From Clostridia bacterium (GTDB lineage: Bacteria > Bacillota > Clostridia > Christensenellales > Borkfalkiaceae): a stretch of DNA of 52,799 nucleotides. The stretch spans positions 1 through 52,799 of the forward strand of contig JAGAOR010000012.1 of NCBI GenBank assembly GCA_017623605.1, written 5' to 3'. The position numbers were made by a program, and so were the translations under genes. Of the stretch, positions 1 to 52,799 are shown piece after piece. The notes under the pieces were generated by a model that did no database searches, was not told the origin of the DNA, and saw only the letters and a list, made by a program, of their open reading frames with translations. Each line of letters begins with the position of its first letter. Within the stretch, counting starts at the first letter, position 1.

Positions 1-101
1 GAAGCAAGCGCGTTGGCAAGCGTTTCGATAAACGCTTCTTCGCTAATCCCCTTTTCTCTTACCAAATCGGTAAGCGCCGCAAAAAACTCCTTGTTTTCCA
101 T
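1..101 (-). CDS. nusA: Transcription termination/antitermination factor NusA, N-terminal fragment
   Basis: Only the first 33 codons are inside the window; the gene continues past base 1. The translation begins MENKEFFAALTDLVREKGIS and continues with EEAFIETLANALA, which is the usual start of the NusA N-terminal RNA-polymerase-binding domain. NusA binds RNA polymerase and modulates pausing, termination and antitermination. The ATG at 101 has AGGAG about 9 bases upstream. It follows rimP by 31 bases, and rimP-nusA is a very conserved order in Firmicutes, which supports the call on such a short fragment. It is probably transcribed from the promoter at 681-709. Confidence 0.85.
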   Translation of the reverse strand, partial: MENKEFFAALTDLVREKGISEEAFIETLANALA

Positions 102-132
102 AAGTTTATTCTCCTGTTTATGTTTTTCGTAA

Positions 133-603
133 TTATTCTAAACCGCTAAAATCAATCGCGCGACAAATTTTCGCAATCTTCGCCTTTTCGATTTTCAGCG
201 TTTCTTTTTTATCTAAAATTTCCACACAATGCTCGTCGTAGGATACGAGCGTGCCTTCAAAAAACTTCTTGCCTTTCATAGGCGCGTACAGCTTCACTTC
301 TACTTTTTCACCCTTGGACTTTTCAAAATCCCGCGCGGTTTTGAGCGGTCTGTCCAAACCGGGGCTGGATACGTTGAGCGTATACGGTGCACCAAGCGTC
401 GGATCGACCTCGTCTAAAATCGGATCAATCGCGCGGTGAAAACGTTCACACGCGTTAAGATCGACGCCGCCCTCCATATCAATATACACGGTGAGCGCGG
501 GTTCTTTGCCCTGCTTGAATTCCACTTCCACGATCTCAATTTGCATTTCGTCCGCGATCGGTTGTAAGGCGTTTTGAATTTCTTCTACGGGTTTTATCTT
601 CAA
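133..603 (-). CDS. rimP: Ribosome maturation factor RimP
   Basis: This 156-residue protein matches the RimP family in length and layout: an N-terminal alpha/beta domain (about 1-85, with the family-typical VSSPGLDRPL at the domain boundary) and a C-terminal SH3-like domain (about 90-156). RimP assists late maturation of the 30S subunit in the cytoplasm. The ATG at 603 is preceded by a GGGGGAAG-type ribosome binding site. It is first in an operon with nusA. Its leader, about 70 bases long, contains a 14-bp hairpin at 622-655 and follows a good SigA promoter. Confidence 0.95.
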   Translation of the reverse strand: MKIKPVEEIQNALQPIADEMQIEIVEVEFKQGKEPALTVYIDMEGGVDLNACERFHRAIDPILDEVDPTLGAPYTLNVSSPGLDRPLKTARDFEKSKGEKVEVKLYAPMKGKKFFEGTLVSYDEHCVEILDKKETLKIEKAKIAKICRAIDFSGLE

Positions 604-621
604 AGCTTCCCCCTTATAACG

Positions 622-655
622 TTATTGAGAGCGGATTTAATTCCGCTCTCAATAA
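622..655 (-). promoter_or_regulatory. 14-bp perfect hairpin in the rimP leader
   Basis: The arms 622-635 and 642-655 are perfect reverse complements around a 6-base loop. The hairpin lies between the predicted start site (about 674) and the rimP start codon, ending about 18 bases before the ATG. Neither strand has a T-run after it, so an intrinsic terminator is unlikely. A leader structure affecting mRNA stability, translation or regulation is the better reading, but the function is not known. Confidence 0.6.
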
Positions 656-680
656 TCAAAGTCAATTATTAAGTATCTTT

Positions 681-709
681 ATTATACCATTATCTTGAAC
701 AAAACGCAA
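681..709 (-). promoter_or_regulatory. SigA-type promoter of rimP-nusA
   Basis: On the minus strand the -35 is TTGCGT (704-709), the spacer is 17 bases and the -10 is a perfect TATAAT (681-686). The predicted start is near 674. Confidence 0.8.
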
Positions 710-768
710 GCGTTTTACACGGGGTTTTTGAAATTTCTTGTTCAATAAAAATCAATTAGAAAATAAAA

Positions 769-820
769 TTAAAACGCTCCCACTCGTTTCATTTTGATAG
801 CTCCTTTATCTGCTAAAAGC
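769..820 (-). pseudogene. Vestige of a third lipoprotein copy (leader plus start codon only)
   Basis: Bases 797-820 are identical (24 of 24) to the ribosome-binding leader at 1535-1558 that precedes the lipoprotein gene at 829-1530. Both leaders are the same distance (36 bases) after the preceding stop codon. Here the leader ends in an ATG at 792 that opens only a seven-residue reading frame, MKRVGAF. The simplest reading is that the tandem array once had a further copy whose body was deleted. Inference from the duplicated leader; no remaining coding homology was seen. Confidence 0.45.
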
Positions 821-828
821 AAAGAACT

Positions 829-1530
829 TTAATAAAGACAGTTAAAAAAGCCGTTATGATAACAAGGCATAAGACGCTTTTGCTCGTCTTCGTCTATAAT
901 GCGCTGTTGAAACCGCCGCGCATTGCCGCTAAACTCTACGCCGCATTCCTCCCGATTTAAATTAGTCGCATTAAAAATCTGCAATAATCCGTCCGTTGTT
1001 TGCACAGCGCATACGTAATTGGAGCAATATTTTTTCGCATTGCTATAACCACTTAACTCATACGGGTTCCGCCCGTCGATAAACAACGCGATTTGCTCGG
1101 ATTTTTCGGCGTATCCAGAATAAAGCTTAACGCGCACGTAATACGTATCGTCCTCGATAAAGCCGATAAAATGATTATATTTCGTCGTATAGTTTTTTTC
1201 AACGCTTTTTCCGCTCTCGTCTTTTATCGTATAGTCCCCCTCAAACTCGTCCACATATTCAAGCTGTACCATAAAATATTCGGGATCGTTATCGTAAAAC
1301 GCGTATAAAATTTCCACTTCTATATTCGAAATTTCACCCGTGAGGATTTCTTCGAAAAATTTTTCTTGCGTCCGCTTTTCAATGCGTTCGATATGCTCCT
1401 CGATCGTATATTCCGTTCGAAATTCAGGGTGCGTAAATTCACCGTCCAGCTTACCACAACCGCAAAAAGAAGAAAGAACTACCGTAACCGCACAAGCATA
1501 ATAAAAAATTTTTCCGTAAATATTTTTCAT
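829..1530 (-). CDS. Putative lipoprotein, tandem paralogue 2
   Basis: The protein has 233 residues. The N-terminus is a basic and hydrophobic signal segment ending in SSFCGCG, so it is probably a lipoprotein with Cys at about position 25-27, although the lipobox is imperfect. The body is acidic and rich in aromatic residues. It shares long stretches with the neighbour at 1567-2292, for example THPEF-TEYTIEEHIERIEK near residue 35 and DGRNPYELSGYSNAKKYC near 155. I do not recognise a family. It is the third gene of a unit headed by a secreted cysteine protease, so a role linked to that protease (inhibitor, immunity or surface partner) is possible but unproven. The start at 1530 has AAAGGAG at a normal distance. 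Confidence 0.75.
   Translation of the reverse strand: MKNIYGKIFYYACAVTVVLSSFCGCGKLDGEFTHPEFRTEYTIEEHIERIEKRTQEKFFEEILTGEISNIEVEILYAFYDNDPEYFMVQLEYVDEFEGDYTIKDESGKSVEKNYTTKYNHFIGFIEDDTYYVRVKLYSGYAEKSEQIALFIDGRNPYELSGYSNAKKYCSNYVCAVQTTDGLLQIFNATNLNREECGVEFSGNARRFQQRIIDEDEQKRLMPCYHNGFFNCLY
1262..1435 (-). repeat. Duplicated 174-base coding segment, copy A
   Basis: Aligns without gaps to 2012-2185 at an offset of exactly 750 bases. By eye there are only five mismatches (about 97% identity). It marks a recent tandem duplication of the lipoprotein gene. Confidence 0.9.
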
Positions 1531-1566
1531 TTTTATAGCTCCTTTATCTGCTAAAAGCGAAAAAAT

Positions 1567-2292
1567 TTAATAAACAGATTTAGACACGGCAAAGCGCCCT
1601 CCTGTCGGATGGCATTTCATCAATTCCTTTTGTTCTTCTTCGGGAATAATACGCTGATCAAACCGCTCTTCAAACCCGTCGAATTCTACGCCGCTGTCGT
1701 GGAGATTACGCGCATTAAAAATCTGCAACATTTCCCCGTCAACCTCTACAGCGCAAATCTCATAACCGCAGTATTTTTTTGCATTGCTATAACCGCTTAA
1801 CTCATACGGATTTCGCCCGTCCACAAAAACGTCTCCGTCATAAAGCCCCACGTAAGCAGGTAAGCGCGAATAATATTCGTCATTTTCTATAAACCCGATA
1901 AAATGCTTATATCTGGTTTGATATTCGACAATTCTTCCATATCCCCCATACCACCCATCGCCAAGCTTTTCATACATCCAGCTTTCCCCTTCAAAATCTT
2001 CCGTATATCGTAGCTGCACCATAAAATATTCGGGATCGTTATCGTGAAACGCGTATAAAATTTCCACTTCTATATCCGAAATTTTACCCGTGAGGATTTC
2101 TTCGAAAAATTTTTCTTGCGTCCGCTTTTCAATGCGTTCGATATGCTCCTCGATCGTATATTCCGTTTGAAATTCAGGGTGCGTATACTTAGGCAGACGA
2201 CCAATAATACGGTCTTCTTCACAGGCGGAAAAATTACAAAAACACAAAAAGCCTACTGAAATGAAAGAAATCAACCGTTTCATTTTCTTCAT
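1567..2292 (-). CDS. Putative lipoprotein, tandem paralogue 1
   Basis: The protein has 241 residues. It starts MKKMKRLISFISVGFLCFCN, with a clear lipobox FSAC, so lipidation at Cys24 and outer-face membrane anchoring are likely. It is a paralogue of the protein at 829-1530. The central part is nearly identical, while the segment between about residues 95 and 135 (with GDGWYGGYG) and the C-terminus diverge. The start codon lies only seven bases after the G10 tract at the end of the protease gene, which stands where a ribosome binding site should be. A second ATG at 2283 is possible. Family and function are unknown. Confidence 0.75.
   Translation of the reverse strand: MKKMKRLISFISVGFLCFCNFSACEEDRIIGRLPKYTHPEFQTEYTIEEHIERIEKRTQEKFFEEILTGKISDIEVEILYAFHDNDPEYFMVQLRYTEDFEGESWMYEKLGDGWYGGYGRIVEYQTRYKHFIGFIENDEYYSRLPAYVGLYDGDVFVDGRNPYELSGYSNAKKYCGYEICAVEVDGEMLQIFNARNLHDSGVEFDGFEERFDQRIIPEEEQKELMKCHPTGGRFAVSKSVY
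2012..2185 (-). repeat. Duplicated 174-base coding segment, copy B
   Basis: Partner of 1262-1435, with five mismatches over 174 aligned bases and no gaps. It covers the conserved core of the two lipoproteins. Confidence 0.9.
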
Positions 2293-2295
2293 AAT

Positions 2296-3966
2296 TCAGC
2301 CCCCCCCCCAAAAAAAATCTTCTAATCCACATTGAAAACAACTGCCATTTTTGAAGAAATGGCTTTCGTAGCCTCGATAATTACACTTTTCTTCACTGCA
2401 CCTTCTCATATGTTTATCATACGCATTTCTTTCATAGTATATTTTATGAAAAGAAAGGCTCTCCGCTCCACAGGTACACTTCACCATATGATAAAGGTCG
2501 CCATTGTATGGTCCGCCATAAATCTGCTCAATTATATTATACGTGTGTTTCTCATTATAACCGCTTCTTTTGCAAACAGAGCAAGCAACGACGTGAGAAT
2601 CGTTTGCATTTTGAATATAATCACTATGTGTGTGATTTGTTTGAAAAGAAATATAACCCAGCACCCAATCCATATTGAGCCACACGCTGTCTTTCTCAGG
2701 TCCCCAACCGAAATTCGCTATAATTCCTTGCAATTGCGTTCTATCACATAGAATAGTTTGATACCCGAAAGCAACAACCGCGTGTCCAAAAACAGAATAA
2801 ACACCATTCTCTTCTTCACAAACTTCTATCAAGCCTATAACAGGTCTATCCGCGTCGATTTCATTTATTATCATTGTTCTAGCCGTAGCTGGATTTGTGG
2901 AATAATTTATTGTGATTTGATCTTTAATAGTTTGCGCATAGTTATTTAAGTACCGATTCGTACCGTTAATCATATCCTCTACGGTCGCCCCACTTTTATC
3001 CGGATCTATATATTCTAAAAGCTTTTCATAAAAAGTAGTCGTCGCATCATTTTCATTGTGTCCATAAGTTGCCATCATTAATCTGGGATCATATGGATTA
3101 GAACGCAATGCTATTATCTCTTCTTCCGTCATAAGAGACTCATCATAATCCAAAAACTTTTCCGTAGCCGTATTGGCGGGAATAATCCTCCCGTCCTTAC
3201 TCCAATTATTATAGGAAAGCAATATATGCGTCGCTACCGTAACACACGTTCCATCTCCTATATTGTCTGGATATGTAGGAATATCTAAAAAATATTTCTT
3301 GTCTCTAATATATGTTCGAGAAAGAACAGAATACCTATTTACGTCCAAAATCTCGTCTATCATTGGAGCTGGAAGAGATGAAGAACCCAAAGTAGAATTC
3401 CCTGGCGTTGATAAAATTTCGTCAACCGAAGAATTTGCATATAAAGAAACATCGTTCTCTATTACCGTTTTTTCTTCCGATTTTTCCTTTTCTTTTCTTT
3501 GTTTTCTGTTTTCTTTAATTTTTTCCTTTACCGCTTTTGCCACGTCGTGCATTTGCTCTTTTTCAAATTTTTCGCCCGTGTATATATGCTTGACTTTATC
3601 TTTTTCTTTTTGATAATAATTCGTCGGTCCCGCATAATATATTTCTACGCTTTCTTGTCCGTACGGCGAAGCATTTGTATCGCTATATTCTATCAATTCC
3701 ATTCCCTCACGCTCGAAAATAGCATAACCACCCACACTACTGTTGACTATGATATAATCGTTCTCTTCATCCAAGCCTTGCAGGTAGTCTGCTTGAAACA
3801 TTTGCTGTTCCCACTCTCCGTCTTCGACGTTCGCCTGGAAAATTTTCCGCGTAATTTCTTCCGCCGCAGACAACTCGGTGTCAATGTTCATTGATCCCAA
3901 AAACGTCATCGACGATACCGTGATTGCTATGGTCAACCCTAATGCAACTGCTCTTTTTTTCTTCAT
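2296..3966 (-). CDS. Secreted papain-like cysteine protease with Cys/His-rich C-terminal repeats
   Basis: The protein has 556 residues. An N-terminal signal peptide (about 1-35) is followed by a possible pro-region (about 40-110, with YIIVNSSVGGYAIFE) and a charged Lys/Glu linker (about 120-170). The peptidase domain (about 220-440) has the expected triad: Cys241 in GDGTCVTVATH, His395 in GHAVVAFGY and Asn418 in NFGWG. This layout resembles clan CA secreted proteases of the streptopain/staphopain/C39-like type. The C-terminal 110 residues hold three loose repeats with paired Cys and His (C462/C465, C497/C499, C523/C528) and a final CFQC (543/546), probably metal-binding or wall-associated. 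It heads a unit with two lipoproteins. A strong promoter and AGGAGGT site precede the ATG. The exact family is uncertain. Confidence 0.75.
   Translation of the reverse strand: MKKKRAVALGLTIAITVSSMTFLGSMNIDTELSAAEEITRKIFQANVEDGEWEQQMFQADYLQGLDEENDYIIVNSSVGGYAIFEREGMELIEYSDTNASPYGQESVEIYYAGPTNYYQKEKDKVKHIYTGEKFEKEQMHDVAKAVKEKIKENRKQRKEKEKSEEKTVIENDVSLYANSSVDEILSTPGNSTLGSSSLPAPMIDEILDVNRYSVLSRTYIRDKKYFLDIPTYPDNIGDGTCVTVATHILLSYNNWSKDGRIIPANTATEKFLDYDESLMTEEEIIALRSNPYDPRLMMATYGHNENDATTTFYEKLLEYIDPDKSGATVEDMINGTNRYLNNYAQTIKDQITINYSTNPATARTMIINEIDADRPVIGLIEVCEEENGVYSVFGHAVVAFGYQTILCDRTQLQGIIANFGWGPEKDSVWLNMDWVLGYISFQTNHTHSDYIQNANDSHVVACSVCKRSGYNEKHTYNIIEQIYGGPYNGDLYHMVKCTCGAESLSFHKIYYERNAYDKHMRRCSEEKCNYRGYESHFFKNGSCFQCGLEDFFWGGG
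2300..2317 (-). repeat. T8-G10 homopolymer tract at a gene junction
   Basis: On the minus strand the end of the protease gene reads eight T followed by ten G, then CTGAATT and the ATG of the next gene. The tract encodes the last residues FFWGGG and also occupies the ribosome-binding position of the next gene. Changes in tract length would alter both the protease C-terminus and the distance or strength of the downstream initiation site. Tracts like this are slippage-prone, and are also prone to sequencing error. Confidence 0.7.
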
Positions 3967-3996
3967 AGTAAACCACCTCCTGTTTTTTGTACTTTT

Positions 3997-4025
3997 AGCA
4001 TATCAAAAAGCAGTTTTTCTGTCAA
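3997..4025 (-). promoter_or_regulatory. SigA-type promoter of the protease-lipoprotein unit
   Basis: TTGACA (4020-4025), 17-base spacer and TATGCT (3997-4002). The -35 is a perfect match to consensus. An AGGAGGT ribosome binding site follows near 3974-3980. Confidence 0.85.
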
Positions 4026-4106
4026 GTATGTGAAACGTCGATTTTTCAAAAAAGTTGTTTTATGCGATAAATCAACAAAAAGCAGTCGTTTTTGCTATCT
4101 AAAAAC

Positions 4107-4130
4107 CAAAAATAAAAGAGCCGACTGCTC
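4107..4130 (-). terminator. Possible weak terminator after the GH2 gene
   Basis: On the minus strand GAGC-AGTCG-GCTC is followed directly by TTTTATTTTT. The stem is only 4 bp. An alternative longer pairing joins 4081-4088 with 4122-4129 across a long loop. Support is weak. Confidence 0.35.
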
Positions 4131-4149
4131 AAAAATTCGTTGTTTTATG

Positions 4150-5900
4150 TTAATTTCGTTCAATTTCCTCCTCAATCTTTTCCGCTTCCGTTTGAATTTC
4201 AGCGTTGATTTTCGCCATTTCACCTATCGGCACTTTCACGATCTTCCGATCGTAGGTTGTAAGCCCGTTGATCTCTTCTTCCACGTCAGAAACCTGCGTG
4301 TAGATCGCGCCGCAAAGCCCCTTTCTAATCAACGGCTTTAACTTCTTTAAATAAAGCGTTTTCAAGGCTTCGAGCAAATCACTATCCGTTTTAAATTTCT
4401 TATACCCGAATTCCTTTTCCTGATCGAACACGTGCCCGTCGATTTTGCGCGAATATCCACCGAACTCACTCAACACCACCGCGCGGCGGTCCTTTGGAAC
4501 TTTCAGCGGCGTATAATACGTATGCAAGCTTTTAAGCTCCGTTTTTCCCACGCCTTGATCGTGCCAACCGCTCACGGAATCGATAATGCGAGAATTGTCC
4601 TTGCTGCGGACGTATTCCGTCCAAAACGCCGAATCGAATTGCCCCCAGCCCTCGTTAAAAAGTACCCACACGCCAATACACGTACAGTTGCCCAACTGCG
4701 CAAGCGTTTCGTCTACCATTTCGGCAAATTCCGCTCTTCCCGCGCCGTTTTCGCGAGCGAAATATTTATAGTCGTCGTCGCGGTGTTTAACGCCTAAAAA
4801 GGGAAACGCCGCGATATGCGTAAATTTATAATCGCTGCCGCCGTTCACGAAATCCTGCCACACGACAAGCCCAAGCCGATCGCAATGATAATACCACCGC
4901 ATAGGCTCGATTTTAATATGTTTTCTAACGGTGTTAAAGCCCATAGCTTTGAGCATTTTCAATTCGTCTATCGCCGCCTTATCGCTTGGGTACGTAAGCA
5001 TACCGTCCGACCAATACCCTTGATCCAAAACGCCGTTGAAAAAATACGGCTTTCCGTTAAGCGTTAAGCGCATCTTCCCGTTTTTATCCCGCGTTTTTCC
5101 AAACGAACGAACGCCGAAATACGATTGCAATTAACGCCCGCTTTATTGGTAATTGTGAAATCGTAGAGCTTGGGATTTTCAGGCGACCAAAGCTCGAAAT
5201 CGTAAGAAAGCGTGATTTCTTTTTTATATTTCTCACGCAAAATGACCTTACCCTGATCAAATACGACGACTTCCCGTTCCTCCTCCTTTTCCCCAACGAT
5301 CCGCACTGTTTTTTGAAAGGCGTCGGTGAAAATTTTCGGCGTTTCGATATAATCTTTTGGCATACGCTCTATCCAAACCGTTTGCCAAATCCCGCTTTGC
5401 GGCGTATACCAAATTCCGCCACGCTTTAAGCTTTGTTTTCCGAACGCCCCGCCGTTATACAGCGCGTTATCTTCACAAACGACTTTAATTTCGTTTTCAC
5501 CAACCTTTAACATCGCCTGTATATCCATAGAAAAAGCCGTGTAGCCGCCCTTATGCGCGCCTACTTTTTCACCGTTCACGAACACCTCGCATTCGCTATC
5601 CACCGCCCCGAAATGTAAACGAACGATTCCGTCGAGCCAGCCCTCGTGCACTTCCACCACGCGGGTGTACACGAGCTTTTCACCCTTTCCAAGGGCAAAA
5701 CCCGCCGCCACGCCGCTATTGAGCGTTTCAGGGGAAAAAGGCACGATTATTTTCCCCTCGAACGAACGCTCGCCGCCTATGCCGAGCTTGTAAAAATCCC
5801 ATTCGCCGTTCAAGCATTCGCCGTTTTCCCGCATTGCTTGCGGACACGGGTGCTCGAAATGTGGAATTTTCCCGATTTCGTAAGCCGTTTTTAATCGCAT
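4150..5900 (-). pseudogene. Glycoside hydrolase family 2 (beta-galactosidase/beta-glucuronidase type), split by a frameshift
   Basis: Two overlapping reading frames together make one GH2 enzyme of about 590 residues. The upstream frame (5900 to 5064) carries the jelly-roll sugar-binding domain (LNGEWDF near residue 30) and the immunoglobulin-like domain. The downstream frame (5130 to 4150) carries the TIM barrel with the acid/base Glu in VLFNEGWGQ and the nucleophile Glu in VLSEFGGYS. The frame changes near 5125-5135, where AGVN in the first frame should run into LQSYFGVRSFG in the second; one base appears missing. Both catalytic residues are intact, so this is either a very recent inactivation or an assembly error. 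The start overlaps the MFS transporter by 10 bases, suggesting uptake and hydrolysis of one glycoside. The substrate cannot be told. Confidence 0.85.
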
Positions 5901-7228
5901 TGCTTTTCTCCTTTTTTATTTTTCGCTTTCACGAGCAAGGGAATCACCGCGAACATCAACGTTGCGGCAATCGCACCCGCAAGAAAAATTTCAGGCGCGG
6001 GAATATACTGCGTCGTCATAACGTCCGCACTTGATAAATCAGGCAAAGGAATTGCCGCCGCCTTGTTAATAGCGTTGCCGATCATAGGTCCGAAAATCAT
6101 AGGTAACAAAACGCTGAAAATCATACGCACACCCTGCAACTTCCCAGCGTTCGCTTCGGGCGTATAATCGCGTGTAAGCGCACCGCAAAGCGCGGAAACG
6201 AATATGTAGCCCGTGATCATCACAAAGCCCGCAAGCCCGAACAGGGCAAGCGTGAGAATTTTACTTTCAAAATGGAAAACGTACATTCCGAAAAGGCCCA
6301 AAGCAAATACCGCCGCCGCGATATATAAAAGCTTCGCCTTATCGTTCTTATCTGCAAGCCGCGTCAAATATAGATTGATCGCCGCGCCGAGTACGATTGC
6401 AAGCCCGAACACAACGCTATATTCTAAAACGGTAAAGCTCAAATACGTTTTCATATAAATAATCAAATAGGGCATAAAAATCTGACACGCTATGCCGTAA
6501 ACGCCCGTGATTACGAGCGTTAAATAGAGCGTGGGATTGCTTTTTACCACGCACGGCTTGAAACCGTAGATAATATCTTTGAGCGTACCTTTCCTTTCGA
6601 GAGCAGGACTATCTTTCACGGTAAATATACCGATCGCGCCGCACGCGGCAATCACCGCGCCAAGCCCGAAAAAGAGAGCCTGATATCCGATCATAGAAAC
6701 CAAAATCCCAAATCCACCCGCCACGATTAGCATAGCGATAAGCGGTAAAATGGAAAGCACACCCTCCACCTTGCCTCGGTACTCCTCACGGGTGTTATCC
6801 GTTACCCAAGCATTGAAAGCCGCGTCGTTCGCCGTCGAACCGAACACGGTCATTACGCAATCGAGCACGATCACGAGGGCAAGCGCCGCCGTAATTGCCG
6901 CCGCTTCTTCCATATGAAAGATCGCCGCGATATTATCGGTGGAAAGAAGCCCGAAAAGCGCAACCGTTACACCCCAAATTAAATATCCGTAGGAAATGAA
7001 CCGCCTACGGTTTCCCAGCTTATCCGAAAGCGTACCCGCAACGAGCGTCGTTACCGTCGCGGTGATCCCCGAAAGCTGCACCATAAGCGTTACTGCGTCC
7101 AAATTGGGTGAAATCGTTTCGAATACGAACAAATTAAAATACATATTCTCCACCGACCAAGCGATCTGCCCTATGATCCCGAATACGATCAAAATCCACC
7201 AATTTTGCTTTCCGAACGTACTTTTCAT
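5891..7228 (-). CDS. MFS transporter, probably for a sugar or glycoside
   Basis: The protein has 445 residues and about twelve hydrophobic helices. The major-facilitator loop 2-3 signature appears as GTLSDKLGNRRRF around residue 65, and the halves are separated by a charged loop (about 200-225, ALERKGTLKD). It acts in the cytoplasmic membrane. It overlaps the GH2 gene by 10 bases and lies 21 bases after the PolC-like gene. The link to a glycosidase suggests a glycoside or disaccharide substrate, which is inference. The ribosome binding region is a run of eight G (7234-7241) just upstream of the ATG. Confidence 0.8.
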   Translation of the reverse strand: MKSTFGKQNWWILIVFGIIGQIAWSVENMYFNLFVFETISPNLDAVTLMVQLSGITATVTTLVAGTLSDKLGNRRRFISYGYLIWGVTVALFGLLSTDNIAAIFHMEEAAAITAALALVIVLDCVMTVFGSTANDAAFNAWVTDNTREEYRGKVEGVLSILPLIAMLIVAGGFGILVSMIGYQALFFGLGAVIAACGAIGIFTVKDSPALERKGTLKDIIYGFKPCVVKSNPTLYLTLVITGVYGIACQIFMPYLIIYMKTYLSFTVLEYSVVFGLAIVLGAAINLYLTRLADKNDKAKLLYIAAAVFALGLFGMYVFHFESKILTLALFGLAGFVMITGYIFVSALCGALTRDYTPEANAGKLQGVRMIFSVLLPMIFGPMIGNAINKAAAIPLPDLSSADVMTTQYIPAPEIFLAGAIAATLMFAVIPLLVKAKNKKGEKQCD

Positions 7229-7233
7229 CTGTA

Positions 7234-7241
7234 CCCCCCCC
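7234..7241 (-). repeat. G8 tract serving as ribosome binding region of the MFS gene
   Basis: The minus strand reads CAG8TACAG and then the ATG at 7228. The homopolymer is the only purine-rich element at the right distance. It resembles the G10 tract before the lipoprotein gene at 2292. Confidence 0.55.
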
Positions 7242-7249
7242 TGTTTCTT

Positions 7250-8824
7250 TTAAAGCGGCAATTTGCCGCGTTTTTTCATAAACTCGATAAAAATTTTCGC
7301 CGTTACGCACGCGTCGTCGAACGCGCGGTGGTGGTTGAACGTAAAGCCGTAATAATCCGCGACGGTATTGAGCTTGTAATTTGCGAGCTCACCGCGGAGT
7401 AGTTCCTGCGCGAGCGTAAGCGTATCGAATTGCCTGTTGTCGATCATATACCCGTTTTGTTCGGCGTAATAACGCACGAAATTCAAATCGAAATTTACGT
7501 TATGTCCAACGAGATACGCGCCTTCGATAAACTTAAAGAAATCAGCGATCGTTTTATCAATCGTAGGCGCGCCGATAAGGTCGGCATCGGTAATCCCCGT
7601 TAGATCTATAATCTCTTTGGAAAGCCGCTCTTCGCAAGCCACGAACGTGGAAAATTTTTCCTTAATTTCTCCGCCGACAAGCTTCACCGCGCCAATCTCG
7701 ATAATTTTATCCATTTTCCCCATAGCGGGATTATTGTTTAAACCCGTCGTTTCCAAATCGAATACGACGAACGCGTTATTTTTCAAATCGTCGGGCTTTT
7801 CCAACGTATCAAAAAATCCCGCCTGGGTGTAATCGACGTAATTTTCGGGAAACACCGTGTGGTAATATTTCGGCACGGGTTTTCCCTTTCTTGCCTTTGG
7901 AACGAAATTTTCGGGCGGTGCGCCAAAATTGATTTTCGCCGCCTTAAACGAACGATAGCCGTTGAATTCCTCGTTTTGTCCCGTAATAACGATCTTGTCC
8001 CCGATCTTTAATTCACGCACTTTTTCAACCGTCGCTTTCTTGGGAAAATAGGTCGTACGGAGCGTGCCCGTACCGTCGGAAAGGGTAATCACGAAACGAG
8101 ATTTTTGTACGTCCTCGCCCGTTTTTTCATTGTGCTTCGTATATTCCTTTTCTTCGATATAAGTAAGCGAACCGCAAACGGCTAAAACACCCTCCTCGTT
8201 CCCGTGATCGGCGATATAGGTTGCATTTTTGGGCAACCCCTCCGCGCCGTCGATCTTTACGAAATCGCAAATCTCAAAGCGGCGTATTTCTTTGACGGCT
8301 TCCTCCTCCTGCGTTTCGGGAATCTCGTTTAGGAGTTCGTCGCTCGGCTCTTCCTTTTCTACGATTCGAACCGTGCCGTAGAACGTGCCGCAATATCCGC
8401 TTTGCAAATACGCGCTCACCTCGTCTAAAATTTTCCCCGAAGTGAACAGCGACTGTTCCCCCGAAGCAATATCAAAGCAGAAATTCGCCCCGCTTGACAG
8501 CATATCTACGTGTATGCTTTTCTCGTCTAAAAACGCCGCGGCGGCGGGAAATTTCGAGCTCACGAAATCGTAGATCCTGCGCTTTACAATTTCCTCGTCG
8601 GGCACGCGCTTGACGATCCTTGTCTTTGCCCGAAAGTCCGCAGGCAAATATTTCCCCGAAATGCCGCAAGCCTCCGCTTCTTCCCGAGCCGTATACGCCT
8701 TATCCGTTATGAGTAAAAATTCGGCAATCCGATCGCGCTTGCTTACGGTAATGCTTTTAAGCAACGCGTTTTGCAAGCCCGCGATCGCGCGTATTTCCCT
8801 CAAATATTCGTCTAATCTGTTCAT
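7250..8824 (-). CDS. PolC N-terminal/OB/exonuclease protein without polymerase domain
   Basis: The protein has 524 residues. Residues 1-190 resemble the PolC N-terminal domains and 210-300 an OB fold (GVLAVCGSLTYIEE, ITLSDGTGTLRTTYF). Residues 350-515 form a DEDDh 3'-5' exonuclease: motif I FDLETTG with D356/E358, motif II HNVNFD with D446, motif III with H499 and D504. Full PolC is about 1,400 residues, with the exonuclease inside a PHP domain and followed by the polymerase. Here both are absent: the OB fold runs through a short linker into the exonuclease, and the frame ends 21 bases before the next gene. The gene overlaps ispG (ATGA), the position where many Clostridia carry polC. It is probably a processing or proofreading nuclease; a separate polymerase elsewhere is inferred. 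Confidence 0.85.
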   Translation of the reverse strand: MNRLDEYLREIRAIAGLQNALLKSITVSKRDRIAEFLLITDKAYTAREEAEACGISGKYLPADFRAKTRIVKRVPDEEIVKRRIYDFVSSKFPAAAAFLDEKSIHVDMLSSGANFCFDIASGEQSLFTSGKILDEVSAYLQSGYCGTFYGTVRIVEKEEPSDELLNEIPETQEEEAVKEIRRFEICDFVKIDGAEGLPKNATYIADHGNEEGVLAVCGSLTYIEEKEYTKHNEKTGEDVQKSRFVITLSDGTGTLRTTYFPKKATVEKVRELKIGDKIVITGQNEEFNGYRSFKAAKINFGAPPENFVPKARKGKPVPKYYHTVFPENYVDYTQAGFFDTLEKPDDLKNNAFVVFDLETTGLNNNPAMGKMDKIIEIGAVKLVGGEIKEKFSTFVACEERLSKEIIDLTGITDADLIGAPTIDKTIADFFKFIEGAYLVGHNVNFDLNFVRYYAEQNGYMIDNRQFDTLTLAQELLRGELANYKLNTVADYYGFTFNHHRAFDDACVTAKIFIEFMKKRGKLPL

Positions 8825-9870
8825 TGCAATAACAACCTTATTTCCTTGAAAAATTCCTCTTCCGCCTCTTCCGCTTTTACCTTTCTAACGGGCTCGCCCT
8901 TTTTGAAGATCACACAGCTTCCCACGCCGCCCGCAATGCCGAGATCAGCGTCCTTCGCTTCGCCCGGTCCGTTGACGACACACCCCATAACGGCAAGCTT
9001 CGCTTTTTTACGGTAGGGTTTGACGAACTCGGTTACCTTTTCGGCAAGTTTCATACTCTCCCACGCGCAACGCCCGCAGGTAGGGCAGGATACCACCTCC
9101 ACGAAATCCTCGTCCAAGCCGCACGCACGCAAAATTTGCCTTGCCGCGTACACCTCTTTCACGGGATCGTCGGTGAGCGAAACGCGGATCGTATCGCCAA
9201 TACCGTTTACGAGTAAGCTCCCAATCCCCACCGCGCTTTTGACAAGCCCCGCCTCGTACGTACCCGCCTCCGTAACGCCGAGATGCAAAGGATAATCGGT
9301 TTTTTGTGATAACAGGGTATACGCGCGAACGGTTAAAGGCACGTCCGAAGCTTTCACGGAAATAGCAATATCGTACACGCCGAATTTTTCCAATAGTCCG
9401 ACGTTATAGAGCGCGCTTTCAACAAGTGCAAATTCACTTCTGCCGTATTTTTGCAAAAACTGTTTTTCTATGCTGCCCGTATTTGCACCCACGCGCACGG
9501 GCACGCCGTGACGTTTCACGCAATCGGCTACGTACTTAATTTCCTTTTCCCCTCCGATATTCCCGGGGTTGATGCGCACTTTGCTCGCGCCGTTTTCCAT
9601 CGCGAGCACGGCGAGCTTGGGCGAAAAATGAACGTCCGCCACGATCGGCAGACGGACTTTTTCTTTCAGTCGATTTAAAGCGAGCGCGTCGTTTTCGTCC
9701 GCAATCGCCACGCGTACGATCTCACAGCCTGCGTCACCCAGCGCAGTGATCTGCGCCGCCGTTTTTTCCACGTCCGCTGTTTTCGTCGTCGTCATTGATT
9801 GTATTTTTACACTCGTATTGCCGCCGATCAAAACGCCGCCGACGTTGATACGTTTTGTTTGATTTCTCAT
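8821..9870 (-). CDS. ispG: 4-hydroxy-3-methylbut-2-en-1-yl diphosphate synthase (GcpE/IspG)
   Basis: The 349-residue protein carries the family landmarks of IspG: VGGVLIGG and SVKIQSMTTT at the start, a TIM barrel with VADVHFSPKLA, and a C-terminal [4Fe-4S] domain with cysteines in SCPTCGRCAWES and MGCVVNGPGEA. It converts methylerythritol cyclodiphosphate to HMBDP, the penultimate step of the MEP isoprenoid pathway. The ATG directly follows the nrdR stop codon with no gap, and its own stop overlaps the PolC-like gene by ATGA, so the three are likely translationally coupled. Confidence 0.97.
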   Translation of the reverse strand: MRNQTKRINVGGVLIGGNTSVKIQSMTTTKTADVEKTAAQITALGDAGCEIVRVAIADENDALALNRLKEKVRLPIVADVHFSPKLAVLAMENGASKVRINPGNIGGEKEIKYVADCVKRHGVPVRVGANTGSIEKQFLQKYGRSEFALVESALYNVGLLEKFGVYDIAISVKASDVPLTVRAYTLLSQKTDYPLHLGVTEAGTYEAGLVKSAVGIGSLLVNGIGDTIRVSLTDDPVKEVYAARQILRACGLDEDFVEVVSCPTCGRCAWESMKLAEKVTEFVKPYRKKAKLAVMGCVVNGPGEAKDADLGIAGGVGSCVIFKKGEPVRKVKAEEAEEEFFKEIRLLLQ

Positions 9871-10341
9871 TTACGATTTATCCTTTTTATCCGATTTCAT
9901 CATCTGTTTCAGCTCGGACATAAACGACGAAAGATCTTTAAACGAACGGTAAACGGAGGCGTAGCGCACGTAGGATACTTCGTCCACCTTTTTCAATCGT
10001 TCCATTACCATTTCCCCGATCGCTTTCGTCGTAATTTCACTTTCCATACTGTTATACACCTGCTTGGAAATATCCGCAACCATATCGTCGATCACAGACA
10101 TAGGCACGGGGCGTTTTTCGCAAGATTTGATAATGCCGTTTCTAATTTTTTCGGCGTTAAACGATTGCCGAGTGCCATTGTTTTTCACGACGAGCACGGG
10201 CGTAATTTCAATCGTTTCGTAGGTTGTAAACCGTCTGCCGCAACCCGTACATTCTCTGCGGCGACGAATCGTTCTGTCGTCGTCTGCCGAACGAGAATCG
10301 ATTACCTTGCTATCCGTGCAATCACAATACAAGCATTTCAT
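9871..10341 (-). CDS. nrdR: Transcriptional repressor NrdR
   Basis: The 156-residue protein begins MKCLYCDC and has the four-cysteine zinc ribbon (C3, C6, C31, C34 in CTGCGRRF), then an ATP-cone domain (about 48-138). NrdR senses ATP/dATP and represses ribonucleotide reductase genes by binding NrdR boxes. It starts in an ATGA overlap with the rarA stop, and its end abuts ispG. No ribonucleotide reductase gene is in the window, so its targets lie elsewhere. Confidence 0.97.
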   Translation of the reverse strand: MKCLYCDCTDSKVIDSRSADDDRTIRRRRECTGCGRRFTTYETIEITPVLVVKNNGTRQSFNAEKIRNGIIKSCEKRPVPMSVIDDMVADISKQVYNSMESEITTKAIGEMVMERLKKVDEVSYVRYASVYRSFKDLSSFMSELKQMMKSDKKDKS

Positions 10342-11642
10342 TTTTTACCCTTCCTTTCGCGAATTTTTTTCACTTCGTTTTCGTATCCGTTGTTTTTAGG
10401 CGTATAATATATTCTATCCTTTAATGAATCAGGCAAATACTGTTGCTCTACGTATCCGCCGTAGTTATGCGGGTATTTATATTTTCCGCTATTTGCCTTA
10501 TCCTCTTTGCTCCCGTAGGAATTGTCCTTTAAATAAGGCGGCACGTTATCGTCGCGTACTTCCTTTGCGTCGGCAATCGCCGCATACATAGCCTCCACCA
10601 CCGAATTACTCTTCTCCGCCTCGCACACGTAGATAATCGCTTCGGCAAGGGGAATACGCGCTTCGGGATACCCAATCTTTTCCAAAGCGTACATAGCGGA
10701 GGTTGCCATTTGCAACGCGCGCGGATCAGCCATACCCACGTCTTCTGCCGAATGTACGACGAGCCGCCGCGCGACGAGCATAGGATCGCACCCGCCCTCG
10801 ATCAAACGCATTGCGTAATAGAGCGCGGCGTTCGAATCGCTTCCGCGCAAGGATTTGCAAAACGCGGATAAAAAATCGTAATAGGAATCCTCGTTATAGG
10901 AAAGAGCTTTTCGTTGAATAGATTGCTCCGCGTCGGCAAGCGTAATGCGCACCTGCCCCTCGCAGCTTGGTTCTGTGGTGAGAGCGGCAAGCTCCAACGC
11001 GTTATACGCCGTGCGCAGATCCCCGCCTGCAACCCTTGCAATATGTTCAAGCGCTTCCTCGTCCGCTACGATATTTTGCTTACCCAAGCCCTTATGTCGG
11101 CTTTTGAGCGCGGCTTTGAGCGCACCGATAATATCCTCTTTCGTTAAACGTTTAAATTCGAACACGCGACAACGGGAAACGATTGCGGGCGTCATTGCCG
11201 CGTACGGATTTTCCGTGGTTGAGCCGATAAAAATAATCGTGCCTTGTTCGATTGCGGGCAGCAGGGAATCGCTTTGCGTTTTATTAAATCTATGACACTC
11301 GTCCAAGAGAAGATAGGTGCGCTTATTGTAAAGCTTCAAATTTTCACGCGCCGTCTCCACTGCTTTTTTTACGTCTGCCACGCCCGCATTGACGGCGTTG
11401 AGCTTGATAAATTCCCCGCTTGTCGCAAGCGCAACGATATTCGCGAGCGTCGTTTTTCCGCACCCCGGCGGTCCCCAAAATATACAGCTTCCCAGCCGAT
11501 CGGTAGCGATCGCGCGGCGAAGGAGCGAGCCTTTGGCTACGATATGCTCCTGCCCGATAAAATCGTCGAGCGTGTTCGCTCGCATTCTCTCGGCAAGCGG
11601 CTTTGCCGTTTGTTCGTGGTTGTTAAAATCGAATAAATCCAT
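10338..11642 (-). CDS. rarA: Replication-associated recombination protein RarA (MgsA), AAA+ ATPase
   Basis: The AAA+ protein has 434 residues from the chosen start: FIGQEHIVAKGSLLRRAI in the N-terminal part, Walker A GPPGCGKTT, Walker B LLLDECHRF, sensor 1 GSTTENP, and the C-terminal clamp-loader-like tetramerisation region (EDVGMADPRAL, KYPHNYGGY). RarA acts at stalled replication forks. The reading frame is open to a GTG at 11654, but ATG at 11642 is preferred. It has AAAGGTGA eight bases upstream, and the start sequence contains the recurring 10-mer GGCAGGTATG (11640-11649). It overlaps nrdR by ATGA. Confidence 0.95.
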   Translation of the reverse strand: MDLFDFNNHEQTAKPLAERMRANTLDDFIGQEHIVAKGSLLRRAIATDRLGSCIFWGPPGCGKTTLANIVALATSGEFIKLNAVNAGVADVKKAVETARENLKLYNKRTYLLLDECHRFNKTQSDSLLPAIEQGTIIFIGSTTENPYAAMTPAIVSRCRVFEFKRLTKEDIIGALKAALKSRHKGLGKQNIVADEEALEHIARVAGGDLRTAYNALELAALTTEPSCEGQVRITLADAEQSIQRKALSYNEDSYYDFLSAFCKSLRGSDSNAALYYAMRLIEGGCDPMLVARRLVVHSAEDVGMADPRALQMATSAMYALEKIGYPEARIPLAEAIIYVCEAEKSNSVVEAMYAAIADAKEVRDDNVPPYLKDNSYGSKEDKANSGKYKYPHNYGGYVEQQYLPDSLKDRIYYTPKNNGYENEVKKIRERKGKK

Positions 11643-11650
11643 ACCTGCCC

Positions 11651-12439
11651 TCACCTTTTGAGTGCTTTTTTGATTTCCTTTGCGTGTTTTACACCCAACT
11701 CGTATCCCTTTTCATAGGCAAAATCCATTCTCTTTAGGGAATATTGACTCATATCCCCAAGCTCGGGTTCAAGCCAAAAATCAATCACGGCGGCGTTTTC
11801 CTCTTTGCGCTTTGCCGTGCGATAATTATCCATAAGATCAATCGTTTCTAAAAGCACACCAAGCGCACTCGGCATTTTTTCTTTCGTGGAACGTCGTCCT
11901 AAAACGTCCACGCAAACGACGACGTCTGCCCCCATACCTTTGAGCTGTAAATAGGGTACGCGCTCCAAAATTCCGCCGTCAATCAAGCGCATACCGTCCC
12001 GCTCCGTAGGTTTAAATACGGCGGGAATACTCGACGAAGCGATCACACCATCGATCACCTTTCCCTCGGAAAATTCCACGATTTTCTGTTCGATCATATC
12101 CACTGCCACGCAACGGAACGGAATTTTCAATTCGGAAAAATCGGGATTACCGAAATATCTTTCCAGTAATTTCCTAATTTTTTTCGTATCGAACAAGCCG
12201 CCGCGAAAGCTAACGGGCGTAATTAAATCAAGCAAGCGGAGCTTGCGCACGGCTTTATACATTTCTTCCGTCGTAACGCCTGCGGCGTACCCCGCGCCCA
12301 CGACCGAGCCCATTGAAGAACCCGTGATAAAATCCGGTTTGATGTTTGCTTCCTCCATCGCTTTCAAAAAGCCGATGTGCGCGACGCCGCGGCTACCGCC
12401 CGCGCCTAATGCAAAACCGAGTGTTTTTTTCTTCGCCAT
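11651..12439 (-). CDS. Patatin-like phospholipase/acyl hydrolase
   Basis: The protein has 262 residues with the full patatin signature: oxyanion-hole glycine motif GAGGSRG at about 12-18, nucleophile serine in GSSMGS at about 41, and the catalytic Asp in DGG near 154. It belongs to the RssA/YchK-like group of small bacterial patatins, which are predicted cytoplasmic or peripheral lipid hydrolases. It lies between pheA and rarA in a continuous minus-strand run. Its physiological substrate is unknown. Confidence 0.9.
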   Translation of the reverse strand: MAKKKTLGFALGAGGSRGVAHIGFLKAMEEANIKPDFITGSSMGSVVGAGYAAGVTTEEMYKAVRKLRLLDLITPVSFRGGLFDTKKIRKLLERYFGNPDFSELKIPFRCVAVDMIEQKIVEFSEGKVIDGVIASSSIPAVFKPTERDGMRLIDGGILERVPYLQLKGMGADVVVCVDVLGRRSTKEKMPSALGVLLETIDLMDNYRTAKRKEENAAVIDFWLEPELGDMSQYSLKRMDFAYEKGYELGVKHAKEIKKALKR

Positions 12440-12448
12440 TTTTCTCCT

Positions 12449-13321
12449 TTATTTTTCCGCGGCAACTTCCGCTTGACTATACGCGCCAATGAGTTTACAT
12501 TCCAACGTATTCGCTTTAATTGCAGAAAGCATTTCTTGTGTTTGCGAGGCGGCTATATCCGTGTCCGCTTCGATAAAGAAACGGTAATCTCCCACGTGAT
12601 TTTTTACGGGGCGACTTTCGATTTTCGTCATATTCACACCGTATTTCGCGATCACGCGCAAAAGTTCAAGCAAGCTACCGGGGCGGTGCGGACAAACGGC
12701 GGAAAAGAAAATACGTTCGCTCGTCGTAGGCAACGTCGCTTCTCCCTTTTTCACAAGCAAGAAATGTGTAAAATTATTCGGTTCGTCCGCAATACTTTCC
12801 TCACTCATCACGAACCCGCCGCGCAGATTTTCCGTGTGCGCGCCCGCGATTGCCGCGCTTTTACCCGATTCGTCCTCCATAGCGCGCGCCAAGCCAAAAC
12901 CCGTCGATTCCGTTTCACGAAGGGAAGCAAAAGGCATTTCCCTGCTCAAAAACGCCGCACATTGATCGAGTGCCTGACGATGGGAATATACGCGTCCGAT
13001 CTCCGAAAATTTTACGCCTTTTTTATAAATTAATCTGTGATCAACGCGCAAAATCAATTCCTTTACCGCATATAAGTCGTTAAAATCCTGTAAAAGATCA
13101 AGGTTTTGCAACACCCCGCCTTGCAAGCTGTTTTCGATCGGTACAGCAGCCGCGTCCACCCTGCCACATTCTACCGCGGCAAGCACCTCGGGAAAATTTC
13201 GAAAGGGAATACATTCGTCCCAATCCGCCGCGTATTTTGCGCCCGTAGATTCCGTTTTTAAAAAGGATTTCGCCGCCAAATGCGAATAGCTGCCTTCTGG
13301 TCCTAAAAATGCGATTTTCAT
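12449..13321 (-). CDS. pheA: Prephenate dehydratase
   Basis: The protein has 290 residues from the chosen start: a catalytic domain beginning MKIAFLGPEGSYSHLAA, with the FTHFLLV motif near 185, and a C-terminal ACT domain (about 200-275) with the ESRP phenylalanine-binding motif. It converts prephenate to phenylpyruvate and is normally feedback-inhibited by phenylalanine through the ACT domain. The frame is open to 13345, but ATG 13321 has AAGGAGA at the right distance and fits the family. There is no fused chorismate mutase domain. It lies 20 bases after DAHP synthase, forming a first-step/branch-step pair of aromatic synthesis. Confidence 0.95.
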   Translation of the reverse strand: MKIAFLGPEGSYSHLAAKSFLKTESTGAKYAADWDECIPFRNFPEVLAAVECGRVDAAAVPIENSLQGGVLQNLDLLQDFNDLYAVKELILRVDHRLIYKKGVKFSEIGRVYSHRQALDQCAAFLSREMPFASLRETESTGFGLARAMEDESGKSAAIAGAHTENLRGGFVMSEESIADEPNNFTHFLLVKKGEATLPTTSERIFFSAVCPHRPGSLLELLRVIAKYGVNMTKIESRPVKNHVGDYRFFIEADTDIAASQTQEMLSAIKANTLECKLIGAYSQAEVAAEK

Positions 13322-13341
13322 TCTTTTCTTCTCCTTGTAGA

Positions 13342-14364
13342 TCAAACCTGTTCCGCGAGCTTATAAAGCAGTTTTTCCGTATCCTCCCAGCCGAGGCAAG
13401 GATCGGTGATTGACTGTCCGAACACCTCGTCGTGCTTTTGATTTCCCTCCACGAGAAAGCTCTCGATCATAAAGCCTTTCACGATCTTTTTGAAATCCTT
13501 GTCGTACGTCCTGTTTTGCATAACCTCTTGCGCGATACGCACCTGCTGACGGTGCTTCTTGCCTGAATTAGAATGGTTGCAATCAATTACGATCGCGGGA
13601 TTTTGTAAGCCACCGCCGTTTAAAAGCTCGGCAAGCTGCATCACCGTTTCGTAATGGAAATTCGGCACGTCCGCGCCCGATCCGTCCACGCCGCCACGCA
13701 AAATCGCGTGTGCGTAAGGATTACCGTCCGAGCTCACCTGATAATTGCGGTATTTAAAAATTTGCGGGCTTTGCGCCGCGTAAATAGAGTTGACGAGCGC
13801 AAGAATATTTCCGCTCATAGGATTCTTCAAGCCCACGGGCGCGTCAATACCGCTCGCCACCTGTCTATGAAGTTGGTCCTCCACGCTTCTCGCGCCCACC
13901 GCGTGATAGGACAACAAATCTTCTACGTACGCCGTGTTTTCAGGATATAGCATTTCGTCTGCCGCCGTCAAGCCCGATTCGTTCATTGCGGCAAGGTGCA
14001 AAGCACGTATACTGCGAATTCCGCGCGCAATGTCCGCTGCCCCTTCGGGATCGGGCTGTAAGAACATTCCCTTATAACCTACGCCTTTCGTACGCGGCTT
14101 ATTCGTGTAAATGCGCGGCACGATCACGAGCTTGTCCTTGACTTTTTGGTTGATTTTTCCAAGCCGCGAAATATATTCGAGCGTAGGCGCGGGCTCGTGC
14201 GCAGAGCACGGACCTACGATCACGAGCATTTTTTCACTCTTGCCTGAAATGACGCTACGAATTTCCTCGTCGCGCTCCTTTTTGATTGCTTGCAATTCCG
14301 CCGTCAACGGCGATTCTGCGATAAATTCCTCCGGTTCGGGAATAAAATATTGTTTCTCTAACAT
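13342..14364 (-). CDS. aroF: 3-deoxy-7-phosphoheptulonate (DAHP) synthase, AroF/G/H type
   Basis: The 340-residue protein matches type Ia DAHP synthases: LVIVGPCSAHEP at about 48, PRTKGVGYKG with PEP-binding residues, GLKNPMSGN, and the metal-site IDCNHSNSGKKH near 265. It condenses PEP and erythrose-4-phosphate, the first shikimate step. The remaining six steps are encoded at 41856-47113, about 27 kb away. The start overlaps the coaD end by 7 bases. The symbol stands for the AroF/G/H group; which feedback amino acid it senses cannot be read. Confidence 0.93.
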   Translation of the reverse strand: MLEKQYFIPEPEEFIAESPLTAELQAIKKERDEEIRSVISGKSEKMLVIVGPCSAHEPAPTLEYISRLGKINQKVKDKLVIVPRIYTNKPRTKGVGYKGMFLQPDPEGAADIARGIRSIRALHLAAMNESGLTAADEMLYPENTAYVEDLLSYHAVGARSVEDQLHRQVASGIDAPVGLKNPMSGNILALVNSIYAAQSPQIFKYRNYQVSSDGNPYAHAILRGGVDGSGADVPNFHYETVMQLAELLNGGGLQNPAIVIDCNHSNSGKKHRQQVRIAQEVMQNRTYDKDFKKIVKGFMIESFLVEGNQKHDEVFGQSITDPCLGWEDTEKLLYKLAEQV

Positions 14365-14867
14365 AACGAACTCTCCTTTCCTTTCGTCTCGTTTCTCATC
14401 TTTCCCACGTATTCTTTCACTTCTTCGGTTACGTATTCGTCAATCGGGGTATGAAAGCGCAAACTGTTGCGAACGATTGACGAGCTGACGTGCAAAAGCT
14501 CCTGCGGGCAGGGAAAATACCAAGCCGTGATATTCGGATTTAGCTTTTTGCTCGCGTAGAAATCAGCGGTTTCGTAATCGAAATCGGTGGCGTTACGCAA
14601 GCCTCGCACGTAAATATTCGTGCCTTCCCTTTGCAAAAGCTCGGCGATCGTACCCGAAAATTCCACTACACGCACACGCTCGCTCTTTACAGTAAGCGAT
14701 AACATCTCCTTTCTCTCTTCCAGCGTAAAATAAGGTTTTTTGCTCGGATTGAGAAGAATTGCCACCACCACTTCGTCAAAGGTATCAAGGCAAGCTTCGA
14801 TCACCGCTTTATGCCCAAGCGTCGGTGGATCGAACGTGCCCGCAAACACGCATTTTTTCTCGTTCAT
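14358..14867 (-). CDS. coaD: Pantetheine-phosphate adenylyltransferase
   Basis: The 169-residue protein is a nucleotidyltransferase with AGTFDPPTLGH at about 9-19 (the T/HxGH site) and VSSSIVR near 127, the coenzyme A family version of ISSTxVR. It makes dephospho-CoA from 4'-phosphopantetheine and ATP. It overlaps rsmD by ATGA and has AGGAGG before its start. rsmD-coaD is a widely conserved pair, which supports both calls. Confidence 0.96.
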   Translation of the reverse strand: MNEKKCVFAGTFDPPTLGHKAVIEACLDTFDEVVVAILLNPSKKPYFTLEERKEMLSLTVKSERVRVVEFSGTIAELLQREGTNIYVRGLRNATDFDYETADFYASKKLNPNITAWYFPCPQELLHVSSSIVRNSLRFHTPIDEYVTEEVKEYVGKMRNETKGKESSLC

Positions 14868-15403
14868 ATTTGCCTCCTAAAAAAGGTGAGATACGCCTTG
14901 CCGTATTTTCTTTCGTCGTATTTACACAGCCCCTCGATCTCTCCTACAAACGGACGGTCGCGCTCGTAAACGGCGATTCCGTTTTCCGTCAACAGTCCCT
15001 TTTCTGCGATCGTTTTTAATGCCTTTTCGCCGTAATCAAAGCGGTAAGGCGGATCAATAAAAATTAGATCAAACGGCGCGCGCGAAGCGGTCAAAAAAGT
15101 CAAAAAGTCCGTTTGATACACACTCGCTTTTTCTTCCGCTTTAAGCGCCGCAATATTCTTTTTGACGATCGCTACGCTGTCTTTCGATAAATCGTTAAAC
15201 GTCGCTTCCCTTGCGCCACGAGACAAACTTTCAAGCCCCAACGCGCCGCTTCCTGCAAACAAATCGAGCACCCGCGCGCCCTGTACGCGCGTCCCCAAAA
15301 TATTAAAAAGCGCTTCTCTTGCACGATCGGACGTGGGACGCACGTTATCCCCTCGTATGTCCGCAAGGATTCTGCTTCTGTATTCGCCGCCGATAATTCG
15401 CAT
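14864..15403 (-). CDS. rsmD: 16S rRNA (guanine(966)-N2)-methyltransferase RsmD
   Basis: The protein has 179 residues from ATG 15403: MRIIGGEYRSR at the start, motif I VLDLFAGSGALGLE, and catalytic motif IV FIDPPYRF. It methylates the exocyclic amine of G966 in 16S rRNA. An in-frame extension to 15505 overlaps the upstream gene and has no family resemblance, so it was rejected. ATG 15403 follows AAATAAGGA and lies ten bases after the previous stop codon. Confidence 0.95.
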   Translation of the reverse strand: MRIIGGEYRSRILADIRGDNVRPTSDRAREALFNILGTRVQGARVLDLFAGSGALGLESLSRGAREATFNDLSKDSVAIVKKNIAALKAEEKASVYQTDFLTFLTASRAPFDLIFIDPPYRFDYGEKALKTIAEKGLLTENGIAVYERDRPFVGEIEGLCKYDERKYGKAYLTFFRRQI

Positions 15404-15413
15404 TGTTTTATCC

Positions 15414-16145
15414 TTATTTCCGTTTTCTCGGCTTCGTACCGGGCAAGCCGCCGTAATTGATTTTCTTTTCCCGCACAGCCTCTGCCGCCGCCGCTTTATC
15501 TGCAAGCATCTGTTCTCGAATCGCCTTGTTTCTACGCCCGTACGCGCCGAGGATATAGAATACGCCCGAAACGATAATGGGCACGAGCACGAACGCGCAG
15601 CTCACGAAATAGCTCACGTAAACGCCGCTTGCATTCAGATAATAGAAAGGCAAAATCGACCAACCTGCAAGTAAAAATCCGATGATGAGTAACACGGCAA
15701 GCCCCATCGAACCCGATTGCGAATTTATACTTGCTTGATTACAGCCCAGCACGATACCGAAAATGACCACGTATATACCCGTGAACGCGCCCATTGCAAA
15801 GCCTTTCCAAGCGCGGTATTCCTTGGCGTATTTATGCGAGGACATTTTATATCCGCTGCCGTAAGAGTCTATAGCCGTACGCTTAATATTTCCCGAAACG
15901 AGCATTTCGTAAGCGTTACCGCCCTGCCCGTAGCAAAGTAGCGCATTATACGCCGCCGCCGCGAGCCCGCAAACGAGCGTCCAAGTAAGCTTTCCGCTAT
16001 CCCAGAAAATCTCGTCTTCTTTCATCGTCAACATCATCAACACCGATCCCGCGCAAAAATACATAAGCGCGGCAGGAAACGAACCTTTGAAAAATTCCCA
16101 AGCTTGTCTACCCCAAGCTTTAAGCGTATTTTTTATTGTTCCCAT
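15414..16145 (-). CDS. Unknown multi-pass membrane protein
   Basis: The protein has 243 residues and about five hydrophobic segments (roughly 22-40, 52-70, 112-133, 146-168 and 175-200), with a basic C-terminal tail ending PGTKPRKRK. I recognise no family. It lies between alr and rsmD in the long minus-strand block, 31 bases from alr, and is probably cotranscribed. No catalytic motif is visible. Confidence 0.75.
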   Translation of the reverse strand: MGTIKNTLKAWGRQAWEFFKGSFPAALMYFCAGSVLMMLTMKEDEIFWDSGKLTWTLVCGLAAAAYNALLCYGQGGNAYEMLVSGNIKRTAIDSYGSGYKMSSHKYAKEYRAWKGFAMGAFTGIYVVIFGIVLGCNQASINSQSGSMGLAVLLIIGFLLAGWSILPFYYLNASGVYVSYFVSCAFVLVPIIVSGVFYILGAYGRRNKAIREQMLADKAAAAEAVREKKINYGGLPGTKPRKRK

Positions 16146-16176
16146 AATTTTTTATCTCCCGTATTTCTTTATCCTT

Positions 16177-17223
16177 TTAATCGTATAAATAAATTTTTTC
16201 CGCGCGCCTCGTCGCCGCGCAAAGCACCTCGTAAGGAATCGTCCCCGCGATTTTCGCCGTTTCGCTTGCGTCCGTTAAAATCAAAAGCTCTTCGCCTCGC
16301 TTATGCTTGCCTTTGCGTATGCACGCGTCCATACATAAGTCGTTTACGCCTTTTTCCCAGCCCACCGCGCCGTTTTCTTTTTTTCTCAAAAAACCGTCGG
16401 CGTAGCCAACGCGCAGAGCGGAGAGAAAATTCGGCCGCTCCGCCTCGCCGAGCTCCTTTCCATAGCCCGCGCCGCCATAGGCGTATCTTCGGCTTTCCAC
16501 AACCGTCGCGGATACCGTCATTCCCTTTTTCAAAGACAACTTCGCTTCCGCGCCGTCGGGAATATACCCGTATAATCCGAGCCCGATCCGTACCATATCG
16601 AACGCGTAAGCCTCGCCCAAAAGCGCGCCCGCGGTTGCGCTCAAATGCCGCGTAAAGCTCGAATAATACCGTTTACACACCCGTTCCGCCCGTAAAAAAC
16701 GTTCCCGTTGCTTTTCCGCGCTTTTTTCGAAAGGATCGTGCAAGTGAGAAAACAAGCCCTCTACCTTTACGAGCGGCGCGTTCTTCAAGAAATGACAAAC
16801 CCTGCCAAGCTCGGAAATTCCCATACCATAACGGTTCATACCCGTATTCACTTTCAAATGTACACGGGCGGGAAGCTCGCATATCTCGCTTGCCCGCGCC
16901 ATAAGCCTTGCCGTCGTCATTCCCGTTACCGTGCAAACGAAGCCGTTTCGCACCGCCTCCACCGCGTCCAAAAGATCAATCGGCGGGCATAGAATGAGAA
17001 TATCCTTTCCGCAAGCACACGTTTTGATTGCTTTTGCCTCGGAAAGTAACGCAACGGCGAAGCAATCAACGATCCCTTGAAGCGTGAGCGCGACCTCTTC
17101 CGCGCCATGCCCGTAAGCGTCCGCTTTCACAACCGCGCACAGCCTTTTTTCCGTCAGCGCCTTAAATGTCCGCGCATTCTCTGCAATACTTTTTAAATGA
17201 ATTTTCGCTTTAATTTTTCGCAC
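16177..17223 (-). CDS. alr: Alanine racemase
   Basis: The 348-residue protein is a fold III PLP enzyme: PLP lysine in VVKADAYGHG at about 33, substrate-side KVNTGMNRYGM near 125, PLP-phosphate region IGLGLYGY near 214, and a C-terminal beta domain containing GYADG and CMDA. It interconverts L- and D-alanine for peptidoglycan. The start is GTG at 17223 with AGGA six bases upstream. It is slightly shorter than most family members, and the CMD segment reads DLCMDACI where VCMDQ is usual. Confidence 0.92.
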   Translation of the reverse strand: MRKIKAKIHLKSIAENARTFKALTEKRLCAVVKADAYGHGAEEVALTLQGIVDCFAVALLSEAKAIKTCACGKDILILCPPIDLLDAVEAVRNGFVCTVTGMTTARLMARASEICELPARVHLKVNTGMNRYGMGISELGRVCHFLKNAPLVKVEGLFSHLHDPFEKSAEKQRERFLRAERVCKRYYSSFTRHLSATAGALLGEAYAFDMVRIGLGLYGYIPDGAEAKLSLKKGMTVSATVVESRRYAYGGAGYGKELGEAERPNFLSALRVGYADGFLRKKENGAVGWEKGVNDLCMDACIRKGKHKRGEELLILTDASETAKIAGTIPYEVLCAATRRAEKIYLYD

Positions 17224-17254
17224 GGTTTATCCTATGCGAAACCCGCGCAAAAGT

Positions 17255-17959
17255 TTACTCGCTGAAAATAATGCGGTGGCAATGATCACATTCGATCCCG
17301 CCCGCAAGCTTACTCTTTGCCGCAATGGGCGGTTCCATACTGCAAAACGGACATCTACCCTGATAGAGCGCGCCCACTACGGGGAAGATTTTTTCCTTAC
17401 GTTTGGTGAGATACCTTGCAAGCGTATCGTTATCCGATTTTTTCACCGCTTCCGCCGCCTTGGAAAGCTCCGCCTCGATCTCCTTGCGCTCGCTCTCTTT
17501 TGCGCCTTTCACCGCCTTATACGCTTCCGCGGCTTCCGCATATTGCTTTTGTGCGGCGATTACTTGCTTTTTAAGTTTTTTATATTCCGCGTCCGTTTCT
17601 TTGATATTTTCCGCCAAAGCGTTCAGCTCCGCTTTAATCTTACGAAGCTGTTCGAAAACCGATTGCGCTTTCTTTTTATAGAACGAAACGTCCGCACCGC
17701 CCGATAAGAGCTCGTCGAGGTTTTCAAAATCGCCGAGCGTCGTTTCCACCTGCTCGTATTTCTTGGTAAGCGCGTCCGCCTCCGATTTCAAGGACGTCGC
17801 TTTTACGTCCAACGAATCGAGCTTTTCAGGCGCGACTTTGAGAAATTTTTGTAATTTTACGTATTTTTTTCTCTCCTCGCTTTCCGCAAGCTCGCTTTCC
17901 AGCTTAAACAGCTTCTTATCAATCTCTTGATACTGTAAAATCGCTTGTAATGTAGACAT
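17255..17959 (-). CDS. Coiled-coil protein with C-terminal C4 zinc ribbon (CdsZ-like)
   Basis: The protein has 234 residues. Residues 1-180 are charged and heptad-like, typical of a long antiparallel coiled coil. Residues 195-234 hold a zinc ribbon with CPFC and CDHC pairs (CPFCSMEPP, GIECDHCHR). This architecture is the DUF164/zinc-ribbon family found next to nif3 in many bacteria. It lies 15 bases from nif3 and has GGAGG before its ATG. Its molecular role is not established from sequence. Confidence 0.88.
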   Translation of the reverse strand: MSTLQAILQYQEIDKKLFKLESELAESEERKKYVKLQKFLKVAPEKLDSLDVKATSLKSEADALTKKYEQVETTLGDFENLDELLSGGADVSFYKKKAQSVFEQLRKIKAELNALAENIKETDAEYKKLKKQVIAAQKQYAEAAEAYKAVKGAKESERKEIEAELSKAAEAVKKSDNDTLARYLTKRKEKIFPVVGALYQGRCPFCSMEPPIAAKSKLAGGIECDHCHRIIFSE

Positions 17960-17974
17960 ATATAACTCCTCCCG

Positions 17975-18787
17975 TCAAAGCAAAATTTCGTCCGTGTAAT
18001 AATCGCACGGAATCGAGATACCTTGGCGGATTTTTTGATAATATTTTTCAAATCCGTAATTTTCCGAAGCGTAATGCGTGAGTCCGATCACCGTCAGACG
18101 TTTTTCAAGGGCAAGCGTGATCACGTGGTGCTTGAAATCGGAAGAAACGATCGCGTCCGCGCCCGATTGCACCGCAAATTGCACCGCTTCTTCGTCCGCG
18201 CCACCGCCGCAAAAGCTCGCCACGCGCCCAATCTCTTTTCTTTCTTTATAAACGGCGACGCGCTCTGTTTTGAAAGTCTTTTTCATATTCTCTACGAGTC
18301 TATCTATCGGCGTTCTTTCCACGTCGTACGCTCTGCCGTAACCTCCGCAGGAAAGCGTGTGCATCATTTGCAAATTCTGCGGTGAACGCGTACCTGCCCC
18401 CGCCGAAAGACAAATCCCGTTTGCAAGGCTTTCGTCGATACCACCCGTTGCCGCGTCCAAATTCAAGTGCATAGAAATCACCGAAATCCCGTTCCTTAAA
18501 GCCGCGATCAGTTTTTGATCGGTCGGTTCGAAATCACTCACCCGCATATCCCCGATTTTCCCGTAAATTGCGGGGTGGTGCGTAACGATCAAATTCGCTT
18601 TTCTTTCGATTGCCTTTTCAATCGCGCCAAAGGAGAAATCGAGAGAAAACACCGCGCCCGTGATCTCTTCGCCCGTATCAATCAATACGCCGCTATTATC
18701 GTACGCGCCGTACTTTTCGCAATATTCGTCGCTGAGCGTCTTGGGCGCGAATCCGTTTGCAATTTCGTAAATTTCAAAAAGCTTCAC
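17975..18787 (-). CDS. Nif3-like dinuclear metal centre protein
   Basis: The 270-residue protein shows the Nif3/DUF34 landmarks: NSGVLIDTG near 33, TGAVFSLD, the metal-site THHPAIY near 70, SMHLNLDAATGGID near 105, and the C-terminal metal residues in ITLALEKRLTVIGLTHYASE. The family has been linked to GTP cyclohydrolase I-like folds, but its reaction is not settled. It overlaps trmK by 14 bases; trmK-nif3 adjacency is typical of Firmicutes. Confidence 0.92.
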   Translation of the reverse strand: MKLFEIYEIANGFAPKTLSDEYCEKYGAYDNSGVLIDTGEEITGAVFSLDFSFGAIEKAIERKANLIVTHHPAIYGKIGDMRVSDFEPTDQKLIAALRNGISVISMHLNLDAATGGIDESLANGICLSAGAGTRSPQNLQMMHTLSCGGYGRAYDVERTPIDRLVENMKKTFKTERVAVYKERKEIGRVASFCGGGADEEAVQFAVQSGADAIVSSDFKHHVITLALEKRLTVIGLTHYASENYGFEKYYQKIRQGISIPCDYYTDEILL

Positions 18788-19457
18788 CGTTTAGCACTTC
18801 CTGTAATTTCGTTTTCCGTTTTTCCAATTCCTCGCGGCTCTGCGCTTGCAGCGTAGGCACGGTTAGATATTTCTCCGTAGCTTTGAGCAGCTTCGCCGTC
18901 CGCTTTAAAAACGCTTCGGGGCGCTGCTTTAAATTTTCCCTGCCAAATTCGTATTCAAGCGCGCTATACGCTTTCGTTTTATGCTTTTCGTCCACTCTGC
19001 CACCGACGAGCACGTCGTAAAATTTGCCGTCCTCAAACGTGAAATCACGCTCGATATACCCGCCGTTTTCAAGAATATAGTTTCGAAGCATAGGCGCGTC
19101 GTGCATAGGCTGAAACACAAACCGTTTGGGCATAAAACCGTATTTTTGATCGGATAAAATCGCAACGATCTCGCCGCCGCCCATACCCGCAATCAGTACT
19201 TCGTCCGTAACCTTGGGAACGCCCAAGAACCCGCCGCCGAGCACCGCCGTAGCGATTCCTGCCTCCACGTAAGCCGCGAGCAAATTTTCCGCTTTTTTTA
19301 AGCTTCCTTTGCTTATATCCGAAAAGATCGCGCGCTCGCAAAATCCGTTTTTCAGCATATATTCCGTGCAATACCCGTGATCGCAACCTACGTCCGCAAA
19401 CAAGGAAGCGGGCGCGAGCAACGAGCAAAGCGTATCAATCCGTTTTCCGTAGCCCAT
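18774..19457 (-). CDS. trmK: tRNA (adenine(22)-N1)-methyltransferase TrmK
   Basis: The protein has 227 residues. The SAM-binding motif I is ADVGCDHGY at about 22-30. The family hallmark IAGMGGGEI is near 90. The C-terminal coiled coil is rich in Lys and Glu. TrmK methylates A22 in tRNA. The start shares one base with the rpoD stop codon (TAATG), and the end overlaps nif3. Confidence 0.94.
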   Translation of the reverse strand: MGYGKRIDTLCSLLAPASLFADVGCDHGYCTEYMLKNGFCERAIFSDISKGSLKKAENLLAAYVEAGIATAVLGGGFLGVPKVTDEVLIAGMGGGEIVAILSDQKYGFMPKRFVFQPMHDAPMLRNYILENGGYIERDFTFEDGKFYDVLVGGRVDEKHKTKAYSALEYEFGRENLKQRPEAFLKRTAKLLKATEKYLTVPTLQAQSREELEKRKTKLQEVLNGEAF

Positions 19458-20512
19458 TATTCAAGAAAATCTTTGAGCTTTTTACTGCGCGAGGGGTGGC
19501 GGAGCTTACGGAGCGCTTTCGCTTCAATCTGGCGGATACGCTCACGCGTTACGTTAAATTCCCTACCAACCTCTTCGAGCGTTCTAGGCTTGCCGTCGTC
19601 GATACCATAGCGAAGGCGCAACACCTTTTCCTCACGCGGGGTAAGCGTGTCAAGGACGCCTAACAGCTGTTCTTTGAGCATAGAAAAGGCAACCGATTCG
19701 CTAGGCGTCGTCGTTTTTTCGTCCTCGATAAAATCGCCGAGATGACTATCCTCCTCCTCGCCGATCGGCGTTTCCAAGGAAACGGGATCTTGCGCGATTT
19801 TTTGAATCTCCACGACGCGTTCCTCGCTCACGCCCATTTTTTCCGCAATTTCCGAAGGCGTAGGCTCTCTGCCGAGCTCTTGCAAAAGCAGTCTTTGCAC
19901 GCGCGTGAGTTTGTTGATCGTTTCCACCATATGCACGGGAATACGAATCGTTCTCGCCTGATCGGCGATTGCGCGCGTGATAGATTGACGAATCCACCAC
20001 GTGGCGTAAGTGGAAAACTTAAAGCCTTTTTGGTAATCGAATTTTTCGACGGCTTTCATAAGCCCCAAATTCCCCTCTTGAATGAGATCGAGGAAAAGCA
20101 TACCACGCCCCACGTACCGCTTGGCAATGGAAACGACGAGCCTTAAATTGGCTTCGGACAGCCGCTTTTTCGCCGCCTCGTCCTCCTCCTGCATACGCCG
20201 CGCGAGATCAACCTCTTCGTCTGCCGACAAAAGCGGCACTCTACCGATGTCTTTGAGATACATCTTTACAGGATCGTCCAAACCGATGTCGGCAAGTGCC
20301 TGTTCAAACAGCTCGCGATCGCGTTGATCCTCGTCTACGATCTGAATCCCCGCTTCCGCGAGGTATTTATACACGTAGTCGATTTGGTTAGGGTTCGTAT
20401 CGTATTTCTCCATAACGTCGCAAAGCGCGTTGGTGGAAATGCTCCCCTTTTTCCCGTAGCTTGTAACGATTCCCTCTAAAATTTCGTTGAGTTTTTGTTC
20501 GGATATATTCAC
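19457..20512 (-). CDS. rpoD: RNA polymerase primary sigma factor SigA/RpoD
   Basis: The protein has 351 residues. It has a short region 1.1-like N-terminus, region 1.2 ([17 protein letters not shown]), regions 2.1-2.4 ([40 protein letters not shown]), region 3 and region 4.2 with the helix-turn-helix [20 protein letters not shown]. It directs housekeeping transcription from promoters like those found throughout this window. dgt-dnaG-rpoD is the macromolecular-synthesis operon. A small inverted repeat (AACGG/CCGTT, 20537-20550) lies in the 43-base gap after dnaG, but it has no clear T-run. Confidence 0.98.
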
Positions 20513-20555
20513 CCTTTTTATCCTCCGTTTATAAAGAACGGTTACCCGTTTCCTT

Positions 20556-22370
20556 TCACTTTTTTAATTGATTTACGCAGCGTACGCAATCCATAATTTT
20601 GCGTTGCAGTGCTTTCCGTTTTTCCACGTCCGTTTCTGCTTTAAATTCCTCGCCAAGCTCCGCAAGCTCCCGCTCCAACGCCTCTTTTTGCAGAGTTTTC
20701 ACGCTATCGCGGAAAAACCGCTCTGCCGTTTCTCCCGTCAGCTTATCTTCGAAATTGAGATCGAAGATCGCGCCGAGCTCGGAATCGTCCACGTCCAAAA
20801 TTTCAAACAGCTCGCTCGCCCGCATACGCTCATCTGCCTTTTCCCGTTCCAAGATAAACGCCGCAATTTCCTTATGCGAGGAATCGGATAAGGACAATTC
20901 ACGCACGTCGTAATCCTTGGCATACGGCGCGGCGAATAGCTTTGCCGCCAAAATAAAACGCACCGCTTTCACCCGTTTATCCGTGCCCGAAGCCGTTTCC
21001 GAGATCCGCGTTTGTTCTTGTAATTGCGGTTCGCTTAATTCCGCCTCCGACGGCTCTTTCTTCACGTTTTGTAAATCGCGTTCAAGCGCGTGATAGGTAA
21101 TCCCCGTTTGATCGCGCAATTTTTTCAATAGTTCCTCTTTCACGCTCTCGCTTTCCGCTTCCGACACCACCCTCAAAGCTTCCGCCACGAATTTACGCTT
21201 TTCTTCCGAACGCGAAAGATCGTATTTCCTCTCCACCGCGTGAATTTTATAATCAATAAGTGGCATTGCCGCGTCTAGGCATTTCTGATACGCCGTCGCG
21301 CCTTGCTTGGCTACGTCGTCGGGATCTAATCCCTCGGGCATAGGCACGACGCGCACGTTTAGCTTTTCGTCTTTGAGAATTTCCAAGCCGCGAAGATCAG
21401 CTTTCTGCCCTGCAAAATCCCCGTCGTAGCTGATTAAAATATTATCCGAATACCTTTTTACGAGCCGAGCCTGTTCCTTCGTGAGCGAAGTGCCCATAGA
21501 AGCCACCACGTTTTCAAAGCCCGCTTGATAGAGGGATACGGTGTCCATATACCCCTCGACGATAATGACGTCCTTGATCGGTTGCTTGCGTTTGAGCTTT
21601 TTCAAAAGGTTAATATTATAAAGCGTTTTGCTTTTATTGAAAAGTAGCGTTTCCTTGGTATTTTTATATTTTGCAAAATCGGATTTTTCCAAAAGTCTGC
21701 CACCGAACGCAACTACCTCGTCGAACGCGTTAATGATCGGGAAAATAAGTCTACCCGCTTGCGAATCGACGAGCTTACCCGACTTCGATTCCGAAAGCGC
21801 ACCCGAATCAATCAAATTTTGCCTCGAATAGCCTTTCCCTGATAAATAATCGGGCAGGGAAAAGAAATCAAGCGACGCGCCAAGACCGAATTTCTTCACG
21901 GTCGTGGGCGACATTTTACGGTTATGGATATATTGCAAATGCGCTTCCGCGCGTTTATCCCCGCCGTAGAGATTGGATAGATAAAACCTTGCGCTATCAA
22001 GCATAATCGCCGCCATTTCGTCCCGTTTCTTTTTAAGCTCGACTGCTTTTTCGGTGTCGAAATTGCTTTCGGGTACTTGCATTTTCGCGCGCGCCGCTAA
22101 AATACGCACCGCACCCATAAAATCGGTAGATTCAATCTCTTGCACGAATTTAACGACGTCGCCAGAAACGCCACAACCAAAACAATGATAAAACTGTTCC
22201 GCTTGATTGACGGCGAACGACGGTGTTCTTTCGTGATGAAAGGGACAGCACGCCCAATGCGTGTTGCCTTTTTTATCAAGAGCCACGTAGCCGCTGATCA
22301 CGTCTACGATCTCGTTTTTTTGTTTGAGTTCCTGCATAAAGCGGAAATCAAAACCTCTGCTCGCGCTCAC
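20556..22370 (-). CDS. dnaG: DNA primase
   Basis: The protein has 604 residues. The N-terminal zinc finger is [13 protein letters not shown] and YHCFGCG at about 40-65. The TOPRIM core holds VIIVEGYMD near 270 and [10 protein letters not shown] near 315. The C-terminal helicase-binding part is less conserved. It synthesises RNA primers for replication. The start is GTG at 22370, overlapping the dgt stop (GTGA). The sequence leading into the zinc finger ([19 protein letters not shown]) supports this start. Confidence 0.97.
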
Positions 22371-23404
22371 GAATCGACGTCTCCTATGGAAAAGGTGGCG
22401 GGAATAAATAAGCTTTCAAACACGCCGATTGCATATCGGTCGGTCATTCCCGATAAATAATCGCAAACAACTCGCTCTTTGCCATCGCGCTCTAAAAGGC
22501 GCAAATAGCGCAAAGGAAGCTTGTCTACGTTTTTGGTAAAATAATTGAACATTTGCGTAAGCATACGCTCCGAACGATCTTGTATCGACTTATTGGCGAG
22601 CTCGTACACCCGTTCAAACATAAAACTGCGCAATTCGTTCGTTGCCGCCATAACTTCCTCGGACATACGAACGGAATTTTGTCCGTACGAGGTTTGGTAA
22701 ATATCGGCAATCGCTTTATTGATACGCGTCTTCGTCTTATCTCCAAGCACGGCAACAGCGCGCTTTGGCAAATCGTTTTCTTTTAAAATCCCCGCACGGA
22801 TCGCGTCCTCTATGTCGTGATTGATATACGCGATACGATCGGCAAGCGACACCGCTTGTCCTTCGAGTGTGGCGGGATTTCCCGAGCTTTTATGCTGTAA
22901 AATTCCGTCGCGTACTTCAAGCGTGAGATTTAAACCCCGACCGTCCTTTTCAATACAATCGACGACGCGAAGCGATTGTTCGTTGTGGAAAAAGCCTTTT
23001 TCCGAAAGCCCCGCAAGCACTCTTTCGCCCACGTGCCCAAACGGAGTATGTCCGAGATCGTGCCCAAGCGCGATCGCCTCGGTAAGATCCTCGTTGAGAT
23101 CAAGCGTGCGGGCGATTGATCGGGCAATCTGCGACACGTCGAGCGTGTGTGTGAGCCGCGTAATGTAGTGATCACCCTCCGGCGCGAAAAATACCTGCGT
23201 TTTATTTTTTAAACGTTTGAAGGAATTACTATAAATGATACGGTCGCGATCGCGCTGAAAATCGGTGCGGAAATCGCAACGTTTCTCTTCGCGAACCCGC
23301 CCTTTCGTTTCCGCGGACTTTTGCGCAAACGGTGAGAAAAACGCCTCTTCGCGCGCACAAACGCGCTCGCGCACGCAGGAAAATTGCTCTTGCTTCACGT
23401 TCAT
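22367..23404 (-). CDS. dgt: Deoxyguanosinetriphosphate triphosphohydrolase-like protein
   Basis: The 345-residue HD-domain protein carries RDRDRIIYSNSFKRLKNKTQ near 47, the first metal His in THTLDVSQ, and the HD pair in ALGHDLGHTPFGH near 113. The family hydrolyses dNTPs to deoxynucleosides and triphosphate. It heads dgt-dnaG-rpoD-trmK-nif3, as is common in Clostridia. The ATG has AAGGAGG eight bases upstream. An 8-bp inverted repeat with a 6-base gap (23427-23448) lies just before the ribosome binding site. Confidence 0.93.
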   Translation of the reverse strand: MNVKQEQFSCVRERVCAREEAFFSPFAQKSAETKGRVREEKRCDFRTDFQRDRDRIIYSNSFKRLKNKTQVFFAPEGDHYITRLTHTLDVSQIARSIARTLDLNEDLTEAIALGHDLGHTPFGHVGERVLAGLSEKGFFHNEQSLRVVDCIEKDGRGLNLTLEVRDGILQHKSSGNPATLEGQAVSLADRIAYINHDIEDAIRAGILKENDLPKRAVAVLGDKTKTRINKAIADIYQTSYGQNSVRMSEEVMAATNELRSFMFERVYELANKSIQDRSERMLTQMFNYFTKNVDKLPLRYLRLLERDGKERVVCDYLSGMTDRYAIGVFESLFIPATFSIGDVDS

Positions 23405-23426
23405 ATTTTTCCCTCCTTAAAGTATT

Positions 23427-23448
23427 ATTCGACACAACCTTGTCGAAT
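23427..23448 (-). promoter_or_regulatory. Operator-like inverted repeat upstream of dgt
   Basis: ATTCGACA and TGTCGAAT are perfect inverted arms separated by six bases. The repeat lies between the upstream terminator (23491-23521) and the dgt ribosome binding site, where the operon promoter should be. A convincing -35/-10 pair was not found. It does not match the Firmicutes LexA box. Function unknown. Confidence 0.5.
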
Positions 23449-23490
23449 TCCTCTTTTTTAAAGAAAATTTTTTATTTTTTCCGATTTAAA

Positions 23491-23521
23491 GAAAAATTAC
23501 GCGCCGCAAAAACGCGGCGCG
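23491..23521 (-). terminator. Rho-independent terminator after the acyltransferase gene
   Basis: On the minus strand an 8-bp GC stem (CGCGCCGC with GCGGCGCG, loop GTTTTT) is followed by TAATTTTTC. It starts six bases after the acyltransferase stop codon. Confidence 0.85.
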
Positions 23522-23526
23522 CGGTG

Positions 23527-24378
23527 TTATTCGGTTTTTTCCGTGTTATATACGAGCGGCTCACCGTATACTTCTTCGTATTTCGCCCTGCAAAGCGCAA
23601 ACGCTTCCTCTTTCATTTTCTCCGCGGCCGCCTTGTCCCCAAGCGTTAAATCGGGATACACGGGCGTTAAAATATGCAAAGTATGACGTTGCACGGGATA
23701 GCCGTGTTCGTCGAGCCTTTCAAGGTCGTCTTGCATTGTGATAAACGTAGGCAAAACGGGCACGCCCGCACGATATGCGAGTTTGAACGCGCCCACCTTA
23801 AACGGGCGGGGTTTTCGATAATTCCACCACATTTCTTGCTCTGGATAAACGAGCACGCTTTCTCCGCGCTTTAAGAGCGTGTTCACCGCCGAAGTGAAGT
23901 TGATCATCGTACGGCGGTTGCGCGATAGCGGCAACGTGTTACAATGCCGCATAAAAAGACCGTACATTCCCTTGAAATTCGTATAATTCCCCTCGCGGAT
24001 CACTTTATACAGATATTTTCTCGGAAGATATTTACGTATACCGTGAAACACAATATAATTATCACACGGCGAAAAATGGTTACAGGTGATCACCGCGCCT
24101 TTTTCAAGTGCGGTAAGGTATTCTTTGCCCGTAACGTCGTCGATTACGAGAACGTCCTTTTTGATAAGCCCTAAAAAATACCGATCTGCAATCGCGTTTG
24201 CGAGCCGCCTTTTACATTTACTTGATAATTTTTTACAAAGATAATCGACTTTTTCAGGCGGCAATTCTTTTGCCTCGGGATCGAGCTCTACGGGCTCGTC
24301 GAACCGTCCCGCTTTTTCATATTCCGAAATTCGCCTTATCACCGCCAAGCGATCGGGAGAAATCTGTGATAAATCCAT
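23527..24378 (-). CDS. 1-acyl-sn-glycerol-3-phosphate acyltransferase (PlsC family)
   Basis: The 283-residue protein has acyltransferase block I NHFSPCDN (HX4D) near 98, the block III-like YPEQEMWWN near 178, and block IV-like PVLPTFI near 208. It is expected to transfer an acyl group in phospholipid or related lipid synthesis at the membrane; the exact acceptor is not certain. The ATG at 24378 lies inside the recurring 10-mer GGCAGGTATG, with AAGGGG nine bases upstream. It overlaps the GT8 gene by 62 bases, which is unusually long. The pair may act in glycolipid or cell-surface synthesis. Confidence 0.88.
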   Translation of the reverse strand: MDLSQISPDRLAVIRRISEYEKAGRFDEPVELDPEAKELPPEKVDYLCKKLSSKCKRRLANAIADRYFLGLIKKDVLVIDDVTGKEYLTALEKGAVITCNHFSPCDNYIVFHGIRKYLPRKYLYKVIREGNYTNFKGMYGLFMRHCNTLPLSRNRRTMINFTSAVNTLLKRGESVLVYPEQEMWWNYRKPRPFKVGAFKLAYRAGVPVLPTFITMQDDLERLDEHGYPVQRHTLHILTPVYPDLTLGDKAAAEKMKEEAFALCRAKYEEVYGEPLVYNTEKTE

Positions 24379-25342
24379 ACCTGCCTACCCCTTTTTTATT
24401 GTTTTGCCCGTTTCGTTGCACCGTAGCAAGATAATTATGCTCGCTATCCGCCTCCGCCTGCGCAAGCGCAATAAGCCGTTCTCCGCCTACGCGATCGCGT
24501 TCTGCCATTTCAGGCGTAAACGCCGACTTTTTCTTTTCGATCGTTTCCAAAAACGGCGTTTGCTTCGCGTATTCCCAGAAATATTCTTCATACAAAACGT
24601 CATCGTAATGCCAAGGCTTTAAGGAAAGATTATAATGCACGAGCTTGGGCTTTATCCTCTTTCCTCCGATCGGCATTGCGTTCCACGCCTTGGAATAATA
24701 ATGCACCTTATTTTTGCAAATTAAATTTAAACAATCTTGGTCGGGCGCGACGATAAACGCGTAGCTACTTAAAACACTAAAAAACGCTTGAAAGAAATTC
24801 ATTTCACGCAATTTTTTTAAATTGAGCGTGATCACGCCCGAATTAAAATATTTTTCCGCGCTGATACCGAGCGCGTTTTTCGTGTATTCACGGAACGCCA
24901 CCACGTCCGCCACCGCCTGGTCGGCAACCGCGCCGATCAAATTTTCTTTTATATCTATATCGTAAAGCTGGGCAATATCCGCGCAAAGCACCGTGTCGCA
25001 ATCGAGATAAATTGCTTTATCGTATTGCGGGAACAAATCGGGAATGAACAGACGATAAAAGATCGCGGGCGTGTAATAATCGCGACAGTGTAAAACGTTT
25101 ATAATTTCTTCAATGCGCTCGCTTACGTCGTGAAAGCTTACGCGGATATTCTCCGTTTGCATTTCTTTTATTTTTTTTGCGTTTTCGTGAAGCTTACCAG
25201 AAGTGAGCACGTGGATACGATAGATACGTTCTTTGCTCGCATTCGCTTTTAAAGACGCAAGCGCAACCCCTAAAAAGGGAAGATAGTTTTCGTCCGCCGC
25301 GTAAAACACGGGCACGACGTTTTCTGCTTCTTTCTTTATCAT
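24317..25342 (-). CDS. Glycosyltransferase family 8 protein
   Basis: The protein has 341 residues. The GT8 signatures are VPVFYAADENYLPFLGVAL at the start, the DXD metal site in AIYLDCDTVL near 112, the FNSGVITLNL motif near 168, DQDCLN near 205 and LVHYN near 240. Such enzymes transfer hexoses to lipopolysaccharide-like, glycogenin-like or cell-surface acceptors. The last 20 residues are read in another frame of the acyltransferase gene (62-base overlap), so the C-terminus may have been extended by loss of an earlier stop. The promoter region contains an 18-bp perfect palindrome. Confidence 0.9.
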   Translation of the reverse strand: MIKKEAENVVPVFYAADENYLPFLGVALASLKANASKERIYRIHVLTSGKLHENAKKIKEMQTENIRVSFHDVSERIEEIINVLHCRDYYTPAIFYRLFIPDLFPQYDKAIYLDCDTVLCADIAQLYDIDIKENLIGAVADQAVADVVAFREYTKNALGISAEKYFNSGVITLNLKKLREMNFFQAFFSVLSSYAFIVAPDQDCLNLICKNKVHYYSKAWNAMPIGGKRIKPKLVHYNLSLKPWHYDDVLYEEYFWEYAKQTPFLETIEKKKSAFTPEMAERDRVGGERLIALAQAEADSEHNYLATVQRNGQNNKKGVGRYGFITDFSRSLGGDKANFGI

Positions 25343-25363
25343 ATTTCTCTCTCCTTTAATACT

Positions 25364-25381
25364 ATGCTATACGTATAGCAT
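25364..25381 (-). promoter_or_regulatory. 18-bp perfect palindrome (candidate operator) before the GT8 gene
   Basis: ATGCTATACGTATAGCAT is identical on both strands. It lies between the -10 region and the ribosome binding site, the classic place for repressor binding. A partial half-site (CTATGC) recurs just upstream at 25393-25399. Confidence 0.6.
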
Positions 25382-25384
25382 TAT

Positions 25385-25413
25385 ATAATACGCAGCATAG
25401 AGTCTTTAAGCAA
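25385..25413 (-). promoter_or_regulatory. Probable promoter of GT8-acyltransferase
   Basis: TTGCTT (25408-25413), 17-base spacer and TATTAT (25385-25390). A perfect TATAAT also lies at 25380-25385 but with a poorer -35. Either way transcription starts within or beside the palindrome. Confidence 0.5.
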
Positions 25414-25580
25414 AAATTGGTCTTAAAAATAAATCTTTCCAACTCTCCAACGCTATTTTGTCTACGCTATTGCCCATTCTATACTTATTTTAGAAAAAAC
25501 GCAAGCTTTTAATGCGCCTTTTTCCTCTACTTCCCTTTTGTCGTTCTCTACCAAGCAAAACCGACACTCTACCGCACGAA

Positions 25581-25611
25581 AAAGGAACTCTACTGTGAGT
25601 AGAGTTCCTTT
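25581..25611 (-). terminator. Strong bidirectional terminator after dtd
   Basis: A 13-bp perfect stem (25581-25593 with 25599-25611, 5-base loop) ends in a T-run on the minus strand and in TTTATTTT on the plus strand. It begins about 30 bases after the dtd stop codon. The rest of the gap to the GT8 promoter (25414-25575) shows nothing beyond repeated CTCTAC hexamers. Confidence 0.85.
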
Positions 25612-25640
25612 ATTTTCCTGATCTTTAAGCGTTTATTCCC

Positions 25641-26078
25641 TTATATTTCGAGCAAAATGGTAACCGGTCCGTCGTTGAGCTGTTCGATCTTCATATCCGC
25701 GCCGAACACGCCTTTTTTCACTGTTACGCCTTGTTTTTGAAGCGCGGACACGGCGTACTCGTATAACGGCTCGGCTTTTTCGGGACGCTCGGCAAGAGTG
25801 AAGCTTGGTCTATTCCCGTGCGACGCGTCGCCATAGAGCGTGAATTGCGAAACGAGCAACACTTCACCGCCGACGTCTTTCACCGACAAATTCATCTTTC
25901 CGTTCTCATCTTCAAAAATACGCAGATTCGAGATTTTTCGCATTAGATAATCCGCCTGCTCTTTTTCGTCGCCAACCTTGATCCCCAAAAACACGGTCAC
26001 ACCGAACGGGATTTCCGAGATCAACTCTCCGTCCACTTTCAAACTCGTTTTGCCAACGCGTTGTACTACTGCTTTCAT
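25641..26078 (-). CDS. dtd: D-aminoacyl-tRNA deacylase
   Basis: The 145-residue protein begins [18 protein letters not shown] and has the two active-site motifs of Dtd, [10 protein letters not shown] near 80 and [11 protein letters not shown] at the C-terminus (the NxGPVT motif). It removes D-amino acids and mischarged glycine from tRNA. It is flanked by terminators on both sides. No clear promoter lies in the short upstream gap, so it may depend on read-through from efp. Confidence 0.96.
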
Positions 26079-26128
26079 ATTGTTTGCTCCTTGTAGAGTT
26101 CCATCTTCGCCAAATTACACGACAAAAC

Positions 26129-26147
26129 GCAGGATAAAAAATCCTGC
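26129..26147 (-). terminator. Terminator hairpin after efp
   Basis: A 7-bp stem (GCAGGAT with ATCCTGC, loop of five) lies 36 bases after the efp stop. It is followed by GTTTTG on the minus strand and by ATTTCGTTTTTT on the plus strand. Leakiness is likely because dtd lacks an evident promoter. Confidence 0.65.
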
Positions 26148-26183
26148 ATTTCGTTTTTTATTTCTATCAAAAATTTCGCGAGA

Positions 26184-26747
26184 TTACACGCGGCTCATAT
26201 ATTCGCCCGTTCTCGTGTCGATACGGATCGTTTCGCCCTCTTCTACGAACATAGGAACTTGAATAATCGCACCCGTTTCCACTTTTGCGCTCTTCATAAC
26301 GTTCGTTGCCGTGTTGCCCTTTACACCGGGTTCAGACTCGATAACTTTGAGCTCTACGAAGTTTTCAGGTTCAACAGAGAACGCTTTGCCGTAGAGGAAT
26401 TTCACCGTTACCGTGTCGTTTTCCTTGATATATTTGAGCGCGTCCTCCACTTGGTCGAACGAAAGCATTTCTTGATTATATTCCTCGTCCATAAACACGT
26501 AAAATTCGCCGTCGTAATAGGAATAGGTCATTTTCTTCGTTCCTACTTGCGCCGTTTCAAGCTTGGTCGTAGGGTTGAACGTTTCGTTGGAAAGGACTTG
26601 TCCCGTTACCACGTTTTTAAGAGTCGTTCTTACGAACGCCGCTCCCTTACCCGGCTTTACGTGCTGGAAGTCGGTTACCGTGTAAACGCCGCTCTTGTAT
26701 TCGAAGGTTGCGCCTTTACGAATATCGCCTGCTAAAATCTGTGCCAT
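26184..26747 (-). CDS. efp: Elongation factor P
   Basis: The 187-residue protein has three EF-P barrels. The modifiable loop reads [13 protein letters not shown] with Lys34 at the tip, and the C-terminal signature ends [16 protein letters not shown] relieves ribosome stalling at polyproline. It follows the Xaa-Pro peptidase by 38 bases with AAGGAG before its ATG; peptidase-efp is a common Firmicutes pair. No modification enzyme gene is visible nearby. Confidence 0.98.
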
Positions 26748-26785
26748 AAAATTTTTTCTCCTTGTGCACTATATTTTTTCTTGAT

Positions 26786-27838
26786 TTATAAAATGATAAG
26801 GTTTCGATCCGTTTCCGTCATGAAACTCTTCACTTTTCCGTCTTTCAAAGTTACGGTGTCCTCGATACGGATTCCGTATTCTCCCGCCGCGTATACCCCT
26901 GGCTCGTCTGAAAATACCATACCGTCTTGCAAGGGCGTTTCCCCGCGCGGGCTTACGCTCGGAAATTCGTGGATATTTAGCCCGATTCCGTGCCCAAGCG
27001 AATGAGTAAACAGTTTGCCGTAGCCCTGTTCGTTTAAGAAGTTTCGCGCAATCGCGTCCACCTCAACGCCCGTCATACCGCTTCGCGCCTGCTCCTTCAC
27101 GAGCTCGTGCGCGGTGAGTACCGCTTGATACGCCTTTTTAAATTCACCGTGCTTATGATCGTCGCCGAATAAAAACGTGCGCGTTATATCCGAACAATAT
27201 CCGTTTACCTTGCAACCAAAGTCGATCAAAATCTCGTCGCCGAATTTGAGCTTTTCTGCGCCCGTTTCGTGGTGAGGCACGGCGGCGTGCGCGCCGAACG
27301 CGACGATCGTTGCAAAGGAAGTACCCTCTGCGCCAAGCTTCCGCATTTCGTATTCCAACAGCGCGGCGATCTCCGATTCGCTCATACCCTCTTTAATTTC
27401 AGGCAAAAGCTTTAAAAACGCGCGCTCTGCAATTTGACAGGCTTTCGCGATATTGTCAAGCTCCCAAGCGTTTTTCACGCCCATAGCTTCGGACAAATGC
27501 TGATCGATGTTTTCCATTTTTACGCCCGCATTTTGGAGCGTAAGGTATTCCACGTGCGGCGTTTGATTGAACGAAACTCCTACCTTTTCATAGCCCGCCA
27601 AACGCGCGAGCACCTCGCTTTTTTTATAAAGAACGGGGGTTACGTCCGTGCCTTTTAAAAGTTTTTCCGCCGCTTCCATATACCGCATATCGGTATAGAG
27701 CGTCGTGCCCGTTTTATCCACGATCGCACATCCGTTTTCCGGTCCTATTCCCGTGATATACCGAAGCAAAAACTCGCAAGAGGTATAAACCGCCTCGCAA
27801 CCGCTACCTTTTAAAACCTTTTTTCCGTTCGTAATCAT
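26786..27838 (-). CDS. Xaa-Pro aminopeptidase (M24 family)
   Basis: The 350-residue protein has a creatinase-like N-terminal domain (about 1-125) and an M24 metallopeptidase domain. Metal ligands are visible as the Asp residues in DFGCKVNGYCSDITRTF, the His in HSLGHGIGLNIHE, and the Glu residues in SDEPGVYA and GIRIEDTV. It removes N-terminal residues before proline. It is transcribed with efp from a promoter whose predicted start leaves only about six bases before the ATG, and no strong ribosome binding site is visible. Confidence 0.94.
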   Translation of the reverse strand: MITNGKKVLKGSGCEAVYTSCEFLLRYITGIGPENGCAIVDKTGTTLYTDMRYMEAAEKLLKGTDVTPVLYKKSEVLARLAGYEKVGVSFNQTPHVEYLTLQNAGVKMENIDQHLSEAMGVKNAWELDNIAKACQIAERAFLKLLPEIKEGMSESEIAALLEYEMRKLGAEGTSFATIVAFGAHAAVPHHETGAEKLKFGDEILIDFGCKVNGYCSDITRTFLFGDDHKHGEFKKAYQAVLTAHELVKEQARSGMTGVEVDAIARNFLNEQGYGKLFTHSLGHGIGLNIHEFPSVSPRGETPLQDGMVFSDEPGVYAAGEYGIRIEDTVTLKDGKVKSFMTETDRNLIIL

Positions 27839-27850
27839 ATCTTATTTCTT

Positions 27851-27879
27851 ATTTTAACAAAAATTTCCCGTTTCGTCAA
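27851..27879 (-). promoter_or_regulatory. Promoter of Xaa-Pro peptidase-efp with near-leaderless start
   Basis: TTGACG (27874-27879), 17-base spacer and TAAAAT (27851-27856). Transcription is expected near 27844, and the ATG is at 27838. Confidence 0.75.
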
Positions 27880-27906
27880 GTATACGACGATACAATCTGC
27901 TAATTT

Positions 27907-28755
27907 TTATAAAATTCCTTGATAAATTGCTTTCATAGCCGCCGCGTCCTCCGCTTGCGTGCCGTCCGATTCGCTCACGATATACGGCTCTAACTGCAAC
28001 CTTTTAAGCGCAATCGCGAGCGGCTCAAACTGCGGACCGTAGATTTCGTCAGCAAACGTCAAATGCTTGATCTCGCCTTTCGCCGAATACATAATTTTGG
28101 AAAAATGCACGTGGAAATGCTTCATACGCTCAAAACCCAACTCGTCGATCATATACGCGAGGCGGGAATAGTAATCCTCTACCGTTTTGAGCGAGCCTTG
28201 TTCCCTTGCGTTCACGTGCCCGAAATCTACGCACGGCGTGAATACGGAATCAATTTTACAAAAACGAACGACCTCTTCAATCGTGCCGATCTGCGCGAGC
28301 TTACCCATAGTTTCGGGGCAGAAGATCATATCGCCCAACCCGTTCAACTCGATATATTCCCTTAAAATATGCAATCGCTTTTCAGTGAGATACACCGCTT
28401 CCTCGCGGCTCGCTTTCCCTTGCGCGGCAGGATGGAACACGATACGCTTCCCTCCCATAAGTTTACACGCTCTCGCCGTGTCTAATACGTAGCCGTACGA
28501 TTTCGCCGCCATTTCGTCGTCGGGGTTGGCGAAATTGATAAAATAGGGCGCGTGCGCCGAAATTTCAATATTTTCCGCAGCGAACGCTTCCCCAATGGAA
28601 ATCGCTTTATCCTCCGTCATTCTAACGCCGCGTCCAAACGAATATTCAAAGCAATCCAAGCCCCGTTTTTTAACGAACGAAGCCGCCTGTTCGGTGTGCC
28701 CATTGCCCTCGGCGTAAAAGCTTTCCGAATTCCCACTCGGCCCAAATTTAATCAT
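27907..28755 (-). CDS. TIM-barrel AP endonuclease family 2 (deoxyribonuclease IV-like)
   Basis: The 282-residue TIM-barrel protein has the metal-site strings of endonuclease IV: SAHAPYFINFA near 66, FHPAAQGK near 106, PETMGK near 146, CVDFGHVNARE near 175, HFHVHFSK near 210, and SESDG near 265. Nfo-type enzymes cleave DNA at abasic sites. Identity to classical Nfo cannot be measured here, so a related sugar-isomerase-like TIM barrel remains possible. It overlaps ribF by 8 bases and ends the pheST-truB-ribF run. Confidence 0.82.
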   Translation of the reverse strand: MIKFGPSGNSESFYAEGNGHTEQAASFVKKRGLDCFEYSFGRGVRMTEDKAISIGEAFAAENIEISAHAPYFINFANPDDEMAAKSYGYVLDTARACKLMGGKRIVFHPAAQGKASREEAVYLTEKRLHILREYIELNGLGDMIFCPETMGKLAQIGTIEEVVRFCKIDSVFTPCVDFGHVNAREQGSLKTVEDYYSRLAYMIDELGFERMKHFHVHFSKIMYSAKGEIKHLTFADEIYGPQFEPLAIALKRLQLEPYIVSESDGTQAEDAAAMKAIYQGIL

Positions 28756-29617
28756 ATTTCCGCACCCTCCTTATATCCTCTTGCAACTGCGTTTTCAAAG
28801 CTTCCGCATTTTCAAATTTTTGAATATCCCTTAAATATCTTTGAAAACGGATTTTCAGCTCCCGACCGTATAAATCGCCCTCAAAACCGTCTAAATATGT
28901 TTCCGTAACGATCGTATCGCTTCCGAAGGTCGGGCGGTTGCCAAAGTTTGTAATCGCCTTATATTCCTTTCCGTCTACCCACACGCGCGTTTCATATACG
29001 CCGCGCTTGATCGGATATTTTTCTTTCGGGTATGCGACGTTCGCCGTAGGAAAACCGAGCGTTCTTCCCACGCCCCGATCTTTTATTACCGTGCCAATCA
29101 AGAAAAATTCTTCGCCCAACAGCTCGTGTGCTTTTTCCACTTCGCCCGCCGCAAGATACGTTTTGATTTTAGACGAACTGATCTTTTCGCCGTTTTTCGT
29201 TACCAATTTTTCCACTTCAACGCGTACCTGCCCCGCTTCTTTAAGCGTTTGCGGTGTACCGCAAGCGTTTTTACCGAAGCGGAAATCGTCGCCGCAAACG
29301 AAAGCGATCGGGTGAAATTCTCGGGTTAAGAGCGCAGAAAATTCCTGCGGGGATAAATCTTTAATCTCTAAAAAAGGCAATTCGAGCGCAAAATCCAAGC
29401 CTACGCGTTTAAAAATCTCCTCCCGCTCTTTTAGCGTAAACAGCCCCTTTTCCTCTTTGCCGCCTACGATCGTCATAATCCCGATCGGCAACCCAAAGCC
29501 TTTCGCCCTTTCCACAAGCGTTTTATGTCCCGCGTGCAAGCCGTCGAAACCGCCAAGGAGCATCACACACCCGACGTTTTTATGAAGTTGTCCGCTAAAA
29601 TCAACCGTCTTTAACAT
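28748..29617 (-). CDS. ribF: Bifunctional riboflavin kinase/FAD synthetase
   Basis: The protein has 289 residues. The N-terminal FMN adenylyltransferase domain has GGFDGLHAGHKTLV near 22 and the SSSKIKTYLAAGEVEKA region near 148. The C-terminal riboflavin kinase domain has GRTLGFPTANV near 186 and NFGNRPTFG near 228. It makes FMN and then FAD. It overlaps truB by 7 bases; truB-ribF is a conserved order. The N-terminal HxGH-type motif is GLHAGH. Confidence 0.95.
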   Translation of the reverse strand: MLKTVDFSGQLHKNVGCVMLLGGFDGLHAGHKTLVERAKGFGLPIGIMTIVGGKEEKGLFTLKEREEIFKRVGLDFALELPFLEIKDLSPQEFSALLTREFHPIAFVCGDDFRFGKNACGTPQTLKEAGQVRVEVEKLVTKNGEKISSSKIKTYLAAGEVEKAHELLGEEFFLIGTVIKDRGVGRTLGFPTANVAYPKEKYPIKRGVYETRVWVDGKEYKAITNFGNRPTFGSDTIVTETYLDGFEGDLYGRELKIRFQRYLRDIQKFENAEALKTQLQEDIRRVRKYD

Positions 29618-30492
29618 AATTTCGTCTTTGCTCTCGCCATTCCGTTTTTCACTTCCGCAATACCGTAAAACGCTTCTTCTTTATATAATTTGTAAAGCCC
29701 GTCTGCCTGTTCCGCTTCCACCGCCACGCCGTTGAATATTCGTTCGGCTTTTTTAGCCGTGAGCATAAGCGAGGGAAAAGGCAACACGCTTTCGGTGGGG
29801 ATCAAATATTTTTCAAGCTCCGAAACAGGTAAATCTTGTTGCAAAATCGAAAAGGGAATGGCCGTTTTGAGCTCGAATACCCCGCTTTTCGTGCGTTTGA
29901 GCGCGCTCATCACTGCGTTCGTTTTAAGCGCAAACGCTAAATCCCGCGCAATCGAACGGATATACGTGCCACCTCCGCATCTAATTTTGAACTGATAGGA
30001 ATTTTCACTCTCGCCCGATCCAAGCAATTCTACGCTAAAAATTTTTACGCGTTTTGCGGGAAGTTCAAATTCCACGCCCGCGCGGGCAAGCTCGTAGCCC
30101 CTGCGCCCGTTTACGTTTTTCGCGCTGAACTTTGGCGGAATTTGGTCAATTTCACCGATCAAGGACGGCAATACTTGCACAATTTCTTCCGCACTCGGCA
30201 CACGTCCACAGGGCGTGAGATCACCCGTGGAATCGAGCGTATCGGAAGAAACGCCGAACGTAAATTCGGCGATATATTCCTTTTCCTTTTCCAAAAAATA
30301 ATCGAAAAGCCGCGTGGCGTTCCCTATGCCTACGGGCAATACGCCGCTCGCCAAAGGATCGAGCGTACCCATATGCCCGCAAGGAGTGGCGGTGAGCCAC
30401 TTACATTTATTGACAACCGTCGAGGACGTTATCCCCGACGGCTTATCTACGTTGAAAAAACCGTAGTTTTTGATTTTTTCCGTTCTTTTCAT
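29611..30492 (-). CDS. truB: tRNA pseudouridine(55) synthase
   Basis: The 293-residue protein has the TruB catalytic segment HMGTLDPLASGVLPVGIG near 40 (catalytic Asp in TLDP). Other motifs are PPKFSAKNVNGRRGYELAR near 118 and CGGGTYIRSIARDL near 175. It makes pseudouridine 55 in the T-loop of tRNAs. It starts in a TAATG overlap with pheT and is joined to ribF. In many genomes truB follows rbfA; here it is attached to the pheST operon. Confidence 0.96.
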   Translation of the reverse strand: MKRTEKIKNYGFFNVDKPSGITSSTVVNKCKWLTATPCGHMGTLDPLASGVLPVGIGNATRLFDYFLEKEKEYIAEFTFGVSSDTLDSTGDLTPCGRVPSAEEIVQVLPSLIGEIDQIPPKFSAKNVNGRRGYELARAGVEFELPAKRVKIFSVELLGSGESENSYQFKIRCGGGTYIRSIARDLAFALKTNAVMSALKRTKSGVFELKTAIPFSILQQDLPVSELEKYLIPTESVLPFPSLMLTAKKAERIFNGVAVEAEQADGLYKLYKEEAFYGIAEVKNGMARAKTKLC

Positions 30493-32903
30493 TAACGAAG
30501 TTCTACTCCGAGTTTGAATTTTAAATTGCCGAGTATCTTTTTCACGAAGCCGTCGAGTGTTTCGGGCGTGAACGCCTTTTCCACGTTTTGATCGGGCGTG
30601 AACGTGAGCGTGAATGCCATACTCTTTTTCCCTTCGGGCACTTGCCCGCCACGGTACACGTCGAAAAGCGTTGCTTTCGTTACGTATTTACACGAATGGA
30701 GCAAGACCTCCTCAATCTCCGCGCAGGTGAGTTTTTCATCGGCAAGCAGAGCAAGGTCGCGCTGAGTTGCGGGGAATTTGGGCAGATTTTTATAGCGGAT
30801 ACGATCGTCCATTTGCTTCTCGATCGCCGTTAAATCCAGCTCCGCAAGATATACTTTTTTATCAAGCCCAAGCGAAAGAGCGATAGCAGGATCGAGTTCA
30901 CCGAGCTCTCCGACGGAATTTTTATCACAAATGATCTTCGCTGAAACCCCGGGGTGAAGATAGGTTTGTTCCGCGCGTTCAAAGCTGAAATCTAAATGGA
31001 ACGCTTCCGCAATCCGTTCGATCGCGCCTTTCATATCAAAGAAATCGTTCTTACCACCCCAAATACCGAGCACGACGCGCTTTCTTTCTTCGGGCTGTTC
31101 GCCTGCCTGCGTATTTTTCGGCAAATATACGTTCGCCACCTCAAAAAGTCTGCCCTCGTCGTTGCCACGGCGGATATTCCGCACGGCGTTTTGGAGCATA
31201 GACGGCGCAAGGAAAGTACGCATAATCGAAAGCTCCTCACTAATCGGGTTCAAGATTTTCACCGCGTTTCTTTTAGCATCGTTTGCGGAAAGCTTCATAA
31301 GCTCGAAATCCTTGGGGGAATAGAACGAATAATTATAAGCTTCCGAAAAACCTTGCACGCGAAGCACGTTCTTGAGATGCAATTCACGCTTTTGCTCGTC
31401 CGTGAGCCCCCCGCCCGTTACGCTCGCTTTTTCCAAAAACGTCGGCGTAATATGCTCGTAGCCGTACATACGGATCACTTCTTCCGCAAGGTCGGGATAA
31501 CCGTCAATATCGTCGCGATAACCCGGAATTTCTACGGTAAGCGAGTCGCCGTCGATTTCGGGTTTAAAATTCAAACGCGTTAAGATTGCCACAATTTCGC
31601 TTTCGGGCACGCGTATACCCAAAAGTGCGTTGATTTTCGCCACACTCGTCGTCATTTTCCGAGGCGTGAGATCAACTGCGCAAACGTCGCGGCGCATATC
31701 CGTTACCGTTCCGCAACCAAGCTCTTCAATCAAATGCAACGCACGCGCCATACCCCGTTCGTTCGTGTAAGCGTCTACGCCTTTTTCAAAACGCGAGGAA
31801 GAATCGGAGCTTTGCCCCAAGGCGCGTGAAGTTTTCCGCACGTTGTCGCGCGCAAATTTTGCCGATTCGAAAAATACGTTTTTCGTCGTGGGTTTGATTT
31901 CACTATTCAATCCGCCCATAATCCCCGCAAGCGCAACGGGCTTATTTCCGTCGCAAATTACGAGATTGTCGCAAGATAACGTAAATTCTTTCTCGTCGAG
32001 CGTGATGATCTTCTCGCCCTTTTTCGCTCTTCTAACGATAATCTTTCTTTCACCGATTTCGTCCGCGTCGAAAGCGTGCATAGGCTGTCCCATTTCAAGC
32101 AATACGAAATTCGTTATATCCACGACGGGAGAAATGGAACGGATACCCGACAGCGCAAGCCGTTTTCTCATCCACGCGGGCGTTTGCGCCTCCTTGATAT
32201 TTTCCACGTAGTGTCCTACGTAGCGCGGGCAAAGCTCGGGCGCGGCAACCTCTACTTCAATAGGCTGGGCGTTCGTTTTTTGCGCCGTGAACGAATAATC
32301 GGGAGCTTTGAACGGCTTTTTCAAAACCGCGGCCACCTCTCTAGCAACACCTAAAATACATTGACAATCGGGGCGGTTCGCCGTGATCGAAATATCGAAA
32401 ATCCAATCGTCGAGCCCAACGATTTTTCGAATATCCTCGCCCACGGGTGCGTCCTTGGCAAGATCGAGCAAGCCGTTGACCTCCGCGCCTGCGTAATAAT
32501 CGTCGTTAATTCCGAGCTCTTCACCCGAACAAAGCATACCCAACGATTCCACGCCGCGAAGCTTACCCTTTTTGATCTTTTTAATCTCTTCGCCGTCCAC
32601 CACCTGCGAGCCGTCGAGCGCGCAAGGCGTTTTCATACCCACGTATACGTTCGATGCGCCCGTAACGATTTGTAAATCTCTACCGTATTCTTCACCGCAA
32701 TCCACGATACAAATCTGCATATGATCGCTATCGGGGTGGGGTGTTACCGATTTTACTTCGCCTACCACCACGCGGTTGATCTTTTCACCCAAATAGGAAA
32801 GTTCTTCCACTTCAAAACCGCAGGAAAACAGCTTTTCCGCAAGCTCCTGCGCCGTTATATCTATATCTACGTAATCTTTTAACCAACTGAAAGGTGCTTT
32901 CAT
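30492..32903 (-). CDS. pheT: Phenylalanyl-tRNA synthetase beta subunit
   Basis: From ATG 32903 the protein has 803 residues. It starts MKAPFSWLKDYVDI, with a tRNA-binding domain (about 40-150, with TPHPDSDHMQICIVDCG), B3/B4 editing domain, B5 domain, a class II core-like region and a C-terminal anticodon-binding ferredoxin fold. The frame is open to 33017, but ATG 32903 has AAGGAGA and matches the family. It forms the alpha2-beta2 enzyme with PheS. A 147-base non-coding spacer separates it from pheS, which is long for this pair. Confidence 0.97.
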   Translation of the reverse strand: MKAPFSWLKDYVDIDITAQELAEKLFSCGFEVEELSYLGEKINRVVVGEVKSVTPHPDSDHMQICIVDCGEEYGRDLQIVTGASNVYVGMKTPCALDGSQVVDGEEIKKIKKGKLRGVESLGMLCSGEELGINDDYYAGAEVNGLLDLAKDAPVGEDIRKIVGLDDWIFDISITANRPDCQCILGVAREVAAVLKKPFKAPDYSFTAQKTNAQPIEVEVAAPELCPRYVGHYVENIKEAQTPAWMRKRLALSGIRSISPVVDITNFVLLEMGQPMHAFDADEIGERKIIVRRAKKGEKIITLDEKEFTLSCDNLVICDGNKPVALAGIMGGLNSEIKPTTKNVFFESAKFARDNVRKTSRALGQSSDSSSRFEKGVDAYTNERGMARALHLIEELGCGTVTDMRRDVCAVDLTPRKMTTSVAKINALLGIRVPESEIVAILTRLNFKPEIDGDSLTVEIPGYRDDIDGYPDLAEEVIRMYGYEHITPTFLEKASVTGGGLTDEQKRELHLKNVLRVQGFSEAYNYSFYSPKDFELMKLSANDAKRNAVKILNPISEELSIMRTFLAPSMLQNAVRNIRRGNDEGRLFEVANVYLPKNTQAGEQPEERKRVVLGIWGGKNDFFDMKGAIERIAEAFHLDFSFERAEQTYLHPGVSAKIICDKNSVGELGELDPAIALSLGLDKKVYLAELDLTAIEKQMDDRIRYKNLPKFPATQRDLALLADEKLTCAEIEEVLLHSCKYVTKATLFDVYRGGQVPEGKKSMAFTLTFTPDQNVEKAFTPETLDGFVKKILGNLKFKLGVELR

Positions 32904-33050
32904 TGTTTTTTTCTCCTTATTTATTTTCAAAACGAAGCAAGACGCAAGCAAGACAAGGCAAGCGCGGCTTCCCCGACGGGAGTTTACTCCCCCGTAAACG
33001 AGCAAGGGGAAACGCAAGCTTAACGAAGCATTGCGAAGCGGTTTCTTCGT
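32904..33050 (-). other. Structured, repeat-rich spacer between pheS and pheT
   Basis: The spacer holds a nested hairpin. The inner stem is ACGGG with CCCGT-type pairing at 32976-32994, and the outer stem pairs TTCCCC (32969-32974) with GGGGAA (33006-33011). It is flanked by short repeats of GCAAG and GAAGC. It has no start codon with good coding content. It could be a small inserted repeat or a processing/stability element controlling the subunit ratio; neither can be shown from one copy. Confidence 0.5.
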
Positions 33051-34064
33051 TTAGTCTTCGAATTGCTCTAAAAATCTGGTGTCGTTCTCAAAAAGCGTTT
33101 TGATGTTATTGATGCCGTATTTGAGCATAGCGATACGCTCGATACCCATACCGAACGCAAAGCCTGTGTAAACGTCTGGATCAACGCCGCAATTTTCAAG
33201 TACGTGGCGATTGACCATACCCGCGCCGAGCACTTCTATCCAACCCGTACCCTTACAAAGCCGACAACCCTTGCCACCGCATTCCGAACAGCTCAAATCC
33301 ACTTCCACGCTCGGTTCTGTGAACGGGAAATAAGAGGGGCGCAGACGTACCTTTGTGGACGATGTGAACATTTTACGTGCAAATTCGGCAAGCATACCCT
33401 GCAAATCGCAAAGCGTGATGCCTTTATCTACCACGAGCCCCTCCATTTGGTGGAACATAGGCGAATGGGTTGCGTCGTCGTCGGAGCGGAACACTCTACC
33501 TGGAGATAAAATCTTAATAGGCGGCGTATCCTTTTCCATAACGCGGATCTGTCCTGCCGAAGTCTGCGTGCGAAGAAGCAGGTTTTCCGCAAGATAGAAA
33601 GTGTCCTGCATATCCCGCGCAGGGTGATCCTTGGGGGTGTTGAGCGCAGTGAAATTATAATAATCCGTTTCAATCTCCGGTCCTTCAAACACTTTAAAGC
33701 CCATACCCGAAAAAATGTCGATCAGTTCGTTTTTAACGAGCGTGATCGGGTGCAGCGCTCCCGCCTTATAGCTTTTTCCCGGCATCGTTATATCCACGCG
33801 CTCGGAAGCGTATTTTTTCTGCATTTCCATTTCTCGAACAACGAGCGCGCGCGCCTCGAATTTTTCTTCGATGCTTTGCTTAAATTCGTTTACGATCTTC
33901 CCAAACGCAGGGCGATCCTCTTTGACAAGATCTTTCATACCGCTCATAATACCTTTGAGCGCCGTTTGAAATTTGACTTTCAATTCGTAAAGTCCTCTGC
34001 CCGTTTCCGTTTGCGCCATTGCTGTTTCCGTTTCAAGGCGTAACGCTTCGATTTTTTCTTTCAT
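33051..34064 (-). CDS. pheS: Phenylalanyl-tRNA synthetase alpha subunit
   Basis: The 337-residue protein has an N-terminal coiled coil (about 1-90) and a class II catalytic core. Visible motifs are [19 protein letters not shown], motif 1-like [20 protein letters not shown], motif 2-like [13 protein letters not shown] and motif 3 [15 protein letters not shown]. It charges tRNA-Phe as part of the PheST heterotetramer. It is preceded by a Phe T-box leader and a consensus promoter, so its expression should rise when tRNA-Phe is uncharged. Confidence 0.98.
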
Positions 34065-34347
34065 TCCGTTTTTCTCCTTTTCTATTGAATAACGCCCTGC
34101 GCGCTTTTTTCAAAGCGCGCAGGGCGAAATATGCTTCCGCTGTACCACCTGCATTCGCGCGGTTTTCCGCGCCTCGTTCGCGCAATCACGCCGCGCAACG
34201 CGTTTCCCCCTACTACTATTTCAAGGGAACGGCTCCAAAGTGAAAGGGTTTATTTTCTCTCTCCGCGCGCCTTTCAGCCTATGGGCGCGCTCTCTTTGGG
34301 AAAGTCGTTTGAAAAAACCCGCTTTTTCCTTGCCTTTATATTCAATC
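34065..34347 (-). promoter_or_regulatory. T-box leader (tRNA-Phe responsive) of pheST
   Basis: The minus strand contains the diagnostic T-box sequence GCAGGTGGTACAGCGG (core at 34140-34155), just before a long terminator hairpin. The TGGT bulge fits tRNA with discriminator base A. Upstream is a long structured stem I region, with base pairing possible between GGGTTT and AAACCC and a candidate specifier TTC followed by A at 34242-34244. UUC is a phenylalanine codon, in agreement with the gene controlled. The specifier assignment is by eye and less sure than the T-box itself. Confidence 0.93.
34088..34126 (-). terminator. T-box regulated terminator
   Basis: A 14-bp GC-rich stem (34113-34126 with 34093-34106) is followed by TTATTC. 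It lies just after the T-box core, which would form the competing antiterminator. Confidence 0.9.
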
Positions 34348-34353
34348 TTTATT

Positions 34354-34382
34354 ATTATAGCCCGATCCTAAAAAAATGTCAA
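34354..34382 (-). promoter_or_regulatory. Consensus SigA promoter of pheST
   Basis: TTGACA (34377-34382), 17-base spacer and TATAAT (34354-34359): a perfect match in both hexamers and spacing. The -35 lies only seven bases from the end of mscL, whose stop codon begins at 34391 on this strand. Confidence 0.93.
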
Positions 34383-34388
34383 CCGATT

Positions 34389-35012
34389 TTATTTGTTTTT
34401 CAACAAATCGCGAATTTCTTCCAAAAGACGGGTGTTTGCCGTGGCTTTCGCCTCTGCCGCCGCAGCCTCCGCCGCCGCCTTTTCCGCAGCGATGCGCGCT
34501 TCTTCTGCCTGTTTTGCTTTGATCTCTTCTTTGCGTTGCTCTAAAATAACGCGCGCTTCCTTTTTGGACACCTTTTGCTCTCTGCGGATTTTTGCAATTT
34601 CTTTCTTATCCGTCATTTCCAAACCCTCGCGCATTTTTTCCTGCGCCTCGGAAATACGGTTAAACATTTTTACAATCGAAAACAGCACGAACGCAATGAT
34701 GAAGAAATTGATGATCGCACTGATAAACGCACCCCAGTCGATATAAATGGAATCGGCAAGCACGAGCGCACCCGCTTCGTCGTAGGCAGGGGAAAGTATT
34801 GTGATCGCACCCTTTAAGCCTTCTTTCCCTAAAATGAGCGCAAGCAGCCAGTTGATCAAGGGCTTTAAAATGTTGTTAGAAAGTCCGTTGACGATCGCCG
34901 TGAACGCACCGCCAACGATAACGCCGACTGCCATATCGAGCACGTTACCGCGCGTGATAAACTTCTTAAATTCTTCAAAGAATTTTTTTATTTTTCCAAT
35001 TTTCTTTTCCAT
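34389..35012 (-). CDS. mscL: Large-conductance mechanosensitive channel with extended C-terminus
   Basis: The protein has 207 residues. Residues 1-120 are a typical MscL: FKKFITRGNVLDMAVGVIVG forms the N-terminal helix and pore-lining TM1 with its glycine-rich packing face, and INFFIIAFVLFSIVKMF forms TM2. The remaining 85 residues are a charged Lys/Glu/Ala helix (for example AEKAAAEAAAAEAKA) ending LLEEIRDLLKNK. Family members are usually 120-150 residues, so the cytoplasmic bundle is lengthened by roughly 60 residues. The channel protects against osmotic downshock. It has its own promoter and ends close to the pheST promoter. Confidence 0.94.
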   Translation of the reverse strand: MEKKIGKIKKFFEEFKKFITRGNVLDMAVGVIVGGAFTAIVNGLSNNILKPLINWLLALILGKEGLKGAITILSPAYDEAGALVLADSIYIDWGAFISAIINFFIIAFVLFSIVKMFNRISEAQEKMREGLEMTDKKEIAKIRREQKVSKKEARVILEQRKEEIKAKQAEEARIAAEKAAAEAAAAEAKATANTRLLEEIRDLLKNK

Positions 35013-35041
35013 AAAAAGTATTTCCTTTGTTTTTTTCTTTT

Positions 35042-35071
35042 ATTATAACACAAACCCCAAAAGCTTGTCAA
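35042..35071 (-). promoter_or_regulatory. Promoter of mscL
   Basis: TTGACA (35066-35071), 18-base spacer and TATAAT (35042-35047). It is followed by an AAAGGAAA ribosome binding site. Confidence 0.85.
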
Positions 35072-35114
35072 ATGAAAATTGTTAAAATAATTCATCTTTT
35101 AACAACGTATATTC

Positions 35115-35143
35115 TTGACACCCACCCCCCAATGTGATATAAT
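35115..35143 (+). promoter_or_regulatory. Consensus promoter of the secreted/membrane protein pair
   Basis: TTGACA (35115-35120), 17-base spacer and TATAAT (35138-35143). It is divergent from the mscL promoter. The spacer contains a C-rich run. Confidence 0.9.
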
Positions 35144-35151
35144 AATGAAGA

Positions 35152-35174
35152 TATGTGGTTAAATTTACCACATA
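35152..35174 (+). promoter_or_regulatory. Inverted repeat at the start of the 35211 transcript
   Basis: TATGTGGT and ACCACATA are perfect arms around seven bases. They begin two bases after the predicted transcription start (about 35150). This fits an operator or a 5'-end stabilising hairpin. Confidence 0.6.
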
Positions 35175-35210
35175 AATTTATTTATTTATTCATAGACAAT
35201 GGAGGTAGCT

Positions 35211-36572
35211 ATGATCAAGAAAATTATCTTACTCGTTCTTTCGTTCAGCTTTTCCGTAACGTCCGTCGTTTACGGGACTGTAACGAAAGCAGATCCCGTA
35301 TCGTCCGGTACGGGCGCAGGCACTTCCGTAAAGATCGCGGATACGTCGGCTTTGAGCAACGTTATGTCTCAAATTCCCTCGTTCGACGATTACACGGGAG
35401 AACAAACCATTCGGGAAAAATACCCCGATTTCAAACCTTTCACAATGATTGAAACGGGCTACGGCGAAGAAAGAAAGCAAAGCGCCGACTCCCGCGAGAT
35501 CGTTGAAAACGACGAAACGAAATATATTCCTTTGATTCACGAAAACGCCGTGCGTAAAAACCACAGCCTTTCCATTTCGTTCACGGAAGAAGCGGTATAT
35601 TATCATTCCGTCGGTTCGCTCACTACCACGAACGTCTATTACGAGCTTAAAACGGGAGATTCCCCCGATAAGGATTACGAATATCGAGAGTTTTTAGACG
35701 CGACACGCAGCACCACTAATTTCGACGCGGAAATTTATCATTCCAAAAACGAAACGCTGATCAAATACAATAAGTGGGAAATTATTGAGGAAGTTTCCGA
35801 TACGCTTAATCAATACGAAAGCCCTATCTTCAAAGCCGCGCCCGAAAAAGTGCTTACGGACGAGGACGAGATTATGGAAGCGGAAATGGCGGCAAAAGCG
35901 CAAAAAATGCGTGAGGACAACTACGGCACGTGGCTTAAATTGGAAATTTACAGTGAAGAGGAGCTTGCGGAAAAATATAGCAATCCCCCTTCCGAAGAAA
36001 ACACCGAAGCGTATATGGATTATATGCTCGATTATATGGTTGACGAGATATGCTCGCAAATCTCTATTCAGGAAAGAGATAGTATCGTAACGGCAAACAC
36101 GTCTAACTGTATCTACCTTGGAAAACTTGCATCTTTTATCACGAGTGAAGATGAAAACGTGAATTTCAAAAAGGAGGGCAATCAATACGATTTAGTGCTC
36201 GGCAAGCAAGTACAAACGGGCGTAAACGAGGACGGCTCTGCTCGCTACGAATATAAGGAAGTCGATAAAGAAGCTTATATCGCTACCGTTTTCGGCAATA
36301 TTTATAACGGCGAGGGATATTCTACGAACGCGCAATTCTCTTACGTAGTCGGTTCCGACGTAGCCGTTGTTGATCAAAACGCATCTTGGGGCACTTCCGG
36401 AAGTGGCACAAACCGTAGACAATATCAAATGGATACGATCACCCATTTCTTGGCGCTCGACAACACCGTGGCGTCCCTTGAAAAAGGCGCAAAAGTGAAA
36501 ACGATCTCCCAAGCTTTCGGCAACGGTCTTCGTGAAATGGTTCTTACTTTAATGGGCGGGGAGGAAAACTAA
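35211..36572 (+). CDS. Secreted protein of unknown family
   Basis: The protein has 453 residues from ATG 35211, chosen because GGAGGT sits just before it and would be inside the frame if 35199 were used. An N-terminal signal peptide (MIKKIILLVLSFSFSVTSVV) is followed by an acidic, Glu/Asp/Tyr-rich body with no visible transmembrane helix and no recognised motif. Two segments look structured: SLSISFTEEAVYYHSVGSL near 125, and a C-terminal part (about 340-450) with WGTSGSGTNRRQYQ. The next gene starts two bases after its stop codon and encodes a membrane protein, so the two probably work together. Function unknown. Confidence 0.8.
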   Translation: MIKKIILLVLSFSFSVTSVVYGTVTKADPVSSGTGAGTSVKIADTSALSNVMSQIPSFDDYTGEQTIREKYPDFKPFTMIETGYGEERKQSADSREIVENDETKYIPLIHENAVRKNHSLSISFTEEAVYYHSVGSLTTTNVYYELKTGDSPDKDYEYREFLDATRSTTNFDAEIYHSKNETLIKYNKWEIIEEVSDTLNQYESPIFKAAPEKVLTDEDEIMEAEMAAKAQKMREDNYGTWLKLEIYSEEELAEKYSNPPSEENTEAYMDYMLDYMVDEICSQISIQERDSIVTANTSNCIYLGKLASFITSEDENVNFKKEGNQYDLVLGKQVQTGVNEDGSARYEYKEVDKEAYIATVFGNIYNGEGYSTNAQFSYVVGSDVAVVDQNASWGTSGSGTNRRQYQMDTITHFLALDNTVASLEKGAKVKTISQAFGNGLREMVLTLMGGEEN

Positions 36573-36573
36573 A

Positions 36574-37677
36574 ATGGCAAAGAAAAAAGTAGCCGTTACG
36601 GCAGAAAAAGTAGTTGATAAAAAAGTAAATCTCGTTAGCCTTGCAATCGCGGTCGTTTTGTTCGCCGTGGCGGCGTTCGGTTATAGCACCACCCTTAGCC
36701 CCGAGCTTGCAATTCTCGGCATTCCGTTCTCGATCTCCGCAGACCAAATCTCGGAAATGTTCGCAGGTTACCTTTTCGTAAGAGACGTGATCGGGTTTAT
36801 TCTCGTGCTCGTTTGCGCAATTTTGCAGCTTATTGCGCTCATTAAATTGATCGTGCAATTTTGTAAATTGTTCGGCTTCTTGGGCAAGAAAGACGTGGAA
36901 GTGATGAAGAAAAAGCTTGCAAACTATGCAAAAGCCGTGTTTGGCACGATCGGTTTAGAGCTTACGATTTTGATTATCGCTTCCTACGATAACGGCGTAC
37001 TCTCCGGAGGCGCTTCGACGCTTATGATCCTTACGGGCGTGTTGTTCTTCGCTCTCTACGGGCTTACCCGTTATTATCGCTGGTTCGTTTTGGAAAAGCG
37101 TTATTGGCTCGATTGCCTTTTCGAGGGCTTGAAAGACGCACTCTTTATCGCCTGTCCCATCTTCCTGCTTTGCTTGATCGACGGTAGATTTTTGGGTACG
37201 TTCGGCGATTTGTTATTCACAATGTACGGCAATATGACCTCCGAATTTATCACTGCGACGGCAGTTTCCGGCATTATAAACGGCGCGGCAAGCATTATCT
37301 ATATGTTTATCACGCTCGCGCTTATGAGAAAGACGCTTAAGCTTATGCCGTTCAACAACTATAAGAAATCGGCTTACGATACGAAAGGCAGATATATCGC
37401 CCTGTTCGTGATCGCCGTCCTCTTTGCAGCATCTTCGGCAGTCACGTCCGCCGTAAATAGCGACGGCATTAACGGCAACGCAATCGTTCCCGCATTGATT
37501 CCTGCTCTGCTTACTACCCTGCCCTATCTCTTTGCTATGGTTGGCATTTGCATTGGTAGCAGTATTAACGAAAAGGAAACGGCAAAGGTTGAATACGTCG
37601 AAGTAGACGAAGAGGAAGCGGAAGCTCCCGCAGAAGAAGCGGAAACGCCTGTTGAAGTCGCTGCGACGGAAGAATAA
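36574..37677 (+). CDS. Unknown multi-pass membrane protein, partner of the 35211 gene
   Basis: The 367-residue protein has a basic N-terminus (MAKKKVAVTAEKVVDKK) and about eight hydrophobic segments between residues 20 and 330. Its C-terminal tail is very acidic and alanine-rich (EEEAEAPAEEAETPVEVA). No family is recognised. It is read immediately after the secreted protein and ends before a strong bidirectional terminator, so the two genes form a closed bicistronic unit with their own promoter. A surface, secretion or envelope role is a guess from topology only. Confidence 0.8.
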   Translation: MAKKKVAVTAEKVVDKKVNLVSLAIAVVLFAVAAFGYSTTLSPELAILGIPFSISADQISEMFAGYLFVRDVIGFILVLVCAILQLIALIKLIVQFCKLFGFLGKKDVEVMKKKLANYAKAVFGTIGLELTILIIASYDNGVLSGGASTLMILTGVLFFALYGLTRYYRWFVLEKRYWLDCLFEGLKDALFIACPIFLLCLIDGRFLGTFGDLLFTMYGNMTSEFITATAVSGIINGAASIIYMFITLALMRKTLKLMPFNNYKKSAYDTKGRYIALFVIAVLFAASSAVTSAVNSDGINGNAIVPALIPALLTTLPYLFAMVGICIGSSINEKETAKVEYVEVDEEEAEAPAEEAETPVEVAATEE

Positions 37678-37695
37678 AAATTTTTCTTGATCTAT

Positions 37696-37734
37696 AAAAA
37701 ATACTTGTTGCTTTCACTGCAACAAGTATTTTTT
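37696..37734. terminator. Bidirectional terminator between convergent genes
   Basis: A 16-bp stem (37696-37711 with 37719-37734, loop of seven) has runs of A on one side and T on the other, so it serves both strands. The minus-strand gene's stop codon begins at the very base of the stem. Confidence 0.9.
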
Positions 37735-37958
37735 TATTCTTCTCCGTTTTCGATCGCCGAACCGCGCATAAGATCGCGCAAGAACAGCATATCTTCGCCG
37801 ACCTCTTTCATAAGCCGAAGAAGCTCTCCCTGCGTCTCCTTGCGCTGGGCTTGCGCTAATGCGTGAACGTATTCTACGAGCAGTATTTTTTCTGCGTAGA
37901 ACGCGTCCTTTACGCTATCATATTCGTTGAGCGTAATCTCCCGTTTTTCCAGCTTCAT
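37734..37958 (-). CDS. Small hypothetical protein, 74 residues
   Basis: The protein is mostly helical and charged (ITLNEYDSVKDAFYAEKILL, LLRLMKEVGEDMLFLRDLMR). It has no signal peptide, membrane segment or recognised domain. It starts in an ATGA overlap with the next small gene upstream, which favours a real translated pair. The stop lies inside the shared terminator. Function unknown. Confidence 0.6.
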   Translation of the reverse strand: MKLEKREITLNEYDSVKDAFYAEKILLVEYVHALAQAQRKETQGELLRLMKEVGEDMLFLRDLMRGSAIENGEE

Positions 37959-38197
37959 TCTTCTTCCTCCTCACTTTCCTCGCCCGCTTCGTTTCTGCGC
38001 TTTTCCGCTTTTTTCGTCTTTCCCACGGCAAGGCTTTGAAGCGTCGTTTTCCGCTTTGCGTGGCGGTTTGCAATCGTTTCCATATCCTCGGCAAGCGCGG
38101 CGTCCGTGAGCAAACGTGAATAAATTTTCGTCTTTTTCTCTACGAGGTCTTCTATCCCCGCGAGGCGTTCTATCGCGTTACGTTCTTTGTCTTGCAT
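37955..38197 (-). CDS. Small hypothetical protein, about 80 residues
   Basis: From ATG 38197 the protein reads MQDKERNAIERLAGIEDLVE and continues as a charged helix with a basic then very acidic end (GEESEEEEE). The frame is open to 38263, where an ATGA overlap with nth would add 22 residues, but that start has no ribosome binding site. The extension would also run through a hairpin that looks like the nth terminator. The chosen start has AAAGGGG twelve bases upstream, inside the hairpin's 3' arm. It overlaps the next small gene by ATGA. Function unknown; the start is uncertain. Confidence 0.55.
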   Translation of the reverse strand: MQDKERNAIERLAGIEDLVEKKTKIYSRLLTDAALAEDMETIANRHAKRKTTLQSLAVGKTKKAEKRRNEAGEESEEEEE

Positions 38198-38248
38198 AAA
38201 AAATAATCCCCTTTCTTTTTCCATAGCTTGGGAAAGAAAAGGGATTTT
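38198..38248 (-). terminator. Imperfect long hairpin after nth, overlapping a ribosome binding site
   Basis: On the minus strand AATCCC-type and GGGATT-type arms of about 17 bases pair with a few mismatches. They are followed by ATTATTTTTT, consistent with a terminator after nth. The 3' arm includes the AAAGGGG that would serve the next small gene, so pairing could hide that site. Confidence 0.55.
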
Positions 38249-38259
38249 TATACGTTTTC

Positions 38260-38892
38260 TCATTTCGTTTTTTTATAATAATCGCAAACGTGAGAAAGGC
38301 TACAATGCTCGCAATCGGGCTTTTGCGCGCGGCATACCTTTCGACCGTGCCAGATCAGCCAATGGTGCGCGCTCGACCAATCCTTTTTAGGGATCGCTTT
38401 ATTCAAGCCCGCCTCCACTTTCTGCGGCGTATTGCCCGGGGCAAGCCCCAAACGATTACTCACACGAAACACGTGCGTATCTACCGCGATCGCGTCGCCG
38501 CCGAACGCCACCGAATATACGACGTTTGCCGTCTTTTTCCCCACCCCCGCAAGCGACGTGAGCTCTTCGACAGTCCTTGGTACTTCCCCTCCAAAACGCT
38601 CGATAATATCGCGCGAAGCGGAAAGGATATGCGCCGCTTTCATTCGGTAAAAGCCGCAAGAAAAAATATATTTTTCTAGCTCCGCTTGCGAAAGTGAAAG
38701 CATTGCCTCGGGCGTGGAATACTTCTCGAAAAGCGCCGCCGTTACCTTATTTACCCGCTCGTCCGTGCATTGCGCCGATAAGATGACGGCGATAAGAAGC
38801 TCGTAAGGCGTTCTATAATGCAAAGCGGGTTTCGCGCCCTTATACAAGCTTTCAAGCTCGGCAAGCGCCGTTTTCTTATCTACTCGTTTCAT
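38260..38892 (-). CDS. nth: Endonuclease III
   Basis: The protein has 210 residues from ATG 38892. Motifs are LLIAVILSAQCTDERVN near 32, the helix-hairpin-helix LAGVGKKTANVVYS with the catalytic Lys near 120, Asp in AVDTHVFRVSNRLG near 138, and a C-terminal [4Fe-4S] cluster (C187, C194, C197, C203 region, CRAQKPDCEHCSLSHVC). It is a DNA glycosylase/AP lyase for oxidised pyrimidines. The frame extends to GTG 38940, but the promoter at 38899-38927 lies inside that extension. With ATG 38892 at the predicted transcription start, a leaderless mRNA is implied. Confidence 0.93.
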   Translation of the reverse strand: MKRVDKKTALAELESLYKGAKPALHYRTPYELLIAVILSAQCTDERVNKVTAALFEKYSTPEAMLSLSQAELEKYIFSCGFYRMKAAHILSASRDIIERFGGEVPRTVEELTSLAGVGKKTANVVYSVAFGGDAIAVDTHVFRVSNRLGLAPGNTPQKVEAGLNKAIPKKDWSSAHHWLIWHGRKVCRAQKPDCEHCSLSHVCDYYKKTK

Positions 38893-38898
38893 ATTTAC

Positions 38899-38927
38899 AG
38901 TATAGCACAAAACCGCGCAAAACGCAA
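38899..38927 (-). promoter_or_regulatory. Promoter of nth, predicted leaderless
   Basis: TTGCGT (38922-38927), 17-base spacer and TATACT (38899-38904). The ATG lies six bases after the -10, at the expected +1. The same TTGCGT -35 is used for rimP. A separate AAAGGAGGTG at 38939-38948 has no start codon at a proper distance. Confidence 0.7.
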
Positions 38928-38962
38928 GCCTCCGCACCACCTCCTTTAAGAAAATATCCCTT

Positions 38963-39226
38963 TTATTTATATCTATACGGCGTAACGGTCATTCTGCCGT
39001 TGACGAAATCCGTTTTATAAAAGCCTTTGAACGTAGCGTATCTACCTATTTTAAGCACCGCTTGCGCCCGAATAAAATAACGCGCGTCGAAACGCACGCA
39101 AAGTCCGCAACCGATCTTCGCTTCCTTGGGCGTGGGAACGGTCGTCGCCGCCACGCCGTAGCTTGCCAGTCGTTGCGCATAATCCAAGCTATGGGCGCGG
39201 GAGCGGAACACCGCTAAAATCATCAT
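38963..39226 (-). CDS. DUF3343 family protein (putative Se/S carrier)
   Basis: The 87-residue protein begins MMILAVFRSRAHSLDYAQRL and has the conserved KIGCGLCVRF near 38. This matches the DUF3343 family of small proteins with a CxxC-like thiol pair (GCGLC), often found with cysteine desulfurases and selenium genes. It is divergent from a cysteine desulfurase 67 bases away, which agrees with a sulfur or selenium carrier role. An AAGGAG site precedes the start. A second ATG one codon later is equally possible. Confidence 0.8.
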   Translation of the reverse strand: MMILAVFRSRAHSLDYAQRLASYGVAATTVPTPKEAKIGCGLCVRFDARYFIRAQAVLKIGRYATFKGFYKTDFVNGRMTVTPYRYK

Positions 39227-39292
39227 AAGTCATATGCTCCTTGTTTTCGGAATACTATATTTTATGTATATCCTTAAAAAAGAGGTGCATTG

Positions 39293-40432
39293 ATGATCTA
39301 TTTTGATAACGCCGCGTCGGGCGGCAGAAAACCCGACTGCGTTCAATCCGCCGTCTGCTCCGCCATCAAGGTTTGCGCCAACCCCGGACGTAGCGGACAC
39401 AAGCTTGCGCTCGCTTGCGCCCTTGCCGTACAAGATACGCGCAAAGCCTTAAACGACTTTTTAGGCGGCTACGGCTTCGATCGCGTCGCATTTACCAAAA
39501 ATTGCACGGAGGCTCTGAATATCGCGTTATTCGGGGTATTAAAAAAGGGCGATCACGTCGTAACCACCCCTATGGAGCACAATTCCGTACTTCGCCCGCT
39601 CGAAGCGTTAAAGCGCGCAGGCGTGATCACCTATGATGTTTGCCCGATTTCCGAAAGCGGAAACGTTACGCCACAAGCGATCGCCGCACTCGTAAAATCC
39701 AACACACGGCTCGTCGCCGTTACTACCGCCTCCAACGTTACGGGCGCGAAGCCGCCGTTAAAAAATATTCGCGCGGCGATCCCGAAATCGGTGCTTTTCT
39801 TATGCGACGGCGCGCAAGGTGGCGGGCATTTTTCGATTGATATGCGGGGGGCAGGCATTGATCTATTAACGCTCGCGGGGCATAAAGGCTTAATGGCAAT
39901 CCAAGGAAGCGGCGCGCTTTTGTTTTCCGATCGGGTTAATCCTAAGCCTCTGCTTTGGGGCGGCACAGGCTCGGTTAGCGTAGAGCTCGATATGCCCGAT
40001 TTTTACCCTGACGCCTTGGAAGCGGGCACGGTTTCCTACCCCGCTATCCTTTCCCTTTTAGAGGGCGTGCGGTATCTTACTACGCAACTTTCTTACATAC
40101 AAGAGCGAACGCTTACACTCACGGCGTATTTGATCGAACGGTTAGGTAAAATGCGGGAATACCGTTTATTTTCCGTTCCGAACGAAAGCGGGATCGTCGC
40201 GTTTTCACACGCGCGTTTACAATCGGAATATATCGCGGGCGCGCTATCCTCGCGCTTTGATATTGCCGTACGCGGCGGCTTACATTGCGCGCCGCTTATG
40301 CACCAAGCACTCGGCACGCTCGATAACGGGCTTGTGCGCGTTTCCTTTTCTCATTTCAACGACGAGGCGGAAATCGACGAGCTTTTATCCGCGCTTGAAA
40401 TTTTGGCAAACGAGCCGTTAGATTTGCTTTAA
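39293..40432 (+). CDS. Cysteine desulfurase/class V aminotransferase family protein
   Basis: The protein has 379 residues from ATG 39293 (GAGGTG five bases upstream; a TTG one codon earlier is less likely). It begins MIYFDNAASGG. The PLP lysine is in LTLAGHKGLMAIQGSG near 202, and the catalytic loop cysteine is in RGGLHCAPLMHQALGT near 343. It resembles the CsdA/IscS-like group that occurs beside DUF3343 and YedF. It would take sulfur (or selenium) from cysteine, with the divergent DUF3343 protein as a plausible acceptor. Its last 15 bases overlap the opposite-strand gene that follows. Confidence 0.88.
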   Translation: MIYFDNAASGGRKPDCVQSAVCSAIKVCANPGRSGHKLALACALAVQDTRKALNDFLGGYGFDRVAFTKNCTEALNIALFGVLKKGDHVVTTPMEHNSVLRPLEALKRAGVITYDVCPISESGNVTPQAIAALVKSNTRLVAVTTASNVTGAKPPLKNIRAAIPKSVLFLCDGAQGGGHFSIDMRGAGIDLLTLAGHKGLMAIQGSGALLFSDRVNPKPLLWGGTGSVSVELDMPDFYPDALEAGTVSYPAILSLLEGVRYLTTQLSYIQERTLTLTAYLIERLGKMREYRLFSVPNESGIVAFSHARLQSEYIAGALSSRFDIAVRGGLHCAPLMHQALGTLDNGLVRVSFSHFNDEAEIDELLSALEILANEPLDLL

Positions 40433-40687
40433 TTTCTCCACGATCGCGCGTAATTTTTTTCGTTGCACACTATCAAGCATAGGCGAAAACGTTTGATAAA
40501 AATTTTCGATTTCCTCGTTGGAAAGCGTGCCCGCACGCTTACTTTTCTCCGCTTCGGCTAAAATACTTTTTAGCATATCCGCGTTGCTTTTACCGTGATA
40601 CGCCGAAGCGATTTGCTTTGTAAGATCCTCCGCAGACGCGGCTTCTTCCTGTTTGGGTTGGTTTGCATAGTCTTTAAAGCTTTTCAT
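40418..40687 (-). CDS. Small hypothetical protein, 89 residues
   Basis: The chosen ATG at 40687 has TGGAGGT eight bases upstream; the longer frame to 40792 has no ribosome binding site and runs into the divergent gene. The protein is a charged, mostly helical sequence (MKSFKDYANQPKQEEAASAE, EEIENFYQTFSPMLDSVQRK). It has no signal or membrane segment and no recognised domain. It is divergent from the gene at 40753. The end of that protein also looks helical and charged, so the two could be functional neighbours. Function unknown. Confidence 0.65.
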   Translation of the reverse strand: MKSFKDYANQPKQEEAASAEDLTKQIASAYHGKSNADMLKSILAEAEKSKRAGTLSNEEIENFYQTFSPMLDSVQRKKLRAIVEKLKQI

Positions 40688-40741
40688 TGTTACCTCCACG
40701 GTATTATGATATTCAGGTAGGCAATTTTTGGACACAACGCG

Positions 40742-40747
40742 TATAAT
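40742..40747 (+). promoter_or_regulatory. -10 element directly in front of the 40753 gene
   Basis: A perfect TATAAT is followed by five bases and then the ATG at 40753, so a leaderless transcript is predicted. No good -35 is present at 17 bases, which lowers confidence. Confidence 0.5.
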
Positions 40748-40752
40748 ACAAT

Positions 40753-41112
40753 ATGGAAATTTTAATGCTGGTGCTTCTATATTATCTTTCACAGAACCCC
40801 GATTTTCCCGAAAGCGTGAAGCCGCTTATGGGGCAATTAAAAAATTCCGAGCAAATGCTTGGCTTTTTAAACGATCTCTCTCGCTTCACGCAAACGTTCA
40901 GCGCATTCCAAAATTTTGCGCCTAAAAAGCAAGCGGAGCAATCGGGTAAATCTGAAAAACCCGATAAATCAGATAAATCAGATCAAGCGGATCAATCGGG
41001 AAAGACGGAACAAAGGCAAACGGACGAAAAAAAAGAACCGCAATCCCCCACTTCGGGAATTGCGGACGCGTTTATTCAAGAAATGCTCGAAAGCTATTTA
41101 AAAAAGCGTTAG
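40753..41112 (+). CDS. Small hypothetical protein with charged linker, 119 residues
   Basis: A short hydrophobic start (MEILMLVLLYYLSQNP) is followed by a helical domain (about 20-55) and a low-complexity hydrophilic linker rich in Lys, Ser, Asp and Gln (about 58-95, with repeated DKSD-like units). It ends in a C-terminal helix, IADAFIQEMLESYLKKR. No family is recognised and no Shine-Dalgarno site is visible before either ATG (40753 or 40765). The hydrophobic start is too short and acidic to be a convincing signal peptide. It is convergent with the SDR gene, 15 bases away. Confidence 0.6.
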   Translation: MEILMLVLLYYLSQNPDFPESVKPLMGQLKNSEQMLGFLNDLSRFTQTFSAFQNFAPKKQAEQSGKSEKPDKSDKSDQADQSGKTEQRQTDEKKEPQSPTSGIADAFIQEMLESYLKKR

Positions 41113-41127
41113 TCTTTTCAGAATGCG

Positions 41128-41829
41128 TTAAACGATCGAAAAACCGCCGTTTACGGGTAAATCAATCCCCGTGATATATTCGTTTTCTTCCAAAAACACC
41201 ACCGCACGCGCTATATCGTCCGTTGCTCCGATACGACCAAGCGGAATTTCTTCTTGGAGCTCGCGCATATCTTCCCCCGAAAAATGCGCGTTCATTTGCG
41301 TTGCAATCACACCGGGGGAAAGCGCGTTTACCCGCACGCCCGAATAGCCAAGCTCTTTTGCAAGCGCTTTAGTAAAGCCGAGAAGTGCCGCCTTGGATGC
41401 CGAATATACGCTTTCGCAGCTCCCGCCTACCTCACCCCAAACGGAGGAAATATTCACGATCAAGCCGCTTTTTTGCGCAATCATAAGCTTTGCTGCTTCG
41501 CGGGCGCATAAAAACGCGCCGCCCATATTCACGGCGAACACTCGCTCAAATTCCGCAAACGAAACGTCCTGGATTTGTTTGATCAGCGAAACGCCCGCGT
41601 TGTTCACGAGCACGTCGAGCCTATCCAAGCGGGAAAACAAGGAAAGCACGTCCCCCTCCTTGGAAACGTCGGCTCGGTAAACCTCCAAGCCCGCCTCCTT
41701 GGCAAGAAGCGCGCTGTGCTCATCCTTTGAATAGGTAACGCATACACGGTAATTTTTAGCTTGGAAAGCTTTTGCAACCGAAAGCCCAATTCCACGCACG
41801 CCACCTGTGATCAATACCGTTTTTTTCAT
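41128..41829 (-). CDS. Short-chain dehydrogenase/reductase (FabG-like)
   Basis: The 233-residue protein has the NAD(P) motif ITGGVRGIG near 7-15, VLVNNAGVS near 75, the catalytic Ser in NISSVWGE, the YSASKAA catalytic Tyr/Lys near 140, and SPGVIATQM near 180. The overall type is like beta-ketoacyl-ACP reductases, but it is not near fatty-acid genes. It is the last gene of the shikimate operon, 26 bases after aroK, so the substrate could be unrelated to fatty acids. The start is preceded by the recurring GGCAGGTATG (41837-41846). Confidence 0.88.
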   Translation of the reverse strand: MKKTVLITGGVRGIGLSVAKAFQAKNYRVCVTYSKDEHSALLAKEAGLEVYRADVSKEGDVLSLFSRLDRLDVLVNNAGVSLIKQIQDVSFAEFERVFAVNMGGAFLCAREAAKLMIAQKSGLIVNISSVWGEVGGSCESVYSASKAALLGFTKALAKELGYSGVRVNALSPGVIATQMNAHFSGEDMRELQEEIPLGRIGATDDIARAVVFLEENEYITGIDLPVNGGFSIV

Positions 41830-41855
41830 TTCAACGCATACCTGCCCTATTCGTT

Positions 41856-42365
41856 TTATTCACTCGCCGTAAGCCTCACGATCTCTTGCGCAATTTCAAG
41901 CGGCGTTTTGCCGTCTACGTCTACTATGTAATCGGCAACGTGCTCGTACACGGGCGTGCGTTCTTTGAGTAGTCTTGAAAGCCGATCGCTAATACTTTCC
42001 GTGGAAGCTTGCAAAAGCGGACGCGTACCGTCTAAAACCAACCGTTGATTGAGTGTTTCGAGCGAGGCACGCAAAAACACGATCTTGCCGTTTTTTTGGA
42101 GCGTTACGTTATTCTCGTTTTTAAGCACGAGTCCACCGCCCGTCGAAATTACGAGATTATCCTGCTCTGCAAGCTCTTTTACAACGTCCGTTTCTAATTT
42201 ACGGAAATGCGGTTCGCCGTAATATTCGAATATATCGGAAATTTTACCGTGGCGATCGGAGATCACACCGTCGGTATCGTACCACCTACGCCCCGTAAGC
42301 TCGGCGATCTTGATCCCGATCGTCGATTTCCCCGCGCCCATCATACCGCATAAAACCAGATTCAT
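41856..42365 (-). CDS. aroK: Shikimate kinase
   Basis: The 169-residue P-loop kinase has Walker A GMMGAGKSTIG near 7-17, the shikimate-binding DTDGVI near 31, FRKLETDVV near 55, the STGGGLVL glycine motif near 74, and the lid TRPLLQ near 115. It phosphorylates shikimate at the 3-hydroxyl. It lies 15 bases after aroQ and near the end of the aroC-B-A-E-Q-K operon. Confidence 0.96.
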   Translation of the reverse strand: MNLVLCGMMGAGKSTIGIKIAELTGRRWYDTDGVISDRHGKISDIFEYYGEPHFRKLETDVVKELAEQDNLVISTGGGLVLKNENNVTLQKNGKIVFLRASLETLNQRLVLDGTRPLLQASTESISDRLSRLLKERTPVYEHVADYIVDVDGKTPLEIAQEIVRLTASE

Positions 42366-42380
42366 ATATCCACCTACCTT

Positions 42381-42818
42381 TTAAGCGTTCCAACCTTTTA
42401 AGCCTACGAGCGCGGCAATATAGCTATTTGCGCCAAACCCGCATACTACGCCCTTGCAAACTTCGGAAAGTACGCTTTTATGGCGAAACTCCTCCCGCGC
42501 GTGCACGTTAGACATATGCACCTCAGCAACGGGTATATCAATCGCCGCGATCGCGTCGCGAAGCGCATAGCTATAATGAGTGAACGCGCCCGCATTAAAT
42601 AAAATTCCCTCGCAGGTCTTGTTCAAATACGCCTCGTGCAGCTTATTCACGAGCTCGCCCTCGATATTACTTTGATAAAATTCCACTTCGTCGCCGTTTG
42701 CCTTACAAAACGCCGCGATCTTGGCGTTAATTTCGTCAAGCGTCGCCGTGCCGTAAACACCCTTTTCGCGTTTTCCCGTGAGGTTAAGATTGACTCCGTT
42801 CATCACTAAAAATTTCAT
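42381..42818 (-). CDS. aroQ: 3-dehydroquinate dehydratase, type II
   Basis: The 145-residue protein has the flavodoxin-like type II fold: LVMNGVNLNLTGKREKGVYG at the start with the catalytic Tyr and Arg, QSNIEGELVNKLHEA near 49, NAGAFTHYSYALRDAI near 75, and EVHMSNVHAREEFRH near 98. It makes 3-dehydroshikimate. It lies five bases after aroE. Confidence 0.97.
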   Translation of the reverse strand: MKFLVMNGVNLNLTGKREKGVYGTATLDEINAKIAAFCKANGDEVEFYQSNIEGELVNKLHEAYLNKTCEGILFNAGAFTHYSYALRDAIAAIDIPVAEVHMSNVHAREEFRHKSVLSEVCKGVVCGFGANSYIAALVGLKGWNA

Positions 42819-42823
42819 AACCG

Positions 42824-43639
42824 TTATTCCTCCGTCGTAGATTGTAAATATTTTTCATATAACGTTTTCGCTTCCGCTTCGTTTGGCTCTCGCCCCAAAA
42901 ACAGACAATCGGCAAAATATCCTTGATAAAAGAGCATAGAAGCTCCGTTAAGCGTTTTTAAGCCCTGCTCCTTGGCGAGGCGTAAAAATTCCGATTCTTT
43001 GGGTACGTAGATGAGATCAACCGCCGCGCTTGCCCCCGCAAACGCTTTTTCCGTTACGGGAGAACGTCCCTCCGTGTCGTGCATACCAACCCCTGTGCAA
43101 TTCACGAGCAAATCGTAGCCGCCCGCTTCGGGATCGATCGTCGCTTCCACACCGAGCTGCTCGCAAACTTCTTTCAGCTCCTCGCGGTTTCTGCGATACA
43201 TAGAAACGCGCGCGCCCGCGTTTTTGAGCGCGACCGCCGAGCTTCTACCCGAACCGCCAGCCCCCAGAACGAGTACCGATTTCCCTTTCACCGAAAACCC
43301 CGCCGTGGATAGCATCAACAAAAAGCCCGCGCCGTCGGTGTTATACCCCTGCTTCGTAGGCGAAATCACCGTATTCACTGCACCGCAAGCGATCGCTTCG
43401 CCCTGTATGCCGTCCAAATATTCGAACACGTCCCGTTTATAAGGAATGGTTACGTTAAACGCGTCGAAGTCGCCGATTAACCGGCGAAGCACGCTATCAA
43501 GCTCTGCGTACGTTATCGAAAAGTTTTCGTAATCGCACGCCACGCCCATTTGTTCTAAAATAAATTTGTGTATGCGCCCGCTCGGAGATTTGGAAACGTC
43601 CTTTCCGATCAAGCCAAGGCGTAATTTTTTTACGTTCAT
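42824..43639 (-). CDS. aroE: Shikimate dehydrogenase
   Basis: The 271-residue protein has the shikimate-binding LGLIGKDVSKSPSGRIHKF near 7-25 and NVTIPYKRDVFEY near 62. The NADP motif is VLGAGGSGRSSAV near 120, and VNCTGVGMHD is near 178. It reduces 3-dehydroshikimate with NADPH. The ATG at 43639 overlaps a two-codon frame (ATG-GAA-TGA) begun by the recurring GGCAGGTATG at 43642-43651. Confidence 0.95.
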   Translation of the reverse strand: MNVKKLRLGLIGKDVSKSPSGRIHKFILEQMGVACDYENFSITYAELDSVLRRLIGDFDAFNVTIPYKRDVFEYLDGIQGEAIACGAVNTVISPTKQGYNTDGAGFLLMLSTAGFSVKGKSVLVLGAGGSGRSSAVALKNAGARVSMYRRNREELKEVCEQLGVEATIDPEAGGYDLLVNCTGVGMHDTEGRSPVTEKAFAGASAAVDLIYVPKESEFLRLAKEQGLKTLNGASMLFYQGYFADCLFLGREPNEAEAKTLYEKYLQSTTEE

Positions 43640-43641
43640 TC

Positions 43642-43651
43642 CATACCTGCC
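43642..43651 (-). repeat. GGCAGGTATG, one of six identical 10-mers
   Basis: Identical copies on the minus strand lie at 11640-11649 (rarA start), 24376-24385 (acyltransferase start), 41837-41846 (before the SDR gene), here (before aroE), 44901-44910 (aroA start) and 46594-46603 (inside aroC). In three copies the ATG is the start codon itself. In two it opens a two-codon frame that stops at the real start. Confidence 0.6.
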
Positions 43652-43655
43652 CTGC

Positions 43656-44903
43656 TTATAAGCCTAATTTTTCAAAGAAATCGGGAAAAGAGATCGCACA
43701 ACATTCGGGGCGGTAAATCTCTCCGCCTTTTTCCGTTGCAATCAAGCCCACCGCCGCCGTCATGGCAATGCGGTGATCCAGATAACTGTCCACGTTCCCA
43801 CCGACGAGCTTTTTCTTGCCACGAATGACAAACCCATCGGGAAGTTCCTCACAATCTCCGCCGATATTTCGAATGAGCTCTGCCGTCGTTTTAATACGGT
43901 CGCTCTCTTTCACACGCAATTCTCTCGCGCCCGTGATACGGCTTTCGCCCTCCGCGAACGCGCAACAAAGCGCAACGAGCGGCAATTCGTCGATCATAGC
44001 AGGCACGTCCTCCGCCGTAAGCGTGATCGCTTGCATATGCGATTTTTCAACGAGTATATCCGCCGTTTCTTCGCCACCTGAAATCCGTTTATTCAGCAAG
44101 GAATATTTCACGCCCAACCGATCAAACGCCGTTAAAATGCCCGTGCGCGTAGGATTGATTCCTACGTTTTTACAAAGCGTTTTGCCTTTGAGTGCCCCAA
44201 GCGCCATAAAATACGCCGCCGAGGAAATATCTGCCGGCACGCAAACGTCTACCGCTTTGAGTGCGCTTCGCTTTACCTGTACCGCATTCCCCGATACTTG
44301 AATATCCGCGCCCATTGCTGCGAGCATACGCTCCGTGTGATCGCGCGATTTGACGGGCTCGGAAACGATCGTTTCACCGCTCGCCGAAATCCCCGCAAGA
44401 AGCACCGCGCTTTTCACCTGCGCCGAAGCTATTTTAAGCTCCACCCTCGCGCCGCAAAGTTCGCGCGGGGATACGTATACGGGCCCGTGCCCTTCCGTCG
44501 TTTTAATATCCGCGCCTAAAAGCGCAAGCGGCTCGGCAACGCGGCTCATAGGTCTTGCCGACAACGATTCGTCGCCGTATAACGTCGCATCAATCCCTTT
44601 CCCTGCCGCAAAGCCCGTCAACAGCCGAATAGTCGTGCCTGAATTGCCACAATTCAGCTCTCTACCGCGGCGGAAGTGGGGCGTGCCGCTTACGCGAAGC
44701 GTCGTGCCATCTACGTCGATTTTCGCGCCCAGCGAACGCATACAACGGCACGTAGATAAACAATCCTCACCCATAAGCGCGTTCGTGATCGTCGCTTCGC
44801 CTTGCGCACCGCCGTTAAGCATAATCGCGCGGTGCGTAATTGATTTATCTCCAGGCAACTCAAATTCGCCCTCAAAGCTCGCCCTCGATGTTATTGATCG
44901 CAT
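43656..44903 (-). CDS. aroA: 3-phosphoshikimate 1-carboxyvinyltransferase (EPSP synthase)
   Basis: The protein has 415 residues from ATG 44903. Motifs are LPGDKSITHRAIML near 17, GNSGTTIRLLTGFAAG near 84 and the C-terminal RVKESDRIKTTAE near 335. It transfers enolpyruvate to shikimate-3-phosphate. The frame is open to 44954, but ATG 44903 matches the family start and has GGGAGG seven bases upstream; the ATG is inside the recurring GGCAGGTATG. It overlaps aroB by 13 bases. The substrate-binding glycine region reads GNSGTTIR where many enzymes have GNAGTAMR. Confidence 0.96.
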   Translation of the reverse strand: MRSITSRASFEGEFELPGDKSITHRAIMLNGGAQGEATITNALMGEDCLSTCRCMRSLGAKIDVDGTTLRVSGTPHFRRGRELNCGNSGTTIRLLTGFAAGKGIDATLYGDESLSARPMSRVAEPLALLGADIKTTEGHGPVYVSPRELCGARVELKIASAQVKSAVLLAGISASGETIVSEPVKSRDHTERMLAAMGADIQVSGNAVQVKRSALKAVDVCVPADISSAAYFMALGALKGKTLCKNVGINPTRTGILTAFDRLGVKYSLLNKRISGGEETADILVEKSHMQAITLTAEDVPAMIDELPLVALCCAFAEGESRITGARELRVKESDRIKTTAELIRNIGGDCEELPDGFVIRGKKKLVGGNVDSYLDHRIAMTAAVGLIATEKGGEIYRPECCAISFPDFFEKLGL

Positions 44904-45961
44904 ACCTGCCCCTCCCGTTTCCAATCTACAACCGCTTTTTCCAAAGCCGCGCAATATTCTTCAAACGGCAAGGATAATACCGTCCATTCGTTCTTTGCTT
45001 TTGCTACCGACGTAACGATTTTATCATCGTCGGCGTTCTTTTTATCCGATTTCGCCTTTTGTGCGCAAGCGCGTATATCCGAAAAATCAAGCAAGGAAAG
45101 AGGCTCTACCTTTAACGCGCGCTTTAAAATTTTAAGCAACCGTTCGCCGTATTCCCTTTCACAAACGCCCGCCGCAATCGCCATTTTCGTTTCCAGCCAC
45201 GTACCGTACAATACACATTCGCCGTGAGAAAGTCCGCTCGTAAGCTCGATCGCGTGCCCCGTCGTGTGTCCGACGTTGAGCGATTTTCGCTCGCCGCTTT
45301 CCTTTTCATCCCGTTCAACCACCCGCGCTTTATGCTCGATACAAGCCGCAATTAGATCGACAAGCCCGTCAAAGCCTTTTTCCAACCGATCGAATATTTC
45401 ACCGTTTAACGCCGCGTATTTCACGATTTCGCCCAATCCACACTTCATCTCGCGCGGAGGCAGAGTATTTAAAAACGTTGGATCGACGAGTACCTCTTGC
45501 GGTTGGTAAAATGCCCCGACGATATTCTTCATTCCGCCAAGATCAATCGCCGTTTTGCCGCCCACGCTACTATCCACCTGCGCAAGCAACGTCGTGGGGA
45601 TCTGTACGCAGGAAATTCCACGCATATACAATGCCGCGGCAAGCCCGCCTATATCGCCGATTACACCGCCACCCACGGCAAACAAACGCGAGGAGCGATG
45701 CAAGCCCGCCACCGACATTTTTTCTAAAATAGCTTGCAGGGAAGCGAAATTTTTATTTTCCTCGCCCGCAGGCAATACAAAAATCTCCGCGCTCTTAAAA
45801 TACTTCGCAAAGAAATCGCCGTATAACGCGTATACGTTGCTATCCGTTACAACGAAATTTTTCTGTCCGCTCGTCAAAACGGGCAAACGCGATTCTATCA
45901 CGTTCTTACCGATATAAATTTTACTCGCCGTGCTTGGCGTATTCAAAGAAATTACTTGCAT
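44891..45961 (-). CDS. aroB: 3-dehydroquinate synthase
   Basis: The protein has 356 residues. Motifs are the NAD-binding GGGVIGDIGGLAAALYMRGI near 98, PTTLLAQVDSSVGGKTAID near 122, GLGEIVKYA near 175 with the zinc Glu, and zinc His residues in LNVGHTTGHAIE near 238 and GLSHGE. It converts DAHP to 3-dehydroquinate. It lies 12 bases after aroC and overlaps aroA. Confidence 0.97.
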   Translation of the reverse strand: MQVISLNTPSTASKIYIGKNVIESRLPVLTSGQKNFVVTDSNVYALYGDFFAKYFKSAEIFVLPAGEENKNFASLQAILEKMSVAGLHRSSRLFAVGGGVIGDIGGLAAALYMRGISCVQIPTTLLAQVDSSVGGKTAIDLGGMKNIVGAFYQPQEVLVDPTFLNTLPPREMKCGLGEIVKYAALNGEIFDRLEKGFDGLVDLIAACIEHKARVVERDEKESGERKSLNVGHTTGHAIELTSGLSHGECVLYGTWLETKMAIAAGVCEREYGERLLKILKRALKVEPLSLLDFSDIRACAQKAKSDKKNADDDKIVTSVAKAKNEWTVLSLPFEEYCAALEKAVVDWKREGQVCDQ

Positions 45962-45973
45962 TTTCGCTCCGTT

Positions 45974-47113
45974 TCAGGGTAATTTTTTATACCGCTCCAA
46001 CACTTCCCCGATCGTATCGCCGCCAAGTCTTTTATCAATCGCGTCCGAAAGTACCTGCGCCACGACCGCCTCTGCGATAATTTCCAAGGCAATAATCGCG
46101 CACACGTCGCTCCGTTCCGAAGCTGCCGTCGCTTGTTCTTTCGTAATATAATCGACCGTTTTTAAGCCTTTCATAAGCGTAGGAATAGGCTTCATTGCCA
46201 CGGAAATCACGATTTCCTCACCGTTGGACATACCTCCTTCGATTCCGCCTGCTCGGTTGGTTTCGCGGTAATAGCCCTGCTTTTCGTTATAGAAAATTTC
46301 GTCGTGAACGTCCTTACCGCTCACTTGCCCCACGGAAAACCCCGCGCCGATCTCAACGCCTTTCACCGCTTGAATACTCATAAGCCCCTGCGCAAGCTTC
46401 CCGTCCAGCTTTTCCGCATACGTCATCACGTTGCCGAATCCGCTCTTTAAGCCTTTCACGCGGATCTCTACCACACCGCCCGCCGTGTCGCCGTCCTTTT
46501 TCAAGGCGTCGATCTTTTCTTTCGCGCGCGCCGCCGCAAGCTCGTCCAACATACCCGTATCCGTTTCTTTGGAATGTAAAAGTTCGTTAAACGCATACCT
46601 GCCCTGATCTTTTACGCCGCAGATCTCTTTCACGTACCCTGCAATTTCCACGCCAAGCGCGGACAAATATTGCTTATACACGCCTCCTGCCGCTACGCGG
46701 ATCGCCGTTTCACGGGCAGAAGCGCGCTCCAAGATATTCCGCGCGTCCATTTGCCCAAATTTCAAAACGCCCGCAAGGTCTGCGTGTCCCGGACGAACTT
46801 TCGTCAGGCTTTTTGCTTGCATCACGCTTTCATCGCAAGCCTCGCTTGACATACAAGTCTCCCAATTTTGAAAGTCTTTATTATAAATACAAAGTGTGAG
46901 CGGACTTCCAAGCGTTTCGCCGTTTCGAACGCCCGTTAAAATTTCCGCCCTGTCGCGTTCGATCTTTTGGCGACCGCCACGACCGTAGCCACTTTGCCGA
47001 AGCGCAAGCTCTGCGTTAATTTTTTCTATATCAATCTTTAAATGCGCGGGCAAGCCCTCTATGATCGCCACGAGTGCTTTGCCGTGCGATTCTCCCGCCG
47101 TCGTTAATTTCAT
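45974..47113 (-). CDS. aroC: Chorismate synthase
   Basis: The 379-residue protein starts MKLTTAGESHGKALVAIIEG, with RQSGYGRGGRQKIERD near 41, the FMN-site SARETAIRVAAG near 130, and the C-terminal GGISNGEEI-type motif (here GGMSNGEEIVI) near 287. It converts EPSP to chorismate and needs reduced FMN. It directly follows clpC (15 bases), linking the shikimate genes to the protein quality control genes in one operon. Confidence 0.97.
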   Translation of the reverse strand: MKLTTAGESHGKALVAIIEGLPAHLKIDIEKINAELALRQSGYGRGGRQKIERDRAEILTGVRNGETLGSPLTLCIYNKDFQNWETCMSSEACDESVMQAKSLTKVRPGHADLAGVLKFGQMDARNILERASARETAIRVAAGGVYKQYLSALGVEIAGYVKEICGVKDQGRYAFNELLHSKETDTGMLDELAAARAKEKIDALKKDGDTAGGVVEIRVKGLKSGFGNVMTYAEKLDGKLAQGLMSIQAVKGVEIGAGFSVGQVSGKDVHDEIFYNEKQGYYRETNRAGGIEGGMSNGEEIVISVAMKPIPTLMKGLKTVDYITKEQATAASERSDVCAIIALEIIAEAVVAQVLSDAIDKRLGGDTIGEVLERYKKLP

Positions 47114-47128
47114 ACCTTTCTCCTTTCA

Positions 47129-49720
<2,592 letters not shown>

Positions 49721-49736
49721 ACGCCTTTTCCTTTTT

Positions 49737-50762
49737 TTAATCTATTCTTACTACAAGCTCTGGCAATACACTTTGCGCAATTTCCGCGCGCGCAAGATCA
49801 CATTCGTATTCACTCGCGCCACGAAGTCCGTTTTCCAAACGAAAGGATGCAGGGCGCATATTCGCGGTAAAATCGTTGAGATCTTGCACGTTCCGCGCCT
49901 TGAAAAAGCCAAGTGCCACGCCGAGCTTGATCTTTACCATACCCGCCGTCAGTTCTTTGAGCGGCAACACGGCGCAATTCGTAAGCGTACCGAACGCCCG
50001 CAAACATTCGTCGCGCAACGCAATTTTATCCGTTTTGAGCATCTGTTCTCGCGCGCGTATTTCCAAATCGCAAAGCGTCATCGTCATACGCACCATTTGA
50101 TCTAAAATTTCGCTCTCCGATTGCCCAAGCGTTCGTTCGTTGCTTACCTGGTAGCTATATCCCTCTGCCGCCGTACCCTCGCCGAACACGCCACGCACGG
50201 TCAAGCCGCCTGCTTTGAGAGTAGGCAAAAAGCTTTTTAACTCGTTACTTTTAGCAAGCCCTGGCAAAAACATCATCACCGAAGCACGCATACCCGTTCC
50301 AAGATTACTCGGACACGCCGTTAAATAGCCGAGCCTTTGATCGTAAGCAAAATCGAGCTTCTCGCCAAGCGATTCGTCGATCGCGCTAATATGCTCGTAC
50401 GCCTTATACAAATCAAAACCCTTATAAATATACTGCTCGCGCAAATGGTCCTCTTCGTTTACCATAATCGAGGTGGAACGATCGAAGGATAAAAACGCCG
50501 CCGCAAGCCCTTTTTTTCGAATGAGCGCAGGGCTAATCAAATGTTGTTCTTGAAGCAAGGTCGCTTCCTCTCGCGTGATTTTGCCAATGTCGTGTTTTTC
50601 AAAATCGTCGAGCTCCTTTAAGCCGTTTTCAATCAAAAACACGATCTCCCCCGCAAGCTTTTCGTCCAGCTTTTCAGGGAATGGGTACGCGGCAAGATTT
50701 CGCGCCAAACGAATACGCGTCGAGGTTACGGTTGTTTGAATGAATGCGGGCGCTTGCGCCAT
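49737..50762 (-). CDS. mcsB: Protein arginine kinase McsB
   Basis: The 341-residue guanido-kinase-fold protein has nucleotide-binding STRIRLARNLAAYPFP near 14-29, the conserved MVNEEDHLREQ near 100, and the catalytic Cys in CPSNLGTGMRASV near 150. McsB phosphorylates arginine in proteins, tagging them for ClpCP. The first 37 bases overlap mcsA, with AGAGGAGGA before the ATG. The N-terminal creatine-kinase-like domain is absent, as in the family. Confidence 0.96.
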   Translation of the reverse strand: MAQAPAFIQTTVTSTRIRLARNLAAYPFPEKLDEKLAGEIVFLIENGLKELDDFEKHDIGKITREEATLLQEQHLISPALIRKKGLAAAFLSFDRSTSIMVNEEDHLREQYIYKGFDLYKAYEHISAIDESLGEKLDFAYDQRLGYLTACPSNLGTGMRASVMMFLPGLAKSNELKSFLPTLKAGGLTVRGVFGEGTAAEGYSYQVSNERTLGQSESEILDQMVRMTMTLCDLEIRAREQMLKTDKIALRDECLRAFGTLTNCAVLPLKELTAGMVKIKLGVALGFFKARNVQDLNDFTANMRPASFRLENGLRGASEYECDLARAEIAQSVLPELVVRID

Positions 50763-51211
50763 ACGTAATCCTCCTCTTCTATCCCCTCTTGCAACGCGGA
50801 AAGCCGCTCCGTGTACGCGCGCGCCGCCTTAAAATCCTTTTCAGCGTTAAGCATTCCTACGATCGTTTTTAATTCCGAAGCTCTTCGGGCGCGCTTTTCG
50901 TATTCGCCGCCTTGCGGACTTTTTCCGCAATGCACCGCCCCACCCTGCATTTTGACGATCACGGGAGAGAGTGTCGCCGCAAACACCTCGTAGCATTTCG
51001 CGCAACCGACGAGATTACGCTTTTTCAGCTCCTCCGCGCTCGTGCCGCAATAGGGGCAACGATCGGGCGTAGCGTTCGCTCCGTCCGTTTCTGCGGTGAT
51101 AAAAAGTCGGTGATAACATTCAAGGCAAAAATACCCGATAGTCTTTTTGCCTTTTTTGATCTCCTCGTACGTTTTCGTCGCTTGATTTTTCTTACAATGC
51201 CCACACAGCAT
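50726..51211 (-). CDS. mcsA: McsA-like activator of protein arginine kinase
   Basis: The 161-residue protein has four CXXC pairs: CGHC at 3-6, CLEC at 29-32, CPYC at 52-55 and CAKC near 70. They are expected to bind zinc. A UVR-like helix pair in the C-terminal half (KDFKAARAYTERLSALQEG) follows. McsA activates McsB. It lies 11 bases after the XRE regulator gene and overlaps mcsB. The classical first gene of this operon, ctsR, is missing. Confidence 0.92.
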   Translation of the reverse strand: MLCGHCKKNQATKTYEEIKKGKKTIGYFCLECYHRLFITAETDGANATPDRCPYCGTSAEELKKRNLVGCAKCYEVFAATLSPVIVKMQGGAVHCGKSPQGGEYEKRARRASELKTIVGMLNAEKDFKAARAYTERLSALQEGIEEEDYVWRKRPHSFKQP

Positions 51212-51222
51212 ACGGTTCTCCC

Positions 51223-51849
51223 CTAAACCTGTTTTTTCCGTTTAAAAAGCGATCGAAAAAACGCCCAAAAAATTTCAAGAATTTGCAACGGTATCCCGAT
51301 CAGGAACAAAAAACCCAAGCTCAAATTTTCGAACGTTAAATGCAACGTTACAAAAAGGCAAGTGATCGTAATCCATATAAGCGTGGAAACGGATAAAAAG
51401 TTTAAAATTCGGTATTTCCACAACCCTGTGTACACGATCAGTACGATCGCGTTTGCAAATACGGCGTATAAAAATATAAGCCACGCAGGAGAATCGGAAT
51501 TCCAAATATAAAAACCTACGAACAGACAGGTAGCAACCAGCCACACGAGTCCGCTCGATAAAAGCATAATCCAAACCCGTTTTCCAAGTCCCTTTTTTCT
51601 TTCCACGATCGGTTCGATTTTTTCGGGCACTTCTCCACGTACGAGCTCGTCAATGGATACTCCGTAAAGCTTCGAAAGCTCCAATAAAATGTAAATATCA
51701 GGCACGCCCCCAGCCGACTCCCATTTGGAAACCGATTTGTCCGAATAATTGATCTTTTCGGCAAGCTCCGCTTGCGTGAGCCCTGCACGCTTTCGGTAAT
51801 AGATTAGATTTTCCGCAATTTTATCGTTGATTTTACGCGTATTTTCCAT
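51223..51849 (-). CDS. XRE-family regulator with four transmembrane helices
   Basis: The protein has 208 residues from ATG 51849. Residues 8-65 are a Cro/CI-type helix-turn-helix (LIYYRKRAGLTQAELAEKIN, SDKSVSKWESAGGVPD). Residues 88-200 form about four membrane helices, ending in the basic FKRKKQV. Membrane-bound XRE regulators of this kind are common in Clostridia, but their signals are mostly unknown. It is first in the mcsA-mcsB-clpC-aro operon, where ctsR is usual. The frame extends to 51876, but the promoter lies there: ATG 51849 falls at the predicted transcription start. Confidence 0.88.
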   Translation of the reverse strand: MENTRKINDKIAENLIYYRKRAGLTQAELAEKINYSDKSVSKWESAGGVPDIYILLELSKLYGVSIDELVRGEVPEKIEPIVERKKGLGKRVWIMLLSSGLVWLVATCLFVGFYIWNSDSPAWLIFLYAVFANAIVLIVYTGLWKYRILNFLSVSTLIWITITCLFVTLHLTFENLSLGFLFLIGIPLQILEIFWAFFRSLFKRKKQV

Positions 51850-51855
51850 AATCCT

Positions 51856-51884
51856 ATGATACCATTTTTTTTGCATTTCGTCAA
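51856..51884 (-). promoter_or_regulatory. Promoter of the XRE-mcsAB-clpC-aro operon, predicted leaderless
   Basis: TTGACG (51879-51884), 17-base spacer and TATCAT (51856-51861). The ATG at 51849 lies exactly six bases after the -10. No CtsR-type direct repeat was seen nearby. Confidence 0.75.
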
Positions 51885-51919
51885 GCAGGTAGCAGGGATT
51901 TCCGCTATTTTCACGAAAA

Positions 51920-51950
51920 AAAGGATTTCCTCATACCTCGGAAACCCTTT
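51920..51950 (-). terminator. Terminator after proS
   Basis: An 11-bp stem with one mismatch (AAAGGGTTTCC with GGAAATCCTTT) ends in a run of T on the minus strand, 19 bases after the proS stop. Confidence 0.8.
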
Positions 51951-51968
51951 TCTTTTGCTCGTTTTGTA

Positions 51969-52799
51969 TCAATAGGCTCTTGCAAACACGATCACGTGCT
52001 TGGCTTCCTTGCCACAAACTGCGCATTTTTCCGCGCTTTCGCCCTCTGCATATACGCGGGCAGTCGCCGCTGTTTCTTCTTTGACTTTATCCTCGCAATC
52101 GCGACAGCCGCACCAACCTGCTTTTACGAAGTTACCCGCTTCCACGCCCGCAAGAATCTCTTTCATATCGTCGGCGTAAACGATACGCTCGTCCCTACGC
52201 TTTCTCGCCGCCTCGAGCATATCCTTTTGCACGGTCGAAAGAAGCGTTTTCACGCTTTCCGCGGCATTTTTTAAAGGCATTTCAATCTTTTCAAACGTAT
52301 CGCGGCGCGCGCAAAGCATCTTGCCCGCCTCAATGTCGCGAGGTCCGAGCTCAATACGAACGGGCACGCCTTTCATCTCCCATTCGTTGAATTTCCAACC
52401 GGGGCTATTATCGCTGTTATCGAGCGTTACTCGAATACCTGCCCCCTCCAATTCCGTTTTCAACGCCTCGCAAGCCTCCACGACGCCGCCCTTTCTCGCG
52501 GCGATCGGAACGATCACGCATTGTACGGGCGCAACCACGGGCGGCAACACCAAACCGCGCTCGTCGCCGTGCGTCATAATGATCGCACCAATTAAACGCG
52601 TGGACACACCCCAAGAGGTCGTATACGCCGTTTGTAAAACGCCCTCCGCGCCAAGATATTCAATTTCAAACGCCTTGGCAAAATTTTGTCCCATATAATG
52701 CGACGTGCCTGCCTGTAAGCTCTTTCCGTCGTGCATCATTGCTTCCATCGTATACGTCGCCACCGCGCCCGCAAAGCGTTCCTTTTCCGTCTTTCTACC
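51969..52799 (-). CDS. proS: Prolyl-tRNA synthetase, archaeal/eukaryal-type, C-terminal part
   Basis: The last 276 residues are present; the gene continues beyond the window. Visible are a class II core segment, TSHYMGQNFAKAFEI, motif 3 SWGVSTRLIGAIIMTHGDE, then the anticodon-binding domain (about 95-195). The C-terminal zinc-binding domain has Cys pairs (CGCRDC, CAVC) and ends in the typical aromatic tail FARAY. This is the short, archaeal/eukaryal-type ProRS that lacks the editing insertion, found in a minority of bacteria including some Clostridia. The frame is open upstream of a GTG at 52763, so no start lies in the window. Confidence 0.94.
   Translation of the reverse strand, partial: GRKTEKERFAGAVATYTMEAMMHDGKSLQAGTSHYMGQNFAKAFEIEYLGAEGVLQTAYTTSWGVSTRLIGAIIMTHGDERGLVLPPVVAPVQCVIVPIAARKGGVVEACEALKTELEGAGIRVTLDNSDNSPGWKFNEWEMKGVPVRIELGPRDIEAGKMLCARRDTFEKIEMPLKNAAESVKTLLSTVQKDMLEAARKRRDERIVYADDMKEILAGVEAGNFVKAGWCGCRDCEDKVKEETAATARVYAEGESAEKCAVCGKEAKHVIVFARAY

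Follow-up and report, generated by a model that had tools for sequence, protein, structure and literature searches.

The locus analysed here raises the question of what is left to do for a gene that stands at the position of polC and encodes a protein without a polymerase. It lies in the window, i.e. the whole analysed stretch of 52,799 nucleotides. An earlier note on this DNA had described it as a PolC homologue in the ispG-linked position, with a complete DEDDh site, without PHP and polymerase domains, and separated by 21 bases from the next gene, and all of these observations hold. ispG is found directly upstream, and the next downstream gene ends at 7228, which leaves the 21 bases. In the 524-residue protein Pfam recognizes RNase_T at residues 353-512 (3.7e-36) and, below threshold, an OB match at residues 243-292; neither a PHP nor a polymerase domain is found in it. 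None of the five DEDDh residues varies across 15 aligned proteins or among 19 proteins of the genus, both sets including the window protein. Behind the exonuclease domain, which stops at residue 518, just six residues follow. The predicted structure of the whole protein has a pTM of 0.47, a low confidence for the placing of the domains relative to each other, and the mean pLDDT across residues 331-340 is 53. The features are collected in Table 1.

Table 1. Coordinates of the short polC-derived gene, its parts and its conserved neighbours in the window, and the related proteins with a dead active site.
Feature	Residues	Position in window	Strand	Remarks
Short PolC-derived gene	524 aa	7250..8824	(-)	NTD-OB-linker-DEDDh exonuclease; ATG start
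N-terminal domain (NTD)	1-157	8354..8824	(-)	two alpha-beta-beta-alpha-beta units, the second KH type II-like; homologue of the PolC NTD
OB domain	205-303	7916..8212	(-)	hhalign to PolC OB
Linker	304-348	7781..7915	(-)	replaces PHP N-lobe; region of the motif predicted to be flexible
Putative beta-clamp binding motif QAGFF	334-338	7811..7825	(-)	
DEDDh 3'-5' exonuclease domain	349-518	7271..7780	(-)	D356 E358 D446 H499 D504
ispG		8821..9870	(-)	conserved neighbour, upstream of short form and full polC alike
rimP		133..603	(-)	conserved downstream neighbour, displaced here by ~6.6 kb of other genes
30 dead-site short proteins at the polC locus				L094, L133-L135, L149, L244-L247, L250-L261, L263-L268, L271, L274, L275

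The distance to rimP is unusual in this window, as the gap between the two genes is 0.1-1.4 kb in three congeners. The intervening ~6.6 kb (604-7228) contain an MFS gene, a glycoside hydrolase family 2 (GH2) gene, an ORF of 556 aa and two similar lipoprotein-like ORFs; Pfam gives no match for the latter three. Between 4150 and 5900 the GH2 gene is apparently split into overlapping minus-strand ORFs in different frames, with the N-terminal domains in 5064-5900 and the TIM barrel in 4150-5130, which could reflect a frameshift, a pseudogene or an assembly error.

Studying the single domains reveals their relation to PolC. In profile comparisons with hhalign the NTD matches the PolC NTD with 97.7% (E 1.5e-12; the control, NTD against OB, gives 0.4%), and the OB domain matches the PolC OB with 99.3% (E 1e-20). 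The top NCBIfam match of the window protein is PolC, reached by the exonuclease part alone (146.6 bits, the cut-off being 873). When a profile of the short proteins is run on full PolCs it matches NTD and OB, skips about 75 residues of the PHP N-lobe and then matches the exonuclease (in L096, for example, residues 8-306 and 382-547), which agrees with the PHP loss claimed before. In fold searches 9qpc_A alone covers both OB and exonuclease among the best 50 matches listed (rmsd 18.0), no tau domain V appears among the best 50 listed for the NTD, and with the exonuclease DinG was matched as well as PolC. The earlier note had named a DinG- or RNase T-like family without a PolC N-domain match as an outcome that would speak against it; this identity is ruled out, because NTD and OB match PolC.

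In an unrooted tree with rough bootstrap a single branch (95/97) sets off all 47 short exonucleases whose site is intact, with the PolC exonucleases next to them; seven rows were left out of this tree, namely five dead short proteins, the degenerate PolC L101 and one distant exonuclease. The gene order tells the same story. Of 51 short-form loci 46 have ispG no more than 2.1 kb upstream, all five misses belonging to family f26, and 41 have rimP downstream; full PolC loci of the same order have the same two neighbours in five out of six cases. From the shared exonuclease branch together with the ispG-rimP neighbourhood we infer that the short gene and polC are one and the same gene, most simply truncated once. 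By homology, then, the short protein is what remained of an ancestral PolC, its front half, after PHP and polymerase were lost.

The earlier note had asked whether relatives share the domain loss, and they do. Within the genus the short form is present in all 36 other genomes searched, in one of them divided over two contigs and in another with a stop inside the match. Our sample of the order comprises 247 genomes, 165 in 15 short-form families and 82 in PolC families, and the short form occurs in 165 of the 165. In 135 of these the match is at 1e-80 or better (frames of 438-759 aa); the 30 weaker matches, all of which were read, consist of eight from f16, 19 from f19 and three from f29 (genus g70). 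In the rest of the phylum sample none of 347 genomes carries the short form at 1e-75, a cut-off that would miss dead-site forms, and among 293 genomes of the class the best match outside the order (6.7e-73) lies in a 1456-aa frame. Judged by these matches, the domain-reduced polC is a clade-wide form in a large group of gut bacteria. One genome of a PolC-bearing family, G071 (f11; L232, L269), has neither PolC nor the short form and is possibly an independent loss.

Which polymerase replicates these genomes? In total five of 39 selected genomes have a PolC above the TIGR01405 cut-off, and all five are PolC-side controls: none of the 33 genomes from short-form families is positive, while five of the six controls are, the sixth being G071. 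Of the 165 genomes of short-form families 155 have one PF07733 match, six have two and four have none; in the 82 genomes of PolC families there are three matches in 73, two in five, four in three and one in one, whereby each of two PolCs scanned holds two such stretches. A single C-family polymerase is thus present in 155 of the 165 genomes, and it is a DnaE in 21 out of 21 read. The genome of the window, which is 81% complete, also shows one DnaE, and the full-length polC elsewhere in the genome that the earlier note had asked to search for was not found. A full PolC hidden in its unassembled part is unlikely, as relatives at 90-100% completeness show none. Replication by a DnaE-type enzyme with the nuclease of PolC retained, one of two readings proposed in that note, is therefore the one that the genomes bear out.

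These DnaEs form one group in a quick tree (SH-aLRT 100; 21 DnaEs of short-form families, the ORFs chosen by similarity and one short DnaE, L220, left out). By a published scheme (PMC12926913) they should be of the clostridial DnaE1 kind. The nine residues of the PHP site (HHDHEHCDH) are intact in 21 of 21, drawn from 13 of the 15 families, and the clamp motif Qxx[LIMF]F is at the expected place in 19; the clamp gene itself was found in 14 of 14 genomes tested. Two proofreading sites may consequently act in these cells, the PHP site of DnaE in cis and the short protein in trans. At one place in the polymerase core these DnaEs (e.g. the one at L083 3026-6628) have 13-42 residues, compared to 8-10 in DnaEs partnered with a PolC. 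The palm motif is PDFD in all 21, and since the PolC-partnered enzymes have mostly PDID and in some cases PDFD it is not diagnostic.

The linker of about 45 residues at the position of the PHP N-lobe contains a conserved P-x(7)-Q-x-x-[LFIM]-[FL]. Proteins of replication and of repair bind the clamp through motifs with the consensus QL[S/D]LF or QxxLF (PMC12309361). The motif column holds Q in 44 of 52 short proteins and the fifth motif position F in 37, and Q334 and F338 are invariant across the 19 proteins of the genus. A strict Qxx[LIMF]F was found within the linker of 32 of the 52 proteins; in 1000 rounds of shuffling the linkers this number averages 0.84 and never exceeds 4, and outside the linker the strict motif occurs 0.1 times per protein. 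Each of the 14 families in which an intact site occurs has at least one member with Q and a hydrophobic fifth residue. Eight of the 47 intact-site proteins lack the Q, and five of these eight retain [LV]F. Not one of 26 full PolCs has the strict motif at the linker position, and 24 of them have a clamp-like motif, by a looser pattern, at the C-terminus. At the place of the lost PHP lobe stands a predicted flexible linker, in which the conserved putative beta-clamp motif occurs far above chance.

Selection on the gene was estimated from three close pairs of the window's genus. dN/dS is 0.07-0.12 for the whole gene and, taken by part, 0.035-0.065 for the exonuclease, 0.060-0.084 for the linker, 0.035-0.188 for OB and 0.11-0.17 for the NTD; all of these values are rough, as dS is high. 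The DEDDh site is intact in 47 of the 52 proteins first read, which are 47 of 47 strong matches, and it is lost in 30 of the 30 weak ones: eight of f16, 19 of 21 in f19 and three of f29. In f16 a short form with a dead site is found near ispG in eight out of eight genomes, and the dead-site loci checked have ispG in 25 and rimP in 21 of 25 cases. Within genus g19 the first D and E are replaced by H and N in 13 of 15 proteins. As f19 and f29 also include members with an intact site, catalysis was probably lost at least three times. The gene was retained nevertheless, thus the protein outlives its catalytic site, and its docking or its binding of DNA is probably useful independently of catalysis.

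Leaving the linker aside, seven dead-site proteins of g19 share 39-75% identity, with dS mostly saturated. In a comparison with five dead proteins the identity of the exonuclease drops from 0.434 between live proteins to 0.260 between live and dead ones, that of OB from 0.259 to 0.247, and the NTD, like OB, has barely diverged from that of the intact proteins. A looser pattern of the motif is present in 17 of the 30 dead-site linkers (14 of 19 in f19, three of three in f29, none of eight in f16); the eight f16 linkers have other Q-hydrophobic stretches instead.

Genomes with a dead site more often have a second exonuclease-like match (20 of 30, against 30 of 135 others; Fisher 5e-6, ignoring kinship), although such a match could be a fragment or an exonuclease of any kind, DinG among them. 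In a smaller comparison, with a cut-off chosen afterwards, extra hits were found in five of eight genomes then classed as dead or without the form and in two of 26 others (Fisher 0.0035). Small stand-alone exonucleases of DEDDh type, about 185-200 aa long and of at least two groups (L236-L241), are possible replacements. Because the extra exonucleases belong to at least two groups and the genomes within a family share their history, we take these counts as a hint at a replacement exonuclease.

Descent from PolC, the loss of its polymerase, the near-universal single C-family polymerase, the state of the active site and the motif are read from sequence, and it is from these that we infer clamp binding, proofreading activity and a partnership with DnaE. 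The reading we prefer, with a probability of roughly 0.55, is that of a clamp-docked accessory subunit of the lone DnaE, which would normally proofread in trans and would have a non-catalytic role besides. The linker motif would dock the short protein on the beta clamp, the OB domain would probably hold single-stranded or frayed DNA, and the NTD would probably still dock on the clamp loader, as has been proposed for PolC (PMC3919608). In most lineages the DEDDh site would remove mispaired 3' ends left by DnaE, itself equipped with an intact PHP site. Three groups keep the protein with a dead nuclease, docking or DNA binding probably being useful there without catalysis. To proofreading in trans points the gained clamp-like motif, to the additional non-catalytic role the conservation of the dead-site proteins; against the proposal speak the 30 lost DEDDh sites, the intact-site proteins without the Q, the f16 linkers without the motif, genome G071 with neither form, the lack of an epsilon-like tail, the equally good fold match to DinG, and the PHP site of DnaE, which may proofread already. 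We are more tentative, and put it somewhat below an even chance, about the stronger form, in which the front half of PolC has become a new kind of replisome subunit, docked on both clamp and clamp loader, which at first proofread in trans for a lone DnaE and in three groups (f16, the majority of f19, part of f29) lives on as a dead but retained scaffold.

A protein which is mainly a structural part of the replisome, i.e. an adaptor for clamp, clamp loader and single strands with the nuclease secondary, is an unlikely but serious alternative. The dead-site proteins of f16, f19 and f29 raise it and lower the pure-nuclease readings: the gene is retained in 30 of 30 such genomes, with ispG at every locus checked, the identity outside the linker is kept in the seven g19 proteins, the exonuclease diverges while OB is nearly steady, and second exonuclease-like matches are commoner in these genomes. 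It fits poorly with the intact DEDDh site in each of the 47 strong matches and with the exonuclease dN, which is the lowest among the domains in all three close pairs. A little less likely still is an exonuclease tethered to the clamp for repair (mismatch excision, end trimming or primer removal) and not for replicative proofreading. That repair proteins use clamp motifs too (PMC12309361), that the PHP site of DnaE is intact and that the short protein has no epsilon-like tail would all suit such an enzyme; its origin in the built-in proofreading domain of PolC and the kept NTD, the proposed clamp-loader dock (PMC3919608), would not, and retention without the nuclease fits neither proofreading nor repair as the sole role.

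Decay of a functionless PolC relic would account for the active sites lost in f16, in most of f19 and in part of f29, but we regard it as improbable given a gene present in all 165 genomes, the low dN/dS in the window's genus and the gain of a motif. The other reading of the earlier note, a split PolC in which the short protein would pair with a polymerase half from another locus, has next to no probability. PolCs that skip the exonuclease do exist in other Clostridia (our own scan; PMC3919608), but for the genomes tested this reading is refuted by the absence of a PolC above the cut-off in all 33, by the lone C-family polymerase in 155 of 165 and by the DnaE found wherever it was read.

The clade can be regarded as a natural experiment: the polymerase of PolC could be dropped, while none of the genomes sampled from the 15 families is without the NTD, OB and exonuclease regions, to which a clamp-like motif was added, and the roles of the PolC front half are testable here by itself. 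For PolC inhibitors such as ibezapolstat these bacteria would also offer no target. A trial report on this drug describes polC as confined to low-G+C Bacillota and the spectrum as narrower than expected for some Bacillota subtaxa (PMC13003532).

Comparing the short form with known systems, DinG has a helicase domain after its exonuclease, which is missing here, and the short form carries the PolC NTD and OB instead. The PolCs without an exonuclease represent the reverse domain loss in the same class, with the polymerase kept, and are almost confined to Clostridia and Negativicutes (PMC3919608). In our scan of other orders PolC is present in 32 of 33 genomes, some of them picked for the absence of an exonuclease match, and in 13 of the 32 the match skips the exonuclease columns (G285, G288, G294, G303, G318, G321, G332, G341, G346, G348, G355, G390, G392). 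The order of the short form also contains a full-length PolC, L101 (G048, f13), whose exonuclease site is degenerate.

Some Clostridia likewise replicate with a single DnaE1 (Timinskas et al., PMC3919608), and the sections of that paper on them describe no PolC remnant; the division of replication between PolC and DnaE1 in Clostridia was posed there as an open question. A 2026 census (PMC12926913) assigned stand-alone DnaQs by homology to known ones or by models alone, and parts of its main text do not mention a short PolC-derived protein. Nor did a literature search of limited coverage find a paper on one. DnaE1-only Clostridia are therefore already known, and the PolC-derived, epsilon-like subunit appears to be new.

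With PolC the short form has in common the NTD, the OB domain, the DEDDh exonuclease and the ispG-rimP position; it differs by the lack of PHP, polymerase and C-terminal clamp motif and by the new motif in the linker. The other relevant model is DnaQ (epsilon) of E. coli, also a free-standing DEDDh exonuclease with a clamp motif beside a lone DnaE. Epsilon has its clamp motif and a C-terminal polymerase-binding tail. When the short form is measured against it, the complete DEDDh site is found in the window protein and 46 others of the 52, and is missing from the 30 dead-site relatives; the window protein has the putative clamp motif QAGFF. The short form differs from epsilon in that its motif stands before and not after the exonuclease, that NTD and OB are extra, that the protein ends too soon after the exonuclease domain for a polymerase-binding tail, and that its origin is separate. 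If the stronger form of our reading is true, an epsilon-like subunit would have been invented a second time and independently, by cutting up a replicase.
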